This document shows positions 1 to 64,000 of a stretch of DNA of 64,000 nucleotides, piece after piece. The first letter of the stretch is position 1, and each line of letters starts with the position of its first letter. The notes under the pieces are model-generated. The model was not told the DNA's origin. It worked only from the letters and a program-made list of their open reading frames with translations, and made no database searches. The position numbers and the translations under genes were made by a program. The stretch spans positions 11,957,777-12,021,776 of the forward strand of contig CM020619.1 of NCBI GenBank assembly GCA_009829735.1, given 5' to 3'. The DNA comes from Pyropia yezoensis. Taxonomy: Eukaryota > Rhodophyta > Bangiophyceae > Bangiales > Bangiaceae.

Positions 1-117
1 TGCCCGCCTCCGCGCCTGGCCAACCACCGGCAGAAACCAAACAGCGCGCGGGGACCGGCGGGGCGCTGGCTGCGCACGCCGAGCCCATGCCACCCACCGT
101 TAGCGACGCAGGGCGCC

Positions 118-3092
118 ATGAGTGACACTCATGGCGCCCTGCCTGGTGACAGCACCACCACTGGCCCCCCGTCCTCGGCCGCTGCTCCCCCTCTACCCCC
201 GCCGCCGCCGCTTCCGGCGCCTGCCGCCGGCGCCCCGCGGGCGTACGCCGCCTGCCCCGTCCCCTCGTGCGGCGAGGGCGCACGCCGCTTTGAGGAGGGC
301 CCCGCCACGGTAGTGGCTCGCCTGCAGGCAAAGCACCTCCTGTCTGAGGTTCCGGCCGCAGTGGTGACCGACCTGCAGCTGGCGCCGTGCCCCCACTGTG
401 GTCGGGGGTACCGCAATGTGCGCGGCCGCCGGGGCCTGACCTCCCTGGCGGCCCACGCGTCGCAGTGCCGCCAGAACCCACGCCGCCGCCGTGCCCGAGC
501 GGCGCGTCCATTGCCGGCACCCGCACCGCGCCCCGCCGGGGCGGCCGCGCCCACGGGCGCGGCGGCGGCCTCCGCCCTCACCGAGGGCATGGAGCGCTAC
601 CTCACTACCCCTGCCGAGTGGCTGACTGCCGCGAGGCCTTCCTCTCCCGCGTCGCCCCTGACGAGGCACCGTGGCCCTTACTCGTTGCTTCCGGGGCGCG
701 GACCCTGCACCACGTGCCCGCCGCCCTGCTACGCGCGTGGCGCCTGCTGGTGGCCGAGGCTCTCGAGTGGGTCCGGACGGACCCGGCGCGGCCGCAGGCT
801 CGGCTTTGGCTGTTGCTCTTGCCTAGCCTGCTGCTACACGAGCCCTGCCCGCCCCACCCGGGCGCCCCGCCCGCCCCACAGCCTACGCGCGCGGAGCGCG
901 CCGACCTCATGCTGGATGGCTCCTTCTCTGCCGCACTCGACGCCTGCAATGCGGGCATCTGGTGGCCGGCTGCACGCGCTCCCCCACCGCCTGCACCGCC
1001 GCCATCGGCCGCCGCACCGGGTCCCCCCCCCCCCCTCCCCCATCCCCATCTCAACTGGGCTGACGCGCGGCGCCTGACCCGGGCGCAGAGTCGCGCGCTG
1101 CGGCAAGTGCGCAAGGGCCGCCTCATCGCGGCGCTACGCACGCTGCAGAACTCGCCGCTGGCGCCGCAGACGGCGGCCATCTGGGCCAAGGCCCTCGCCC
1201 TCCACCCGGAGGCGTCGTCCGCCACGGCGACGACTGCCAGCGTCGGGGCGGCGTTCCCCGCAGAGCTGGCCGCGGCGGCCGAGTTTGGCGCGCGCGCCAC
1301 CACTCCGCGGTCGGTCACGTGGGACGCCGTGACGACGGCGATCCTGCGCGCCCCCAAGGGGTCCGCGCCGGGGCCTTCGGGCCTCCGCATGGAGCACCTG
1401 CACGCGCTCGGCGACAACGGGCGGGACGCGCTGGTCTCCGTCGTGCTGCTGCTGACGGGCGATGCTGCGGTGGAGCGGGTGCCCCCTGTGGCGATGCACG
1501 CCCTGGCAGGCGCCAAACTCCTGTTGCCGACCAAGCCGGGGGGGCTGGGCGCCGATGGGCTGCCGAAGTTGCGACCCATCGGCATGCCCGAGGTCATTCG
1601 GAAGCTGGTGGCCTCGGCGCTGGCCGGCACCGCGCGGGACGCGGCGGCAGATTCTCTCGCGCCGCTGCAGCTGGGGGTGGGCGTGTCGAGCGCGTGAGAG
1701 CGGGCGCTCCACGAGCTCAACGCCTACCTAGCCCTCCACCCAGACGAGGCGGTCCTGCAGCTGGACTTTGACACCGCGATCAACCGGGTGTCGCGGTCGG
1801 CCATGCGTGCCATGGTCGAGCGCGCCCTCCCCCTCCTCTCCTCCTACTTCCGGTGGGTGTACGGCGGGGACGCCCCCAACGCATATGGGTGGGCGGACTC
1901 AGCTGGAGGGGACCACGTGGGGGGGTTGATGGCCCGCCTTTGCCTGCCATCGGCTCGGGGGGCGCAGCACGGGGACCCCCTTGTCCCTCTGTTGCACGCC
2001 CTGTCCATCCACCTCGTGCTGACCCGCCTGGCCACGGCGCACCCCGAGCGCCTTGGCAAGGGTGTCCACGACGATGTGGCAGTGGCCGCCCCGCCGGAGG
2101 CGTTGGCCGCCGTCATGCGGGCCGCCAGCGCGTGGGGGGCGGCAATAGACGCCAAGCTGGCGCCCACCAAGTGTGCGGCGTAGTGCCCCACCCCCCAGCT
2201 CCCTCCTGCAGGCTTCGTCGCCAACTGGCGGCCGGGCGGGGTGACCCAGTTCTCGGTGCCGGTCGGCACAGCCGAGTTTGTGAGCGACTCGCCCACGGAC
2301 CTGGTGGCGGAGGAGCGGCGGCTCGCACGAGCGGTTGCAGACCTGCCGCGGTCGGAGCTGCAGACGCAGCTGCTGCTGCTGCGCTACAACCTTCGCCCAC
2401 GGGCCAACTACCTTCTGCGCGCCCTCTCTCTGGTGCCAGAGACGCAGCTGGCGGCCGCACTGGACCGGTAGGCGGTAGAGCTCGTCGAGGGGCTGCTCTG
2501 TGACGCGCGGGACAGCCCCTCGGTGCGTCAGGCGGTGCGGGAGCGCATGCCCCTCCCAGTCACTTTTGGCGGGGTTGGGATTGGCGGCCGCACTAAGGTG
2601 GTGACGGCTGCAGCCCTGGCGTCGCGGCTGGACGCCGTGCGACGCTGCCACGCCTCGTCGCCTGCGCTTCGAGCGCTCGGGGATGCGCTCGTGGCGCGCG
2701 CCGACCGTGCCCGCAGTGGGGCGCCAGGGGAGCAACGCCCCGTGGTGGCCGTCGCGGCCCCTGGCCGCCCGCCACCTGCCGCCCCCGCGGTGGCGGCGCC
2801 TGACGCCGCCCCACCCTCTGGTGTGAGACAGCCGCGGCGGGCAACCGCGGCCGAGTTGGGTCTGGAGGAGGGCGCCTCCGAAGAGGTATCCATGAGGGAC
2901 AGCCCCGCCCTTGCTGCCCGGCGGGCGGCGGCGCCGCTGGTGGTGCCGGTGCAACCCGTGTTGCGGGCTGGGCCGACCATGCCGCCTTCCGACAACAGCC
3001 CTCTCGCGGGAATGTGCCGGAAGCTCGAGGAGCTGCTCGACGCGCACACGGCGCACGTGCAGTCCCCCGCCTCCTCTGGCCTCTGGGCCACC
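118..3092 (+). pseudogene. LINE-like reverse transcriptase gene, decayed and cut at its 3' end
   Basis: This is a non-LTR-type reverse transcriptase gene that would copy its own RNA. The first part (from 118) encodes a Pro/Ala-rich leader and two zinc-finger-like motifs, CPVPSC near nt 255 and CPHCGRGYRNV near nt 390 with a trailing His-Cys pair. The RT follows in another frame from about nt 630: PKGSAPGPSGLRMEHL near 1350, motif A LDFDTAINRVSR near 1760, motif B RGAQHGDPLVPLL near 1955 and motif C VHDDVAV near 2070. A tail with LPVTFGGVGIGGR near 2550 is typical of these RTs. The RT frame stays open to the 5' LTR except for three in-frame stops (1695 TGA, 2181 TAG, 2469 TAG), so it is a fairly young pseudogene. 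No endonuclease is visible; it may lie before the window. The 3' end is interrupted at 3093 by LTR element 1. Confidence 0.72.
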
Positions 3093-3455
3093 TGTAGCAA
3101 TATGGTTGGCCGTATTGTGACCCTAATGTTAGGGGGGCTACTTCTAATCCTTGGCTTTCAATTTGATAGTCCGTACTGGTCACGGTATCTATAAGTTACG
3201 TATGACCAGAGGGACTTGCATCTTGGGGTGGAGGGTAGTTAGTAGTGTCTCCGAGGGTTTATAACGTGGGGGCCGGCGGCGAATCGACCGCCGGCCAAGG
3301 AAGAACAACAAACCCCTCCCATTTGGGCTCCCATCTTGGTCCCGTGGCTTGCGCTCCAAGGACAGCAACCTTGGCCTCCTGGTGACGTTGGTGCCGATCC
3401 CCCTTGGTGAGTGTTCCCTGAGAGTGGACGTGCGACGGATTCCTATTGTGCTACA
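3093..3455 (+). repeat. 5' LTR of element 1
   Basis: This 363-bp LTR begins TGTAGCA and ends TGCTACA, a perfect 7-bp terminal inverted repeat. It is nearly identical to 22814-23176. It contains a TTTATAAC TATA-like stretch near 3259. It interrupts the RT pseudogene to its left. Confidence 0.95.
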
Positions 3456-3456
3456 T

Positions 3457-3476
3457 TGGTGGAGCAGCAGGGGACG
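3457..3476 (+). other. Primer-binding site of element 1
   Basis: The sequence TGGTGGAGCAGCAGGGGACG starts one base after the 5' LTR. TGG is the complement of a tRNA 3' CCA end. Nearly the same sequence follows the LTR of element 2, so both elements probably use the same primer tRNA. I could not identify that tRNA. Confidence 0.7.
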
Positions 3477-3678
3477 GGTTTCCGTCACCCTTGTGGTGAC
3501 GCCGTCTTCGGCCTTGGCACACGGATAGGGATCCGGTCCTTTTCTTGTACTCGTGGTGTTGCGACCTGATCGATTGTGTTGAGTTTTTACCTCTGACTGT
3601 GATCTACTGTTACTCTCCCAACTACCCCCTCGCTCTCTTATTCGTGGTGATTGTTACGTCGGTTGACTGATTGTGACT

Positions 3679-5862
3679 ATGTCTACCCAAGAGACGGGGA
3701 ATGTTCAAGATGACGGATCGGCGTCGACGCCGACTCCGGAAGTGACTACGGGAACCGGGATCGGGAACCCGATCGACAACATTGAGACGCCAATGCTTTC
3801 CGGTGCCGGATCGACGTTTGGCACGGCTCGGACGGCAGGACGCGGGGGCCCGCCTCAACTGTCGTCAACCGACCTCACTCCGCCGCCTCCTTCACCAGGG
3901 GATTCCCTGATGGCATCATTGGCCCGCATCGAGGCCCGGTCTTCCGGACTCGACGCTCGCCAGGATCGGACGGAGGACGCGATGGCGGTGCTGATGTCAA
4001 CACGCCACACGACGGGACCCCGTCGTGTTCCTCCCACACCGGTACGGTTCGAACCGGCCGGACTACTTTCGGAGGCCACCAGGGTCAACCCCGGTGTTGC
4101 TACTCCTGGACAACCCCCGGACACGGCGGGTTATGGATCCGACTCGTCGGGTGAGTTGGAACGTAGCCATACGGAGCGCTACGCTCGGAGCACCCAGAGC
4201 GGGCTTCGCGGACATGGTCCGGCGGATACTTACGCCGGAACAGAATCGGCGATGGGGGGAGGCGGTACCGCCTCGCATTACCCCCTTGACGACGGAAGCC
4301 AGGCAACTCGGGTACCCGACGCGCCGGCGCCGGAAGTTCCAGCGTCACTGATGCAAGCGATGACAGCGCAGGTTACTGCGAGCTTACTGAAGCGGTTGGA
4401 GTCCGATGAGTTCACTCATCAACTGGCGAAGCGACTGGATATCCAGGACGCGGACACGGAGATTGTCAACGAAGTCTTCAGGTCGGTACTGACTCCCGAA
4501 CGTTATCGTTTGGAAGACCGATCCGCTGCCGTATCGGTATCGATGCGTACGACCTCGCACCGAGCGATTCGCTCTATGCAGACCCTTATGAAGGGAGTCC
4601 CTATGTTCGGGGGCCCCAACGGACGCCCGTTGGCAGTCATCGGCTTCTTGACTAGCTTCAAGGCAGCCGCGGACAAGGCGCTCGTCAACGAGGGGCTGGC
4701 GCTGGAGACCCTCCCGTTCTTTGTTGATGAACGGGTGCGAGGCATCCTTCGCCAGGCATCCCCGATGCCGGGAATGAGGGTTGCGGCCACCCCCATGGAT
4801 TACCGTGGGATTCTCAAGGAGCTGCTGAGCAGTTACCTCAGTGAGGACAAGTGCGAGGACCACTACCGGGCCCTGCGCACTGCCACCGCCCAGAGCTGGG
4901 AGGATGAGGAGATGTTCGGACGACGAATTCAAGAGCTCGACTACGAGCTGGGGAAGCTCCTCGGAGAAGGGGAGCTACGGGCCATCCTGTTCGCAGGAGT
5001 ACCCAACTACGTGCGGATATCCGCACGGGGCGCCAATACGGCTCGGACCAACTTCAGTCGACTGATGCATATGTGCAATTCCCTAGGGGACGCCTACCGG
5101 GTGCTACACCCGGAGTGCGCCTTGGCCCCGAAGCCCAAGGGTGAAGGAGGCAAGCACCATCTTACCCCGGTACCGAGGCAAGACAAGGTGGAGCGTAAGG
5201 CTGCACCAGTACTGGTGGCGACCGAACATACCCCAACGGGTGAGGATGAACCTCTAGTCGACCAACAGGGCCACCTGTTGCTACCGGCGACGCCGGTGAT
5301 TGACGAGCATGGTACGGTAGCGTACATCGCCCCGGCTGGAACCCAGTTCCAGGTCAACGAAGGAGCGGGACGGCTCGTCCCGTATGTGCGGACTACGGGG
5401 TATGCCCCGGTTACGGGTAACTCCCACCAGCCCCTGCCTACATGGGCAGTACGTACGGAGGCACCTCCGCACATCGCTGGTAGAGCCAACCGGTTGGGGG
5501 AGTCCATGTTCCGGCTGGCACCGGGACCCAAGGCCTACCAGGGAGCAGGCACTCGGGCGCCCGAGGCGGGCAACCGGAGCAACGGGGCTACACCTATGCG
5601 AACCCAAGGGGGGGCCGGCACGTCAAGATGTATGTTGTGTGGGGATCCCCAGCACTGGGTGTCGTCCTGCCCGCTCATCCCCGAGGAGTCTCGGCGGGCA
5701 GCTGCGCAACTCAAGGCTTCCACTGGGGGGTATCCCGCCAGAGCACCCGGACCCGCACCGGGTAGGCAGCCAGCTCCAGGTGGAGTACTGGCCGTCGAGG
5801 AGGCACCCCCTCATCCGGATGTCCCGGAGGACAGCACCCGGACGAGCACGGGAAACGAGTAA
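3679..5862 (+). CDS. gag: Gag polyprotein of element 1
   Basis: This is a 727-residue structural protein of the retrotransposon particle, starting at ATG 3679. The N-terminal third is Ser/Thr/Pro/Gly-rich. The middle (about residues 240-480) is the predicted capsid region. A single CCHC zinc knuckle (CMLCGDPQHWVSSC) lies near residue 650 and would bind the element RNA. The frame ends TAA at 5860-5862 and pol begins 8 bases later in another frame, so the two are separate ORFs rather than a fusion. Pol would need re-initiation or another recoding event. The ORF is open. Confidence 0.88.
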   Translation: MSTQETGNVQDDGSASTPTPEVTTGTGIGNPIDNIETPMLSGAGSTFGTARTAGRGGPPQLSSTDLTPPPPSPGDSLMASLARIEARSSGLDARQDRTEDAMAVLMSTRHTTGPRRVPPTPVRFEPAGLLSEATRVNPGVATPGQPPDTAGYGSDSSGELERSHTERYARSTQSGLRGHGPADTYAGTESAMGGGGTASHYPLDDGSQATRVPDAPAPEVPASLMQAMTAQVTASLLKRLESDEFTHQLAKRLDIQDADTEIVNEVFRSVLTPERYRLEDRSAAVSVSMRTTSHRAIRSMQTLMKGVPMFGGPNGRPLAVIGFLTSFKAAADKALVNEGLALETLPFFVDERVRGILRQASPMPGMRVAATPMDYRGILKELLSSYLSEDKCEDHYRALRTATAQSWEDEEMFGRRIQELDYELGKLLGEGELRAILFAGVPNYVRISARGANTARTNFSRLMHMCNSLGDAYRVLHPECALAPKPKGEGGKHHLTPVPRQDKVERKAAPVLVATEHTPTGEDEPLVDQQGHLLLPATPVIDEHGTVAYIAPAGTQFQVNEGAGRLVPYVRTTGYAPVTGNSHQPLPTWAVRTEAPPHIAGRANRLGESMFRLAPGPKAYQGAGTRAPEAGNRSNGATPMRTQGGAGTSRCMLCGDPQHWVSSCPLIPEESRRAAAQLKASTGGYPARAPGPAPGRQPAPGGVLAVEEAPPHPDVPEDSTRTSTGNE

Positions 5863-5870
5863 GAGGAAGG

Positions 5871-8800
5871 ATGACTGGGGGGCGCTGGGGTAACCCAAGC
5901 AAGCCACCCCGGAGTACCGCGGGGAAGGCCCCACGGAGAGCGCTGTTGAGCCGACGCCGCATCAGCCCCCGGGTACACCTTCTGGCCCCGACGACACGGC
6001 GTCAGGGAATTGATGACCAACCTCCAAGGTTGGGAGGAGAGGACGGGAAGCCCCGTCACATGGAACCAGACAAGGGCCCTGTTCAGGATGCCCGAGCTAC
6101 ACCGGATATCGGTGTAGGCCACGTGCTGTTCACCTTGGAGAACTTCAAGGTATCAGCCACACTAGGGGTTGACCCCCAGTTGACACGATCGTACTACCCT
6201 GTACTGGACACAGGGGCTGGACCCAACCTTATCCGGAAGGATACGCTCCCGGACAAGTGGCTTCCGCGAGTCAGAGTGACACGGGGACCCACCATCAAGG
6301 ACGCGAATGGTCGCCTCATTCGTACGACCGCAGCGATGTCGCTGCGGGTTACCATCGGGGACCTCACCACGGAAGTCGACTTCCTGGTGTGTGACACCTT
6401 ATCGGTGCCCTGCATACTGGGGTGCACCTTCATCAACGTTCATGTGGATGCAATCCGGCCAGGCCGGAGGACCGTCGAGCTTCAAGAAGCCGACGGGACG
6501 AAGCGAGGACATACGGCTATCGTCAGGAACCTGACGCTACAAGGGAGCCACGTTAACGTGGCTGAGGTGTACGCAAGCGTCGAGCCGAAAACACTTCGGT
6601 TGGCCAAGCGAACTCGCTTTGAGCCGTTGTCGGAGAGAGTCCTCCCGGTTAACTGCGACCTCGCAGGCATCTGCAGAGTCCGGTCCAACCTGCGGACGTA
6701 CAAGCGCCATGGGTTGACCATGGCCAACGGTCTCATAGACCTCCCAGCAGGAGGGTCGTCCCTCCTAGTGATGGCGAACTATCGCCGTAAAGCAGTCACC
6801 CTCCCGAAGGGAACTTTCCTCGGGATTGCCGAGCTCTACGAAGGAGATATCCTTACCCCTGACAAGGAGGGTCAAGTGGATCCACTTGAGGTGCTGGCGG
6901 TCGCCGAGACCACCGAGCGACAGCAACCCGATGACGGGAAGCCTAACCCATCGGCGGCTTCGGCGGACATGCCGCCAAAGGACCAAGAAGCCTTGAAGGC
7001 ACTGGCCGAGGCTGACCTCGACCACCTTCCCCCTTCGGTAGCCGAAGGGGTACGACGGATGCTAAGAAAGCATGACGTCATGTGGACTGGCGGAGCCTTG
7101 GGTACCATTGGGGCAACCCAACATCGTATAGACCTGGTACCAGGTGCACGACCCGCCCGGTCACAACCGCACCGAGCGGGACCTATGCAACGAGAGATCG
7201 TTGATGGAGAAGTAAAGAGGATGAGCGAAGCGAAGGTGATACGACCTTCGATGTCGGAGTGGGGTGCCCCAGTCGTCATCGTGCCGAAGAAGGATCAAAC
7301 TCCTCGGTTCTGCATCGATTATCGACGCCTCAACTTGGTTACCAAGAAGGACTCCTACCCTTTACCAAGGATGGATGAATGCATCGACTCCTTGGGGGAG
7401 GCTACGGTGTTTACCACCATCGACTGCAATGCCGGTTACTGGCAGATCCCAGTGGCGGACGAGGATATCCCCAAGACGGCATTCGTCTGTCACAGTGGAG
7501 TGTACGAGTTCCTAAGGATGCCCTTCGGATTGTCCAATGCCCCCGCTACATTCCAGCGGGCTATTGACATTATACTGTCGGGGGTGAAGTGGCGTAACTG
7601 CCTAGTGTACCTCGATGACGTCATCGTCTTCTCGCGTAACATGGATGACCATGTGCAACATGTTGACGAGGTACTCACCCTCTTGAGGGACGCCGGGGTA
7701 ACCCTGCGTCTGAAGAAGTGCGCCTTCTTCCAACAGACGGTCGAGTATCTGGGCCACCAGATAACCACTGGTAAACTAGGGGTACTCGAAGCCAATACCC
7801 GGGCACTCCGGGATGCCCGGTTCCCTAACACCCAGACGCAGCTCAAGAGCTTCCTGGGAATGTGCAACGTATACCGACGGTTCGTCAAGGACTTCGCTCG
7901 GATAGCTAAACCGTTGACGGTTCTCACGAGCAGTACCTTGCCCAAGGTACTCCAACCCCCTTCGCCTAGCGAAGAGGAGGCATTCGAGTCGCTGAAACGA
8001 ACCCTACTATCCCCACCCGTCCTTGCGTTACCGCACAGACGGGGTACCTTCGTCATCGATGTCGATGCGTGCGACACCCAAGTGGGATGCACCCTGCTAC
8101 AGGGAGAGACGTTGATCGGTTCCGATAACGTTATCCCGGACCTACGTCCGGTAGGGTACTTCAGCCGGACACTCAACCCGGCTGAGCGTAACTATAGTGC
8201 CACCGAGCGTGAGTGCCTCGGGGTTATATGGGCAGTGCAACTGCTCCGTCCATACCTGGAGGGCTCCAGGTTCATCGTGAGGTCCGACCACGAACCTCTA
8301 CGATGGCTCCTCAACCTTGGTGACAAGGATTCCGATATCCATGGGAGGCTAGCCCGATGGAGGCTGAAGATGGCCGAGCACGACTACCGTACCGTGTGTA
8401 AGGCTGGGTCAACCCACCATCTCGGAGACGGATTGTCTCGACTCGACACCCCGAGCGGGGATACCCGCCCGGTGGACGAGGACATCCCGGTGGTACCGGT
8501 CTGCATGGTGGGTAACGCCACCCAAGGTTTGGTTGACCATACCATGGCACACCGAGCATGCCCACTGACTCTCGCGGACTTCCGCGAGGCACAAGCCAAT
8601 GACGACGACTGTAGACGCCATCGCGCTAACCACCTGGCCGGTACGGCCGGCATCTTCTCCGAGAACGAGGACGGACTCATATACCGGCGGGCACCCGCCG
8701 ATGGACGACATCAAGTCGTGGTTCCCGTGTCCTTACGGCAAGCCGTCATGGAACGAGAACACGAGAACCCTACAGCCGGACACCCGGGGGGTTCACGTAT

Positions 8801-10037
8801 GTTCGCAGCAATGCGAAGGTTATTCTACTGGCCATCAATGGCCGTCGACGTGGTCGACCACGTAAGGGGATGCCACCCCTGTGCACGCAACCGCATGAGT
8901 CTACATAGGCAGGCGTCTGCCATGAAGCTGTTCCCACCCGATGGGCCCAACGAGCAAGTCGCTATCGACATACTCGGGCCACTTCCGGTAACGGAAGAAG
9001 GGAACAGGTACATCCTGGTCATGTCTGACCGCTTCACTAAGCTGTCACGAGCGGCAGCCATCCCGAATGATACGGCATACACGATTATGAACGCAGTGGT
9101 TGACCACTGGATCAGTGCATACGGAATCATGAAGCAACTCCTCTCCGACAACGGAGCAAACCTGACGTCGGCATTCTGCACTAAGGTCATGGGCATGTTC
9201 AGGATCGAACCACGTCGGGCATCCGACTACCACCCGCAGACCAACGGACAGGTGGAGCGGTTTAACCGCACCATTGTTAAGATGGTACAGTGCTACGTGG
9301 CCGAGCACACGAACACTTGGGACAGGCTCCTGTCCGTACTCACCCTGGCATACAATGCCAGGCCACATCGAAGCACGAACATCGCCCCACTGGAGTGGGT
9401 CATGCCACTAGGCGTCGGTAACCTGACGCTGCCGCCAGGCAGGTGCACTCGGTATGATACACCGAAGGGCCGACCGGCCGAACGCATCCACCTAGCTTGG
9501 TTGGCCAAGCTATCGTGGATGATTCCTAAGCTCAAGGGTGCCCTTGACAGAACACAACTTCGATACAAGAAGAACTTCGACGCCCGACTACGGGTGCGCA
9601 ACGCTACCCTGGTAACAGGTGACTGGGTCTACATCAGACACCAGAAGTTCCGAGGGAACAAGCTTATGCAACCGGTCAAGGGACCGTACCAGATCTTACA
9701 CAGAGATGATCACTCTGTTATCTTGCACTCCGATACGGAGATCCAACGCATCAGTGTGAATGATGTCACACCAGCTCCGAAGCCGGAACAGCCTCAGCCG
9801 GTACCGGCTGGGTTGCTACATGAAGCTCTTACAACCCACCGGTCAGATGACCCGGTGGGACCGGATGGGATTCCATACCAAGTAGAGAGCGTGGTCGGAC
9901 ACACCGACCCGGACCTACCAGGGCCCTGGTACGTCAAGGTTATGTGGGTCGGATACGACTCACCCACCTGGGAACAGGCGGCGAATATACCCTGCCAACT
10001 CCTCATGCCTTACATGAGGCGACGACGCCTACTGTAA
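5871..10037 (+). CDS. pol: Pol polyprotein of element 1 (PR-RT-RH-IN-chromodomain)
   Basis: This is a 1388-residue polyprotein. Visible domains in order are aspartic protease (LDTGAGPNLIR, about residue 111), reverse transcriptase with YLDDVIVFS near residue 580, RNase H with DVDACD near 730, the integrase HHCC finger from about 960, the integrase catalytic core (DILGPLPVTEEGN, then SDNGANLT and HPQTNGQVERFNR), and a C-terminal chromodomain-like segment (WYVKVMWVGYDSPTWEQA, about residues 1340-1385). Chromodomains in this family direct insertion toward particular chromatin. The frame is open from ATG 5871 to TAA 10037. It is very like, but not identical to, the pol of element 2. Confidence 0.93.
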   Translation: MTGGRWGNPSKPPRSTAGKAPRRALLSRRRISPRVHLLAPTTRRQGIDDQPPRLGGEDGKPRHMEPDKGPVQDARATPDIGVGHVLFTLENFKVSATLGVDPQLTRSYYPVLDTGAGPNLIRKDTLPDKWLPRVRVTRGPTIKDANGRLIRTTAAMSLRVTIGDLTTEVDFLVCDTLSVPCILGCTFINVHVDAIRPGRRTVELQEADGTKRGHTAIVRNLTLQGSHVNVAEVYASVEPKTLRLAKRTRFEPLSERVLPVNCDLAGICRVRSNLRTYKRHGLTMANGLIDLPAGGSSLLVMANYRRKAVTLPKGTFLGIAELYEGDILTPDKEGQVDPLEVLAVAETTERQQPDDGKPNPSAASADMPPKDQEALKALAEADLDHLPPSVAEGVRRMLRKHDVMWTGGALGTIGATQHRIDLVPGARPARSQPHRAGPMQREIVDGEVKRMSEAKVIRPSMSEWGAPVVIVPKKDQTPRFCIDYRRLNLVTKKDSYPLPRMDECIDSLGEATVFTTIDCNAGYWQIPVADEDIPKTAFVCHSGVYEFLRMPFGLSNAPATFQRAIDIILSGVKWRNCLVYLDDVIVFSRNMDDHVQHVDEVLTLLRDAGVTLRLKKCAFFQQTVEYLGHQITTGKLGVLEANTRALRDARFPNTQTQLKSFLGMCNVYRRFVKDFARIAKPLTVLTSSTLPKVLQPPSPSEEEAFESLKRTLLSPPVLALPHRRGTFVIDVDACDTQVGCTLLQGETLIGSDNVIPDLRPVGYFSRTLNPAERNYSATERECLGVIWAVQLLRPYLEGSRFIVRSDHEPLRWLLNLGDKDSDIHGRLARWRLKMAEHDYRTVCKAGSTHHLGDGLSRLDTPSGDTRPVDEDIPVVPVCMVGNATQGLVDHTMAHRACPLTLADFREAQANDDDCRRHRANHLAGTAGIFSENEDGLIYRRAPADGRHQVVVPVSLRQAVMEREHENPTAGHPGGSRMFAAMRRLFYWPSMAVDVVDHVRGCHPCARNRMSLHRQASAMKLFPPDGPNEQVAIDILGPLPVTEEGNRYILVMSDRFTKLSRAAAIPNDTAYTIMNAVVDHWISAYGIMKQLLSDNGANLTSAFCTKVMGMFRIEPRRASDYHPQTNGQVERFNRTIVKMVQCYVAEHTNTWDRLLSVLTLAYNARPHRSTNIAPLEWVMPLGVGNLTLPPGRCTRYDTPKGRPAERIHLAWLAKLSWMIPKLKGALDRTQLRYKKNFDARLRVRNATLVTGDWVYIRHQKFRGNKLMQPVKGPYQILHRDDHSVILHSDTEIQRISVNDVTPAPKPEQPQPVPAGLLHEALTTHRSDDPVGPDGIPYQVESVVGHTDPDLPGPWYVKVMWVGYDSPTWEQAANIPCQLLMPYMRRRRLL

Positions 10038-10571
10038 CAACCCAACCGACACCGACTTCGGCTGTTGGGGGGTGAGGCTTATACCTACTAAGTAGGGTGT
10101 GACATGGTTACGGCAGACTTAGGTTTCTAAGTCAAATCAGACTTAGGTTTCTAAGTCGAAGCAAGCTTAGGCAACTAAGTAGAGTCAAGCTTAGGTAACT
10201 GAGTAAAACCTGAACCTTAATAAGTTATCTTAAAGGTAGAGGCTAACTCCGATAATATCGAAGTAACTAGGGGGCTTACAAGGGAGGATGACCTCCCCAA
10301 GCTAAGACACAAAGTGAGGGAGGATGACCTCCCCCCAAGCAGCGGCGCAGAGCCACCGTTTACTTTCATTGTGCGTTCGGGTTTTAACCACCCAAACACT
10401 CGCGAGTATGTTAGACTCCTTGGTCCGTGTTTCAAGACGGGGTGGAGAAGGCCATTTTGACAGCGCCCTCACACGACAAGTCGCGGATCCCTCGGCCAGG
10501 GTGCAAGCTAGAAAGGAGTAGAGGCGGGAAATAAATTCCTCAACCACCTCCCCGTTAACACCCGCCCCCGG
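10038..10571 (+). other. Non-coding spacer of element 1 with an array of short hairpins
   Basis: The spacer lies between pol and the converging antisense ORF and is where element 2 inserted. It holds at least seven short perfect or near-perfect inverted repeats. CCTACT-A-AGTAGG is at 10084-10096. Four CTTAG...CTAAG-type stems lie at 10116-10133, 10140-10157, 10166-10179 and 10190-10203, spaced about 24 bp apart. GGGAGG-ATGA-CCTCCC occurs twice, at 10282-10297 and 10318-10333. They lie where the sense gag-pol transcript and the antisense transcript would both end, so a role in 3'-end formation is possible (inference). Confidence 0.7.
10567..10571. repeat. Target-site duplication of element 2, left copy
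   Basis: CCCGG lies immediately left of the 5' LTR of element 2 and recurs at 19950-19954 immediately right of the 3' LTR. Five bases is the usual duplication length for Ty3/Gypsy integrases. It proves element 2 inserted into element 1. Confidence 0.93.
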
Positions 10572-11039
10572 TGTGGCAGTATTGACCCCCAGGTAGGGGG
10601 CAACACGTGCCATGCAAGGGGCGGCAGGCCACTAGCCTGATCCGTTCCTCCCCCTGCATTTGGGTCCATATTCCCTAAGTTCGGGATAGTTAGCTTAGTA
10701 GTAAATCCAACTTGGATTTGAGGGTTTTCTGCATTTATCGTCTTGAATTTTCGTGTGGCCCGGTGGGCAGGTGCTGGGGTGGGAGATTCTGAGTGGCGAG
10801 ATTCTGAGTGGACCCTGGGGGGATAAGGGGAGGGACAGCGGGGCTTGGCCCTGCGTCCTCGTCCCGACCAAGAAACTGTTGGCCCACACACCATCTTCTT
10901 GTTTGTCCGTGGGGGGATTGCCCCACAACAGGGATAGAGTGTGTGCGACTTGCACTTCTTCCGGTTCCCCCGACACGGGAGGCAGCCCTCGCACACCGCC
11001 CCAACTTGGGTGCTGTGTGTGCGAGTGGTTTTTGCCACA
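10572..11039 (+). repeat. 5' LTR of element 2
   Basis: This 468-bp LTR begins TGTGGCA and ends TGCCACA, a perfect 7-bp terminal inverted repeat. It is nearly identical to 19482-19949. Confidence 0.95.
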
Positions 11040-11041
11040 TT

Positions 11042-11060
11042 TGGTGGAGCAGCAGGGGAC
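11042..11060 (+). other. Primer-binding site of element 2
   Basis: TGGTGGAGCAGCAGGGGAC starts two bases after the LTR and matches the primer-binding site of element 1 over 19 bases, although the LTRs differ. A shared primer tRNA is the simple explanation. Confidence 0.7.
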
Positions 11061-11158
11061 AGAAGTAAACTTTACCTCCGGGTGCACCCGGGTGTAGGGG
11101 GCCCTCTGTCTCAGAGGAACGGTGGACTTGGACCGTGTCATACGGATCGTTAGCCAAC

Positions 11159-13105
11159 ATGGCTAGCTCGGACCCCCCGTCGTCCGGGGAGTACACGGGT
11201 GACGCACGTACTTCAGTGCCTTTGAATACTGGTGAGACACAGGTGGGTTTACCTGGGGTCGCAGAGGGACTAGAGGTCCCTCAAGCCAGCAGGACTGGAA
11301 GTGCGGGCGGGCAACAGGCCACCCCGACTCAGTCGGGAGTTCACTCGGGTGACACTTCTGACGTGGGTGGGCCGAAGTCTGGCCACCGCGTGGTATACTC
11401 AACGGGAACGTCCCAAGGGGTGAGGACTGTCCCCGCGAGTTCCACTCGGGTTGGAGCCAACTTTGGCATGGAGCCATCGCCAACTAGGCTTTCGGAGGAC
11501 GGCGGACCTCCGTTGGTCGGCGATGGGCTCGCGCCCATGCCCCCGGTTGAGACCCCTGAGGAACGTGGTTACCCCTCAGGTGGACTCCCGGAGGTGGACC
11601 GAGACTCAACTGGAGTCGTCAATCCACTCCTCGCGGAAACTGTCCGTCGGGAGGCGACCACTGTGTTGCGGCAGACTTTGCCGGACCTGGTGGTCACGAT
11701 GACGAATACTATTCTGAATCAGATTGTGGCGAGTTTGCCAGATGGCCTTAATGTCCATACCGGATTGGGGCCTTCGAGCCCGCAGGCGCAGGGGGTGTCC
11801 CCCCTGACACCTATCTCGGGTCGCCCTGAACAGGGGGCGACCCCGGTGACTCCCAACGAGGGAGCCACACCATACTCGGTGGGGCGTACGCCCTTCATGG
11901 GGGAGTTCCCCCCGACAACACCGGCGGCTACACCAAGCGCGCCGCGCCGGACTACAGGCACTGTGGGTGAACTTACCCCAGTGCCACAGCGGCTGTTCCC
12001 TCAACGTGAGGTGCCGCCCAAGATCCAGGTAGCCAACCCGGTCTACCAGAGGATCTTTGACTGTGAGACCTACGCCCTCCACAACAAGTCGGTGGCGTAT
12101 GGTCCTGACCAGGCCCGAGCCATGGGCCGTGCCAAGAAGAATGCACTTCACTCTTTTGGGCACAAAGCGGAGTGGGATGGAACTCCCCCCCTCCGTGTCT
12201 TTGAGTTCCTACGTCGTTTCACAAAAGCCTGTGACGACAATGCCATAAGTGAAGGCATGGCTTTTTACATGCTACAGGAGTTTACGAAGGGAGACCTGCG
12301 GACAGAACTTATGTCCGTCATGCCCAGCTCCTCAAGTGGAGGCGCTGGGGAGGTGACGTCCTATTTGGAGCTCGTCAACTGGTTGTTGAGGGCCATGGTT
12401 GATGAAGCGGCGTTGGCTTCTCAAGTCGAGGAGTTTACGCAAGCCCATCAGGAAGAGGCGGAGGACGAGTTGTCCTTTGCGGAGCGAGTCCGTAAGCTCA
12501 ACAATCTTTGTGGGTTTCTTCATCCACAAGCTGTGGTGAAGAGTCGGTTTGTGGAAGGACTCCACTGGTCAGTCCGGATGGAGACCCGGGAGCATAACAC
12601 TGCCCGGGCGACCCTGGCCGAGTTGGCTAGGTTCGCCTACCGCAGGGGTGAGGCCTACCGCAAGTTGCGGGAGGAACAACGCCAGGAGCGTCAGGCCGAG
12701 TTGGCCAAGGAACGGGAAGAGGCGCGCCAGGCCAGAGAGTTGCGAGAGGCACGCCGAATCCGCAAGGAGAGGGTGGTAGCTGCCGTGGGAACTTCCCAAG
12801 GTACCTCGTCGTCTTCCCCAGTTGGGAAGACCCCTCCGGGAACTGATCATCGGTGTTGGAACTGCAACTCCGATGGTCACTGGGCATATGATTGCCCCAA
12901 GTTGAGTAAACGCATCCAACAGCTTGTTAGGAATGCGAGTAAGAAGTCGGCTACGAACGAAGTGCGTTCACGCCGCGAGGGTGGGTCTCGACCAGTGGTG
13001 GCGGTCGCCACACCCTCGACGGAGGGGGCGGACACGTCGTCCTCGGACTCGTCGTCGTCCCCTTCGCCCTCAGATTCGGACGCCAAGTCGGCGGGAAACG
13101 AATGA
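11159..13105 (+). CDS. gag: Gag polyprotein of element 2
   Basis: This is a 648-residue Gag from ATG 11159. The N-terminal half is Gly/Ser/Thr/Pro-rich. The capsid-like region spans about residues 290-480 (it includes FEFLRRFTKACDDNA and a long charged helix with REEQRQERQAELAKEREEAR). One CCHC knuckle (CWNCNSDGHWAYDC) lies near residue 565, followed by a Ser/Asp-rich tail. The stop overlaps the start of pol by four bases (ATGA at 13102-13105), a layout that fits coupled termination and re-initiation. The ORF is open. Confidence 0.88.
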   Translation: MASSDPPSSGEYTGDARTSVPLNTGETQVGLPGVAEGLEVPQASRTGSAGGQQATPTQSGVHSGDTSDVGGPKSGHRVVYSTGTSQGVRTVPASSTRVGANFGMEPSPTRLSEDGGPPLVGDGLAPMPPVETPEERGYPSGGLPEVDRDSTGVVNPLLAETVRREATTVLRQTLPDLVVTMTNTILNQIVASLPDGLNVHTGLGPSSPQAQGVSPLTPISGRPEQGATPVTPNEGATPYSVGRTPFMGEFPPTTPAATPSAPRRTTGTVGELTPVPQRLFPQREVPPKIQVANPVYQRIFDCETYALHNKSVAYGPDQARAMGRAKKNALHSFGHKAEWDGTPPLRVFEFLRRFTKACDDNAISEGMAFYMLQEFTKGDLRTELMSVMPSSSSGGAGEVTSYLELVNWLLRAMVDEAALASQVEEFTQAHQEEAEDELSFAERVRKLNNLCGFLHPQAVVKSRFVEGLHWSVRMETREHNTARATLAELARFAYRRGEAYRKLREEQRQERQAELAKEREEARQARELREARRIRKERVVAAVGTSQGTSSSSPVGKTPPGTDHRCWNCNSDGHWAYDCPKLSKRIQQLVRNASKKSATNEVRSRREGGSRPVVAVATPSTEGADTSSSDSSSSPSPSDSDAKSAGNE

Positions 13106-16100
13106 CCGTTGGAGCTGGTCGTCCGAAGCTCACAACGGCAGCCTCGGCCAAGTGGGCCAAGAGGACGAACCAACCGTGTCGGATACTGCGGCGACCTAAG
13201 GGAGTCCGCCCACCTCGGGTGGGACTTCCCAAGAACGTAAACCCACGTCGGGTCATCGCGGTGCTGACGGGTGAGAACTTCCAGGTGGCTGGACGGGTGC
13301 AACTTGCCCCCGGCCGCGCCTGTTGTGTCCGTATCGTACTTGATACCGGGTCAGGAGCCTCCTTGATACGCAAGTCGCTATTACCAAAGGGGATGAGGCT
13401 CCAACGCTGGAAGTCTAAAGCTGACCATCTGATCGATATCAATGGTGGGGTACTTCCCATCGTTGGTGCCGTGACCCTACCAACTCGGTTGGGGACCCAT
13501 GAGGTCGACGTGACCTATGGTGTAGTTGAGAATATATCGGTACCCCTGCTTCTGGGTACCCCTTATGTCGTAACACAAGTGCCTTTGATTTGTGGCCCTG
13601 AGTACTGGGTCAAGTTGATGAATGGGGAGACTATCCCCATCCTTGGTAAGGGAAAGTCTGTGGCTCCTGTGACAGTTTCACAGTCGAAGCCTGTTTGTTC
13701 TGTGAGGGAAGGGTTTACTGCTACTCTGCGTTTAGCCCGTAAAGTCACGTTGCCCCCCAACTCGGTGGCGCACGTGGATGTTGTAACTGATTATGCGGGG
13801 AACGGGTTGGTGCACCCTAACCCCCGTCTTGCTCGCAAGCACCAAGTGCATGTTGCCCTTGGCACGATGGACTCCAAAGCCGGAGTCCCGTGGAGGATCC
13901 AGGTGATGAACCTGAGCTCGTCGCCCAAGTTCTTCAAGTCGGGGGCCAAGTTCGGCTATATCGACCAACACGAGGGACCGGTAGTAGCGGTCACCCTCAG
14001 CGCGGGCGCAAGTAGCGACCCGAAGTCCGGAAAGGAGAAGCATCAAGCCAAGTCGGCCGCCTCTCCTCGGCCCCAGGTAAACATGGAGGGTGTTCCACCC
14101 AGGTTGAGGGTTCAAGTTGAACGCCTCTTGGACCAATATCACAAGTTGTGGGATGGTCAATTGGGACTCATGAGAGCTACCCAACACCGGATCGAGTTGA
14201 AACCCGGTGCGCCCCCTATACGCCAACAACCGTATAGGGGGGGACCCCGTTCAAGGGCCCTCGTTAAGGAGCAAGTTGCTCGCATGGAGGCCCTCGATGT
14301 GATCGAGGCCAGCAACGCCGAGTGGGCGAGTCCGGTGGTGATCGTCCCCAAAGTTGATGGGACCCCCCGCTTCTGTATCGACTACCGTAAGCTCAACGAG
14401 AGCACGGTGAAGGATAGTTATCCCCTACCTCGGATGGATGACTGTCTGGACTCTCTGGGGGAGGCAAACGTGTTCTCTACCCTGGACTGTAACGCGGGGT
14501 ACTGGCAAATTCCCATTGCCCCGGAGGACAGGCATAAAACTACCTTTACCTGTCACTGTGGTACCTACCAGTGCAAGCGTCTACCGTTTGGCCTGTGTAA
14601 CGCGCCGGCAACTTTCCAGCGCGCTATGGACATGATTCTGGCCGGAGTACGGTGGCAGATCTGTCTCGTGTACCTAGACGATATCATTGTGTTCTCCCGA
14701 AGTCCGGAGGAACACATTGGCCATCTTGGCCAGGTGTTCAAGCTACTTGCTGACGCCGGAGTGTCACTGAAGGCGAGTAAGTGCCACCTCTTCACTCAAG
14801 AGGTGGAGTACTTGGGACATGTTGTCCGTCCGGGGCGTCTCAGTGTCAACGAGAAAAACTTGAGGGCCATCCGCAAGGCTCAGTACCCCCGGACCCAGAC
14901 CCAGATGAGGAGCTTCCTCGGGATGTGTAACGTGTACCGACGTTTCACTAAGGGCTTCGCCAAAGTGGCGAAGCCGTTGAATGAGTTAGTGAGCTCAACG
15001 CTACCGAAGAACCTGCCTCCCCCAAGTCGGGTGGAGCAGGAATCCTTTGAGACTCTTCGGGACCTTCTGCTGAAGCCCCCTATCCTGGCTATTCCCAGGT
15101 TGGGAGGCCACTACATCCTGGATGTGGACGCTAGCTACGACCAACTTGGTTGTGTGTTGCTTCAGCAACAGCCGGACAAGGAGTACTTGCCGGTGGGATA
15201 CTTCAGCAAGGGGCTAAACTCGGCCGAGAAGAACTACGGAGTCACCGAGTTGGAAGGACTCGCAGTGGTATGGGCGGTGACGTCACTTCGTCACTACCTA
15301 GAGGGTGAGAAGTTCCTCATCCGCTGTGACCACCGCGCGTTGCAGTTCATCTTCAAGACGGACTGTACGAACACTCGTCTCAACCGGTGGAGGGTGCGAC
15401 TTGCACCCTTCAACTTTGATATTGAGTACCGACCTGGCAGGCAACATGCCCTTGCCGACGGCCTCTCTCGGGTACCTACCGAGGGACTGGACACCACCCC
15501 AGTCGATGAGGACATCCCCATCGTGGGGGTAGTCACGCGCTCGGGTCAGGCGTTGAATCCCGAGGCGCCAGGGAACAAGAAGTACTTGCCCCTGTCCCTG
15601 GACGAAGTGGTGAAGGCCCAGGCCGAGGATCCCTTCTGCAAGTCGCAGAGGGATACCCTGGATACAGTAGCGGAGACGCGGTTCTTCCTGGGAGACGATG
15701 GCCTCCTCATGAGGAGGGGGGTATTCCAGGGGACCGAACAACTTGTCGTCCCCGCATCCCTCAAGGACAGTATCCTTGAGAGGGAGCATAACGCTCCCAC
15801 GGGTGGACACCTGGGGTCTAGTAAACTGTACCAGACCCTGAGGACCAGGTACTACTGGCCGTCCATGGTGGTGGACATCTACAGTTGGGTGGCTGCCTGC
15901 ACAAGTTGTGCACAGAACCGTCTGATGGAACGGCGGCCTACTACGGCTATGCTATTGTTCCCGGCCAAGGAGCCCTTCGCCGCGTTGGCGATGGACATCC
16001 TTGGGCCACTGCCAGTGACCGAGGAGGGCAACCAGTACCTCCTGGTCATCTGTGACCGCTTCACGAAACTTACGCGAGCGATCCCACTGGCAGAGATCAC

Positions 16101-17085
16101 GGCCATGTCGGTCGTGTCAGCCTTCCTAGATCACTGGGTTGCCGCGTATGGCATTCCGGATAGTACACTATCGGACAATGGACCGCAATTTGCGTCTGTA
16201 CTGTTTCAAGGAGTGCTGGATATGTTGGGGGTTAAGGCAAACTATGCCACCCCCTACCACCCACAAACTAATGGGCAGGTGGAGCGCTTCAACAAAACTA
16301 TTGTTAGGCAGCTGCGCCATTATGTGAGTGAGCACGTGAAGACGTGGGACCAATACATTTCTATTCTGACCACTGCCTACAATTCGCAGGTTCACTCATC
16401 TACCGGGGAAGTACCCCTCGCTTTTGTGACCCCCCGTCGCGTGCGGTCTATTGCCGTGCGGCGGCCGCTCCCAACTAGGGAGGATGGTGGCAGTACGCCC
16501 ACTCCTACTGAGAGTAAGGCGGAGTTCGCTGCTAGGCTTGAAAACCTCATCCCTAAAGTCAGGGCTGAGATGGACAAAGCACAAAAGCGCTACAAGCGTA
16601 CCTTTGACAAAAAGGTGCGCAACGCCAAGCATGTCCCCGAGCAGGGTGACTGGGTATTGGTCCACTCACACACCCCAACTGGGGGTAAGTTGGTGTTCCA
16701 GACGAAGGGGCCGTACCAGGTCCTTCGTACTGATGGGCGGCGCTTCACCATCGAAAGTGACGATGGGGTCCGCACAGTGAACGGACAGGACGTGGTCAAA
16801 GTTGCACCACCGCCTGCAGGCGACCCAGCTTGGGCGCGTGCTTTGAAAACGTGGCGCCTGCCCTCGCTGCCTGCAGCCAAACAGGGCCCGCAGGAGTACG
16901 TGTTCGACAAGTTCATCGACCACGGCTGGGATGAGGATACTGACCGCCTCATGTTGAGGGTGCGTTGGTTTGGCTACAAAGCCAAGGATGATACGTGGGA
17001 GTATGTGGAGGACCTTCCTGCTGAGAAGGTCCGGGCGTACTGTGCCCGGAACGAGATAGACCCTAACAGCCCTCCCTCAACGTGA
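13102..17085 (+). CDS. pol: Pol polyprotein of element 2 (PR-RT-RH-IN-chromodomain)
   Basis: This is a 1327-residue polyprotein. Domains in order are protease (LDTGSGASLIR, about residue 80), reverse transcriptase with YLDDIIVFS near 525, RNase H with DVDASYDQLG near 673, the integrase zinc finger (HNAPTGGHLG then CTSCAQNR, about 895-940), the catalytic core (MDILGPLPVTEEGNQY, SDNGPQF, HPQTNGQVERFNK) and a C-terminal chromodomain (LRVRWFGYKAKDDTWEYVED, about 1275-1310). The start ATG overlaps the gag stop. A short inverted repeat, CCCTC...GAGGG at 17074-17088, spans the stop codon. It is clearly related to element 1 pol but diverged. Confidence 0.94.
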   Translation: MTVGAGRPKLTTAASAKWAKRTNQPCRILRRPKGVRPPRVGLPKNVNPRRVIAVLTGENFQVAGRVQLAPGRACCVRIVLDTGSGASLIRKSLLPKGMRLQRWKSKADHLIDINGGVLPIVGAVTLPTRLGTHEVDVTYGVVENISVPLLLGTPYVVTQVPLICGPEYWVKLMNGETIPILGKGKSVAPVTVSQSKPVCSVREGFTATLRLARKVTLPPNSVAHVDVVTDYAGNGLVHPNPRLARKHQVHVALGTMDSKAGVPWRIQVMNLSSSPKFFKSGAKFGYIDQHEGPVVAVTLSAGASSDPKSGKEKHQAKSAASPRPQVNMEGVPPRLRVQVERLLDQYHKLWDGQLGLMRATQHRIELKPGAPPIRQQPYRGGPRSRALVKEQVARMEALDVIEASNAEWASPVVIVPKVDGTPRFCIDYRKLNESTVKDSYPLPRMDDCLDSLGEANVFSTLDCNAGYWQIPIAPEDRHKTTFTCHCGTYQCKRLPFGLCNAPATFQRAMDMILAGVRWQICLVYLDDIIVFSRSPEEHIGHLGQVFKLLADAGVSLKASKCHLFTQEVEYLGHVVRPGRLSVNEKNLRAIRKAQYPRTQTQMRSFLGMCNVYRRFTKGFAKVAKPLNELVSSTLPKNLPPPSRVEQESFETLRDLLLKPPILAIPRLGGHYILDVDASYDQLGCVLLQQQPDKEYLPVGYFSKGLNSAEKNYGVTELEGLAVVWAVTSLRHYLEGEKFLIRCDHRALQFIFKTDCTNTRLNRWRVRLAPFNFDIEYRPGRQHALADGLSRVPTEGLDTTPVDEDIPIVGVVTRSGQALNPEAPGNKKYLPLSLDEVVKAQAEDPFCKSQRDTLDTVAETRFFLGDDGLLMRRGVFQGTEQLVVPASLKDSILEREHNAPTGGHLGSSKLYQTLRTRYYWPSMVVDIYSWVAACTSCAQNRLMERRPTTAMLLFPAKEPFAALAMDILGPLPVTEEGNQYLLVICDRFTKLTRAIPLAEITAMSVVSAFLDHWVAAYGIPDSTLSDNGPQFASVLFQGVLDMLGVKANYATPYHPQTNGQVERFNKTIVRQLRHYVSEHVKTWDQYISILTTAYNSQVHSSTGEVPLAFVTPRRVRSIAVRRPLPTREDGGSTPTPTESKAEFAARLENLIPKVRAEMDKAQKRYKRTFDKKVRNAKHVPEQGDWVLVHSHTPTGGKLVFQTKGPYQVLRTDGRRFTIESDDGVRTVNGQDVVKVAPPPAGDPAWARALKTWRLPSLPAAKQGPQEYVFDKFIDHGWDEDTDRLMLRVRWFGYKAKDDTWEYVEDLPAEKVRAYCARNEIDPNSPPST

Positions 17086-17196
17086 GGGAAGGCCGAGCAA
17101 CAGTGCCAAGAGAGTGCTTCAAGTCGAAGTGGTACGCAGAGTGGCTTTAAACTACAGCCCTAACCCTCACACTCTCACAACAAAGGCAGCTGCCAA

Positions 17197-19140
17197 CTAG
17201 GCACGCATGCTAGACTCTCCCACTCCACGGCCCTCGCCCTCACGTGGAGGCGAGCGGCGAGACCCACGCCGATAACGGTCTCCACTCGTTGGAAGGGGCG
17301 GCGGCTCCAAGTCGGAACCGTCGCGCCCCTCACGGTCGCGCAAGTGGCGCCGACCGTGGCTACTCTTCTGCCTGGTCTTGCGCGCAAGTTTGCGACGCAG
17401 ACGCTGGACAGACTCCGTCTCCGATGGGGTAGAGGACTCCGAGACGGAGTAAGACAACTCGTCTTCCGACACGGAGGGAGAGCGCCGCGAGTGACGGCGA
17501 CGACGGCGAGGAGGCGAGTATGCCCGGCTCGCACGACGCTTGCCACGCCCAAGTGGGGTTGGCTGGGGCATAATAGCCCCAATGCGAGCCAACTCGGCCG
17601 TCATAAACTCCGCCACCGACTCGCAACTCGCGGTCGCCACTGCAGTACGAACGCGCTCCTCAAGTTGAGGAGTCTCGGAACTTTGGAGGGTTGCGGTCGA
17701 CGCGGCCAACCAGGAAATGGTGCGCACCAACGTGGTGATCATCATCTCTGAGGTTAGAGGCGTGGGCGGTAACACCAACTTGGGGTATACCGTCAGGAGG
17801 GTGGCCCCCAAGTTGGGGGACACCGGTGTGGATGACTCCACGGCCACGCTGATCGGGATGTTCCCGTGAGGCTGGAAAGGAACAGGAGGAAGCGGAGGGG
17901 CACGCCGAGGTGGCGGTACCCGGGTGTAACTGCGACCCCGACTTGGGGCCCCCGCAGTAGGTTGAGTCATATGGTCATCATATGAGGGCACAGCCATAAC
18001 TATGGGCTTGTCCGGGGGTGGCGCAGTGTGACGATCCACCCCCGGGGCATACGGGTAGTCCCCGATGCCCAACCCCTCTCGTAGGACCACACGGCCGTCG
18101 TGAAGTTCACGAGCGACCCACACGAACTGGCGAAGTGCGCCATCGTCCTTGGGCCCCCGAGTGGGGCGGCGCAACTTGTGCTCAATGCTCTCCCACTCGA
18201 TAAACTTGTGGAGGCGGAGCATCTCCTCAAGTAGAGTGAGTTGTCCTGACGAGCACCCCTCAGCAACTAGCTGAGGGGTGAGCTGTTCCAAACCCTGGAT
18301 GAGCCGGAGGGGGAGATGCCAGAGCATCCCCCGCCGCTGAACACATGACACCCAGGTCGACATGACCTCGAGGAGCCACTGGGTGGCCAACATGGCCCAC
18401 ACCAGATGATCAGGGCCAGCCGTCAACATGACGGAGCCGAAGTGGTCAAGCAACCGTGGCAACAATGCCGGGAACCCGTAGGGGACCTCAACTTGAGGCC
18501 ACCACTCGGGCTTCTTCGGGTAGTATTGCTCCTTACTGGCAGCAGACTGCTGAGGAAACTCAAGTTGAGCCGAGGTCACCAAGTAGGGACCTCGCCGAAA
18601 GTCTTTCTCCATCCGCACATCAAAGTGATGAGTGTGCGGATCGGCCTCGTGAAGGTACGGGGGGCGAGTTGCCACCGCGTCCCAAGTGAAGGTCGGCAAG
18701 TCGCCGGGACCCGGGATAGTTCCCCCGCGGTCCACCATGGCCTTGGCCCGCTGCACGTCCTCGACCTCCTCGTCGTCCAGGAAGGCAAACTGGTCCGTCC
18801 TGAAGCCGGCAGGGAACCCGACCCTACGGGGATACTTCTCCCGTAGGCGGTCCCATACCCGACCCATCGCTGCGCCAAGTCGGCCACAGCGAAGAACAGT
18901 CAACCCCTCCTCATACAGAGGCCAAGCGGGGTAAAACCACCGCCCCAAGGCCTCACGCGGGACAACTTGTCCCGCCTCCGGGGGAGATCCTGCCGTCAAC
19001 CCAAAGCCGGGTGACGCGGGAGTCCCACCCCCCGGAGCGATCGCGGAGCCCCCGCCGGAAGTCCCGGCAGGCGCTGCACCGTAGGAGGTGTCCTCCATAC
19101 GCTCATCGAGAGAGTCCGTCTCCACTCCCGGAGTCGCCAT
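17197..19140 (-). CDS. Antisense ORF of element 2, conserved protein of unknown function
   Basis: This is a 647-residue ORF on the strand opposite to gag-pol, between pol and the 3' LTR, from ATG at 19140. The N-terminus is Gly/Pro-rich and acidic. The middle is folded-looking, with DLPTFTWDAVATRPPYL near residue 155, DHFGSVMLT near 233, RRGMLWHLPLRL near 265 and LRLHKFIEWES near 308. The C-terminus has Arg/Ser-rich tracts (RRRRRHSRRSPSVSEDE) like nuclear or RNA-binding proteins. No known domain was recognised. The same motifs occur in the same order with near-equal spacing in the antisense ORF of element 1. Antisense ORFs in this position are known from some plant Ty3/Gypsy families of the Tat/Grande type. 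A promoter reading out of the 3' LTR is the likely driver (inference). Confidence 0.72.
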   Translation of the reverse strand: MATPGVETDSLDERMEDTSYGAAPAGTSGGGSAIAPGGGTPASPGFGLTAGSPPEAGQVVPREALGRWFYPAWPLYEEGLTVLRCGRLGAAMGRVWDRLREKYPRRVGFPAGFRTDQFAFLDDEEVEDVQRAKAMVDRGGTIPGPGDLPTFTWDAVATRPPYLHEADPHTHHFDVRMEKDFRRGPYLVTSAQLEFPQQSAASKEQYYPKKPEWWPQVEVPYGFPALLPRLLDHFGSVMLTAGPDHLVWAMLATQWLLEVMSTWVSCVQRRGMLWHLPLRLIQGLEQLTPQLVAEGCSSGQLTLLEEMLRLHKFIEWESIEHKLRRPTRGPKDDGALRQFVWVARELHDGRVVLREGLGIGDYPYAPGVDRHTAPPPDKPIVMAVPSYDDHMTQPTAGAPSRGRSYTRVPPPRRAPPLPPVPFQPHGNIPISVAVESSTPVSPNLGATLLTVYPKLVLPPTPLTSEMMITTLVRTISWLAASTATLQSSETPQLEERVRTAVATASCESVAEFMTAELARIGAIMPQPTPLGRGKRRASRAYSPPRRRRRHSRRSPSVSEDELSYSVSESSTPSETESVQRLRRKLARKTRQKSSHGRRHLRDREGRDGSDLEPPPLPTSGDRYRRGSRRSPPREGEGRGVGESSMRA

Positions 19141-19468
19141 GGCTCTCCCCAAGTTGGGGAGAGACGTCCTGGCTATCGCGGCACGAGACCCGCCTCGAGT
19201 TGAGGGGGACTCGGATCGTGGGTAAACGGGTGGCCTCCCCAGCGTGGGGTGGCCCCGTGTGAGGTAAAGGAGAAGTGGTGGTGGTGGTGAGGTGTGAACC
19301 GAGGAGAGCAAGCTGCCAAGTGGGCAAGCTTGAGGAGAGGGGCGGCCAACGTGACCGCCTCCACATCCGCGTTACGTACTCAAGGGGGGACAGCAAGTCG
19401 CGTCCCCTGCAACGCCGAGACGTGCGTTTACGCACCCCCTCACAGGGCCGACCGGGTCGGTCGGAACT

Positions 19469-19481
19469 GAGGAGAGGGGAG
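19469..19481 (+). other. Polypurine tract of element 2
   Basis: GAGGAGAGGGGAG abuts the 3' LTR, the usual place and composition for the plus-strand primer of reverse transcription. Confidence 0.7.
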
Positions 19482-19949
19482 TGTGGCAGTATTGACCCCC
19501 AGGTAGGGGGCAACACGTGCCATGCAAGGGGCGGCAGGCCACTAGCCTGATCCGTTCCTCCCCCTGCATTTGGGTCCATATTCCCTAAGTTCGGGATAGT
19601 TAGCTTAGTAGTAAATCCAACTTGGATTTGAGGGTTTTCTGCATTTATCGTCTTGAATTTTCGTGTGGCCCGGTGGGCAGGTGCTGGGGTGGGAGATTCT
19701 GAGTGGCGAGATTCTGAGTGGACCCTGGGGGGATAAGGGGAGGGACAGCGGGGCTTGGCCCTGCGTCCCCGTCCCGACCAAGAAACTGTTGGCCCACACA
19801 CCATCTTCTTGTTTGTCCGTGGGGGGATTGCCCCACAACAGGGATAGAGTGTGTGCGACTTGCACTTCTTCCGGTTCCCCCGACACGGGAGGCAGCCCTC
19901 GCACACCGCCCCAACTTGGGTGCTGTGTGTGCGAGTGGTTTTTGCCACA
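19482..19949 (+). repeat. 3' LTR of element 2
   Basis: This is a 468-bp direct repeat of 10572-11039, followed at once by the second CCCGG target-site copy (19950-19954). Confidence 0.95.
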
Positions 19950-20167
19950 CCCGGCCGGCGCTGCCCCGGGAACCGGAACGCTACGGTGCCCTATGACAGG
20001 CACTTGGGGATCTGGCCCCATGATCACTGACCTCCTTCGCTTCACTCTTAACGGTTTCAAGCCCTGTTTAACTCTCTTTTCAAAGTTCTTTGCATCTTTC
20101 CCTTACGGTACTTGTACGCTATCGGTCTCTCGCTAGTATTTAGCTTTAGATGAAGTTTACCACCCAC
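19950..20167 (+). other. Continuation of element 1 spacer after the nested element
   Basis: This is the right-hand part of the element 1 spacer, starting with the second CCCGG copy. It separates the nested element from the stop of the antisense ORF. I see no gene in it. Confidence 0.6.
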
Positions 20168-22219
20168 TTAGGGCTGCATGCCCAAGCAACCCGACGCAGC
20201 CAGAGGAGCCACAGGAGCCGATACGGCCACCACCGGAGCCGGTGGCGCCTGATATGAGGCCCGGTAAGACCCCACCGAAGGGGCTCCACCGTAACCCCGG
20301 CGGGGCTCCGCCCGATGACGGGACACCTCCCGCTCCCCACCCGCAGAGCCCCACTCTCGGGGACGACGGCCAACCGCCGCCGGTATCGGGTTACCGAACC
20401 ACGGGGCAAGGACCTGAAGAGGGTCATGGATAACCATGGGAATACCCAGGTCAGCAACAGCCTCGGTGGACGCCCACCCGTGGCAATTGGGCTCACACGG
20501 CTGAGTACGCCGGATACGCAACGAGTGACGAGGCAAGGGGGAAGCCCCAGCCTGCGGGTCCCGGTACGGGGGAAGGGCCAACACCCCAGCCCAGTTCACG
20601 GCATCGTGAACAGCCAGCAGGGCCTCGAACTCCCGGGCCAACCCGGTCTTGGCGGCTATCAGGTCCACGCCCAACTGCGCGATGTGCCGACGGACACCCG
20701 TCGGAAGATGAAACAGGCGCCCCTGCCGGCGGACGGACAGCAAGAAGGAGGAAGCCTGTCCGAGGGTGACCTCAAGAGTGAAGGTACCTTGCAACGAGTG
20801 GACCGGCCGGGAGGCCAACACACTCCCGAAGTATCGGAGGCAGGAGCCGTTGTCAAACCGGAAAGCAGGGGCGGGTTCCCACCCCTCCTGCCACAAAGGC
20901 GGGCGCACGGGAGTGTATACCGGCGCACGACCGTTGCCGGTCTGCAACGCACACGTTATATCGGTGCGGAACGCATCCGCCATGACACCATGGTTGCGTC
21001 GCCAGCTAGACGCCGACTTCAACCCCGCCATAGGCGGGTACGGAGCCGTCAACGACAGATACGGGGATACCCCCGGGTAATAATCAAAGTCGGGATACCG
21101 ACCGGTATCGCCCACCGTCTCCCCAAACGCAACCGGCTCCGCCGCCGCCGCAATCCCCCGAGCACTAGCCGGGTAGTCAACCTCCCGCGGCAACGCGGGG
21201 GCAATCAGGTCGCATACCCCGAAGGCGGGGTCGAGGTAGACCTCACCCCGTCCCACCCGGGTGCGCCAGAGCTGCGCATGCCGGTCGTCCGGCTGACTCA
21301 GGATCCAATGGTGTTCCACCCGCAACGCGTTCGGCTGGCTGACCAGCCGCACCAACTCCCGCTCCCAACTCGGGTCCACCCTGACGCGCCGGGAGGTCCC
21401 TACAGAGAGACGCGGCTGGTAAAAGTCCACCCGCATCCGCCCATCGGACTCCATTGACTCTTGCACAGTCAGGCCTCGAACCCGAGCCACCAAGTCGGAC
21501 ATCGACATGGCGGGTTGACCCGCCGCCACGGCGACGCCGCCACCCAACGGGGCAACCCGGGCAGGACCAGGAAGAATCGGGGGCGCCGGGGGATGCCCCA
21601 CCGGCACATGGGCCGTTGACGGAGGTGCACGGGGCCGAGGAGAAAGAAGAAGGGCGGGCGCCCGCCCGGAGTAGCTCCCGGAGTCCACGGCCATCGGGGT
21701 AGATAAGTCTTGACCATCACGCGTCCGCGGCACCGCGGGCAGAGCATCGCCGCCACCCGGGCCCGACGTGGGTACCACGGGGGCAGCACGGGTAGACCCG
21801 CTACCCGCCGCAGCGGACACACCAACCGCGCGGGCACCCGCGCCGTCTTGACCCGCCGTACCGGCCGGGGTGCCGCCACTACCATCCGCCACGCCGGCGA
21901 CACCGTCTCGAGGTAGAGCCGCGCCGGTACCGGCGACAGAAGCCATCCGGGCCGCCGGAGGAGTAGCGGTAGAGGCCACCGCTGCACGCGGTTGTCCGCC
22001 ACCCGACGGAGCCGTCGTGCCGCTACACACGGACGACAACCCGCCCGGCGCGCCTTCCGGGGCCACACGAACGGTCACCCGGTCGTCCTCGTCCTCCGAC
22101 GAGCTCGCTAAGAAGCACTCGGCGGCGGTGGCAGAGACGGGAACGTCGTCCGCCATCACCTCTTCCTCCTCCTCAAGCAGGAGGTCGTCCTCGCCCCCGG
22201 GTACCTGGGGGTCCGACAT
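20168..22219 (-). CDS. Antisense ORF of element 1, homologue of the element 2 antisense ORF
   Basis: This is a 683-residue ORF opposite to gag-pol, from ATG 22219 to TAA 20168. The N-terminus is acidic (EEEEEVMADDV) and then low-complexity Ala/Gly/Pro/Ser to about residue 240. The folded-looking half holds RYPDFDYYPGVSPYLSL near residue 385, RYFGSVLAS near 462, RRQGRLFHLPTGVRR near 495 and AVHDAVNWAG near 535. These match DLPTFTWDAVATRPPYL, DHFGSVMLT, RRGMLWHLPLRL and RLHKFIEWES of the element 2 ORF in order and approximate spacing. The C-terminus is basic and Gly/Pro/Ser-rich. No known domain was recognised. The ORF is open. Confidence 0.72.
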   Translation of the reverse strand: MSDPQVPGGEDDLLLEEEEEVMADDVPVSATAAECFLASSSEDEDDRVTVRVAPEGAPGGLSSVCSGTTAPSGGGQPRAAVASTATPPAARMASVAGTGAALPRDGVAGVADGSGGTPAGTAGQDGAGARAVGVSAAAGSGSTRAAPVVPTSGPGGGDALPAVPRTRDGQDLSTPMAVDSGSYSGRAPALLLSPRPRAPPSTAHVPVGHPPAPPILPGPARVAPLGGGVAVAAGQPAMSMSDLVARVRGLTVQESMESDGRMRVDFYQPRLSVGTSRRVRVDPSWERELVRLVSQPNALRVEHHWILSQPDDRHAQLWRTRVGRGEVYLDPAFGVCDLIAPALPREVDYPASARGIAAAAEPVAFGETVGDTGRYPDFDYYPGVSPYLSLTAPYPPMAGLKSASSWRRNHGVMADAFRTDITCALQTGNGRAPVYTPVRPPLWQEGWEPAPAFRFDNGSCLRYFGSVLASRPVHSLQGTFTLEVTLGQASSFLLSVRRQGRLFHLPTGVRRHIAQLGVDLIAAKTGLAREFEALLAVHDAVNWAGVLALPPYRDPQAGASPLPRHSLRIRRTQPCEPNCHGWASTEAVADLGIPMVIHDPLQVLAPWFGNPIPAAVGRRPREWGSAGGEREVSRHRAEPRRGYGGAPSVGSYRASYQAPPAPVVAVSAPVAPLAASGCLGMQP

Positions 22220-22813
22220 GGTAAAACCGGGGTAGCAGGGGCGCCCCGTGCGGAAAAGCCGAGGCCGGCTCGACCCGGTACGAGGAACGCTCGCGCGGAC
22301 GAGCCAGGGAAGCGCGGGTACCCGTGCTTATAACCACAGAGCTCAGCACGAGCGATACAGCAGCGCGGGACGACCCGCGCCAGCCGAGCTACGAGGGCGC
22401 TCCACCCAGGCACCTGGACCGGAGCCACGCCCCCCCCACACACGGGGTAAGTAAGGGGGGTCACCCCCCAACCGCCCCCCCCGCAACGCGGGCAGCCCCC
22501 GCCCCCCACTCAATCGTCCACACGAGAGAGGCCCCCCTGCCACCAGACACCTGGTGGCGGATCCGCTTGCACCACCCCTCGGAAAGGGGGGTCGTGAACA
22601 GAAACCCGCATCGGGAATTTAACGGTCCGGAAAACGGATCGTGTGTGTACCACACAAAGGGGGGCACCCCCCCTCAGACAACCTCGAAAAGGGGTGTCTG
22701 TCGCGACAGGGCGCAAAGCCCCACCCGACTGGTAAACGGTCACGCGACCCACTTACATTCGGCAACCCGAATGCAACTCGACCCGAGGACGGGCCGAATC
22801 TAAGGGGGGGATA
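22220..22813 (+). other. Element 1 region between the antisense ORF and 3' LTR, ending in a polypurine tract
   Basis: This stretch would be the 5' leader of the antisense transcript if that starts in the 3' LTR. It ends in the polypurine tract AAGGGGGGGA at 22802-22811, three bases before the LTR. It is rich in short G/C tracts. No ORF of note was found. Confidence 0.6.
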
Positions 22814-23176
22814 TGTAGCAATATGGTTGGCCGTATTGTGACCCTAATGTTAGGGGGGCTACTTCTAATCCTTGGCTTTCAATTTGATAGTCCGTACTGG
22901 TCACGGTATCTATAAGTTACGTATGACCAGAGGGACTTGCATCTTGGGGTGGAGGGTAGTTAGTAGTGTCTCCGAGGGTTTATAACGTGGGGGCCGGCGG
23001 CGAATCGACCGCCGGCCAAGGAAGTACAACAAACCCCTCCCATTTGGGCTCCCATCTTGGTCCCGTGGCTTGCGCTCCAAGGACAGCAACCTTGGCCTCC
23101 CGGTGACGTTGGTGCCGATCCCCCTTGGTGAGTGTTCCCTGAGAGTGGACGTGCGACGGATTCCTATTGTGCTACA
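22814..23176 (+). repeat. 3' LTR of element 1
   Basis: This is a 363-bp copy of 3093-3455, TGTAGCA to TGCTACA. The bases to its right (GGTAG) do not match those left of the 5' LTR (CCACC). Confidence 0.95.
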
Positions 23177-23540
23177 GGTAGACCGGCCCGCCCTCGGAGT
23201 CGTCGTCGGTAGCGTTTGAGAAGACGAGGGAGCCGTTGTTCTCCCGCTCGGCCTCCCGCTGAGGGCCACCAGTCGGCGGGTCCGGCTGCGTAGCGGCTCG
23301 ACCTGCGTCTTGAGCCGCCCGGCGGGCACGTGATGTATCGGTGGCAGGGGGGCGGCCGGCTGCCGCAGTTGACGGCTGCACCGGGGTGCCGCTCCCCCCG
23401 CCATCGCCGGCAGCGCCAGCGGCCGCTGGCTGAGCAGCCGCAAGCGCGCTCGCCAGAGCAGAAATCTCAGCGCGCAGCTGCGCGGCGTCCGCAGCGGAGG
23501 CAGCCCCGTCGGGAAGTCCCCCCGCCGGGGAATCACCCAT
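23177..23540 (-). pseudogene. Fragment of an unknown gene cut by the 3' LTR of element 1
   Basis: A minus-strand frame from ATG 23540 encodes about 120 residues before running into the LTR. It has a short amphipathic helix-like stretch (AAQLRAEISALASALAAAQ, heptad-like), then a Gly/Pro/Thr-rich linker and an acidic tail (ATDDDSEGG). The frame carries on for only a few codons inside the LTR. I see the N-terminal part only, and no recognised domain. Its other half is not left of the element, where an unrelated RT pseudogene lies. The rest of the stretch, to 23993, holds no convincing gene. Confidence 0.35.
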
Positions 23541-23993
23541 ACTAAGCACGTAAAACGCGCAGTGTGCGCCGACCACGTGACAGGCACGGGTAGCCGTCGG
23601 CTAGCCACGCCACAACGCGGGGCAAGGCGACGAACGCTACCGAGCGCCTGGCGCTCGGAGGTGGCCCGCGCGGCCGCCCATGGAGGCGCCGGTGCCCGAC
23701 GCCCAGGCCGCCCGCCGCGCCAGAGGCCCCCGCCAGAGCGGAAACGGCCCACCCGCACACAGGGGCCCGCCGTGCCGGTCCGCCGCCGCCAAGCGGCACC
23801 AGTCTGTGCGGCGGGCGAGAGTGTCGTGGGTCCGGGTGTTAGCGGGAAAGCCAGTAGGCGTAGTGGGGGGAGTGGGAAGGCGGTGCCGAAACCGCCAGCG
23901 GCCGCAGCCGCCTGGTTGGCGCCGTCCGTGGATGGCCCAGCCGATCGTCCGCCCGGGTGCTCCGCCGACCGCCAGCGTGGGATCCATCCCCCT

Positions 23994-25872
23994 GAGTCAG
24001 CGTCGGAATATCACAAATTGCGTCGGAAAATCACAATTACAGAACGGAGGAATCGCGAGACGAGGAAAGAAGAATAAGAAGAATAAGAGCACAGGGGCCG
24101 TGTGTCGCAACAAAACTACGCGGGACCTGAAGCACTCGATACATCACACCCACCACGATGCCCTGTAAGGGCCTCGACTGCAATTGCGCTGCCCTTGCAG
24201 GCAGGGCACTACCGGAAGAGGGCACACTCACAGACGACCCACCCCCCCCCCCCCCTGTGCTCTTTCTTCTCACACACACGGCAAATGCGCCCCACGCGAG
24301 CCGCCGCATTCTCGGACCTATTCTTGGCCTCCTCCTCCCTTCGCTGGACGCGCGCAAAGGCCCTTTCCGCCACTTCTTTCTCCTTCTGGAGCCGGTCCGC
24401 CGTGCGCTGCTTGTCTTGGGCGAGGAGGGCCGCCGGGGAGTGCACAATACCCCGCTGTACGGCAGCCTGTCCAGTCCTCACCGCCCCGGCGGCTGCTACC
24501 ATCCTCTCCCGTGACGCCTGGATGACCTCCGACGCCGCCGCTCGCATCTGGTCCATGGCAGTCTCCCCTGCAGTCGCCAAGCCGAGGTTGTCCCTTTCGC
24601 GCGCCAGAACCTTGTCTTTGTTCAACGGGTACAGGCCCGTAGTTGCAAATGACTCGCGCACAATGTGGGGGAGGAAGGCCTTGCGCTCAGCAGTAAAAGC
24701 CGAGGCCAGCAGCGCGTCACGGGTGTCAATATTGACGATCTTCCCGTCCATCACAAGCTGCTCGTCGGACCGCCGTACAAGGTTGTGAAAGGTGGCAAAT
24801 GGGGACGCGTCGAGGGGCTGCAGAACATGGGAGGTGTGGGGGGGTAGGAAGAAGAGGTACACTTGACGGTCAAGGGCCTTCTCAAGGGTATCCGGCCGCA
24901 AATGGGCGCCAAGGCGGTCCCCAAATAGCAGCAGGGTGGTGGACGGGTTGCGCACGGCCCATTCCGTCGCCACCAGGTCCACCACCTGGGCAAACGTGTC
25001 GCCGTCCAGGAAGCCCGTCTCCGTCCAACAGTAGTACCTCGGCCACTCCCGCAGGCTCTCCCTCGGGGCGGCGTGAAGCTTAAAGTTGACGTCCGCGGCC
25101 TGGCCCTCCTCAAACTTGGCCTTCATGACGTGGACGCTCAAAAACGCCGAGCCGTCTGCCGCGACTAACGAGAGCAGCGACGCTACGGTACTGTGGCGCG
25201 TTGAGAGGGCGTTGGCCCGCTCTTTTTTGGCCGACTCGACCCGCTGGATGACCATGCGGCCGCCCTTGTTGACGACCCGCGTCTCGTCGTAGTTCATGAT
25301 GCCCCCAGCGGTGAAGTGGTGGTGCTACAGCAACTCCTTCAACTCCACGCAGAATTCCTCAGCAGACTGCATCACTCGTGGGCCCGCCCGCTTGTCGGAA
25401 AGTGCCTTGCGCGCCCTGCGGGTCAGCTGTCCCTTGTGCCGCTTGACCCACCTCCGCAGCCAAGACGCGGACAGCTCCTTCCCCCACTTCCGCTGCACGA
25501 GTTGGCGCATCTGCATGTTGGAGAGCGGCATGCTGTTCATGCTGAACGCCTGCGCAAGCGCCACCAGCGTGGCGTCCTCCTCCGCCGACAGAGTGGCGTT
25601 GCCGTGGGCGCCGGGGTTGTGGGGGTGGGCACGGTGGTAGGCCACCCGGAGGGCGGGCACAGAGACCCCGGTGTCCCGCGACACAGCGTCAAAGGCGCTC
25701 TTCAGGGTTCCACCATCCTTCCGCAGCTTCTCCACCTGGTCCAGTACGTCGGCCGCCTTCATAGCTGCCAGGAGGAGGGAATAAGGAAGGCGCACGGACG
25801 AGTCGAAGCGGCGATCTGGTCAATGCAAGATGAGATTTTTCAACGAAATTTGTGATTTTCCGACGCAGTCTC
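23994..25872 (-). mobile_element. pogo/CENP-B-like DNA transposon
   Basis: Terminal inverted repeats enclose a transposase on the minus strand. Each end holds two tandem, related 20-base units. On the left, GCGTCGGAATATCACAAATT is followed by GCGTCGGAAAATCACAATTA (about 24000-24040). On the right, read from outside, GCGTCGGAAAATCACAAATT is followed by TCGTTGAAAAATCTCATCTT. Doubled terminal units suggest paired transposase-binding sites. With GAG(T/A)C(A/T)GCG as the outermost bases, both flanks read CCT, a possible 3-bp duplication; pogo elements usually duplicate TA, so the exact ends are uncertain. Confidence 0.7.
24209..25762 (-). pseudogene. pogo-like (DDE_1) transposase with one in-frame stop
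   Basis: The frame reads as one protein of about 517 residues from ATG 25762 to 24209, broken only by a TAG at 25325-25327. The N-terminal part has two helix-turn-helix-like segments (SWLRRWVKRHKGQLT in the second), as in CENP-B/pogo transposases that bind the terminal repeats. The catalytic part follows with IMNYDETRV (first Asp), LLLFGDRLGAHL (second Asp) and FLPPHTSHVLQPLD (third Asp). The tail is coiled-coil-like and ends with a Cys-containing basic segment (RICRVCEKKEHR). The stop sits between the DNA-binding and catalytic domains, so this copy probably makes no full transposase. Everything else looks intact, which suggests a young copy. Confidence 0.8.
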
Positions 25873-28800
25873 CCTCGGCCGCGCGGGCCGGATGGCCAGT
25901 TACCGGCCGGTGTCAAGGAGCACAGGGGGTTAATTCCGTGACCACATCCAAATTGCTGTCCGAGAGACTTCTCGGCTGTGTCTCAGATTTGCTGTAGTCC
26001 ATCAGACCATGTAGCCCCCGTCCCGCAACAACTCCTTTATGAATCTGAGGAGCGCTCCTTCTCAGCCAGTCAGAGGCACCCACGTTGCGCTTGAAATATA
26101 TATTGCGGCAAGATGGTGCAGTGCGTACGGGGTTATATGTGGGGGTCATCTGGGAAAGTAGCCCACTCTTATTTTAGACTACATGCCAAGATTAAAGGAC
26201 TGTTGCTGGTGTCGGACCAGTCCTTCTAATAAATGTGTATACAATTTGGTCACTGGTGCAGAGATGGAGTTGCCGTCCGCAGGGCGACAAGTCACAAGCC
26301 GGGGGTCAAACACGCTCCACGGGGGGACCGTGTCCAGCGCAAAGGTAAACGACAGGTTCATAGCACACTCTCACGCACAGGGCTCACTCGTCCTCGGCCT
26401 CCTCGCTCAGTACCACCATGTCCACTGTGGCGCCAATAGCCTCTATGTCCTCCTTTGGGGAAGCGCACAGTGCACGTAATGCCAAAGGAAAAAGAGGGGA
26501 GCCCGGCCGCTCGATAGAGGCCGCAGGGGAGGTGGGACGGCGCGGCCGCAGGGATGGTGGGATGGCGCGGTGGTGGTGACGGCGGTAGGGTGTCGCGTCC
26601 GTGCGCGCCGTGTTTGACCAGAACAGCAATTGTGTTTCTGGCCAGTCCTAATTTGTAGGTGTCCGCATTCGAATTCCGGTGGGATAGAGACTTCTCTTCA
26701 TAAATGGAGAGTTTCCCTCGTGCCAGTGCGGCTGGGTTGTATGTGGACCACATATAACCCAGCCGGACATAGTCCAATAACTACTGTATGCGAGATGGTC
26801 GTGACCCGTGGAAACACTTCAAAGACGAGGGGGGGTGCGGTTTTTCCCGGCCGGATCGTTTTTATCGTGAAAACCCCGCCACACCCCCCGGCTTCTCCAG
26901 GGGTCCATCCAGCGCTTTCGTGAGTCAACACGAGGAGAACGTGCCACGAACAAAAGTATGTGACGAATTCAATACACCAAAAACTTGAGCAGATTTCTCC
27001 CCCTACGGTTCCGCACCGGAACTTGCGGTCGTGAAACAGCGGCCCCGCAGGTTGAGGCGTACCTCGGGGGGTGCGCCCCGCGGACAGCAGCACCGGCAGG
27101 TCGGCCACCGCGGGCGCGCGCGCCCGCGCCAACGCGACGGCAACGGCGGCGGGCGCGTCACGCACCGCCGACAGGGCAACGTCTGTGAGTTAGTGGACAG
27201 TCAGCCGGTCGGCGAGGGCGCTGCCGGCCCCCCCGCCCGCCACGATGGTAGTAGGGGTGGTGGTGGTGGCGGCGGCGTGGAGTGCGGTGAAAGAGGTCGT
27301 CCAGCCGGGCGGGTGCGTCCGAGAGCCCCCCCCCCCCCAACCCCCCCCCCCCCCCGCCACCGCCGGCCACCCCCACCGCCGCCGCCCCAGCAGCCCCCGC
27401 CCAAGGGCGAACGTCCTGGACAGCGTCTTGTGCAACGGCCGCTGGGAGCGGTAGCTGTCCCCAAACGACACCTGCCGCGCGGCGCCACCACCCCCACCCG
27501 CATCCCCACTGCCACCATCGCTCTCCCCCCGCCCCGCCTGCCATCGCCGCGGTGGTGTCGCCGGTGGCATCATCAGCCGCCGACGGGGACAGGGGCAGGA
27601 GGCGGGGCCGCCCGCCCCCTTATGCGGGGTGGGGGGCCTCGTCGGCGCCGCGGCCGCCGCCGCCGCGGCCGCCGACGTTGCCGCACCACGGTGGCCGCCC
27701 CTGCTGCCAGGCGCGCCGGGCACCCCCCCCCCGCCGCCGCCGCCGCCGCCGCCGCTGCCGCCGCCGCCGCCGCCCGTTACCCGGCGGCGGTGGGAGGAGG
27801 GGGTGACAAAGCCGTCTGATCGGGGCGTCCGGGGGCCGTCATTGGCCACGTCACCGTCGGGCCGCCCGTGACGCCGCCGGCAGCGGCGGTGACGCCACCG
27901 GCAGCGGCGGCGGCCGTGGCGGCGGCGGCGGCAGCAGCGCCGGCGGCGGCAGCAGCGCCGGCGGCGGCAGCAGCGCCGGCGGCGGCAGCAGCGGCGGCGG
28001 CGGCGGCGTTGCTGTCGCCGCCGCCCTCTGCCCCGCAGGCGGCTGCGGCGGGCGCCCGTCGAATGGTCGGGGGGGGGGGGGGCGGGGAAGGACAGCACGC
28101 GGCGGGGGGGGGAAGCGTGCGCGGCCGGGCGCCCCCGTCGGGGTGGGGCGTTTGCCGCCTGCCGGCGACGCGAGGTGGCGTAGGCAGGCGGCTAGGCGGC
28201 CCCTGGGGGGGGGGGGGGGGGGCGCTCTCCCCTGCGCATCGTACCCAAACCAGCGGGCGTTTTGTAGGGCGACCCCCAGCGTGTGGCCGCGTCCTTCCAA
28301 AGGAGCTTTTGCCATGAAAAACTTGTTGCAAGTCCAACTGGTTCAGAGCCATTCTCTATGGTCCTTTTTTTTTTTTTTTTTTTTTTTTTTTGCCACCACG
28401 CGGGGGCGGGGAGCCGCGCCCATGCTGCTGGCCAGGTCCCAACCCGGCTGTGCTTTTGGCCCTTGCGCCCTCTGCATACTGTAGATCCCTATTCCAAACA
28501 CCACTCTTCCCCACACTCCCGCCGCCGCCGCGCCCCCCGCCGGTCGAGGCTGGTGGCCCCCCGTGTGTGTGTGCGCGGGGCGCAGCCCCGTTTTCCTGCC
28601 CCACCCCCCCCCCCCCCCCCCCCTCCCGTGGCTGCCATCTCTTGGTTTGGGTTGACTAACAGCCCCCCCCCCCCCCCCCCCGCGCCCCCGTCGCGGATGG
28701 CAGCCGCCGGTGCCACGCGCCGCCGGTGCGCCCCCCCACGCCGCCGCCGGGGATGGGGGTGGCCGCGGCCGGCAGCCCCCCCAGCCCTCCACCCCCCCCC

Positions 28801-30469
28801 CCCCCCCCCACCCACGCGCGTGGCACACACCCCCCCTGTTTTCCTGAACGAGACACGCCGCGTGCGGTGGGTCCGCCCCCCCCCCCGCTCCCCCCTCCTC
28901 CTCTCTCCCCTCCTGCCCACACGCCCCCACCCCGTTGCCGGCGCGGCTGTGACGACCTCGCCCCCCCGCCCGCCCGCCCGCCCCGCCCGCCCGCCCGCCC
29001 GCCGAAACCAGCGCGCGCGGCGGCGCCGTCTGTGGGGCACTCGCAGACTGGACGGGGGCGGCCGCGTCGTCGGCCTACGTAGGCCGCCTCCACCACTGGT
29101 GCCACTGGGGGGGGGGGGGGGGGGGGGGGTGGGGGGGGGGGACGTGTGGGCTGCGGGCGGGGCCAGCCCGCCTGCCCTGTGCCCCCCCCGCCCCCCCCCC
29201 GCCTCCGCGCGCGCCGCTGGCTGCCGACGGACCGCGCGTCGGCGGCGGCAGAGGCCGGGGGGGGGCAGCCGCCGCCGCCGGCTCCCCACTCCCGCACAAA
29301 CGCTACACGCACCGTCCCGGCCTGTCGCCTGTCGTTGCGGGTGTCGACGGGGGCCAGACACCCCACCCCACCCCCCCCCCCCCCCCACCCCCCGCCGCTC
29401 CCCCCCCTCCTACCCTGTAGGGGGTGTGGGCCCCCCCGCAGCTCACTGCTCCCCCCCGTGTGGGCGTGTGACCCGTCCGTGCCCTGCGTCGTCGTTGTCC
29501 TCCCCCGCCGGCGCGTCGTGCCGCCACCGTCCGCCGCACCGCCCCGCGCACCCACCCGCCCGTGCGCCACACCGGCTCCACGTCCGACGCCGCCTGCACA
29601 ACAGGCCGCGGCGTAGGTACATGCTGGACGTCTCCCCCCCCACCCCCCCCCCCGCCCCCCCCCCCCCTCGCTCCCCTCTCCCCCCGTTGCCCACGACCCT
29701 TACCACACCACCCCCCCCCACCACCACCACCACCACCACCACCACCATCACCATCACCACCGCCCCGCGGTTGGCCCCCCCGTGCCTCTGCCCCTACCCC
29801 ACCGCTGGCAGGGGTGCTCCCCCCGCCCCCGCCCCCGCCCCCACCCCCGCCCCCGCCCCCCCCTCCCCACCCCCCCCCCCCTACCTCAGCGCGGCGGCGG
29901 TGCTGGCAGCAGCTGCGCCGGGGGCCCTCCACGCGCGGTCGCGGCTGCCGACCACGCCCGCCACCGCGGCGGCGGGGGGTGGCCGCGCGCGGGTGCGTGG
30001 TCGCCAACCGCCGACCGGCGGGGTGGGCCTGCCTACCGTGGGGCGGCGGTGTTTGCCTGCCGCGGCTGAGCGGGTAAAGGGGGCGGGGGGGGGGGGGGGG
30101 GGGGGGGGGGGGCTGGGGGTGGGGGGTGGGAGGAGAGGTGCGCGCACACGCCTCGGAGGGGGTGGAGGCGGAGGCGGGGGGTGGGGGGGGGGGGGGGGGG
30201 TTCGGCTCGGCTTGGGGCCCCAGACGCGCTGCCGGCTGCCGCCGCCGCCGCCACCGGCCTGCCCCCGGCCGCCGCTGTGCAACGGCAGCCGCAGCTGCTG
30301 TGGCGGCCCCCAGCTCCTGTCGCTGCGGCTAGCCGCTGCGCGCCGCGCGGCGGTGGGGTGGTGGCCACGACCGCCGCACCCGCGCCATCCGCGGCACCGG
30401 CGGCAGCGGCGGTGGCGGTGGCGACGGCGGGGTGGCGTCGCCGCGGCGCGGCGGGGCGCGCAGGTCGGG
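25873..30469. other. No convincing gene; homopolymer-rich DNA with a perfect-type palindrome
   Basis: The first kilobase has ordinary composition with short, unrecognised ORFs. A 33-bp palindrome sits at 26731-26763, and half of its arm (GGTTATATGTGG) recurs at 26131-26142, so a small TIR element is possible. From about 27300 the plus strand is dominated by long C runs, some G runs, and a T run of about 28 at 28363-28390. All frames appear open here because of composition, and no frame has a recognisable domain, so long ORFs in this stretch are not called. It may hold untranslated or intronic sequence of the downstream Gly-rich gene. Confidence 0.45.
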
Positions 30470-30943
30470 ATGGCCCCCCCCGCTGCGCCGGCGGCCGCGC
30501 TCGTCGTGTCGCCGTCGACGGCGGTGGCCATGGGCGGGGAGGCCAACCTGACCCGGTGGGTGACGGGCCCCCCCGCGGCGCTGCCGCTGCCCATCCGCCG
30601 GCCGGCCACCGCCCCGCGCCGCCGCACCCGCGGGGTGGCCGGCGGGGGCGCCGACGGTGGCGCCCGGGGCGGCGCCGACACGGACAAGGACAACGACGGG
30701 GAGGGGGACGGGGACGGGGACGGCGGCGGCGGCAGCGACAGTGACGGCGGCAGCGGCGGTGGCGGCAGCGGCAGCGGCAGCGTCGGCGGCGGCAGCAGCA
30801 GCGCCGCCAGCACCAGCAGCAGCGACGAGGACGGGTCGGTGGTGGAGGTGGACCTGCCCCCCCTCCCCGAGCCCCCGTCGCTCTACCCCTGCCGCCCGCC
30901 GCTGCCGCGGCCGCCGTCCGTGACGGCGGTGGTGGTGGTGTGC

Positions 30944-30980
<37 letters not shown>

Positions 30981-31035
30981 TGTCACACCCGCCCGCCGCG
31001 GCGGCCGACGGGGCCGCCGCCACCGCGTCGGCTGC

Positions 31036-31068
<33 letters not shown>

Positions 31069-33670
31069 TGCCGCGGCCGCCACGACCGCCGCCGCCGCGG
31101 CCGCCACGACCGCCGCCGCCGCTGCTGCTGCGGCCGCCGCCAACGACGCGGCGGCGGGCCCTGCGGTGCCGGCGGCCGCCGCGGGCGCGGCGGCGGACGG
31201 CGCCGCGGCCCGCAGGGGGCGGCCGGCACAGCCGCGCCCGCCGGTCGTGGCGGCGCCCCCCCCCCCAACCCCCGCGGCTGTGGCGTCGCGCGGCGGCCGT
31301 ACCGCCACCGCCACCGCCACCGCCCCCACGGCGGACGGCGCCGCGGCCCGCAGGGGGCGGCCGGCACAGCCGCGCCCGCCGGTCGTGGCGGCACCCCTTC
31401 CCCCGACCCCCGCGGCTGTGGCGTCGCGCGGCGGCCGCACCGCCACCGCCACCGCCACCGCCACCGGGGCGGCGGCGGTGGCGCCCGCGGGGACCACCGG
31501 CGGTGGGTCCGCCCCCCCCCCCCCCCCCCCCCCCCCGATGCGCCCCCCCCCCCCCCACCGCCCCGCCGCCAGCAGCAGACGCGGGGCGGGGTGGTGGCGC
31601 CCTGCAGCCGACAATGGCAACGGCGGCAGCGGCGGCGACGGCGGCGGCGGCGGCGCCCGCGGCCGCCTTTCGCCCCATCCCGCCCGCCGCGCCCGCGTCG
31701 GGGGTGTCGGTGGTGGCGGCCGCGGCGGCCGCCACCGCCGCCGCAGCGGCATCGGCGGCGGTGGGGGGCGGCGGGGGAGCCGCCACCGTCGCCGCCGCCG
31801 CCCCTGCCCCGGCCGCCGCGCCCGGGGTGGCGGCGTCGGCGGTGGTGCGCCCCTCCCCGCGGCGGCAGCGGCGGCCGACGGCGGCGGGCCGGGACGGCGG
31901 GGGAGGGGCGGCGGGGGCTGGCCGCCAGCGGGCCGTCCCGTCTGCCAACCCCGCCCCTGCTGCCGCCGCCGCGGCCGCCGCCGCCCCCGCGGCCCGCGTC
32001 GCGGCGTCGCCCGCGTCCATGCCACCGCCGCCGCCGCCGGCCGCTCCGCCGACGGCGCCCCCACCGCCGCTGACGGGGGCGGGGGTCCTCCCCCCCGCCG
32101 CGCCCGTCACCCCCCCCCCACCCGCCGCTGCCGTCGCCGCCGCGGCGGCGGTGGATGCGGTCGGTGGTTCCACGCCCCCGCCGCCGGGGTGGGCCGACGA
32201 CGCGGAGCCGCCGTCGCCGGGCACCCTCACCGTGCCCCCGGCGGTGGTGGCGGCGGTGGCGGCGTTGAAGGGGGGGGGGGGGGGGCGGCCCCGCGACCAG
32301 GCCACGACAACCCGCCAGTGGCGAAAACGACGCCGGCGGCGGCACCGACAGCGTCGGCGGGGGCGGCCGCGCCCGGGTCGTCGGTAGCATCGGCAACGGC
32401 GGCGGCGGCGGGGGCCGGGAGGGCAGCGGCGGGGGCCACAGCGACCCCCTCCCCGCCCGCCCTGCCGGCGGGGCGGCGGTCCGCGGGGGCGACTCCCCCC
32501 ACGGCGGCGCGGGCGACCCCGCCGCGGCTGGGGGGGACCCCCCCCCCCGGTGGGGAGGCGACCTCCCCGGCCGCCGCCGCCGCCGACGGCGGCGGCGGAG
32601 GCCGCGGCACCCCCGCCGGCCAGTCGGTGGGGGCGCACAGCTCGGCGTCCTCGTCGGCGCTCTCCACCCTCACCCGCTCATCGGCGGGGACCGGCGGCGG
32701 CGGCGGCGGCGGCGTGGAGCCGCCTGCTGCCCTCGCCGCCGCCGCCGTCGCGTCGGCTGCCGCGGCGAGACCCCCCGCCACCGCCGATGCCCCCGCCGAC
32801 GGCGTGCCGCCGCGGCGGCGGGAGCGGCGGCGGCGGCGGGAGCGGCGGGAGCGAGGGAGCAACGCCGCCGCCGCTGCCGCCACCACCGCCACCGCCGCCA
32901 CCGCCGCGGTGCCTGTGGCGGCGGCGGCGCCCCCGCTGGGAGCGGCGGCGGGGAGCGGCCACACGGCCGGCGCGGTGGACAAGGCGTCGCGCCGCTCGCC
33001 CGCGGTGGGCGCCTCGTCGGGTGCGGCGGCCATCGCCGACGGGGGCGACGGCGGCCGGCCAGCCACCCGGCGGGGCGCGTCTGCGCGGCCCCATCCCGCC
33101 CCGGCGGTCTTCCCCGCCCCCCCACCAAACGCCCCCGCTGGGCCTACCGTCTTTCACCCGCCCGTGGGGGGTGGTGGCCACAGTCGCGGCGGCAGCGGTG
33201 GCGGTGGTGGCGGTGGCGGTGGTGGCGGCAGCGGTGGTGGGCGGCGGGGCCACCTCCTTGACGCGGTCGCTGCCGACTGGTCGGACGCGGCCGACGATGA
33301 CACCCCGCCCGCGTCGGCGTCGGTGCTGATGATGTCCAACGCTGCGGCGGCGGCGTCCGCGGCGGCGGCGGCCGAGGCGGCGACGCCGGCGGCGACGACA
33401 GGGACAAAGGCGACGACGGCCGCGGCGGCGGCGGGGGCGCCGCCGGCAGGCGCCAAGGGGACGGCAGCCACCCGGAGGCCGGCGGGGGAAACCCCCCGCC
33501 ATTCTGTGGCGGGACACCGGCCGACGGTGCGCCGCCGGCCGGGCGCCAGCAGCACCCGCGGTGGCGGCGGCGGCGGCGGCAGTGCCGGCAGCTCGGGGAG
33601 CAGCACCCTGGCGGCGGCCGCAGCGGCGGCTGCGGCGGCCAGCGGCGGCGACCGCGAGCCGTCTGCGGGG

Positions 33671-33712
<42 letters not shown>

Positions 33713-34154
33713 AGCCGACGGCCGGGCCTCCGCCCCCGCGCACCCAGTGGTGGCAGCGGCAGCGGCGGCGTTGTCAGCATGGGCAGCGCCGGCTGGGCGG
33801 CCGCCGTCGCCGCCGAGGGCCACGCACTCCCCCCGCGCGCCGGCTGGGCCGTTGCGGGCGATGGTGACGGCGGCGGCGGCGGCGGCCATGGTCATGGCCA
33901 CGGCCACGGCCACGGCCACGGCCACGGCCACGGCCACGGCCACGGCCACGGCCACGGCCACGGCCACGGCCATGGCCACGGGGTGCCCCCGCGGAGCGCG
34001 ACGGGCCTGTGGGTGGGCGCCACCGCGGGGGCAGGTGCGCCGGCAGGCGGTGGAGGGGGCGCCGCTGGAACAGCTGGTGGGGGCCCCCCCGCCGGCGCCG
34101 GGCGCCTGCGGCGCACCCTCACCGCCACAGGCGGTGGCAGTCGGCACGGCAGCG

Positions 34155-34228
<74 letters not shown>

Positions 34229-34777
34229 AGCAGCGCCGTTTCCGCGCCCTCCGGCGTTGGGGCCGCCCCTGCCGGCGGCGGCGGCGGCGGCGACAGCAGC
34301 GGTGGCAGCGGCGGCTGGGCGGCGGGCACCGCCCCGTGGCCGCTCCCCAGGCGGGGGACCCCACCAGGCGGCGGCGGCGGCTGCGGCGGCGGCGGCCTTG
34401 ACGATGCGCTCGCCGCGGCCGCCGCCGACGCGGACGCGCTCGTCGCCGCGGGCGCCGCCGCCGCTGCCGCCGCTGCCGCGCAGGCGGCGGCCGCCACCGC
34501 CGCTGCCACCGCCGCCGCCACCGCCGGGGGGCCCCCGCCGGGCACGCTCGGCGTGGCGGGCGGGGGTGGCGGCGGCGGCGGCGGCGGCGGCTACCCCCAC
34601 CCCGGCGGGTCCCCCCGCCCCGGCGGCGGCTGGGCGGCTGCCGGGGGCGGCGGCCGCACCCCCGGCCCCCCCCCGCACGCGGGGGGGTGGGAGTGGGGGG
34701 GGGCGCCGCCGGGGGCGGCGGCGCTGGTCGCGGCGCCCCCCCCGCCGCTGGGCGGACCGCCCGCCGGCGGCGGTGGC

Positions 34778-34830
<53 letters not shown>

Positions 34831-35509
34831 GCGCTCCCGGCTGGCGTCGCTGCTGACCAAGCGCAAGGCCATGACGGACGAGCGGTCCACCCACTGGGCG
34901 ACGCCCCTCCCCGTTGGCGCCGCCGCCCGCCTCGTGGCGCGCGTCCTCGCCGACCGGGGGGCGGTGGTGGTGGCGGTCCGCGGGGGGGACGCGGAGCGGC
35001 GGGCCAAGATCAAGGCCGAGGCGCCGCTCGACGGGCTGGCCGGCGGCGGCGGCGGCGGCGGCAGCAGCGGCGGCGGGGGTGCCCACCACCCCGCCTGGAC
35101 CAATGGCGCCGGCAGCGGCGACGGCGGCGGCGGTAGCAGCGGCGGCGGCGGCGGCGGCGGCGGCGGCAGCGGCAGCGGCAGCGGCATGGGCGGCGGCGGC
35201 GGCGGCGGGGGTGGGGGCAGCGGCGGCCGGCGGCGGCCGGCCGGCGGCGGCGGCGGCGGGCGGGTGCTCTACTGCAGCGTCACCCTCGACGCGGCGCCCG
35301 GCGGCGGCACGGCCGTGGCGGTGGCGCGGGGCAAGGAGGACCGGGGGGCGACGCCGAGCGCCGCGTTTGTGCGCTTCTTCAACGGCCTCCACATGGGCTT
35401 CCTGCGCGCGGCGGGCGCGGGGGGGGGGGGGGGGGGGTGCCGGCAGAGGGGGGGGGGGGGGGGGGGGGGGTGGACTTGGTGGGGGGGGGGGTCGGGGCTG
35501 TCCTACTAG
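30470..35509 (+). CDS. Giant low-complexity Gly/Ala/Pro-rich protein, possible KA1-like C-terminus
   Basis: The frame is open from well upstream to 35509. ATG 30470 is chosen because composition becomes protein-like from there (about 1679 residues). Visible parts are an acidic Ser/Gly segment (SSAASTSSSDEDGSVVEVDL, near nt 30800), a 46-residue tandem duplication (31193-31468), many Ala and Gly runs, a Gly-His repeat (33890-33985), and a non-repetitive C-terminus from about nt 34840 (RSTHWATPLPVG, LVARVLADRGAVVVAVRGGD, then VLYCSVTLDAAPGGG and SAAFVRFFNGLHMGFLRAAG). The tail has the size and beta-alpha pattern of a KA1 domain, the lipid-binding end of some protein kinases, but no kinase domain is seen. 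The start, and possible introns, are uncertain. Other frames are also long because of composition, so only the C-terminal third is well supported. Confidence 0.45.
31193..31468 (+). repeat. 138-bp in-frame tandem duplication
   Basis: Two copies start at 31193 and 31331. Both encode ADGAAARRGRPAQPRPPVV and onward, 46 codons each, with few changes. The period is a multiple of three, which supports coding in this frame. Confidence 0.8.
33890..33985 (+). repeat. Hexanucleotide (GGCCAC)n tract encoding a Gly-His repeat
   Basis: About 15 units of GGCCAC, with a few GGCCAT/GGTCAT variants at the ends, encode alternating Gly-His in the called frame. A dense His tract could bind metal. The same DNA gives Pro-Trp on the other strand, so the biological reading depends on the frame call. 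Confidence 0.85.
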
Positions 35510-35518
35510 AGCGGGGGG

Positions 35519-35730
35519 GGAAGCGGACGAGGGGGGGGGGGCCGTACGCAAGGCTTGGGGGGGGGGGCCGTACGCAAGGCTGGGGGGGGGGCCATACGCA
35601 AGGCTGGGGGGGGGGGGCATACGCAAGGCTGGGGGGGGGGGCATACGCAAGGCTGGGGGGGGGCCATACGCAAGGCTGGGGGGGGGGCCATACGCAAGGC
35701 TGGGGGGGGGGGCCGTACGGGGGGGGGGTG
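35519..35730 (+). repeat. G-rich minisatellite, unit about 25 bp
   Basis: About seven units of the form GCC(G/A)TACGCAAGGCT followed by 8-12 G, ending in a partial unit. The long G runs could form G-quadruplexes. It lies between the Gly-rich ORF and the TL29-like gene. Confidence 0.85.
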
Positions 35731-36149
35731 ACCGGGGCAACCGCGGGACGCGCGCTGCCCCGAAAAATATATTTAGGTCCATCGTCTGCTGCAGGGGGGC
35801 GGGCGTGAGATTGCGCCAATGAGATTGGCACGCCAGCGGAGATCCCGCCGGCAGGGGCGGGCCGGCACCCCTGCCGATGGCGGCAGCGGCCCCGCTCGAC
35901 ACTCGGGGGGCAGAGCAAAAGGGGGTCTCCCTCAAAAACAACGGCTGGCATCGCCATCGCCGCGCGCCCTCCCCTGCCCCCCCGTGCCCCACACGCCCGG
36001 CAAACCCCCACTCTTGCCGCCCGCGTGGCGTCTGTGGCGTCTGGTCGCCCTCCTTCCCTCCTCCCCCCCCCTCCCCCCCCCCCCCTCCAACCTCGTTTGG
36101 GGATTGGCGTTGACGACAACAAGAACAACCCCTGTGGGCGCCGCACGCG

Positions 36150-36184
<35 letters not shown>

Positions 36185-36218
36185 TGTCCGTCTTCCGCTG
36201 CCTCCCCCGCGCTTGGCC
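35731..36218. promoter_or_regulatory. Upstream region of the TL29-like gene
   Basis: It contains a TATA-like AAAATATATTTAGG at about 35764 and a run of about 33 T (36151-36183) shortly before the ATG at 36219. No ORF with support is present. The TATA assignment is tentative because it lies about 450 bp from the start codon. Confidence 0.35.
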
Positions 36219-36405
36219 ATGGCTCCCCCCGCACGCGGCGCCCGTGGCACGGCGTTTACGCCCCCCGCGCACCCCACGGGTGGCGTCGGGGGGGTGGCGT
36301 GGCGGCGTGCCGCCGCTGTCCGCGGCGGCCGCCCGGCTCCCCACCCCCGATCGGTGGGGGTGACGTGCGGGGCGGCGCCGTCGGCCTCTCCCCCGCTCCC
36401 CTCCC

Positions 36406-36441
<36 letters not shown>

Positions 36442-37505
36442 GGGATGGTGCAGCTACTGCGCCCCCCATGGATGCCGCCCACACCCGCCGCTCCGTCCTG
36501 GCCGCCGCGGCGGGGGTGGCGGCGGCGGCGGCGGTGGGGTTGGTGCCCCCCCCCCCCCCCGCGGCAGCGACGGTGGACGTGGATACGGATCGGTACGGGG
36601 ACAAGGAGATGAAGGTGTCGGCCATCAACCGGACCAAGGCCAACCTCCGCAACCTGCTCGCCACCCGGCCGTCCCTGCTCGGCCCCGCCGTCCTGGTGGG
36701 CCTCCATGATACCCTCACGTACGACACGGCTACGGGGACGGGGGGGCTCAACGGGTCGTTGCGGCTCGAGATGGACCGCCCCCAAAACGCGGCCGTTGCC
36801 GAAGCGGTGGCGGCGCTGGGGCAGCTTGCCGCGGCGGGCAAGGACGGCGTGTCCGTGGCGGACTTTTACGCCTTTGCCGGCGCGGTGGCGGTGGAGGTGA
36901 CGGCGGGCCCGCGAATTGTCATCCAGCTGGGCCGGGAGGACGCCAAGGAGCCAGACCCACCCGCCTCGTCGGGCCTGTGGAGGGATGACGCGCCCGCCGA
37001 GGCGCTGGTGGCGGCCCTCAACGCGTCGGGCATTGGGGGTGCCAAGGAGCTGGTGCTGTGGCACGGCGCGGTGGGTGTGCTGGGCGACATTGGCGCGTCG
37101 CGGGAGGAGGCCAACGCGGCGCTCGCGGGCGACGCGGAGGAGGAGGAGGTGGACGCCATGACCTACGGGGGTGGGCCCACGGGCAATGACGATGTGGGCG
37201 CGGTGGGCGCCAAGAAGCGCAAGAGCGCCGTCCTCGTCAACAGCAACGTGTCCACGCTGACGCTGGGGGGCAAGACCAAGTTTGGGAATGGGTACCTCAA
37301 GGCGCTGCTTGCAGCGGAGAAGGCGGGCAAGAAGGGCACCCTCTCCACCCGGGACCGGGTGGTGCTGGAAGACCCCGCGTGTCGGGCGGCGCTTGAAAAG
37401 TACGCGAGCAACAACAAGGCGTTTGCAAATGACTTTGCCAACGCGTTTGAGCGGATGACGCTGCTGGGCACCCGCTTTGAGAGTGTCAAGTTGCTGGGCA
37501 GCTGA
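36219..37505 (+). CDS. Ascorbate-peroxidase-like thylakoid lumen protein (TL29/APX4-like)
   Basis: The product is 428 residues from ATG 36219, in good context (GCCATGG). The first 85 or so residues are an Arg/Ala-rich plastid transit peptide, followed by a twin-arginine lumen signal (HTRRSVLAAAAGVAAAAAVG) ending at PAAA. The mature part follows the class I heme-peroxidase fold: distal segment LVGLHDTLTYDTATGTGG, where the usual Arg and Trp are replaced although the His remains; the proximal region aligns with ELVLWHGAVGVLG, where the heme-binding His is apparently Val. The C-terminal FGNGYLKALLAAEKAG and DPACRAALEKYASNNKAFAND match the family end. The missing residues fit TL29, a lumen protein associated with photosystem II that is thought not to act as a peroxidase. 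An acidic Glu-rich insertion lies near residue 310. Activity is inferred to be absent. Confidence 0.82.
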
Positions 37506-38607
37506 GGGGGGAAGCTCGCCGACGTGATGGATAGCATGGGGTTGGGGGGTGTGGCAGGCGGAAGACGAGACAGATGGGCTTGACGGCGATTTGATGGAGG
37601 GGAGAAGGGAGGTGATTGGCTGATGTGGACAAATGGACGAGGGAACGGGCACCACACGCGCTAGCTAGTATGTCGCGGGCGGAAGAGCAAGCCGTCGCGG
37701 TGGGAAGGGCGAGTGCCGCAAGTTTGGGAATGCCGCGGCCCCGTCTGGTGGCGCTCCTGCTCGCAGACGGAGTTCCAAGCGAACAAGGTCCCTTTGCCCC
37801 TCACGTTTCATTTGCGTTTTCCCGCGCGGCGGCGCGGGCTCCACGCCCCCCCCTGGCTGACTGGTTGGCTCCCATCCGTTTGCCCATGCCTCCCACAGGC
37901 GACCAATGTCGCTACCGCCGCTGCGGTGCGTAACGATAGTAGCTACTCCGGCACGGGGCCCCCATGGCCAACCGTGAAGACACTCCGGTCGCGCCGTGGA
38001 GGACGTGGAACATCACCACCATAAAAGATGCTCTCAGAAGTACTGTTCTGTACATACGTGCTTACAGAGGTGATCCGGTGTCCACTGTGACGATCGCAGT
38101 GCTCTCGGGAGCTCTCTCTCGAGATGAAGGGCGCCAGCAGGGGAGGAGGACTATTGCCACGTGGGGTTAGAGCAGCCTCAAATCGTAAATCAATCAATTG
38201 AAGCAAGTGACGATGCGCGTTGCTGGCAGTGTGGGGAGGGGGGGCCGCACTGGAGCACGTGGAAGGTCATTGGCATCTCGCCGTGGCTGTGTCGAGCGTC
38301 CCACGTTGAAGTTTGCCCGCACATCCGATTGCATGCTGGGCGAAGGGTCCGGACGCCCACAGCTGCGGGCGTTTGCAGGTGCGTGCCTTCCTCCCCTTTC
38401 CGACGCTACCGCCATCCTCACTGCCCTGTCCCTTCCCCGCGCCCCCTCCCCCAACGCTGCCCCCCCCCTCCTCGTCGCCCCCATTCTTTTCTGCCGCGCT
38501 GCCCACCCCTCCGCTATCGTCCGTTCGTTCTGGGGGCCCCCCTTGGCCGACCCCTGCTCACCCTCGTTCTCTCGGTCTCTGCGCCTGTGGTTCTCTTGCT
38601 GGCCGCC
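37506..38607. other. Intergenic region between TL29-like and VIPP1 genes
   Basis: No gene is supported. It contains a TACTGTTCTGTACATACGTG stretch at 38041-38060, one of several GTAC/ACAGTA motifs in intergenic DNA of this window. A pyrimidine-rich stretch from about 38380 leads up to the VIPP1 start and may be the 5' leader. Confidence 0.45.
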
Positions 38608-39540
38608 ATGGCGCCTGCTGCTGTGGCCTTTGTTGGGGCTGTCGGATCGGGTGCCACTGCGTGGCGTGGTGCTGTTTGTGGCGGCCGCTCCTCCCTTGCC
38701 GGTGCTGCGCTGACGGTAGCGCGGCCCCTCCCCCCTCCCTCTGCTGCCGCTGCCGCCACCACCCGCCGCGTGACTGCACCTTCGATGAACATTTTTGACC
38801 GCTTGCTGCGCATTTTCCGGGCCAGCGTGAATTCGGCCGTGTCGAGCGTGGAGGATCCCGAGAAGATCATCACTCAGGCGGTCACTGATATGCAGGGCGA
38901 CCTGGTCAAAGTCCGTCAGGCGTATGCGGAAGTGTCGGCGTCGACCAAGCGGCTGGAGCGGCAGCGGGACCTCGCGGCCACCACTGCGGACGAATGGTAC
39001 AAGCGCGCGCAGCTGGCGCTGCAAAAGGGGGAGGACGGCCTCGCGCGGGAGGCCCTCACTCGCCGCAAAGCACAGCAGGACATGGTCACCAGCCTCGATG
39101 CCCAGCTGTCAGGCATGAAAGAGAATGTGAATAAGCTTTACTCCTCGATGAACGCCCTGGATAACAAGATCAACGAGGCGCGGACCAAGAAGGACCAGTT
39201 CATCGCACGGGCCAAGACGGCCAAGACGTCCCAGCAGGTGAATCAGATGATCTCTGGGGTTGGAGACAGTTCTGCCCTTGAAGCGTTTGAGCGGATGAAG
39301 GTCAAGGTTGAAGAGCTTGAGACGTCTGCTGACGTGGCCGCAGAGATGTCCATTGGGGGCTCTGCAGACGTGTCCCTTGAGTCCAAGTTCAAGGCTCTCG
39401 AGGGGAACGACGTGGACAAGGAACTGGCAGCGATGAAGGGCCAGCTTGGCGCAGAGCAGACCCCATTTATCCTGCCGTCGAGGCCCAAGGACAAGGCGGT
39501 TGAGGCCGAGCTGGAGAAGCTCCGCAGAGACTTTCAGTGA
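38608..39540 (+). CDS. VIPP1: Vesicle-inducing protein in plastids 1 (VIPP1/IM30), PspA family
   Basis: VIPP1 is an ESCRT-III-like membrane-remodelling protein needed for thylakoid formation and repair. The product is 310 residues from ATG 38608 (GCCATGG context). Residues 1-59 form an Ala/Arg/Ser plastid transit peptide. The mature protein starts at MNIFDRLLRIFRASVNSAVS, the amphipathic lipid-binding helix, followed by EDPEKIITQAVTDMQGDL, a PspA/IM30 signature. Long coiled-coil helices run from about residue 100 to 230. The C-terminus (TPFILPSRPKDKAVEAELEK) is an extension beyond the PspA core, as in VIPP1 proteins. No intron is needed. It is convergent with the aspartic protease gene. Confidence 0.95.
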   Translation: MAPAAVAFVGAVGSGATAWRGAVCGGRSSLAGAALTVARPLPPPSAAAAATTRRVTAPSMNIFDRLLRIFRASVNSAVSSVEDPEKIITQAVTDMQGDLVKVRQAYAEVSASTKRLERQRDLAATTADEWYKRAQLALQKGEDGLAREALTRRKAQQDMVTSLDAQLSGMKENVNKLYSSMNALDNKINEARTKKDQFIARAKTAKTSQQVNQMISGVGDSSALEAFERMKVKVEELETSADVAAEMSIGGSADVSLESKFKALEGNDVDKELAAMKGQLGAEQTPFILPSRPKDKAVEAELEKLRRDFQ

Positions 39541-40008
39541 TCGCGCATAGCGGCTGTACTGGGGCAGGCTGCTCAGACCATTGTCTTTGGGGGCAGTGGG
39601 ACGAGGAAAGGTCGGGCGCGAATGGATGCCGGCTGCCGGGGGCGGTTGTGATGCTACGTGCGTACGTTTCTGTTGAGACGTCGAGCTCCTTTTCTTTTTT
39701 TTTTTAAAAAGCTCGACAACCATCGTGTACCATCGTGTACAGTACACCCTACCTTGCCCCCTGCCGTGTAGACGGCGTCCGAGGGGAACAACCGTTTGTC
39801 GCTTTCAAACGGCATAGGAGCACCGTGTCCCTCTGGCACAGGCGAGGTCTCGCGTGCACCTCCTCCGCGACGTTCAGCGACGAGAAACACACCACCTTTT
39901 CATGGTGCGCCGCTTTCTCCAAGACCAGAATGGCCCTCTCCCAAACCATCTTGACACCCCCATTCCGCCATCCCACCCCCTCTCAAGCATGTTGTCCCAT
40001 GTGCAGCA
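39541..40008. other. Convergent 3' junction of VIPP1 and the aspartic protease genes
   Basis: No gene is supported. An inverted repeat GTCGAGCT...AGCTCGAC (39680-39687 and 39709-39716) brackets a T-run and A-run, a stem-loop suited to 3'-end formation on either strand (inference). GTGTACAGTACAC at about 39735 is a near-perfect palindrome. Confidence 0.5.
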
Positions 40009-41982
40009 TTAGGTGGCCGGCTCCCCAATAGGCTCGTACTCGCTCCGCTGCCGCCGGCGCTCCATGCAGTCCGCCAAAAGCTTGGCGACCAGCGCCCCAC
40101 CGCCGACCAGGACCAGCACCCATCCATACGAAATGCGGCCACCCCGGCGATCGCCCCCTCCCCCTGCGCCCCCGCCTCCATCGGCACCGTCGGCGCCCGC
40201 CCCGTCGGCGAGGAGCTTGGACAAAGACTGGCCGTCGCGCACGCACCCAGTGCTGGGCGCAAAGCCGACGCGGTCCCCCGCCCGATCGTACAGCGCATAG
40301 TACTTGACCAGCAGCACGTTGCCAAGGATGGCCTGGGCCTCCTGGTCCTGCAGGCCGTCAAGGTAGGTGATGCCGAGGCAGCGGTAGATAAGGCGGCCCG
40401 CCGCAAAGCGCAACATGTACTCGGACGGCTCGAGCGACAGTGGCACGCCGCCAAGGTGAAAGGTCAGCGCCGGCAGTGCCGCCACGTCCGCGTTGGTGAG
40501 CGTTGCACAGTAGCCCGGCTGGAACCAGGTGGCCTCGGGGTGGCCATCACGCGACTGCCGTGACTGGCCACCAGGCGGACACAGACCGGGCACGTGGCAG
40601 TAGTGGGTCTGGAAGTGGGTCTTCAGTGCTCCAAACGCCGCCGGGGCCAGCACCACCACCGTCGTGCCTGAATCTACAATCGCGGTGTTCAAGTCGGGGA
40701 CCGGGACCGTCACGCCTCCGACGGTCACCCCCGTCACGGCAACGTCGTAAAAGAGGCGAGGCGAGTGGTGGTGGCGCGGCGCCAAGGGCACGTACTGCAG
40801 ATCCCCCTGGTACTGGTCCGCGTCAGGGCCCCCCAGCGTCAGCGTCCCGCCCGCCCGCCCCGTGCAGATGCCGAACGCATCCGACGCGAGGCGCCCATCC
40901 GCGACGAGCGCGTCGACCAGCGGCCGCACGCACGTGGGGTTACACGCAAGCGGCGGGTAGGCCAGGCCAAGGATGCCGTCGACGAGGGGGCGCTCAAAGT
41001 CGGGCGTGTCAGCCAGGATGCCCCCAAACGTCAGCGTCGTCGACACGTTGGCCACCGCCACGCGGGCGGTGACAAGCGCCCCGCGAGCGCCCGACTCGTC
41101 AGCGTAGCGGAGGAAGAAGGCGCACGCACCGGGCGCGTCGGGCGCGCAGCAGGCACGGCGGCCCACCGAGCACGTGCGGCAAACACGGTACGCGTCGCAG
41201 GTGTTGGTGCCACACACGGGCGACTCACACGCCACCAACGACGACACTGGGCCCGCCGCCGTCGCTGTTGCCGCCGCTGCCGCCGCCGCGGAACCGCCGC
41301 CGCCGACAACCCCCGCGGGGGGTGCCACCGCGGGCGGTGGCGGCAGGGGCGCCACGCCCAGCCGCCGCGCGTCGGAGCGGCACGTGCGGCACGCCTCGAG
41401 GGGGAGCGCCAGCGTAGAGCTCCCAGTGTCGACCTGCACGTGCACGTCCCGGGAGGGGAAGCCAACGGTGAGCGCCAGGAAGTACTCTCCCATAAGCACG
41501 ACATCTCCACGCAGGGGAGCCGACGGCAACGGCACCGCGGCTGCTGTGTCGTTGTCGTCGCCCGCGTCGTGGTCGGCGGTACGCCCCGTGGCGTGCGCGT
41601 CCACGACTGTCACCCGCAGAGGTGGCGGAGCCCCCGCCCGCGGCGACACGTCCACTGCCGCACCACCACCGCCGCCGCCGCCGCCGCCGCCGCCGTCGTC
41701 GTCGCCGTGGAGCACAACGAGGCGTTGCCGCGGCGGTGGTGGCGCCAGCCCGCGCGCCCAAGGGCGGCGGGAAATGGAGAACGCGCGGGCGGCGGTGAGG
41801 GATACAGCACCGAGGGGCACCCCAACGGGCGGTGGTGGCGCCGCGACATCACCAGCGGCCGCCGCCCACACCAGGCACGGCGCGGCGAGAGCCGCGGCCA
41901 CCACCACGGCCGTGACGCCGCGACACACGCGGCCGCCGCGTGACCGTCGATGGCGGAAGGGGACGGCGGATGGGCCGCCCAT
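40009..41982 (-). CDS. Membrane-anchored pepsin-like aspartic protease (family A1)
   Basis: The product is 657 residues from ATG 41982 to TAA 40009; a farther upstream non-ATG start is possible. A signal/anchor segment (VTAVVVAAALAAPCLVWAAA) lies near residue 30. The first catalytic motif is QVDTGSSTLALPLEACRTC and the second is NTAIVDSGTTVVVLAP, the two Asp residues of a bilobed A1 protease. Between them lie an Ala/Gly/Pro low-complexity insert and a Cys-rich block (CGTNTCDAYRVCRTCSVGRR), as in plant and BACE-like secreted proteases with many disulphides. The C-terminus has a Gly/Asp linker, a transmembrane helix (YGWVLVLVGGGALVAKLLA) and a short basic tail, so it is a type I membrane protein of the secretory pathway or cell surface. 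Substrate unknown. Confidence 0.92.
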   Translation of the reverse strand: MGGPSAVPFRHRRSRGGRVCRGVTAVVVAAALAAPCLVWAAAAGDVAAPPPPVGVPLGAVSLTAARAFSISRRPWARGLAPPPPRQRLVVLHGDDDGGGGGGGGGGGAAVDVSPRAGAPPPLRVTVVDAHATGRTADHDAGDDNDTAAAVPLPSAPLRGDVVLMGEYFLALTVGFPSRDVHVQVDTGSSTLALPLEACRTCRSDARRLGVAPLPPPPAVAPPAGVVGGGGSAAAAAAATATAAGPVSSLVACESPVCGTNTCDAYRVCRTCSVGRRACCAPDAPGACAFFLRYADESGARGALVTARVAVANVSTTLTFGGILADTPDFERPLVDGILGLAYPPLACNPTCVRPLVDALVADGRLASDAFGICTGRAGGTLTLGGPDADQYQGDLQYVPLAPRHHHSPRLFYDVAVTGVTVGGVTVPVPDLNTAIVDSGTTVVVLAPAAFGALKTHFQTHYCHVPGLCPPGGQSRQSRDGHPEATWFQPGYCATLTNADVAALPALTFHLGGVPLSLEPSEYMLRFAAGRLIYRCLGITYLDGLQDQEAQAILGNVLLVKYYALYDRAGDRVGFAPSTGCVRDGQSLSKLLADGAGADGADGGGGAGGGGDRRGGRISYGWVLVLVGGGALVAKLLADCMERRRQRSEYEPIGEPAT

Positions 41983-42364
41983 GTTGGGTGTCGGTGAGAG
42001 AACAGCGGGGAGGGATCGGTGCCGCCCCCAGGATGATGCAGTCACAGAGCGGTGTAGAGGGAAGCGGGGAGGCGTGTGCCGAGGCGCACGAGGAGGGCCT
42101 GTGCGAGCAAGACGTGGGATACAGCCTGGAACGGTGCTTGCAGCCAGTTGGTCGTGATCAGTTTCTTTACAGTAGCACTGTTAAAAAAGAGAGAAGAAAA
42201 AAAATTACATTCTTGCCGCCCTTCTTCAGACCCTATTGTACCGATGCGACCCTGCTACATGCGCGCCCATCTTCAATTTTTGTACCTTGTCGGGATGTGC
42301 CGCGCACTCCTTCCTGCCCCACTATGCCGTCGAGCTGGGCCTTCCCCTTCCCAATGGCGTGGCT

Positions 42365-43105
42365 TCACGCGCAGCCCGCGTCGACACCCCATCCTGCCAC
42401 AGTGGCCCCGACACCCGGCGCCACGTCGACTCCGAGCACGTCTGTCAGCGGTGCTGCCACCCCGGCTGCTGCCCCAGCGGGCAGCGTCGAGTATGGCAAC
42501 GGCCGCGGCCCGCGGGTGCCGTCGCTGACGGGCGTGGCACTCCCCCTACCCCGCGTTCCAGCTCCGCTGGGCGTCACGTCCACCGTGGCCACGTCCACCA
42601 GCGGCGACGGCGCATTGACCTCCGCCGCCTCAGCCGCCTCGGCTGGCGGGGTCGACGGCGGCGTGACGTCCACCGTGGCCACGTCCACCGACGGTGTCGC
42701 CTCGGTCGGTGGTACCGACGCCAGTGGCTGAGGCGCAGGGGCGCCGGGCCCTCCCCCCCGCCCTGGGGTGACGTCAACTGTGTTCAGGTCTACCAAAGGC
42801 CGCGGCAGCAGCAGCTCTGGGCGGTCGCCATAGCCGCTGGCAAGCGTCACCACGCCCCCCCCTCCCGTCACTGGCAGCGGCGATAGCAGCGCGTCGGCGC
42901 GGCCAAACGCGTGGCGCCCCGGGCTGGGCTGGGATGACAGCGACGCGGCGACGGCGCGGAGAGAAGGCGCCGCCGCCGCCCCGAGTGGAGATGCGGTCAA
43001 CGCCGCCACCGCTGCGGCAGCAACCGCCGCCATCACCGTCACCGCCGTCGGTGCCGACTGGAGGTGGAGGGGACGGCGTCCACGGCCGTGGGCGGGCGAT
43101 ACCAT
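42365..43105 (-). CDS. Secreted repeat protein with VDVATVDVTP-type repeats, unknown function
   Basis: The product is 246 residues from ATG 43105 to TGA 42365. An N-terminal hydrophobic Ala/Val segment (VTVMAAVAAAAVAALTASPL) is a likely signal peptide. The rest is Pro/Ala/Thr/Val-rich with four degenerate repeats: LVDLNTVDVTP, SVDVATVDVTP, LVDVATVDVTP and LTDVLGVDVAP, separated by Pro/Gly/Ala linkers. No domain was recognised; cell-wall or extracellular-matrix protein is one possibility (inference). The plus strand of the same DNA is also open and repetitive, so strand choice rests on the signal peptide. Confidence 0.5.
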   Translation of the reverse strand: MVSPAHGRGRRPLHLQSAPTAVTVMAAVAAAAVAALTASPLGAAAAPSLRAVAASLSSQPSPGRHAFGRADALLSPLPVTGGGGVVTLASGYGDRPELLLPRPLVDLNTVDVTPGRGGGPGAPAPQPLASVPPTEATPSVDVATVDVTPPSTPPAEAAEAAEVNAPSPLVDVATVDVTPSGAGTRGRGSATPVSDGTRGPRPLPYSTLPAGAAAGVAAPLTDVLGVDVAPGVGATVAGWGVDAGCA

Positions 43106-46068
43106 GGCTGCTGGCCGCCGGGAGAGGGACACGTAGGGGAAAGATCAGGGGGGTGTTGCCTTGACCGGGAAGAACAGTAGAGGGTGGAGGAGGTCGGGGG
43201 GGACCGGGGCAGCGATGAGGGGCAGTGGGGGAAAGGCTTCACCCACACGGCTCCTTTGCCCTCTTAATGGGATGGCCACGGTCTCTCTGCACCATGCGCC
43301 CCATGGCGGGGGTGCCCTCCTTGTATCCATCCGCCGCCCGCCGCGGCGGCTGCTCGCCACGGCGTGGCACCCACGGGCCAGCCCCCACCCGCCGGTGGGT
43401 GGCTCGTGCTGTGGGAGCGGGGGCGGCGACGCGAGGACAGGCGGCTAGCCAGCCTGGCTGTCGCGGCGGGGAGTGTGTCTTGTGCGGGGTGGGGGAGCGT
43501 CTTGCCCTGGGGAGCGGCGGGTGGGTGGGCGCGGGGAGCGCGGGGAGACTGCCGCCGCCGCGGGTACAGTCCGAGCCCACGGGCGCGCCGCGGCGGGGCG
43601 GCGTCAGCAGAGACAGGGTGGAAGGCGGGGAGCCGTGGGGGCGGTCCTCGCGCCGCCGCGCTCGCGGGTGGACGGCGTGGGGGGATGGTGCTGCCCGGCG
43701 GGTGCGGGGTGATGGCGGTGGTGAGGGTCCCGCAGGCCGCAGCGGCGATGGCAGACTCCTGCGTGGTGGCTGCAAAGTAGAGGGCCCGCGGGCTGTGAGG
43801 GGGGCGGGGGGGGGGCGCGTAGTGGCCACAGAGGTTTGCCGCGTTTGGCGCGGCGGCGGGCCGCCACTGAACTGCGCTTCCTTACAGATCTGCGGTGTCA
43901 TGGTGGGTTCGCGGACGGCAGCAATCTGTCAAGGGGGGCCCCGCCCTGGGGAGGTGGAGGGGGGGGGGCACGCGCGTCAGTCGCCGGGGAGGTTGCCAAC
44001 GAGGACCCGCCCGGTCGAGACCAAACGCACTCGAGGACGACACCGAGCGTCAGGCAGCAGCAGCCTGCAGGCCCTCTCCGTCCTGTGTCTCACAACAGGA
44101 CCTCGTGGGAGGGGGACAAAGAGTCACCCCATAGTCACGAGAGACACCAGTATACCTTGGCTTACTGAAAGCGCGTTTTCGAATGAACCCTGACCTATTT
44201 TCGCCAGGTGAAGTCCTTTGAACGGCTATTTCATATTTCAAAACGTCGACGCCCGGAGTGGACGACTGCTTCTGCGGCGCCCGCATGTATGTCGAGACGG
44301 ATGTTGCCGCGTACGAGCGGCGGGCGGGGGTCGAGCTGGGCGTCCACCGCGGGGGGTAGCTCAAGGAGGGCGGCCGCCTGTGAGTAGTAGAGGGGAGGGA
44401 AAGGAGGCGCGGGAGAGGGGGGGCGAAGAGAGTTGGCAAGTGGTAGAGCAAGGGGGTGAGGCGAAGGAGGGACAGGAGGGGATCCTTGAGCGGCGTGTGC
44501 GCTTGTGCCCCAAGGACGACCTCGCCGGGCAGCCCTTTGCTTGGCACGCTCGCTTTCCAATCCTGGCGGTGTGTCGGCTCACGGAGGGCGCCTGGCTGTT
44601 TTTTTTCCATTCCACCCTCGCCGCCTCGTGTGCGTGCAGCGTAGTACACGACGTGGTGCTCCTTCCAGTGGCCTTCTCAACAGGATCCCAGAAGCGCCAT
44701 CTCCTCCGTATGAGCCACCCCCTTCCTACTGCGTCCGCCAACAGCGACGTCCGGCACCACCGCGGCGGACACTCAGCGCGACCACCACAAAAGCCGTCGT
44801 GGACGCCCACAGCCGCCAACGCCGCGGACACCGTTGACCACCACTGCCGTGAACACCAGATGACACCGCTGCTGCCGACGCCGTCGGTGGCCACCACCGC
44901 AGACGGGCACCGAGTCCACTGCAGCGGCGCCCACCACTGCCTCTGCCGCAGTGCCTCCACTCCCTCCCGCTGCCATCCCCCCACTCTCGCCGTTGTTTCC
45001 CCCAACCACTGCACCGACAGCTACCGCCACCGCAGCACCCTCCCATCATCTACCACAACCGCCGCTGCGGTCTCCTTCGGTCTCCTTCGCCCAGTTAGAG
45101 TGTAGTCATCAGCACCACCTCCGCCGTCCTACACCCGTAACAAGAATCACTGACATGGCCGTATCCCATGCGAGTCGTCCAGTCTCTCCCGCTTCCGACT
45201 TGCTCGCCCACCTCCCCTCGTTTTCGTTCTCACACCCTGCGGGCGCTCCCGCTGCTCCCCGCAGCGGTTGCCTCTCGAGTACCCGCTTCTTATATGTTTC
45301 TTTCTGTGCTTCTGCTTGCCTTGAAGGCCGCCAGTCGGAGCACAATCTTGCTCATCGCAGCTGTGCGCGGCCGTCCCGCGGGATTGCCTGGTTCCTTCTC
45401 TTCCCCGAGGCCGGAAGAAGCCTTCGCTGAACACTGTTCAGCCGCCTGCTGGAGACAATCATGTACTGACTACTTACTAAGACTCTCCAAAAGACTTAAG
45501 TGCCCACAACTCTTTGGTTGGTCATGACGTCAAGGACGGCCCTCAAGCCTGCCTGCCCATGGCAGCGCGGCCGTGATCGTGGCCCTCCAGAGAGGGGTCT
45601 TTCCTCCAAGGCACACTTGGCGACATCACAGCCTGTTCTGCGCTGGGGTGGGAGAAATCTTGTTCGGTGATTGGGCCATACTGAATGATTGACGAGGATT
45701 AATGTCAGCCGAGCTGCGGTGCTAGCGTGCTCAGGGCATGTTATCTACTGTACTGGTTTCCTGAGGATGTGGCGGAAACAAGAAAGCGCGGGAGAACAAC
45801 TCACCACCTCGTAATGGTTGCCCCTCCGAGCGACAAAGCTGCATGAAAGCCTTCCCCCTCCCACCTTCCCCGGTCGGCTTGGTCGTGGCCGCAGCGGGCG
45901 CACTGGTTTTTTGGTTGCCGGTGGGGCTCTGCCGGTGCTCGGGCGGAACGGGCACCTACTCCTTTGAGTGCGTACTGCTGGGCGTGCCGTCTGTCCGGAC
46001 GGTTCAGTGCGAGACGGCTCGAGGCAAGCTCGTCGACCCTGCCGCCCAGTCAGCGACTGTCTCCGACG
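43106..46068. other. Long intergenic region without a supported gene
   Basis: Several ORFs exist on both strands but none shows a domain or consistent composition. TCCTTACAG at about 43880 could be a splice acceptor, and a short plausible exon-like frame lies near 44250-44360, but I could not build a gene. TACTGTACTG is at 45747-45756. An alternative first exon of the downstream membrane-protein gene may start at ATG 45843. Confidence 0.4.
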
Positions 46069-48851
46069 ATGGGCGCCGCCCCTGTTTGGCTGGTGGCCGC
46101 CCTTGGCGTCCTGTTAGTGCTCAAAAGGATACCGCCGGGATTGGCTCAAGAGACCTGCTCCCCCGTATCAACGGGCCCAACAGGGGCGATTGCGGTAGAG
46201 GTGCGTTCGACCCTGCCTGTCTGAGGGGGCGAAGGGGGGGGGGCAGGGTGGGAGGTGCCGACCGTATGATGTGCGAGACGTGGACCACTGACAGGTTGCG
46301 CTGGTGGGGCTCTGGTGCGTTTTGTGTGCGCTTGCGCTGCATTCTTTTGAGACAGCACCGCTTAGAGGATGTGCTGCGGACGGCGGTGAGCCCAGTCAAC
46401 TTTGGCGTCCGCTCGCGGTGGGAGGTGGTCCACGCGCGCGACGGGGACCCGGTAAGTTTACGCATGACAACAGCCGTGGGCGTGGACGTGACCGGGGCAG
46501 GGAGGGAAGGGGAATGGTAGGAAACATACCAGCCGGGGGGCTCTTGAACACTCCGCCGAGAGCCTGTGCCTACCGGAGACGGAGTGCTAGGTCGTGACTG
46601 GGTGTTGACGCCCTATTCAAGCGTTCACGCCTTCTTCGTGGGCCCCTTCAGCATGACTGTGTTGGTTGGCTGTTCTGGCTCTCTGCTATTTGCATTGCGT
46701 TGGCGCCCTCACTTTTCCTTTCCCTTTCTGTGGCGTCCTTCTGCTTTCCCAACAGATGTCTGTGGTCCTGGCGGACCTCCTGCGGCAAACGGACGTGGAG
46801 GGGCATGCGTGCCTGCGGGGCGACTTCAACAATTCGTGTGGACTGTCGCCCTCTCACCCGGCCAACTCTGGTCAGTTCATATACACCTTTTCTGATCCTG
46901 ACATCAACCTCGAGGGGCACTCTGTCCAGACGCTGATCGGGGGGGTCTGCCTCGATAACGCATGTCAGACGATGACCCCTGTTGCCCTGCACAATGGCAG
47001 CTGCACGTACACAGCGGACGTCAACGGGACTACCCTGAGCGTCTCCTCTCTTGCAACCGCGCTCAGCACCGTAGAGAGAGTCACTTGGAGCTCGATGGAT
47101 GCGGCAAGCGGCGCAGCCAGTGTGTCCAGCTACGGGCTGGTGCAACGAAATGACATGCGTGTTTGGAAGGCAGAAGGCTATCGACAGGTAGGTGTGCACC
47201 GCAAGGGCTCTTTGCACACCAGGTGAGGCTTGCTTCCTGTTCCGTATTCATTTGTGGGTGTCTTCCTCCTGACCTGCTGTGCTGTAAGGGAATACTGACG
47301 CATCTTTACTTCTCTAGCTCAAGACGTCTTTGTGCGCTTTCGTTTGACGCGCTACGAATGAATTAATGCGCCATGCTGCTGCCCGCACCTTTCTCCGCTT
47401 TTCTGTTACAGATTGTGCCAGGCGTACCCAGCCACAGCGCATTGTGCAACATGTCTCAGTGGCACGCAAACAGTTCCGAAGCGCGTGTCGAGGACAATAT
47501 CCTGTACGGGTGCAGTGGCGTGGAAGAGGCTCTTTACGAGAAGCCAATCCGGTCGTGGCCTGGCACTATGACTCGCGAAGGGGCTCGTTATCTCCACGTC
47601 CAGGACCTTGACTCTGCCGCGGGGGAGGTAGGCAAGCAGTGCAAGTCATTGGGTAAGGTCCTGCTACAAGCGGCATCGGCCATTGCCTCTTCGCAGGATA
47701 CGGTGGCGTCGGGCTTGCACGACGGGGCCTTCCTGGCTACCAAGCCGCAGCTCAAGTCCGTCTCTGAAGTGTGGCTGTCGATTGTGACGGCGGTGCAGGG
47801 GGTGACGGTTGCCTTTCTGCTGCTGTTTGTGGGCGCCGACGCGCGGGTCCGTCACATTCTGGATTGGAAGCGCCATGTGACGGCGCGGGTGCGGGGGCTT
47901 CCCCGGCCCCCGCCAGTACGAGCAGAAGACCTGTCTGAGCGAAAGCTGGCTTGCTTGCGCTTGGCCTTACTTCTGCTGACACTGTTCGTGTCTTGGTACG
48001 TTTTTAGACAGTTCTTTGCGAGGGTTGCTCCCATCGCCGCGAGTGGGGCAGCTCAGGGTGCAGTGAGCGACCACGGAGATGAGCTGGTTGCTGCACTCTC
48101 CATCCCTGCCTTGCCCGACACTGGCATGCACACCTGGATCGCATCCCCCCACTTTGCTGTTTGCTGATGTCTCTGTTCTCGTGGTCATACGTATTGACTT
48201 GCCCTAATCACCATTTTCTTTTTGTTTCCCCCATTTTCTTGCCTCGCCGGCTTCCTCCTCCCATGCGTGTGCAGGGTCGAGTTTCTTCCGCTGGTGGTCA
48301 CCCTTTATCGTGAAACGAAGTCAAGAAACTGGGTCGGGACGTTTGTGCACGTCGACTTGGTCACCATCATGCCAGGGTCGACGCCCGGTGCGACGGTTGA
48401 CGACTCCCCCACGCTCCTGTGCAGCGCAGGCGTGCCGTTTGTGGTCATCCCGCTGCTCGGTCGCGCTCGCCTCCTCTCCACCAGCTTTGACAAGCTTGTC
48501 TCTGCGATGGTGATCCTCACCGCTGTCGAGGTGGGGCTCCTCGTGCTGCGACTGTGGACGTGGAAGCGCCCGGTCAGGGCACCTCCGTCACCGGGGGCGA
48601 GTCCGACACTCAAGGAGGTTGACGAGCTCGGGCCCATCGTGGTGTCCCCGCTCGTCGCAGTGGCCAGCGGCGACACGTCCACCAGTGGGGTGGCTGCTAT
48701 TGTGTTGGGGAGTCCGCCGGCCAGCCTCGACAACGTTCCGCCGGGGGGATCCCCGGCGGAGTCCCCCACGCAGCTATTATCCAGCTGTGCACATTCCTGT
48801 CGCGTCCCCAAGTCGTCTTCCTCGGCGCTGCGAAAGCGCACAACCCCGTGA
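46069..48851 (+). CDS. Six-exon multi-pass membrane protein with a Cys-containing ectodomain, unknown family
   Basis: The proposed exons are 46069-46200, 46356-46451, 46756-47187, 47412-47627, 47697-47995 and 48275-48851, giving 583 residues. All introns are GT-AG. The first four are phase 0 and the last is phase 2 (donor TTG|GTACGT, acceptor GTGCAG|GG, making a Trp codon). The 69-bp intron 47628-47696 is in frame and might be retained. The N-terminus is a signal peptide (VWLVAALGVLLVLKRIPPGL, then AQETC). A Cys-containing ectodomain of about 290 residues follows, including CLRGDFNNSCGLSP and GGVCLDNACQTM. Then come about four transmembrane helices (VQGVTVAFLLLFVGA, LRLALLLLTLFVSW and two more in the last exon) and a Pro/Ser-rich tail. 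I do not recognise the family. An alternative start at 45843 reads into exon 2 without splicing. Confidence 0.6.
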
Positions 48852-50858
48852 CGGAGGCTTGCTCCTGCAGAAGGGCTGCGTGGGGGCAACAGCCAGGGCA
48901 GGGATGGCGGCAACGGCCGCTGCGCCTCATCATGCGTGTGGGACGGAGGGAATGCACGAGGGCCCATGGGGGGGGGGGGGGGGGGGGGGCGTTTTCCCAG
49001 CCCCGCGTGGCGAGGAGACGACTCCATCCGATATGCATCTTTGTCTTTTCATGATTTTTACCCTGGGCGACGCGCAACTTCAGCCCGTCATAGCTTTGCC
49101 GTGGAGTGCCTGTGGAAAACGGGTGTACCCTCGCCTTGTAGCTGAAGTCACAGGCTTTCAAGAGCATAGTGCAACTCATGTGAAGGTACAAAAAGAACGC
49201 GTTCCGCGAACGAAGCCGTGCTTTTTCGGGTCCAAATCCTTGGCTCTCACGCCGTGGCACAGAAATCACCTCTGTGGAGATGGAGCGGACTGCGGTCATG
49301 CATTCTGTCACGGAAGAGGCGCTTTTTGCTGTTCCTGTGTCCGTACGACTGGTTCTGAAGGACATCCGGGCGATACAGGTCTCTCCACGTCGTCCGAACG
49401 TGCTGTCAAGAACAGCGGCGCGGCTGGAGCCTGTAGCAGATCACGCTGCAATTCAATGAGCTGTGGAGGTCGGGCACGTATCTAGTGCGACGGGCTCCCT
49501 TGGATGAAGCACAGAGAAAACCCGCCATTGCGCCGCAACTGCTCACTAGAAAGTAGTGGGGGAGTGCGCCGTCCCCTTCACGACCTGCCTGCTGGTGGGT
49601 AGGGGCAGTCCACGACAGCGGTCGCCGCGTCTGCGCCCTGCGCATCAGCGACGCGCGGGCGCATCCAGGCAGCGGTATTCCCGTGGTCTGAGGGGTGCGC
49701 CCGTCCGTACAGCATGACCGCCTGCGCCTTTTCCTGCCATTGCGTTTGCGCTACGCGGTCATTTTCTTTTGCTGCGGTTGAGCTAGGCTTGAGGACAGCT
49801 TTACCAATCGCTCAACTCGCCGACGGCGGGGGAGGGGGATAGCATCGCTGCACGGCGCCGCGCCCGCCATCGCCGAATGGGGCGGTGGTTTCATGGTGCC
49901 CGCCCCCCCGACCCCCCCCACCCCCCGCGAGGCCCATGCGCGCGCTCCGTCTACGGCGGGGGCAGCGTGTGGACCTCTGCCCTTCCCGCCCGCGGGCTGG
50001 TCGGCCTGCCACCCAGCACTCTGCGCAACAGCTCGTGGGGCCATGCGCCGTCCCCCTCCCCGCCCCCCCCCCCCCACCCCCCTATCTCGCGACCTACACC
50101 GTCGACTGACAGCCACCCACAAGCCGCGCGGTAACTCCTGCCTCACCTACTGCGCCGCGGGGGGGGACAAAGCCCCTCCTCTCCATGTCCATGGTCGTGG
50201 GTGGGCCGCCCCACCCGAATACAAACAACCCCGTCGCCCCCCGCCTGGCTTGGGCGCAGGCGGCCCACCGCCGGTTGGATGCAAAGACAAAGGAAAAAGA
50301 CAGCCGGCCCCCGTCCAGCCCCGTCCGAGCACTTCGCGCCTCCACAGTCGAAGTCGAGGCATCGCGGGTGGGAGCAGTGCTCCTGCAGATCCGGGGCTGA
50401 GGGAAAGGGGAGGAAGGGGGGCGCGGGAGGGCCGACGTTCCGGGGTCTACATATGTGGGAGGGGTGCGCGGGTGTTTGTGCAGGAGCCGGGGCGGCTTGA
50501 GGGGCCATGCGCTCACAACCTCGTCAGCAGCCGGGCCGAGTCGATGCGAGAAGCCAATCGACCAGACAAGCGACATAGACCACAAAAAAAAGAAGAGAGC
50601 CTACCCACCGCACGTACAAGCAACGGCAGTGGCCAAAGCAAAGCGCGCTGCGCGTGGCAACCGCCACAAGCGCCCCTACACCCCCCCTCCGGCATTCGAT
50701 ACTCGCGACCAGTGCCGCCAAGCGCCCCTCCCCCCCCCCCCACCCCACCTCCCCACGGCGCCCCCGCGCCCCATCCCCCGCGCCGACCCCTCCACATCAG
50801 CGAGTGCACCTAGCGGCCACCCCCACTAATTCCCCACTCGCTGCCCGTCAGCAGCAGC
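48852..50858. other. Intergenic region between the membrane protein and hydroxymethylbilane synthase genes
   Basis: No gene is supported. There is a run of about 20 G at 48967-48988 and several C runs around 49910-50080. ORFs present are short or low-complexity. Confidence 0.45.
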
Positions 50859-55660
<4,802 letters not shown>

Positions 55661-55935
55661 TATTGCAGTTCCCCGAATTTTGTCTCATGGAGACAAGAGC
55701 ATCAGCGCGACAACAAGGCCATGAGCCAACCGCGTGCTGGGAGCTCGCAGCGGACCAATAGCGTGCTGTGGGGCTTTCCTGTGGATCAGGCGATGATTGG
55801 CTGCAGTCGCGGCGGATCTGGTACCGAACGCTGGTTGGCCAGATAGCTGTTGTTTTCTCTCACGATCTTGGCCGATTTCCCTCTATCTCGGCCCGATCCA
55901 CTAAAGAGCACTGGGAGAGGTCGCAGCTGGTTCTA

Positions 55936-57432
55936 GTGTCTATTCTACTGCACATTCGCCTCAAATGAGGCCGCCTCGAGCCTCAAATGAGGCTCCCCCC
56001 GGATCACCGGAAATCGCCATTTTCGACATGTCTGACAAAGAAGAGGCTGTCGGTACCCTCCCCAGACAGCTTCCGCTCGGCCTGCAGCCCCCCCTGACCA
56101 CCTCCCCCCGCTTCTCCCCCACTGCACACCTTCCCCACCCCGTCCCCTTCCCTTTGTGCGGAGGGGACGGGCCGCAGCGGCGGCGGCGGCGGCGGGGGCG
56201 GCGGCGGAGGCGGTGGCGACGACGGGTCCAGAATGCCACCCGTCGACACCGCACGGGATGTTGCGACACATGCCCCCCTCCCCCAGCTCTTGTACCACGG
56301 TGGACGCTTCCCAGCCCGCTTCTCTTCCCTTTGTGGAGCGGTGGCTGGTCGCGGCGGCCGCATAGGAGGCGGTGGTGGCCGTGGCGGCAGCGGCGGCGTG
56401 GCAACGACGGTGCCGGCCGGCCACCCCGCGTCCGTGAGCAGACTCATGGCGCGGGCGCGCCGCTGCGTGCCGTTGTCACAAAAGCCACTCTCTAGCATCC
56501 GCCCACGGGCTCCATCTCCCTCCCCACCCGTCCCTAAACACTCTCACCCCGTCTCACTTCCTGCGGCGAGGGCGGGGGGGGGTAGAAGAAGGGGCAACAA
56601 GGGCAGTGGGGGATGGGGCAATCGGCGGAGCAAGTGCAGAGGGAATGGCCGAGGTGGGCATGGGGGGGCAGGGGGGGGTGCAGAGGGGGCAATGGTGGCA
56701 CTGGGGGAGGGGGGAACCGGCGGAGCAAGCGCAGAGGGACCGGCAGAGTCAGCCATGGGGGGGCGGGAGGGGGTTGAAGAGGGGGCCACGGTGGCAGCGG
56801 GGGCGGGGGGAACTGGCGGAGCATGCGCAGACGGAATAGAAGAGCCGGCCTTGGGGGCCGACGTGGTCGACCAGCCAGCGGTCGGCCGCTCGTCCATGGT
56901 GCTGAAAGAATGGGTTAAACAGGGGGGGGAGGGGGGGGGGGGGGGGGGGGAGGATGACGCGGGAGCAGGCACAAGCAGAAAGAGAGATGGTGCTGGGTGG
57001 GGTGCGTGGTCGGCCGGTCCGCGACAGTGCAGTGGTGGACGATGGGAACCAGGCATGGCAGGGGCGCATGCGCGGCCGCTGCTGGGACCTGCGTGCGGCT
57101 CGGGTCGCGGCGCGGCAGTCCAAACGAAGAGAAGCGCGCGCGTGCCATCGGCGGAGCCTCTGCAGGTCGGGCACCTTGCTCTCTGGGCGCTCTGGAGCGC
57201 GGTCGCTGCCCCGCCGAGAACCGTTCCGGGGCGTGGAAGAAAAGGCGCCAACCGATGGCCGCCCATCGTGGTTGGACGCACTCCGTTTCCCCGAAGGTGA
57301 AACAGACTGCGCTGAGTCCGTTTCTGGTGTCAGAATCCTCGTCTGGCAAGCGGAAGACCTCGAAATAGGGCACCCGAAAACCGCTCAAATAAGGCGAATC
57401 GCCTCAAATGAGGCGGTCAGTAGAATAGACAC
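55936..57432. repeat. Inner inverted-repeat module within element A
   Basis: A perfect 15-bp inverted repeat (GTGTCTATTCTACTG at 55936-55950 and its complement at 57418-57432) bounds the module. Just inside lie copies of the motif GCCTCAAATGAGGC, at 55958-55971 and 55980-55993 on the left and at 57401-57414 on the right, with a degenerate copy near 57382. It may be an independent element inserted in A, or part of A. Confidence 0.65.
56618..56850 (+). repeat. Threefold repeat of about 96 bp
   Basis: Units start near 56623, 56718 and 56814, each with (C/T)GGCGGAGCA(A/T)G(T/C)GCAGA. The period is close to 32 codons and both strands are open through it, but no protein is convincingly encoded. 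Confidence 0.6.
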
Positions 57433-57693
57433 CAGGGATGCCTGTTCCCTCTTCGATGTGGGCAGAAATCTCGAGAAAGTCTCAGATCGCAGTGTTTCCA
57501 CACTAACGCGGAGCACTCATTGGCCAGTGGTGCGCCATCTGAGGCATGCCATTGGCCTGTTGAGGGTCTGTTGTTGTTATTGTCGCCATGAGACGAAATT
57601 CGGGGTACTGCAATAGAAGAGGCCGCAGGGTTTTGTCACAGCGTGTTAGAGCCGGGCACTTGCGATTGACAAGAGGAGCCCGTTTCTAACAAA

Positions 57694-58148
57694 TATTGCA
57701 GTTCTCCCAATTTTGTCCCATGTGGACAAGAGCAAGAGCAAACTGTGTTTGACCAATGGTAAGACTCAGATGCTGCCTCTCTGGCCAATGACTGCTCTGC
57801 ATGAGGGTCCGTTGTTGTACGAACAGTGTGATCGGGGGTTCTCTCGGGATTTCTGACCACTTCGAGGGCAGAACAAGCACCGGCTGAGCGCTTCGGACTG
57901 TTCTTGACAGAGATGACCTGAGATAAAGGGCCAACCGGCGAGATCTGATGAAAAAACAAGAGTGTTTTGACCAACCAGCGTTCGTTGCGAGAGCAGCTTT
58001 GGCCATAGCCAATCATCAGGTTCTTCCGACAGACGTGTTGCAGCACGCCATTGGTAAGCCCTCTGCTGCGAGCATGCGATTGGCCCTTGCTCTTGTACAC
58101 TTGCTCTTGCTCTTGTCCACATGGGACAAAATTCGGAAAACTACAATA
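57694..58148. mobile_element. DNA element B, short MITE-like relative of element A
   Basis: This 455-bp element has inverted ends of about 45 bp: TATTG(C/T)AGTT(C/T)TCC, then AATTTTGTCCCATGTGGACA and AGAGCAAGAGCAA at both ends. TA at each extreme may be the target duplication. It shares internal stretches with element A, such as TGGCCAATGA(C/G)TGCTC. No ORF of note. It lies 78 bp from element A. Confidence 0.8.
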
Positions 58149-59751
58149 CATATATTGCAAGTAGGTACAATACACGGTCTCTGTCTCGATTCTGCACTGA
58201 GTGGCTGAAGAACAGTCGGCCTCTCGGGCGAGGACCCCGTGCTTCTGACGCTCGAGTGGACGCTCGCGTGGAGGGCTGCCAACAACATCACGCAACCGAT
58301 GTCACTTCATGACACAGATACGCAGTTGTGCACGGTATGTGCATTTTCGTACAGTACCGTACGCGTCTCCTGTCACGTACTCGACCTCCGCTTTCCCATT
58401 TTTCGGATATGTACGTACAGTCAACACTTTTCTTTGTCATCCTCTCATGCTGATCTGACGACTGACCCGACTCTTGAACAGACGTAGGCTTCTATGTATC
58501 AACACTGCATGCCTCAGACGACACCTGCAGTCATGAAGCAGACAAGGCCCGTTCCTCGCGTCTCCCGCCAACGACGTTAGCCGTACAGTATATAAGTACA
58601 TACTTACAGTACGTCGGTGTGCGACGTGCTGTTGTGACCGGCACCCCCTCCTGCGCTGCACCCCCTGGCACCGGTCGCCAACCGCCCGCGTGGTTGTCCA
58701 TTGGGTGGCGGTCAGCAACCGACATGGACAGGGCCTCAGCCGCCATGCCAGCAATAGAGAACCATTGATTGTGCCCATAGGCTCGAGCTCCTCGTCCACG
58801 CGCGGTCCGCACGCGTGCCGCCGTGCGGGGCGCTGGCCGATGCGGTGGAGGCGACTCGTGTGGGCTACGCACGGAGAGGGCTGTGTACGGTGCGCCCTGC
58901 CCGCCCTTGAATCTTTTGGTGGGCAAGCAATACAGTATCCCATATTTATGCACGAAGACCGGCTGCGGTGTCCCATTCATGCAGTGCAGTTGTCGCCCAC
59001 GCGGTTGGACAGCGGCACGGCCCCAGCTCACTCCCTTGGCTCGCGTGGCTACATGATACGTACTGTGTGTACTGTATGTATGACCAGTACACCCGGTGGG
59101 TGGCAGGAAGCAAACAGAAAATGGGCATGCACCACCCCCCTGCCATTGCGTTCAGGGACGCTGCCCCTCTTCGTCCTCGACAGATTTGCTAGGGTGTCGC
59201 CGTGCGGGACTGCGGCCGGGTCCGTGGGTCTGGCTCGTCTGGCGAGCAAGTGGCGTGCGTGCTGAGCACGATGCGTCAGCCCACTCCAGAGCCGGTCTGT
59301 CAGAGAAAATTACACATCTCCCGTCCGGACTGTGGTATCCCGCCTGCGTGGCTTGACGGCGGCGCCGCTACGTCGACTGCTGGCGGCTGAAACGACTAGA
59401 GTACCGGCTGCTCTCATTTGACCATGGATAGGAGAGGCGGAGCGGGGGGGAGGAATCGACTGGGTTGGGCCATCCATTCGTTCGATTGCACTGGCGCAAC
59501 AGCTGTATTGTCCCCTCCGTGTGGAGTCCCCATGGCTCTCCTAACGCGGCGGCAGTGGCACATGGACCAGGCATGACGCGTTTCCCAGAAAGTGGATTCC
59601 AGGCGCGTCTCCTCCCAGGCGGCACCTCTTTCCCACACCTACACCGCCTTCCGCCCAGTCGCCGACGTCTGCCCAGACGCTGCCCTCTGCCCAAACGCCG
59701 CAGCCTTCCCCCGCGTGGCAGCCTCCCCACCTGTGAGGGTCGTGCCTATCC
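58149..59751. other. Intergenic region upstream of the subtilisin gene, rich in GTAC/ACAGTA motifs
   Basis: No gene is supported. It holds a cluster of palindromic GTAC/ACAGTA motifs: 58349-58362, 58411-58420, 58583-58613 (with TATATAAG inside) and about 59057-59085. They may be regulatory or remnants of a repeat. Confidence 0.45.
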
Positions 59752-59759
59752 TATATAAA
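59752..59759 (+). promoter_or_regulatory. TATA box of the subtilisin gene
   Basis: TATATAAA lies about 190 bp before ATG 59949, which would put the transcription start near 59785. The pyrimidine-rich stretch with CCCGCAG before the ATG could include a 5'-UTR intron end. Confidence 0.6.
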
Positions 59760-59948
59760 CGGGGCGAGGGCGACGGCAGACACCGACAAACGGCGCTCTT
59801 GCCCCAACCACAGCACCCACTCTCCCGCAGTGGCCGCGGGGTACGGACAGGGGGGTGCGTGTGCACCACGTTCTCGCAGCTCTGTCACCGACCCCCCACA
59901 CGTCCACCCCCACCTCTACCCGCAGGTGCGGAGCGCCGGCTGAGCGCG

Positions 59949-61622
59949 ATGGCGCGCCTGTCGGCCATTGCGGCGGCCGCGGCGGTCGCGATCACCACCA
60001 CCACCATCGCCGTGGCGGGCGTCACGGCCGAAGCCGCCTTGCCAGACGTCACGTCGCGGCCAGCGGCGGCACTGGGCGAGGCGGTACGTGACACGCGGCT
60101 GGTGGTTCTGTCCGAGACCTGTGGGGCTGGGTGCATGGCCCGCGTCAAGGCCCGCCTGGCCAGCCGCTGCGACAAGGTGCGGGAGCTCCGCAACCTCCGC
60201 ATGCTCACCGCCCGCTGCGCCGGGGCGTCGGCGGCAAGCACCACCACCGCGGCAGAGGAGATGATGGCGGATGACCCCGACGTGGAGGACGTCCTCCCCG
60301 ACTCGGTGGTGACGGCGTTCACGCCGGCAGTCAACGCTGCCGACGGTGGCCGCCGTGTCGCCGCGCCCGCAACCGCTCGTCAGGCGGGCGGCCGCTTCTG
60401 GGGCCTGGACCGCATCAACCAGTTTGCGTTGCCACTGGACGGGGACGTCTCCACGGCGGCGTGCTACCCGAGCGCCGGCGCCGGCGTCACCGTCTGGGTC
60501 ATTGACTCGGGGTGCACCACCAGCCACCCCGAGTTTGAGGGCCGCGCCACCACCGAGGCCGGCCCCGGCTCCCGCTTCCCGTCGGGCGCGGATGACAACA
60601 GCCACGGCTCCCACGTGGCCGGCACCGTCGGCGGCCGCCAGACGGGGGTGGCCAAGCGCGTGTCCCTGCGGTGTGTCAAAGTGCTGGACGCGCGGGGCAC
60701 CGGATCCAGCGCGGATATCGCCGCCGCCTTTGACGCCGTCGCCGGCGCCAAGGCGGCCAACCCGTCGGCCCGCATCATCCTGTCGGCGAGCCTCGGCGGG
60801 CCCGCCCGCGGCCGCCAGGACGCGACGACCGTTGCCGCGCGCCGTGCCTCGCAGGCGGGGGTGGTGACGATTGTGGCGGCGGGCAACGACGGCGGCGACG
60901 CGTGCGCCGTCTCCCCCGCGCAGGAGCCGAGCATCATGACGGTAGCCAACGCGGACCGCACCGACCGGCTGGCCCGGTCGTCCAACCGGGGGCGGTGCGT
61001 GGACGTGATCGCGCCGGGCACGGACATCCTGTCGGTGGATGGCAGCTCCCCCGGCGGGGGGCTCCGCACGTACAGTGGCACGTCCATGGCGGCCCCCCAC
61101 GTGGCGGGGGTGGCGGCGCTCATCCTGGGCGACGCCCCAGACGGCGGCCGCCTGACCACCGCCGACGTGCAGGCGCGGCTGACGGCGGGCGCGCCGCAGG
61201 TGGGGGGCTACCCCATGGCCTATGCAGGGGGGGGCGCCTGCACGGGAGACAACCCGCCTGCGCCCGCGCCGGGGCCGCCCGCGCCGGGGCCGCCCGCGCC
61301 TGGCCCTCCTGGGCCGAGGCCCCCTGCGCCGGCGCCTGCGCCGGGGCCGCCCGGTGACCCCTGCACGCCCGTCCCCCGCCGGGTCTGCCGCTGGGGCCCA
61401 GGCGGGCGCCTCCAGTGCCTCATCATTGTGGTGTGTGCCGAGACGGGCCGGCCGCCGGCGCCTGGGCGGGGGCGGCGTCGTGGGCCGCGGGCCGCGCCCG
61501 CACCTGGGGGTGCCCCCGCGCCGGCGGACGACTGCCTCCGCCGCTACTGCCGCCTCGACCGTCGTGGCCGCCCCGAGTGCCGCACGTTCAATGTGTGCGG
61601 CAGGATGGGGGGGCGTGCGTGA
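59949..61622 (+). CDS. Secreted subtilisin-like serine protease (S8, proteinase K type) with Pro-rich and Cys-repeat tail
   Basis: The product is 557 residues from ATG 59949. The signal peptide is [20 protein letters not shown] and following. A propeptide of the I9 type covers about residues 35-125 (it includes [20 protein letters not shown]). The catalytic domain starts near [10 protein letters not shown], with Asp in [15 protein letters not shown], His in [15 protein letters not shown], the oxyanion Asn in [12 protein letters not shown] and Ser in [17 protein letters not shown]. The residues fit proteinase K. After it come Pro/Ala/Gly repeats ([16 protein letters not shown]) like hydroxyproline-rich wall proteins. 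Two copies of a four-Cys motif follow: [18 protein letters not shown] and [16 protein letters not shown], each ending with another Cys. It is probably extracellular and wall-linked (inference). It is convergent with the carbonic anhydrase-Hint gene. Confidence 0.94.
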
Positions 61623-62639
61623 GCGCCCTCTACCTACAGTACATTCTTCGTGGTCGGCGTCCGCCCAGCCGTTTATGGGGGATGGGCATTGGGGGCACGG
61701 CGAAGGTGTCGCAAGAAGGGACGGCCTTGTACTGGTACTTTCGTGTTCCGTAGCGCAAATGCGCATGAAAATACCGTCAAACCCCTTTCGAACCACCACT
61801 CTGTACTGAGGGTGGGTCGAATGATGATACCCCAACGTGCTCCTTGCCTGTTGCTATATATTTTATTCCTCCATTCCTCCACCAAACCTCTCCCTCGTGG
61901 GTGCCGCTGTGTTGCTCCCCCCCTCTCCATCAAGGATCCACCCAACGCCGTGGCGGTCCCCGCGCCCGCACCATGCCCTTGGTCGCGGCTGTGTCGCGCC
62001 CCTCCCCCTCCACCCAAGATCCGCCTGCTGGGCGCGGGTGTACTGCCCCATCCCCTCTCCGCTGTCCATCTGCCCGCTGTGGCGGAAGCCCCCGCCCCCC
62101 CCACCAGGGGCTTGCCTCCTGTCGCGGCAGTCCCCACCGACCTCACCTGCCAACTGGGAACGTTTCTGAGGGGGGTGACCTTGGAATTTAATCCCTCTGT
62201 GAGGGATGGTCACCTTCACCCCCGGTGACCTTCAGTCGACCCACCCTCGGTACCGCAGACACAATCGAGCCCCACTCGTCCCCCCTTCCGGAGCCACCGT
62301 GGCCCTCTCGCCCTCCTTATTAGGGCGCCTCCATACCCACGCTTCCACGTTTCCAATGCGCGGTGGCGCTGGGAAGGGGGGACGAGTGGTGCGCGCCGTC
62401 AAAATGCTGCAGTAAACGGGCCGCGTGCGTCGGCCGCTGTTATCGATCGTGCCCGTCGTCCTCCGTGATATCTCCCTGCCCCCCCCTTCCCTTTCAACCC
62501 TCGCGTGGCGCGAGGCCACTCACGCTCACCCCCCCCGTCGTTTGCTCCCCTCCCCCCCCCCCCCCCCCCCCCCCGCCTCGCTCCACCTCCCTCTCCCCGC
62601 CTCTATCTCAACACCGCCCTGGCCACTCGACGATGCCCG
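61623..62639. other. Convergent 3' region with a degenerate tandem repeat and nested hairpin
   Basis: About three degenerate units of roughly 72 bp (CGTGGGTGCCGCTGTGTTGC-like) span about 61895-62140. A nested inverted repeat at 62174-62214 has outer arms GGTGACC/GGTCACC and inner arms ATCCCTC/GAGGGAT, a candidate 3'-end structure between the two converging genes. A C run lies at 62553-62575. No gene is supported. Confidence 0.5.
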
Positions 62640-64000
62640 TCACACCCCCACCGCCGCCGTGGCCGCCGCCACCGCGGCGCGCAGCGCCTCGGCGGCGCGC
62701 CCGCCGTCACCATGAAAGGCGCGGATGCTCCCCCAGCCGCGGCGGTAGGCCCACGCGAGGGGTGCCAGCAGCCGCTCCGCCACGCCCGCCGGCAGGGCGG
62801 TGGTGAGGGTGCTCACCCGGAAGCCGTCAACGACCACGTCCACACCGTCTAGGACATGCGGCGCGTACAGGCCCGTGCCCATCACGTGGGTGACCGCCAC
62901 GACGGGGTCCGCGATGGTGGAGGTGGTGGTGGTGGTGGCGGCGGCGGTGGTTGCAGTGGGGGCGGTGGCGGTGGCAGCGCTGCCGTCACCCGCGGCACGC
63001 GGCGGGGGCACCCGCTCCAGCGTGTCGCCCACCCGCACGGCGCCGGCGGGCACCCGCGCGCCCGACGCGTAGATGAGGTGCCCCGCCGAGGCGGTGAGCG
63101 CCCCCCCCGACGCGGTGGTCAGCCGCACAAACGGGTGGCGGCCGGTGGGCAGCCTGTGGGACCACATGAAGAGCGGGGAGGTGGCGCCCGCCGCGGCGCC
63201 CGTCACCACCTCCGCACCAGTGGCCACGTCTGCGAGCGCCACCGCCCGCCCGTCGGGGCGCCACACGGTGGAGGTGCCGGGGAAGCACGTGGGGTTGACC
63301 ACCACCTCGGCCGACGGCTCGGCGCCGGCGCCGGGGCCGTCGCCGCCCGGCGCCGCGGAGGTGGGCGCGGGCGCCGCCGGCGGCTCGGCCGGCGGGGCGG
63401 GGGGGGAGTGCGGCGGCTCGGCCGGCGGGGCGGGGGGGGAGTGCGGCGGCTCGCCGGCGGGCGGCTCTGGCGCCGCCGACGGGGCGCCGCCGACCATATT
63501 CCCCGCCGGCCCGTAGCAGGTGATCTTGCGCCCGTTGGTCGGCTGCAGCGGCCGGTTGTTGCCCCGCTCGTCCAGGCCCGTCTCTTGGGTGCGGTACTCG
63601 CGGAAGCGGTCCACCTGCTCCTGCGTGACGGGCTGAGCGCTCATCTCCATGAACCAGGCGAGCTCCTCTGAGCATGGCGGGGTGGTGAGGGAGCCCCCCC
63701 ACTGGCAAAAGCCCGACTCGGGGCGCTCCACCGTCCCCCACTCGACGCCCGTGATGCCGACGGTGCTGTTGGGGGCGCCCCCCTGGGCGTCCCCTTGCGC
63801 GTCGAGCAGGCGGGTGAGGAGCAGGTTGGGGGTGGAGGACAGCTCAAACAGCACGCTCACCACCGCGATCCGGTCGTGGGGCACCCCGGGGGCAATGTGC
63901 ACAAAGTGGAGCTCCAGCGGGAAGGTCCGCCCATTCACCTGGTGCTCTGCAGGCGCGTGGGCGTGCACGTTGACCAGGCTGTAGGTGGCAAACTGCCACT
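62640..64000 (-). CDS. Alpha-carbonic anhydrase fused to a Hedgehog-type Hint domain (5' end beyond window)
   Basis: The reading frame enters at the window end and stops at 62640, giving about 452 residues; the N-terminus lies outside. The first part is the C-terminal half of an alpha-carbonic anhydrase (CO2 to bicarbonate). Zinc His residues are in VNVHAHAPAEHQVNG and FPLELHFVHIAPG, the family signature is WGGSLTTPPCSEELAWF, and the fold ends with RKITCYGP. A Pro-rich linker with repeated EPPHSPPAPPA follows. Next is a Hint domain: catalytic Cys in PTCFPGTSTVWRPDG, conserved His in LTASAGHLIYASG, and the Hedgehog-like ending GLYAPHVLDGVDVVVDG. Hint domains self-cleave at the Cys and, in Hedgehog, attach cholesterol to the upstream part. 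Cleavage or lipid attachment of the enzyme is therefore likely, but inferred. No comparable fusion is known to me. Confidence 0.88.
   Translation of the reverse strand, partial: WQFATYSLVNVHAHAPAEHQVNGRTFPLELHFVHIAPGVPHDRIAVVSVLFELSSTPNLLLTRLLDAQGDAQGGAPNSTVGITGVEWGTVERPESGFCQWGGSLTTPPCSEELAWFMEMSAQPVTQEQVDRFREYRTQETGLDERGNNRPLQPTNGRKITCYGPAGNMVGGAPSAAPEPPAGEPPHSPPAPPAEPPHSPPAPPAEPPAAPAPTSAAPGGDGPGAGAEPSAEVVVNPTCFPGTSTVWRPDGRAVALADVATGAEVVTGAAAGATSPLFMWSHRLPTGRHPFVRLTTASGGALTASAGHLIYASGARVPAGAVRVGDTLERVPPPRAAGDGSAATATAPTATTAAATTTTTSTIADPVVAVTHVMGTGLYAPHVLDGVDVVVDGFRVSTLTTALPAGVAERLLAPLAWAYRRGWGSIRAFHGDGGRAAEALRAAVAAATAAVGV

Follow-up and report, generated by a model that had tools for sequence, protein, structure and literature searches.

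What might an alpha-carbonic anhydrase (CA) gain from a self-processing domain at its C-terminus? The question arises at one end of a 64,000-nucleotide stretch of Pyropia yezoensis DNA (C2:11957777-12021776 of a 107.5 Mb genome; hereafter the window), where the first-pass annotation had described a single frame holding an alpha-CA, a Pro-rich linker and a Hint domain. This description was borne out. The frame is read from the minus strand and continues past the end of the window to a start Met at window-equivalent positions 64404-64406, about 406 bases beyond. In the 6.5 kb around the window end (L017) it is open for 772 codons, and from the first Met it encodes a protein of 588 residues that consists, from N- to C-terminus, of a signal-like start, the alpha-CA, the Pro-rich linker and a Hog-type Hint. 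By a simple hydropathy rule, the N-terminus (MAVPAAPPPRRNHPGRPGRRRLLTATAAATVAAVAAITTVAAAPA...) is signal-peptide-like. The profile search that had been suggested for the translation returned PF00194 (E 2.3e-27, residues 66-297) and PF01079 (E 1.3e-12, residues 369-550) as the sole Pfam families in the 588-residue protein, each above its cut-off; Pfam recognised neither a domain C-terminal to the Hint nor an N-terminal Hedge signalling domain. The coordinates are collected in Table 1.

Table 1. Elements of the CA-Hint gene in window coordinates
Element	Positions	Strand	Basis or remark
CA-Hint gene, in-window part	62640..64000	-	stop codon 62640-62642; frame exits the window at 64000
Alpha-carbonic anhydrase domain, in-window part	63516..64000	-	PF00194; whole domain (66-297) begins outside the window
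Pro/Ala-rich linker, residues 301-373	63288..63506	-	33% Pro
Hint domain, residues 369-550	62757..63302	-	PF01079, 1.3e-12
Cys374, equivalent to Cys1 / C258 of Drosophila Hedgehog; predicted thioester former	63285..63287	-	Hint alignments
His417, at the Asp303 (D46) position of Drosophila Hedgehog	63156..63158	-	family alignments
His443, motif B (S-x-x-H), at the H329 position of Hedgehog	63078..63080	-	Hint alignment
C-terminal region past the Hint core, residues 541-588 and stop	62640..62786	-	LLAPL start aligned to Hedgehog sterol helix 1

To place the fusion among known proteins, we searched 5.8 billion proteins by sequence and by profile, scoring being limited in both searches to the 8000 candidates that shared most words with the query. 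Both domains were present in 10 of the 30 matches to the sequence search, and the same 10 recurred among the 35 matches to the profile search. Three of these ten outside clusters come from Pyropia vietnamensis (MMPV_004974, which is partial, MMPV_007914 and MMPV_000425). MMPV_004974 is 80% identical to the window protein over 532 residues spanning both domains, an agreement that led us to reject the idea of a frame arising by chance in GC-rich DNA. The linker is poorly conserved between the two proteins except for its last 15 residues, directly before Cys374, in which they do not differ. The P. yezoensis genome itself holds two further frames with both domains, L056 (C2:5582693-5583919) and L058 (C2:382249-383292, within the region C2:381900-384900), giving an aligned set of 13 fusion proteins (three own copies and ten outside clusters). 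The Cys and the His, whose loss in close relatives had been named as telling against the proposal, are both kept in all 13, as is the second Hint His. Judged from these alignments, the CA-Hint fusion is real and conserved.

The domain match and the active-site residues both identify the N-terminal half as an alpha-CA. The PF00194 match covers profile positions 2-252 of 254, and the closest solved structures are 4c3t, 8dpc and 1kop, which we take to be bacterial CAs. Alignment to 4c3t and 8dpc located the zinc motifs that had been read from the sequence: H148, H150 and H167 are present, together with Glu154 and Thr241. Going by human CA II, the three His are the zinc ligands, with Glu154 corresponding to Glu106 and Thr241 to the gate residue Thr199. 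All three zinc His are kept in 12 of the 13 aligned fusion proteins. The exception is L058, which carries Ala and Gln in place of two of them and retains intact Hint catalytic residues; since two zinc His are lost, its CA cargo is probably non-catalytic.

We next characterised the Hint half, using an alignment of 51 Hints (41 from this genome and 10 homologues; L055, which has no Cys block, was left out) and a further 20 Hints obtained with a red-algal query, some of them near kin of the own frames and therefore not a random sample. A profile of the 41 own Hints matched Drosophila Hedgehog (6td6, 6tyy, 1at0) at 3.9e-24, with an alignment that runs through the first helix of the sterol region; the best non-Hedgehog chain reached 2.2e-3. 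In the Hedgehog-like block seen at first reading, GLYAP occupies residues 512-516 and VVVDG residues 524-528, and the end of the domain is of Hedgehog rather than intein type. An intein was rejected, given the difference between these two scores and the fact that residues 374-588 contain no His-Asn and are followed by no C-extein. By profile and motif comparison, then, the Hint half is of the Hedgehog (Hog) type. It shares with metazoan Hedgehog (1at0, 6tyy, 6td6) Cys1, the T/S-x-x-H, G-x-x-x-P and VVDG/VVN blocks and a stretch that aligns with sterol helix 1, as well as the organisation of a one-frame precursor with a signal-like start. It differs from metazoan Hedgehog in its cargo, a CA instead of Hedge, and at three positions: Asp303 is replaced by His, the motif-J Cys by Thr and the Gly at -1 by Thr.

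Catalytic residues are invariant across the aligned Hints. The proposed nucleophile of PTCFPGTSTV proved to be Cys374 and the conserved His of SAGHLIY to be His443, and both Cys1 and the motif-B His are kept in all 71 aligned Hints (51 + 20), the excluded L055 lacking the Cys block. Motif B reads S440-A-G-H443 in the window protein; across the alignment its first position is Ser in 29 of 51 and Thr in 22 of 51, and its last is His in 51 of 51. The position of Hedgehog Asp303 is occupied by His throughout (51/51 and 20/20; H417 here), and H417 aligns with the Asp of wild-type Hedgehog in 1at0 and with the His of the mutant chain 6tyy. Asp303 is reported as the general base that activates cholesterol in Hedgehog (excerpts of PMC13060885 and PMC9163320). 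According to the available part of PMC9163320, structure (RMSD 0.4 A), pKa and activity are preserved in the engineered D303H protein, which additionally accepts coprostanol and epicoprostanol; its activity on a wider sterol range is likewise described in the part of PMC8529194 consulted. Other features associated with sterol transfer depart from Hedgehog. The motif-J position is Thr533 here and Cys in only 2 of 51 Hints, and residue -1, Thr here, is Gly in none of the 51. In the first sterol helix (APxR), described as important in Hedgehog in a portion of PMC7906309, Pro549 is kept in 46 of 51 Hints and the Arg in 39 of 51, but the window copy has Ala551. No sequence match to the second sterol-region helix was recognised in the red-algal Hints.

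Based on these features, we propose that the CA-Hint precursor is secreted and processed once by its Hog-type Hint. Cys374, with His443 and Ser440, would convert the predicted scissile bond, Thr373-Cys374, from a peptide bond to a thioester in the secretory pathway. His417, corresponding in nature to the base engineered into Hedgehog as D303H, would then activate a hydroxyl group bound by the lipid-region helices at the C-terminus, the donor being most likely a membrane sterol. The products would be a 34 kDa CA plus linker bearing a C-terminal lipid ester and a leftover 21 kDa Hint, and the lipid-bearing CA would be retained at the outer surface of the plasma membrane or at the wall for HCO3-/CO2 conversion. 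The expected size of the released enzyme, first put at about 30 kDa, thus becomes 34 kDa for residues 46-373, with the end of the signal guessed, and 27 kDa for the CA domain alone; the unprocessed protein would be about 60 kDa. We assign a probability of roughly 0.5 to this main reading, in which the Hint cuts itself and passes the 34 kDa CA to a lipid alcohol that is probably a sterol. Self-cleavage as such is likely by analogy with Hedgehog, an estimate obtained by summing the three readings in which the precursor is cut, and a lipid adduct on the CA has about an even chance. We place less weight on lipid attachment, on which lipid it would be and on a surface location than on cleavage; the Hog tail may be a means of fixing a secreted CA to the algal cell surface.

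Several observations bear on secretion and on the lipid. By the same crude hydropathy rule, 36 of 42 Hint frames have a signal-like start, L044 being a doubtful case, against 24 of the 225 other long frames at these loci that served as controls; this difference counts in favour of the proposed mechanism. Cholesterol has been found in Pyropia tenera (PMC8234223, in part), the P. yezoensis genome contains two strong matches to the sterol-reductase family ERG4/ERG24, and three Patched-family frames of 976-1164 codons lie at C2:2783401, C1:40899075 and C3:3090850. A six-frame search of the P. yezoensis genome that ignored introns gave no match to PIG-M, PIG-A, GAA1 or PIG-U, whereas the ALG3 control was found at 1.4e-59; the control genomes for the GPI families were exclusively prokaryotic, and GAA1 matched in none of them. 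A glycosyltransferase survey, as far as its accessible part goes, likewise reports that Rhodophyta apparently lack the synthesis of GPI anchors (PMC3797821). The presence of cholesterol, sterol-reductase matches and Patched frames, together with the failure to find the GPI families, makes a lipid anchor plausible. Our literature search found nothing that joins GPI anchors, hedgehog and red algae.

The main rival of the lipid adduct is hydrolytic release, in which the thioester is merely hydrolysed after self-cutting to leave a soluble external CA without lipid. Cys1 and the motif-B His, which are needed for the thioester, are invariant in the aligned Hints. The departures from Hedgehog in features of sterol transfer (Asp303, the motif-J Cys, the Gly at -1 and, in the window copy, the helix-1 Arg) point the same way; indeed the motif-J Thr, the Thr at -1 and Ala551 must be weighed against lipid transfer by analogy with Hedgehog. 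Secreted alpha-CAs have, moreover, been published for P. yezoensis (PMC7423979, in part). However, the residue that replaces Asp303 is the same His in 71 of 71 Hints, and that His supports sterol transfer when engineered into Hedgehog; conservation also extends beyond the Hint core, as Pro549 illustrates, and plain hydrolysis would have no need of that stretch. We consider hydrolytic release a minority prospect, about half as probable as lipid transfer.

A different acceptor would lead to a different product. If the thioester were passed to a nucleophile of the wall, be it a polysaccharide hydroxyl or a protein amine, the CA would become covalently fixed in the extracellular matrix. This outcome draws on the cargo of the other own Hint frames, which is matrix-like in several cases (fasciclin, sub-threshold DOMON, Asp-rich and His/Gly-rich repeats), and on the description of non-Hedgehog Hog proteins as being of unknown function in the available part of PMC13353863. 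It is opposed by the alignment of the post-core stretch with the lipid-facing helix of Hedgehog, and we regard it as improbable.

We then surveyed what else the Hint family carries. Manual grouping of the 84 own Hint matches gave about 76 loci, a lower bound; 42 of the 76 were read, and the frames of 41 of these (all except L055) were scanned with Pfam for cargo. The 41 frames comprised three with CA, one with imelysin (L036) and one with a sub-threshold DOMON (L037), and the scan credited no cargo family to the remaining frames. We set aside TrbE and Cnd1_N in L038, which were just over the cut-off with no single passing stretch, and the weak sub-threshold matches to FG-GAP, EF-hand and Extensin in L027, L031 and L039. 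Elsewhere, a fasciclin domain shares a 476-codon frame with a Hint (C2:16951090-16952091, minus strand), and the outside protein P0054 has the arrangement fasciclin-fasciclin-Hint. In land plants, fasciclin proteins are textbook examples of GPI anchoring. Since only 1 of the 17 fasciclin frames in the P. yezoensis genome is paired in frame with a listed Hint, the Hint is not a general anchor, and we rejected a universal anchoring role. Long Asp/Asn-rich or His/Gly repeats lie upstream of the Hint in L022, L025, L026 and L039, which is suggestive of matrix proteins.

A broader form of the proposal is that the Bangiales, seemingly GPI-less, use their large secreted Hog family as a built-in, one-shot device for C-terminal lipid anchoring of extracellular cargo, with the His base tuned to wider sterols or alcohols. 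We offer this generalisation tentatively, as more doubtful than the reading of the single gene. If it held, the cargo would include carbonic anhydrase, fasciclin, DOMON-like and imelysin domains, and external carbon capture would rest partly on Hedgehog chemistry.

Alternatively, the Hint could be inert and serve only as a C-terminal structural module. Thr in place of Gly at -1 would be in keeping with this, as would the existence of a gene copy that dispenses with the Hint. The copy in question, L006 (C2:29314971, in the region C2:29313471-29317166), is a 1172-base stretch 97% identical to the window gene that opens upstream of the gene's start and breaks off in the linker; it is without the Hint, has 14 extra bases inserted in its signal region and reads as a partial gene copy. 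Retention of the Cys and both His in every fusion protein, including L058 with its missing zinc ligands, speaks against an inert domain, and we consider this explanation quite unlikely.

The trees of the two halves fit a common history. A phylogeny of the Hint part, which had been suggested as a check, placed the 13 fused Hints in one clade of the 51-Hint tree (96/89). The CA tree comprised the CAs of the 13 fusion proteins, L006, five further CAs of the same genome and 7 from outside, chosen from the sequence and profile searches; the fused CAs and the truncated L006 formed one clade apart from the five Hint-less own CAs, with a support (94/89) just below the star threshold of the tool and with L058 on a long branch whose placement is less sure. 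Because both half trees give one clade, a single fusion followed by duplication would be enough to explain the distribution; several independent fusions were rejected on the same ground. At the DNA level the two domains share one frame in the 13 fusion proteins, and not in P0004 and P0032, which come from a relative with a 93% identical CA, lose the frame between the domains and terminate, out of frame, within the Hint. These two are proteins from assembled reads, each on one short contig, with 8 and 2 member sequences. As the break falls in the repetitive Pro-rich linker, a weak spot for short-read assembly, assembly collapse is the likely cause, a real variant being the alternative. Although P0004 and P0032 could be taken as a sign of two genes or an assembly join, with domains continuous in DNA and separated in the mature mRNA, three paralogous own frames and ten outside clusters hold both domains in frame, and the two broken frames fail in that repetitive linker; we consider this the least probable of the explanations.

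Hint domains in red algae were indeed already known, as the first-pass annotation noted. Burglin 2008 (PMC2362128) describes the same domain, including two P. yezoensis Hog ORFs, and the replacement of the motif-J Cys in red-algal Hog; the word 'carbonic' is absent from that article, and the portion available to us assigns no function to the upstream regions and contains no discussion of Asp303. Cyanidiophyceae kelch-Hint and Hog proteins (PMC9812998, PMC13353863) similarly join cargo, a Thr/Pro/Ala-rich linker and a Hint, and differ in that, within the accessible text, the cargo is kelch or absent and no enzyme of known chemistry is involved. Carbonic anhydrase and the Hint domain are both mentioned without being linked in the available part of PMC12803021, and they co-occur with fusion in PMC9303669. 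As far as we have searched, the novelty lies in a CA as cargo and in the fixed His at the general-base position; both the domain and its pairing with an upstream cargo had been described before.

For the physiology, Wang et al. 2020 (PMC7423979, in the part available) list 15 alpha-CAs in P. yezoensis, among which the CA-Hint gene is presumably included, and predict five CA isoforms to be extracellular. Extracellular location was confirmed in tobacco for alphaCA5 and alphaCA9 and was also reached by alphaCA14. In conchocelis the authors measured external CA activity and suggested that it aids in drawing carbon from shell; this activity and the secreted alpha-CAs also speak for the proposed mechanism. 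The article nowhere mentions 'Hedgehog' and has 'hint' solely within 'hints'. The proposed product would resemble a familiar animal enzyme in having a C-terminal lipid, with a different anchor chemistry. That enzyme, vertebrate carbonic anhydrase IV, is a GPI-anchored external alpha-CA.

These results point to a natural Hog family with His at the general-base position of Hedgehog, for which the literature examined has an engineered mutant only. They also describe a Hog domain joined to an enzyme with an assayable product, and the role of non-animal Hog domains, a question since 2008, therefore becomes directly testable. For a lineage apparently without GPI anchors, and for a farmed seaweed, they suggest a route for fixing proteins at the surface, including for inorganic carbon uptake.

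Two minor observations concern the surroundings of the gene and of its CA family. Convergent with the CA-Hint gene, on the plus strand at window positions 59592-61622, lies a subtilisin-type protease (Peptidase_S8, 5.5e-37) that also has a Pro-rich linker and a Cys-containing tail. In the genome as a whole, 35 of the 58 PF00194 matches are short frames, mostly of about 82 residues, dispersed over C1, C2 and C3, whose match begins at profile position 192 or 193 and takes in just the final quarter. One copy among the 35 was read, L059 (C3:807400-808900), and the 3′ end of an alpha-CA of the L001/L003 type seems to be carried by a repeat.
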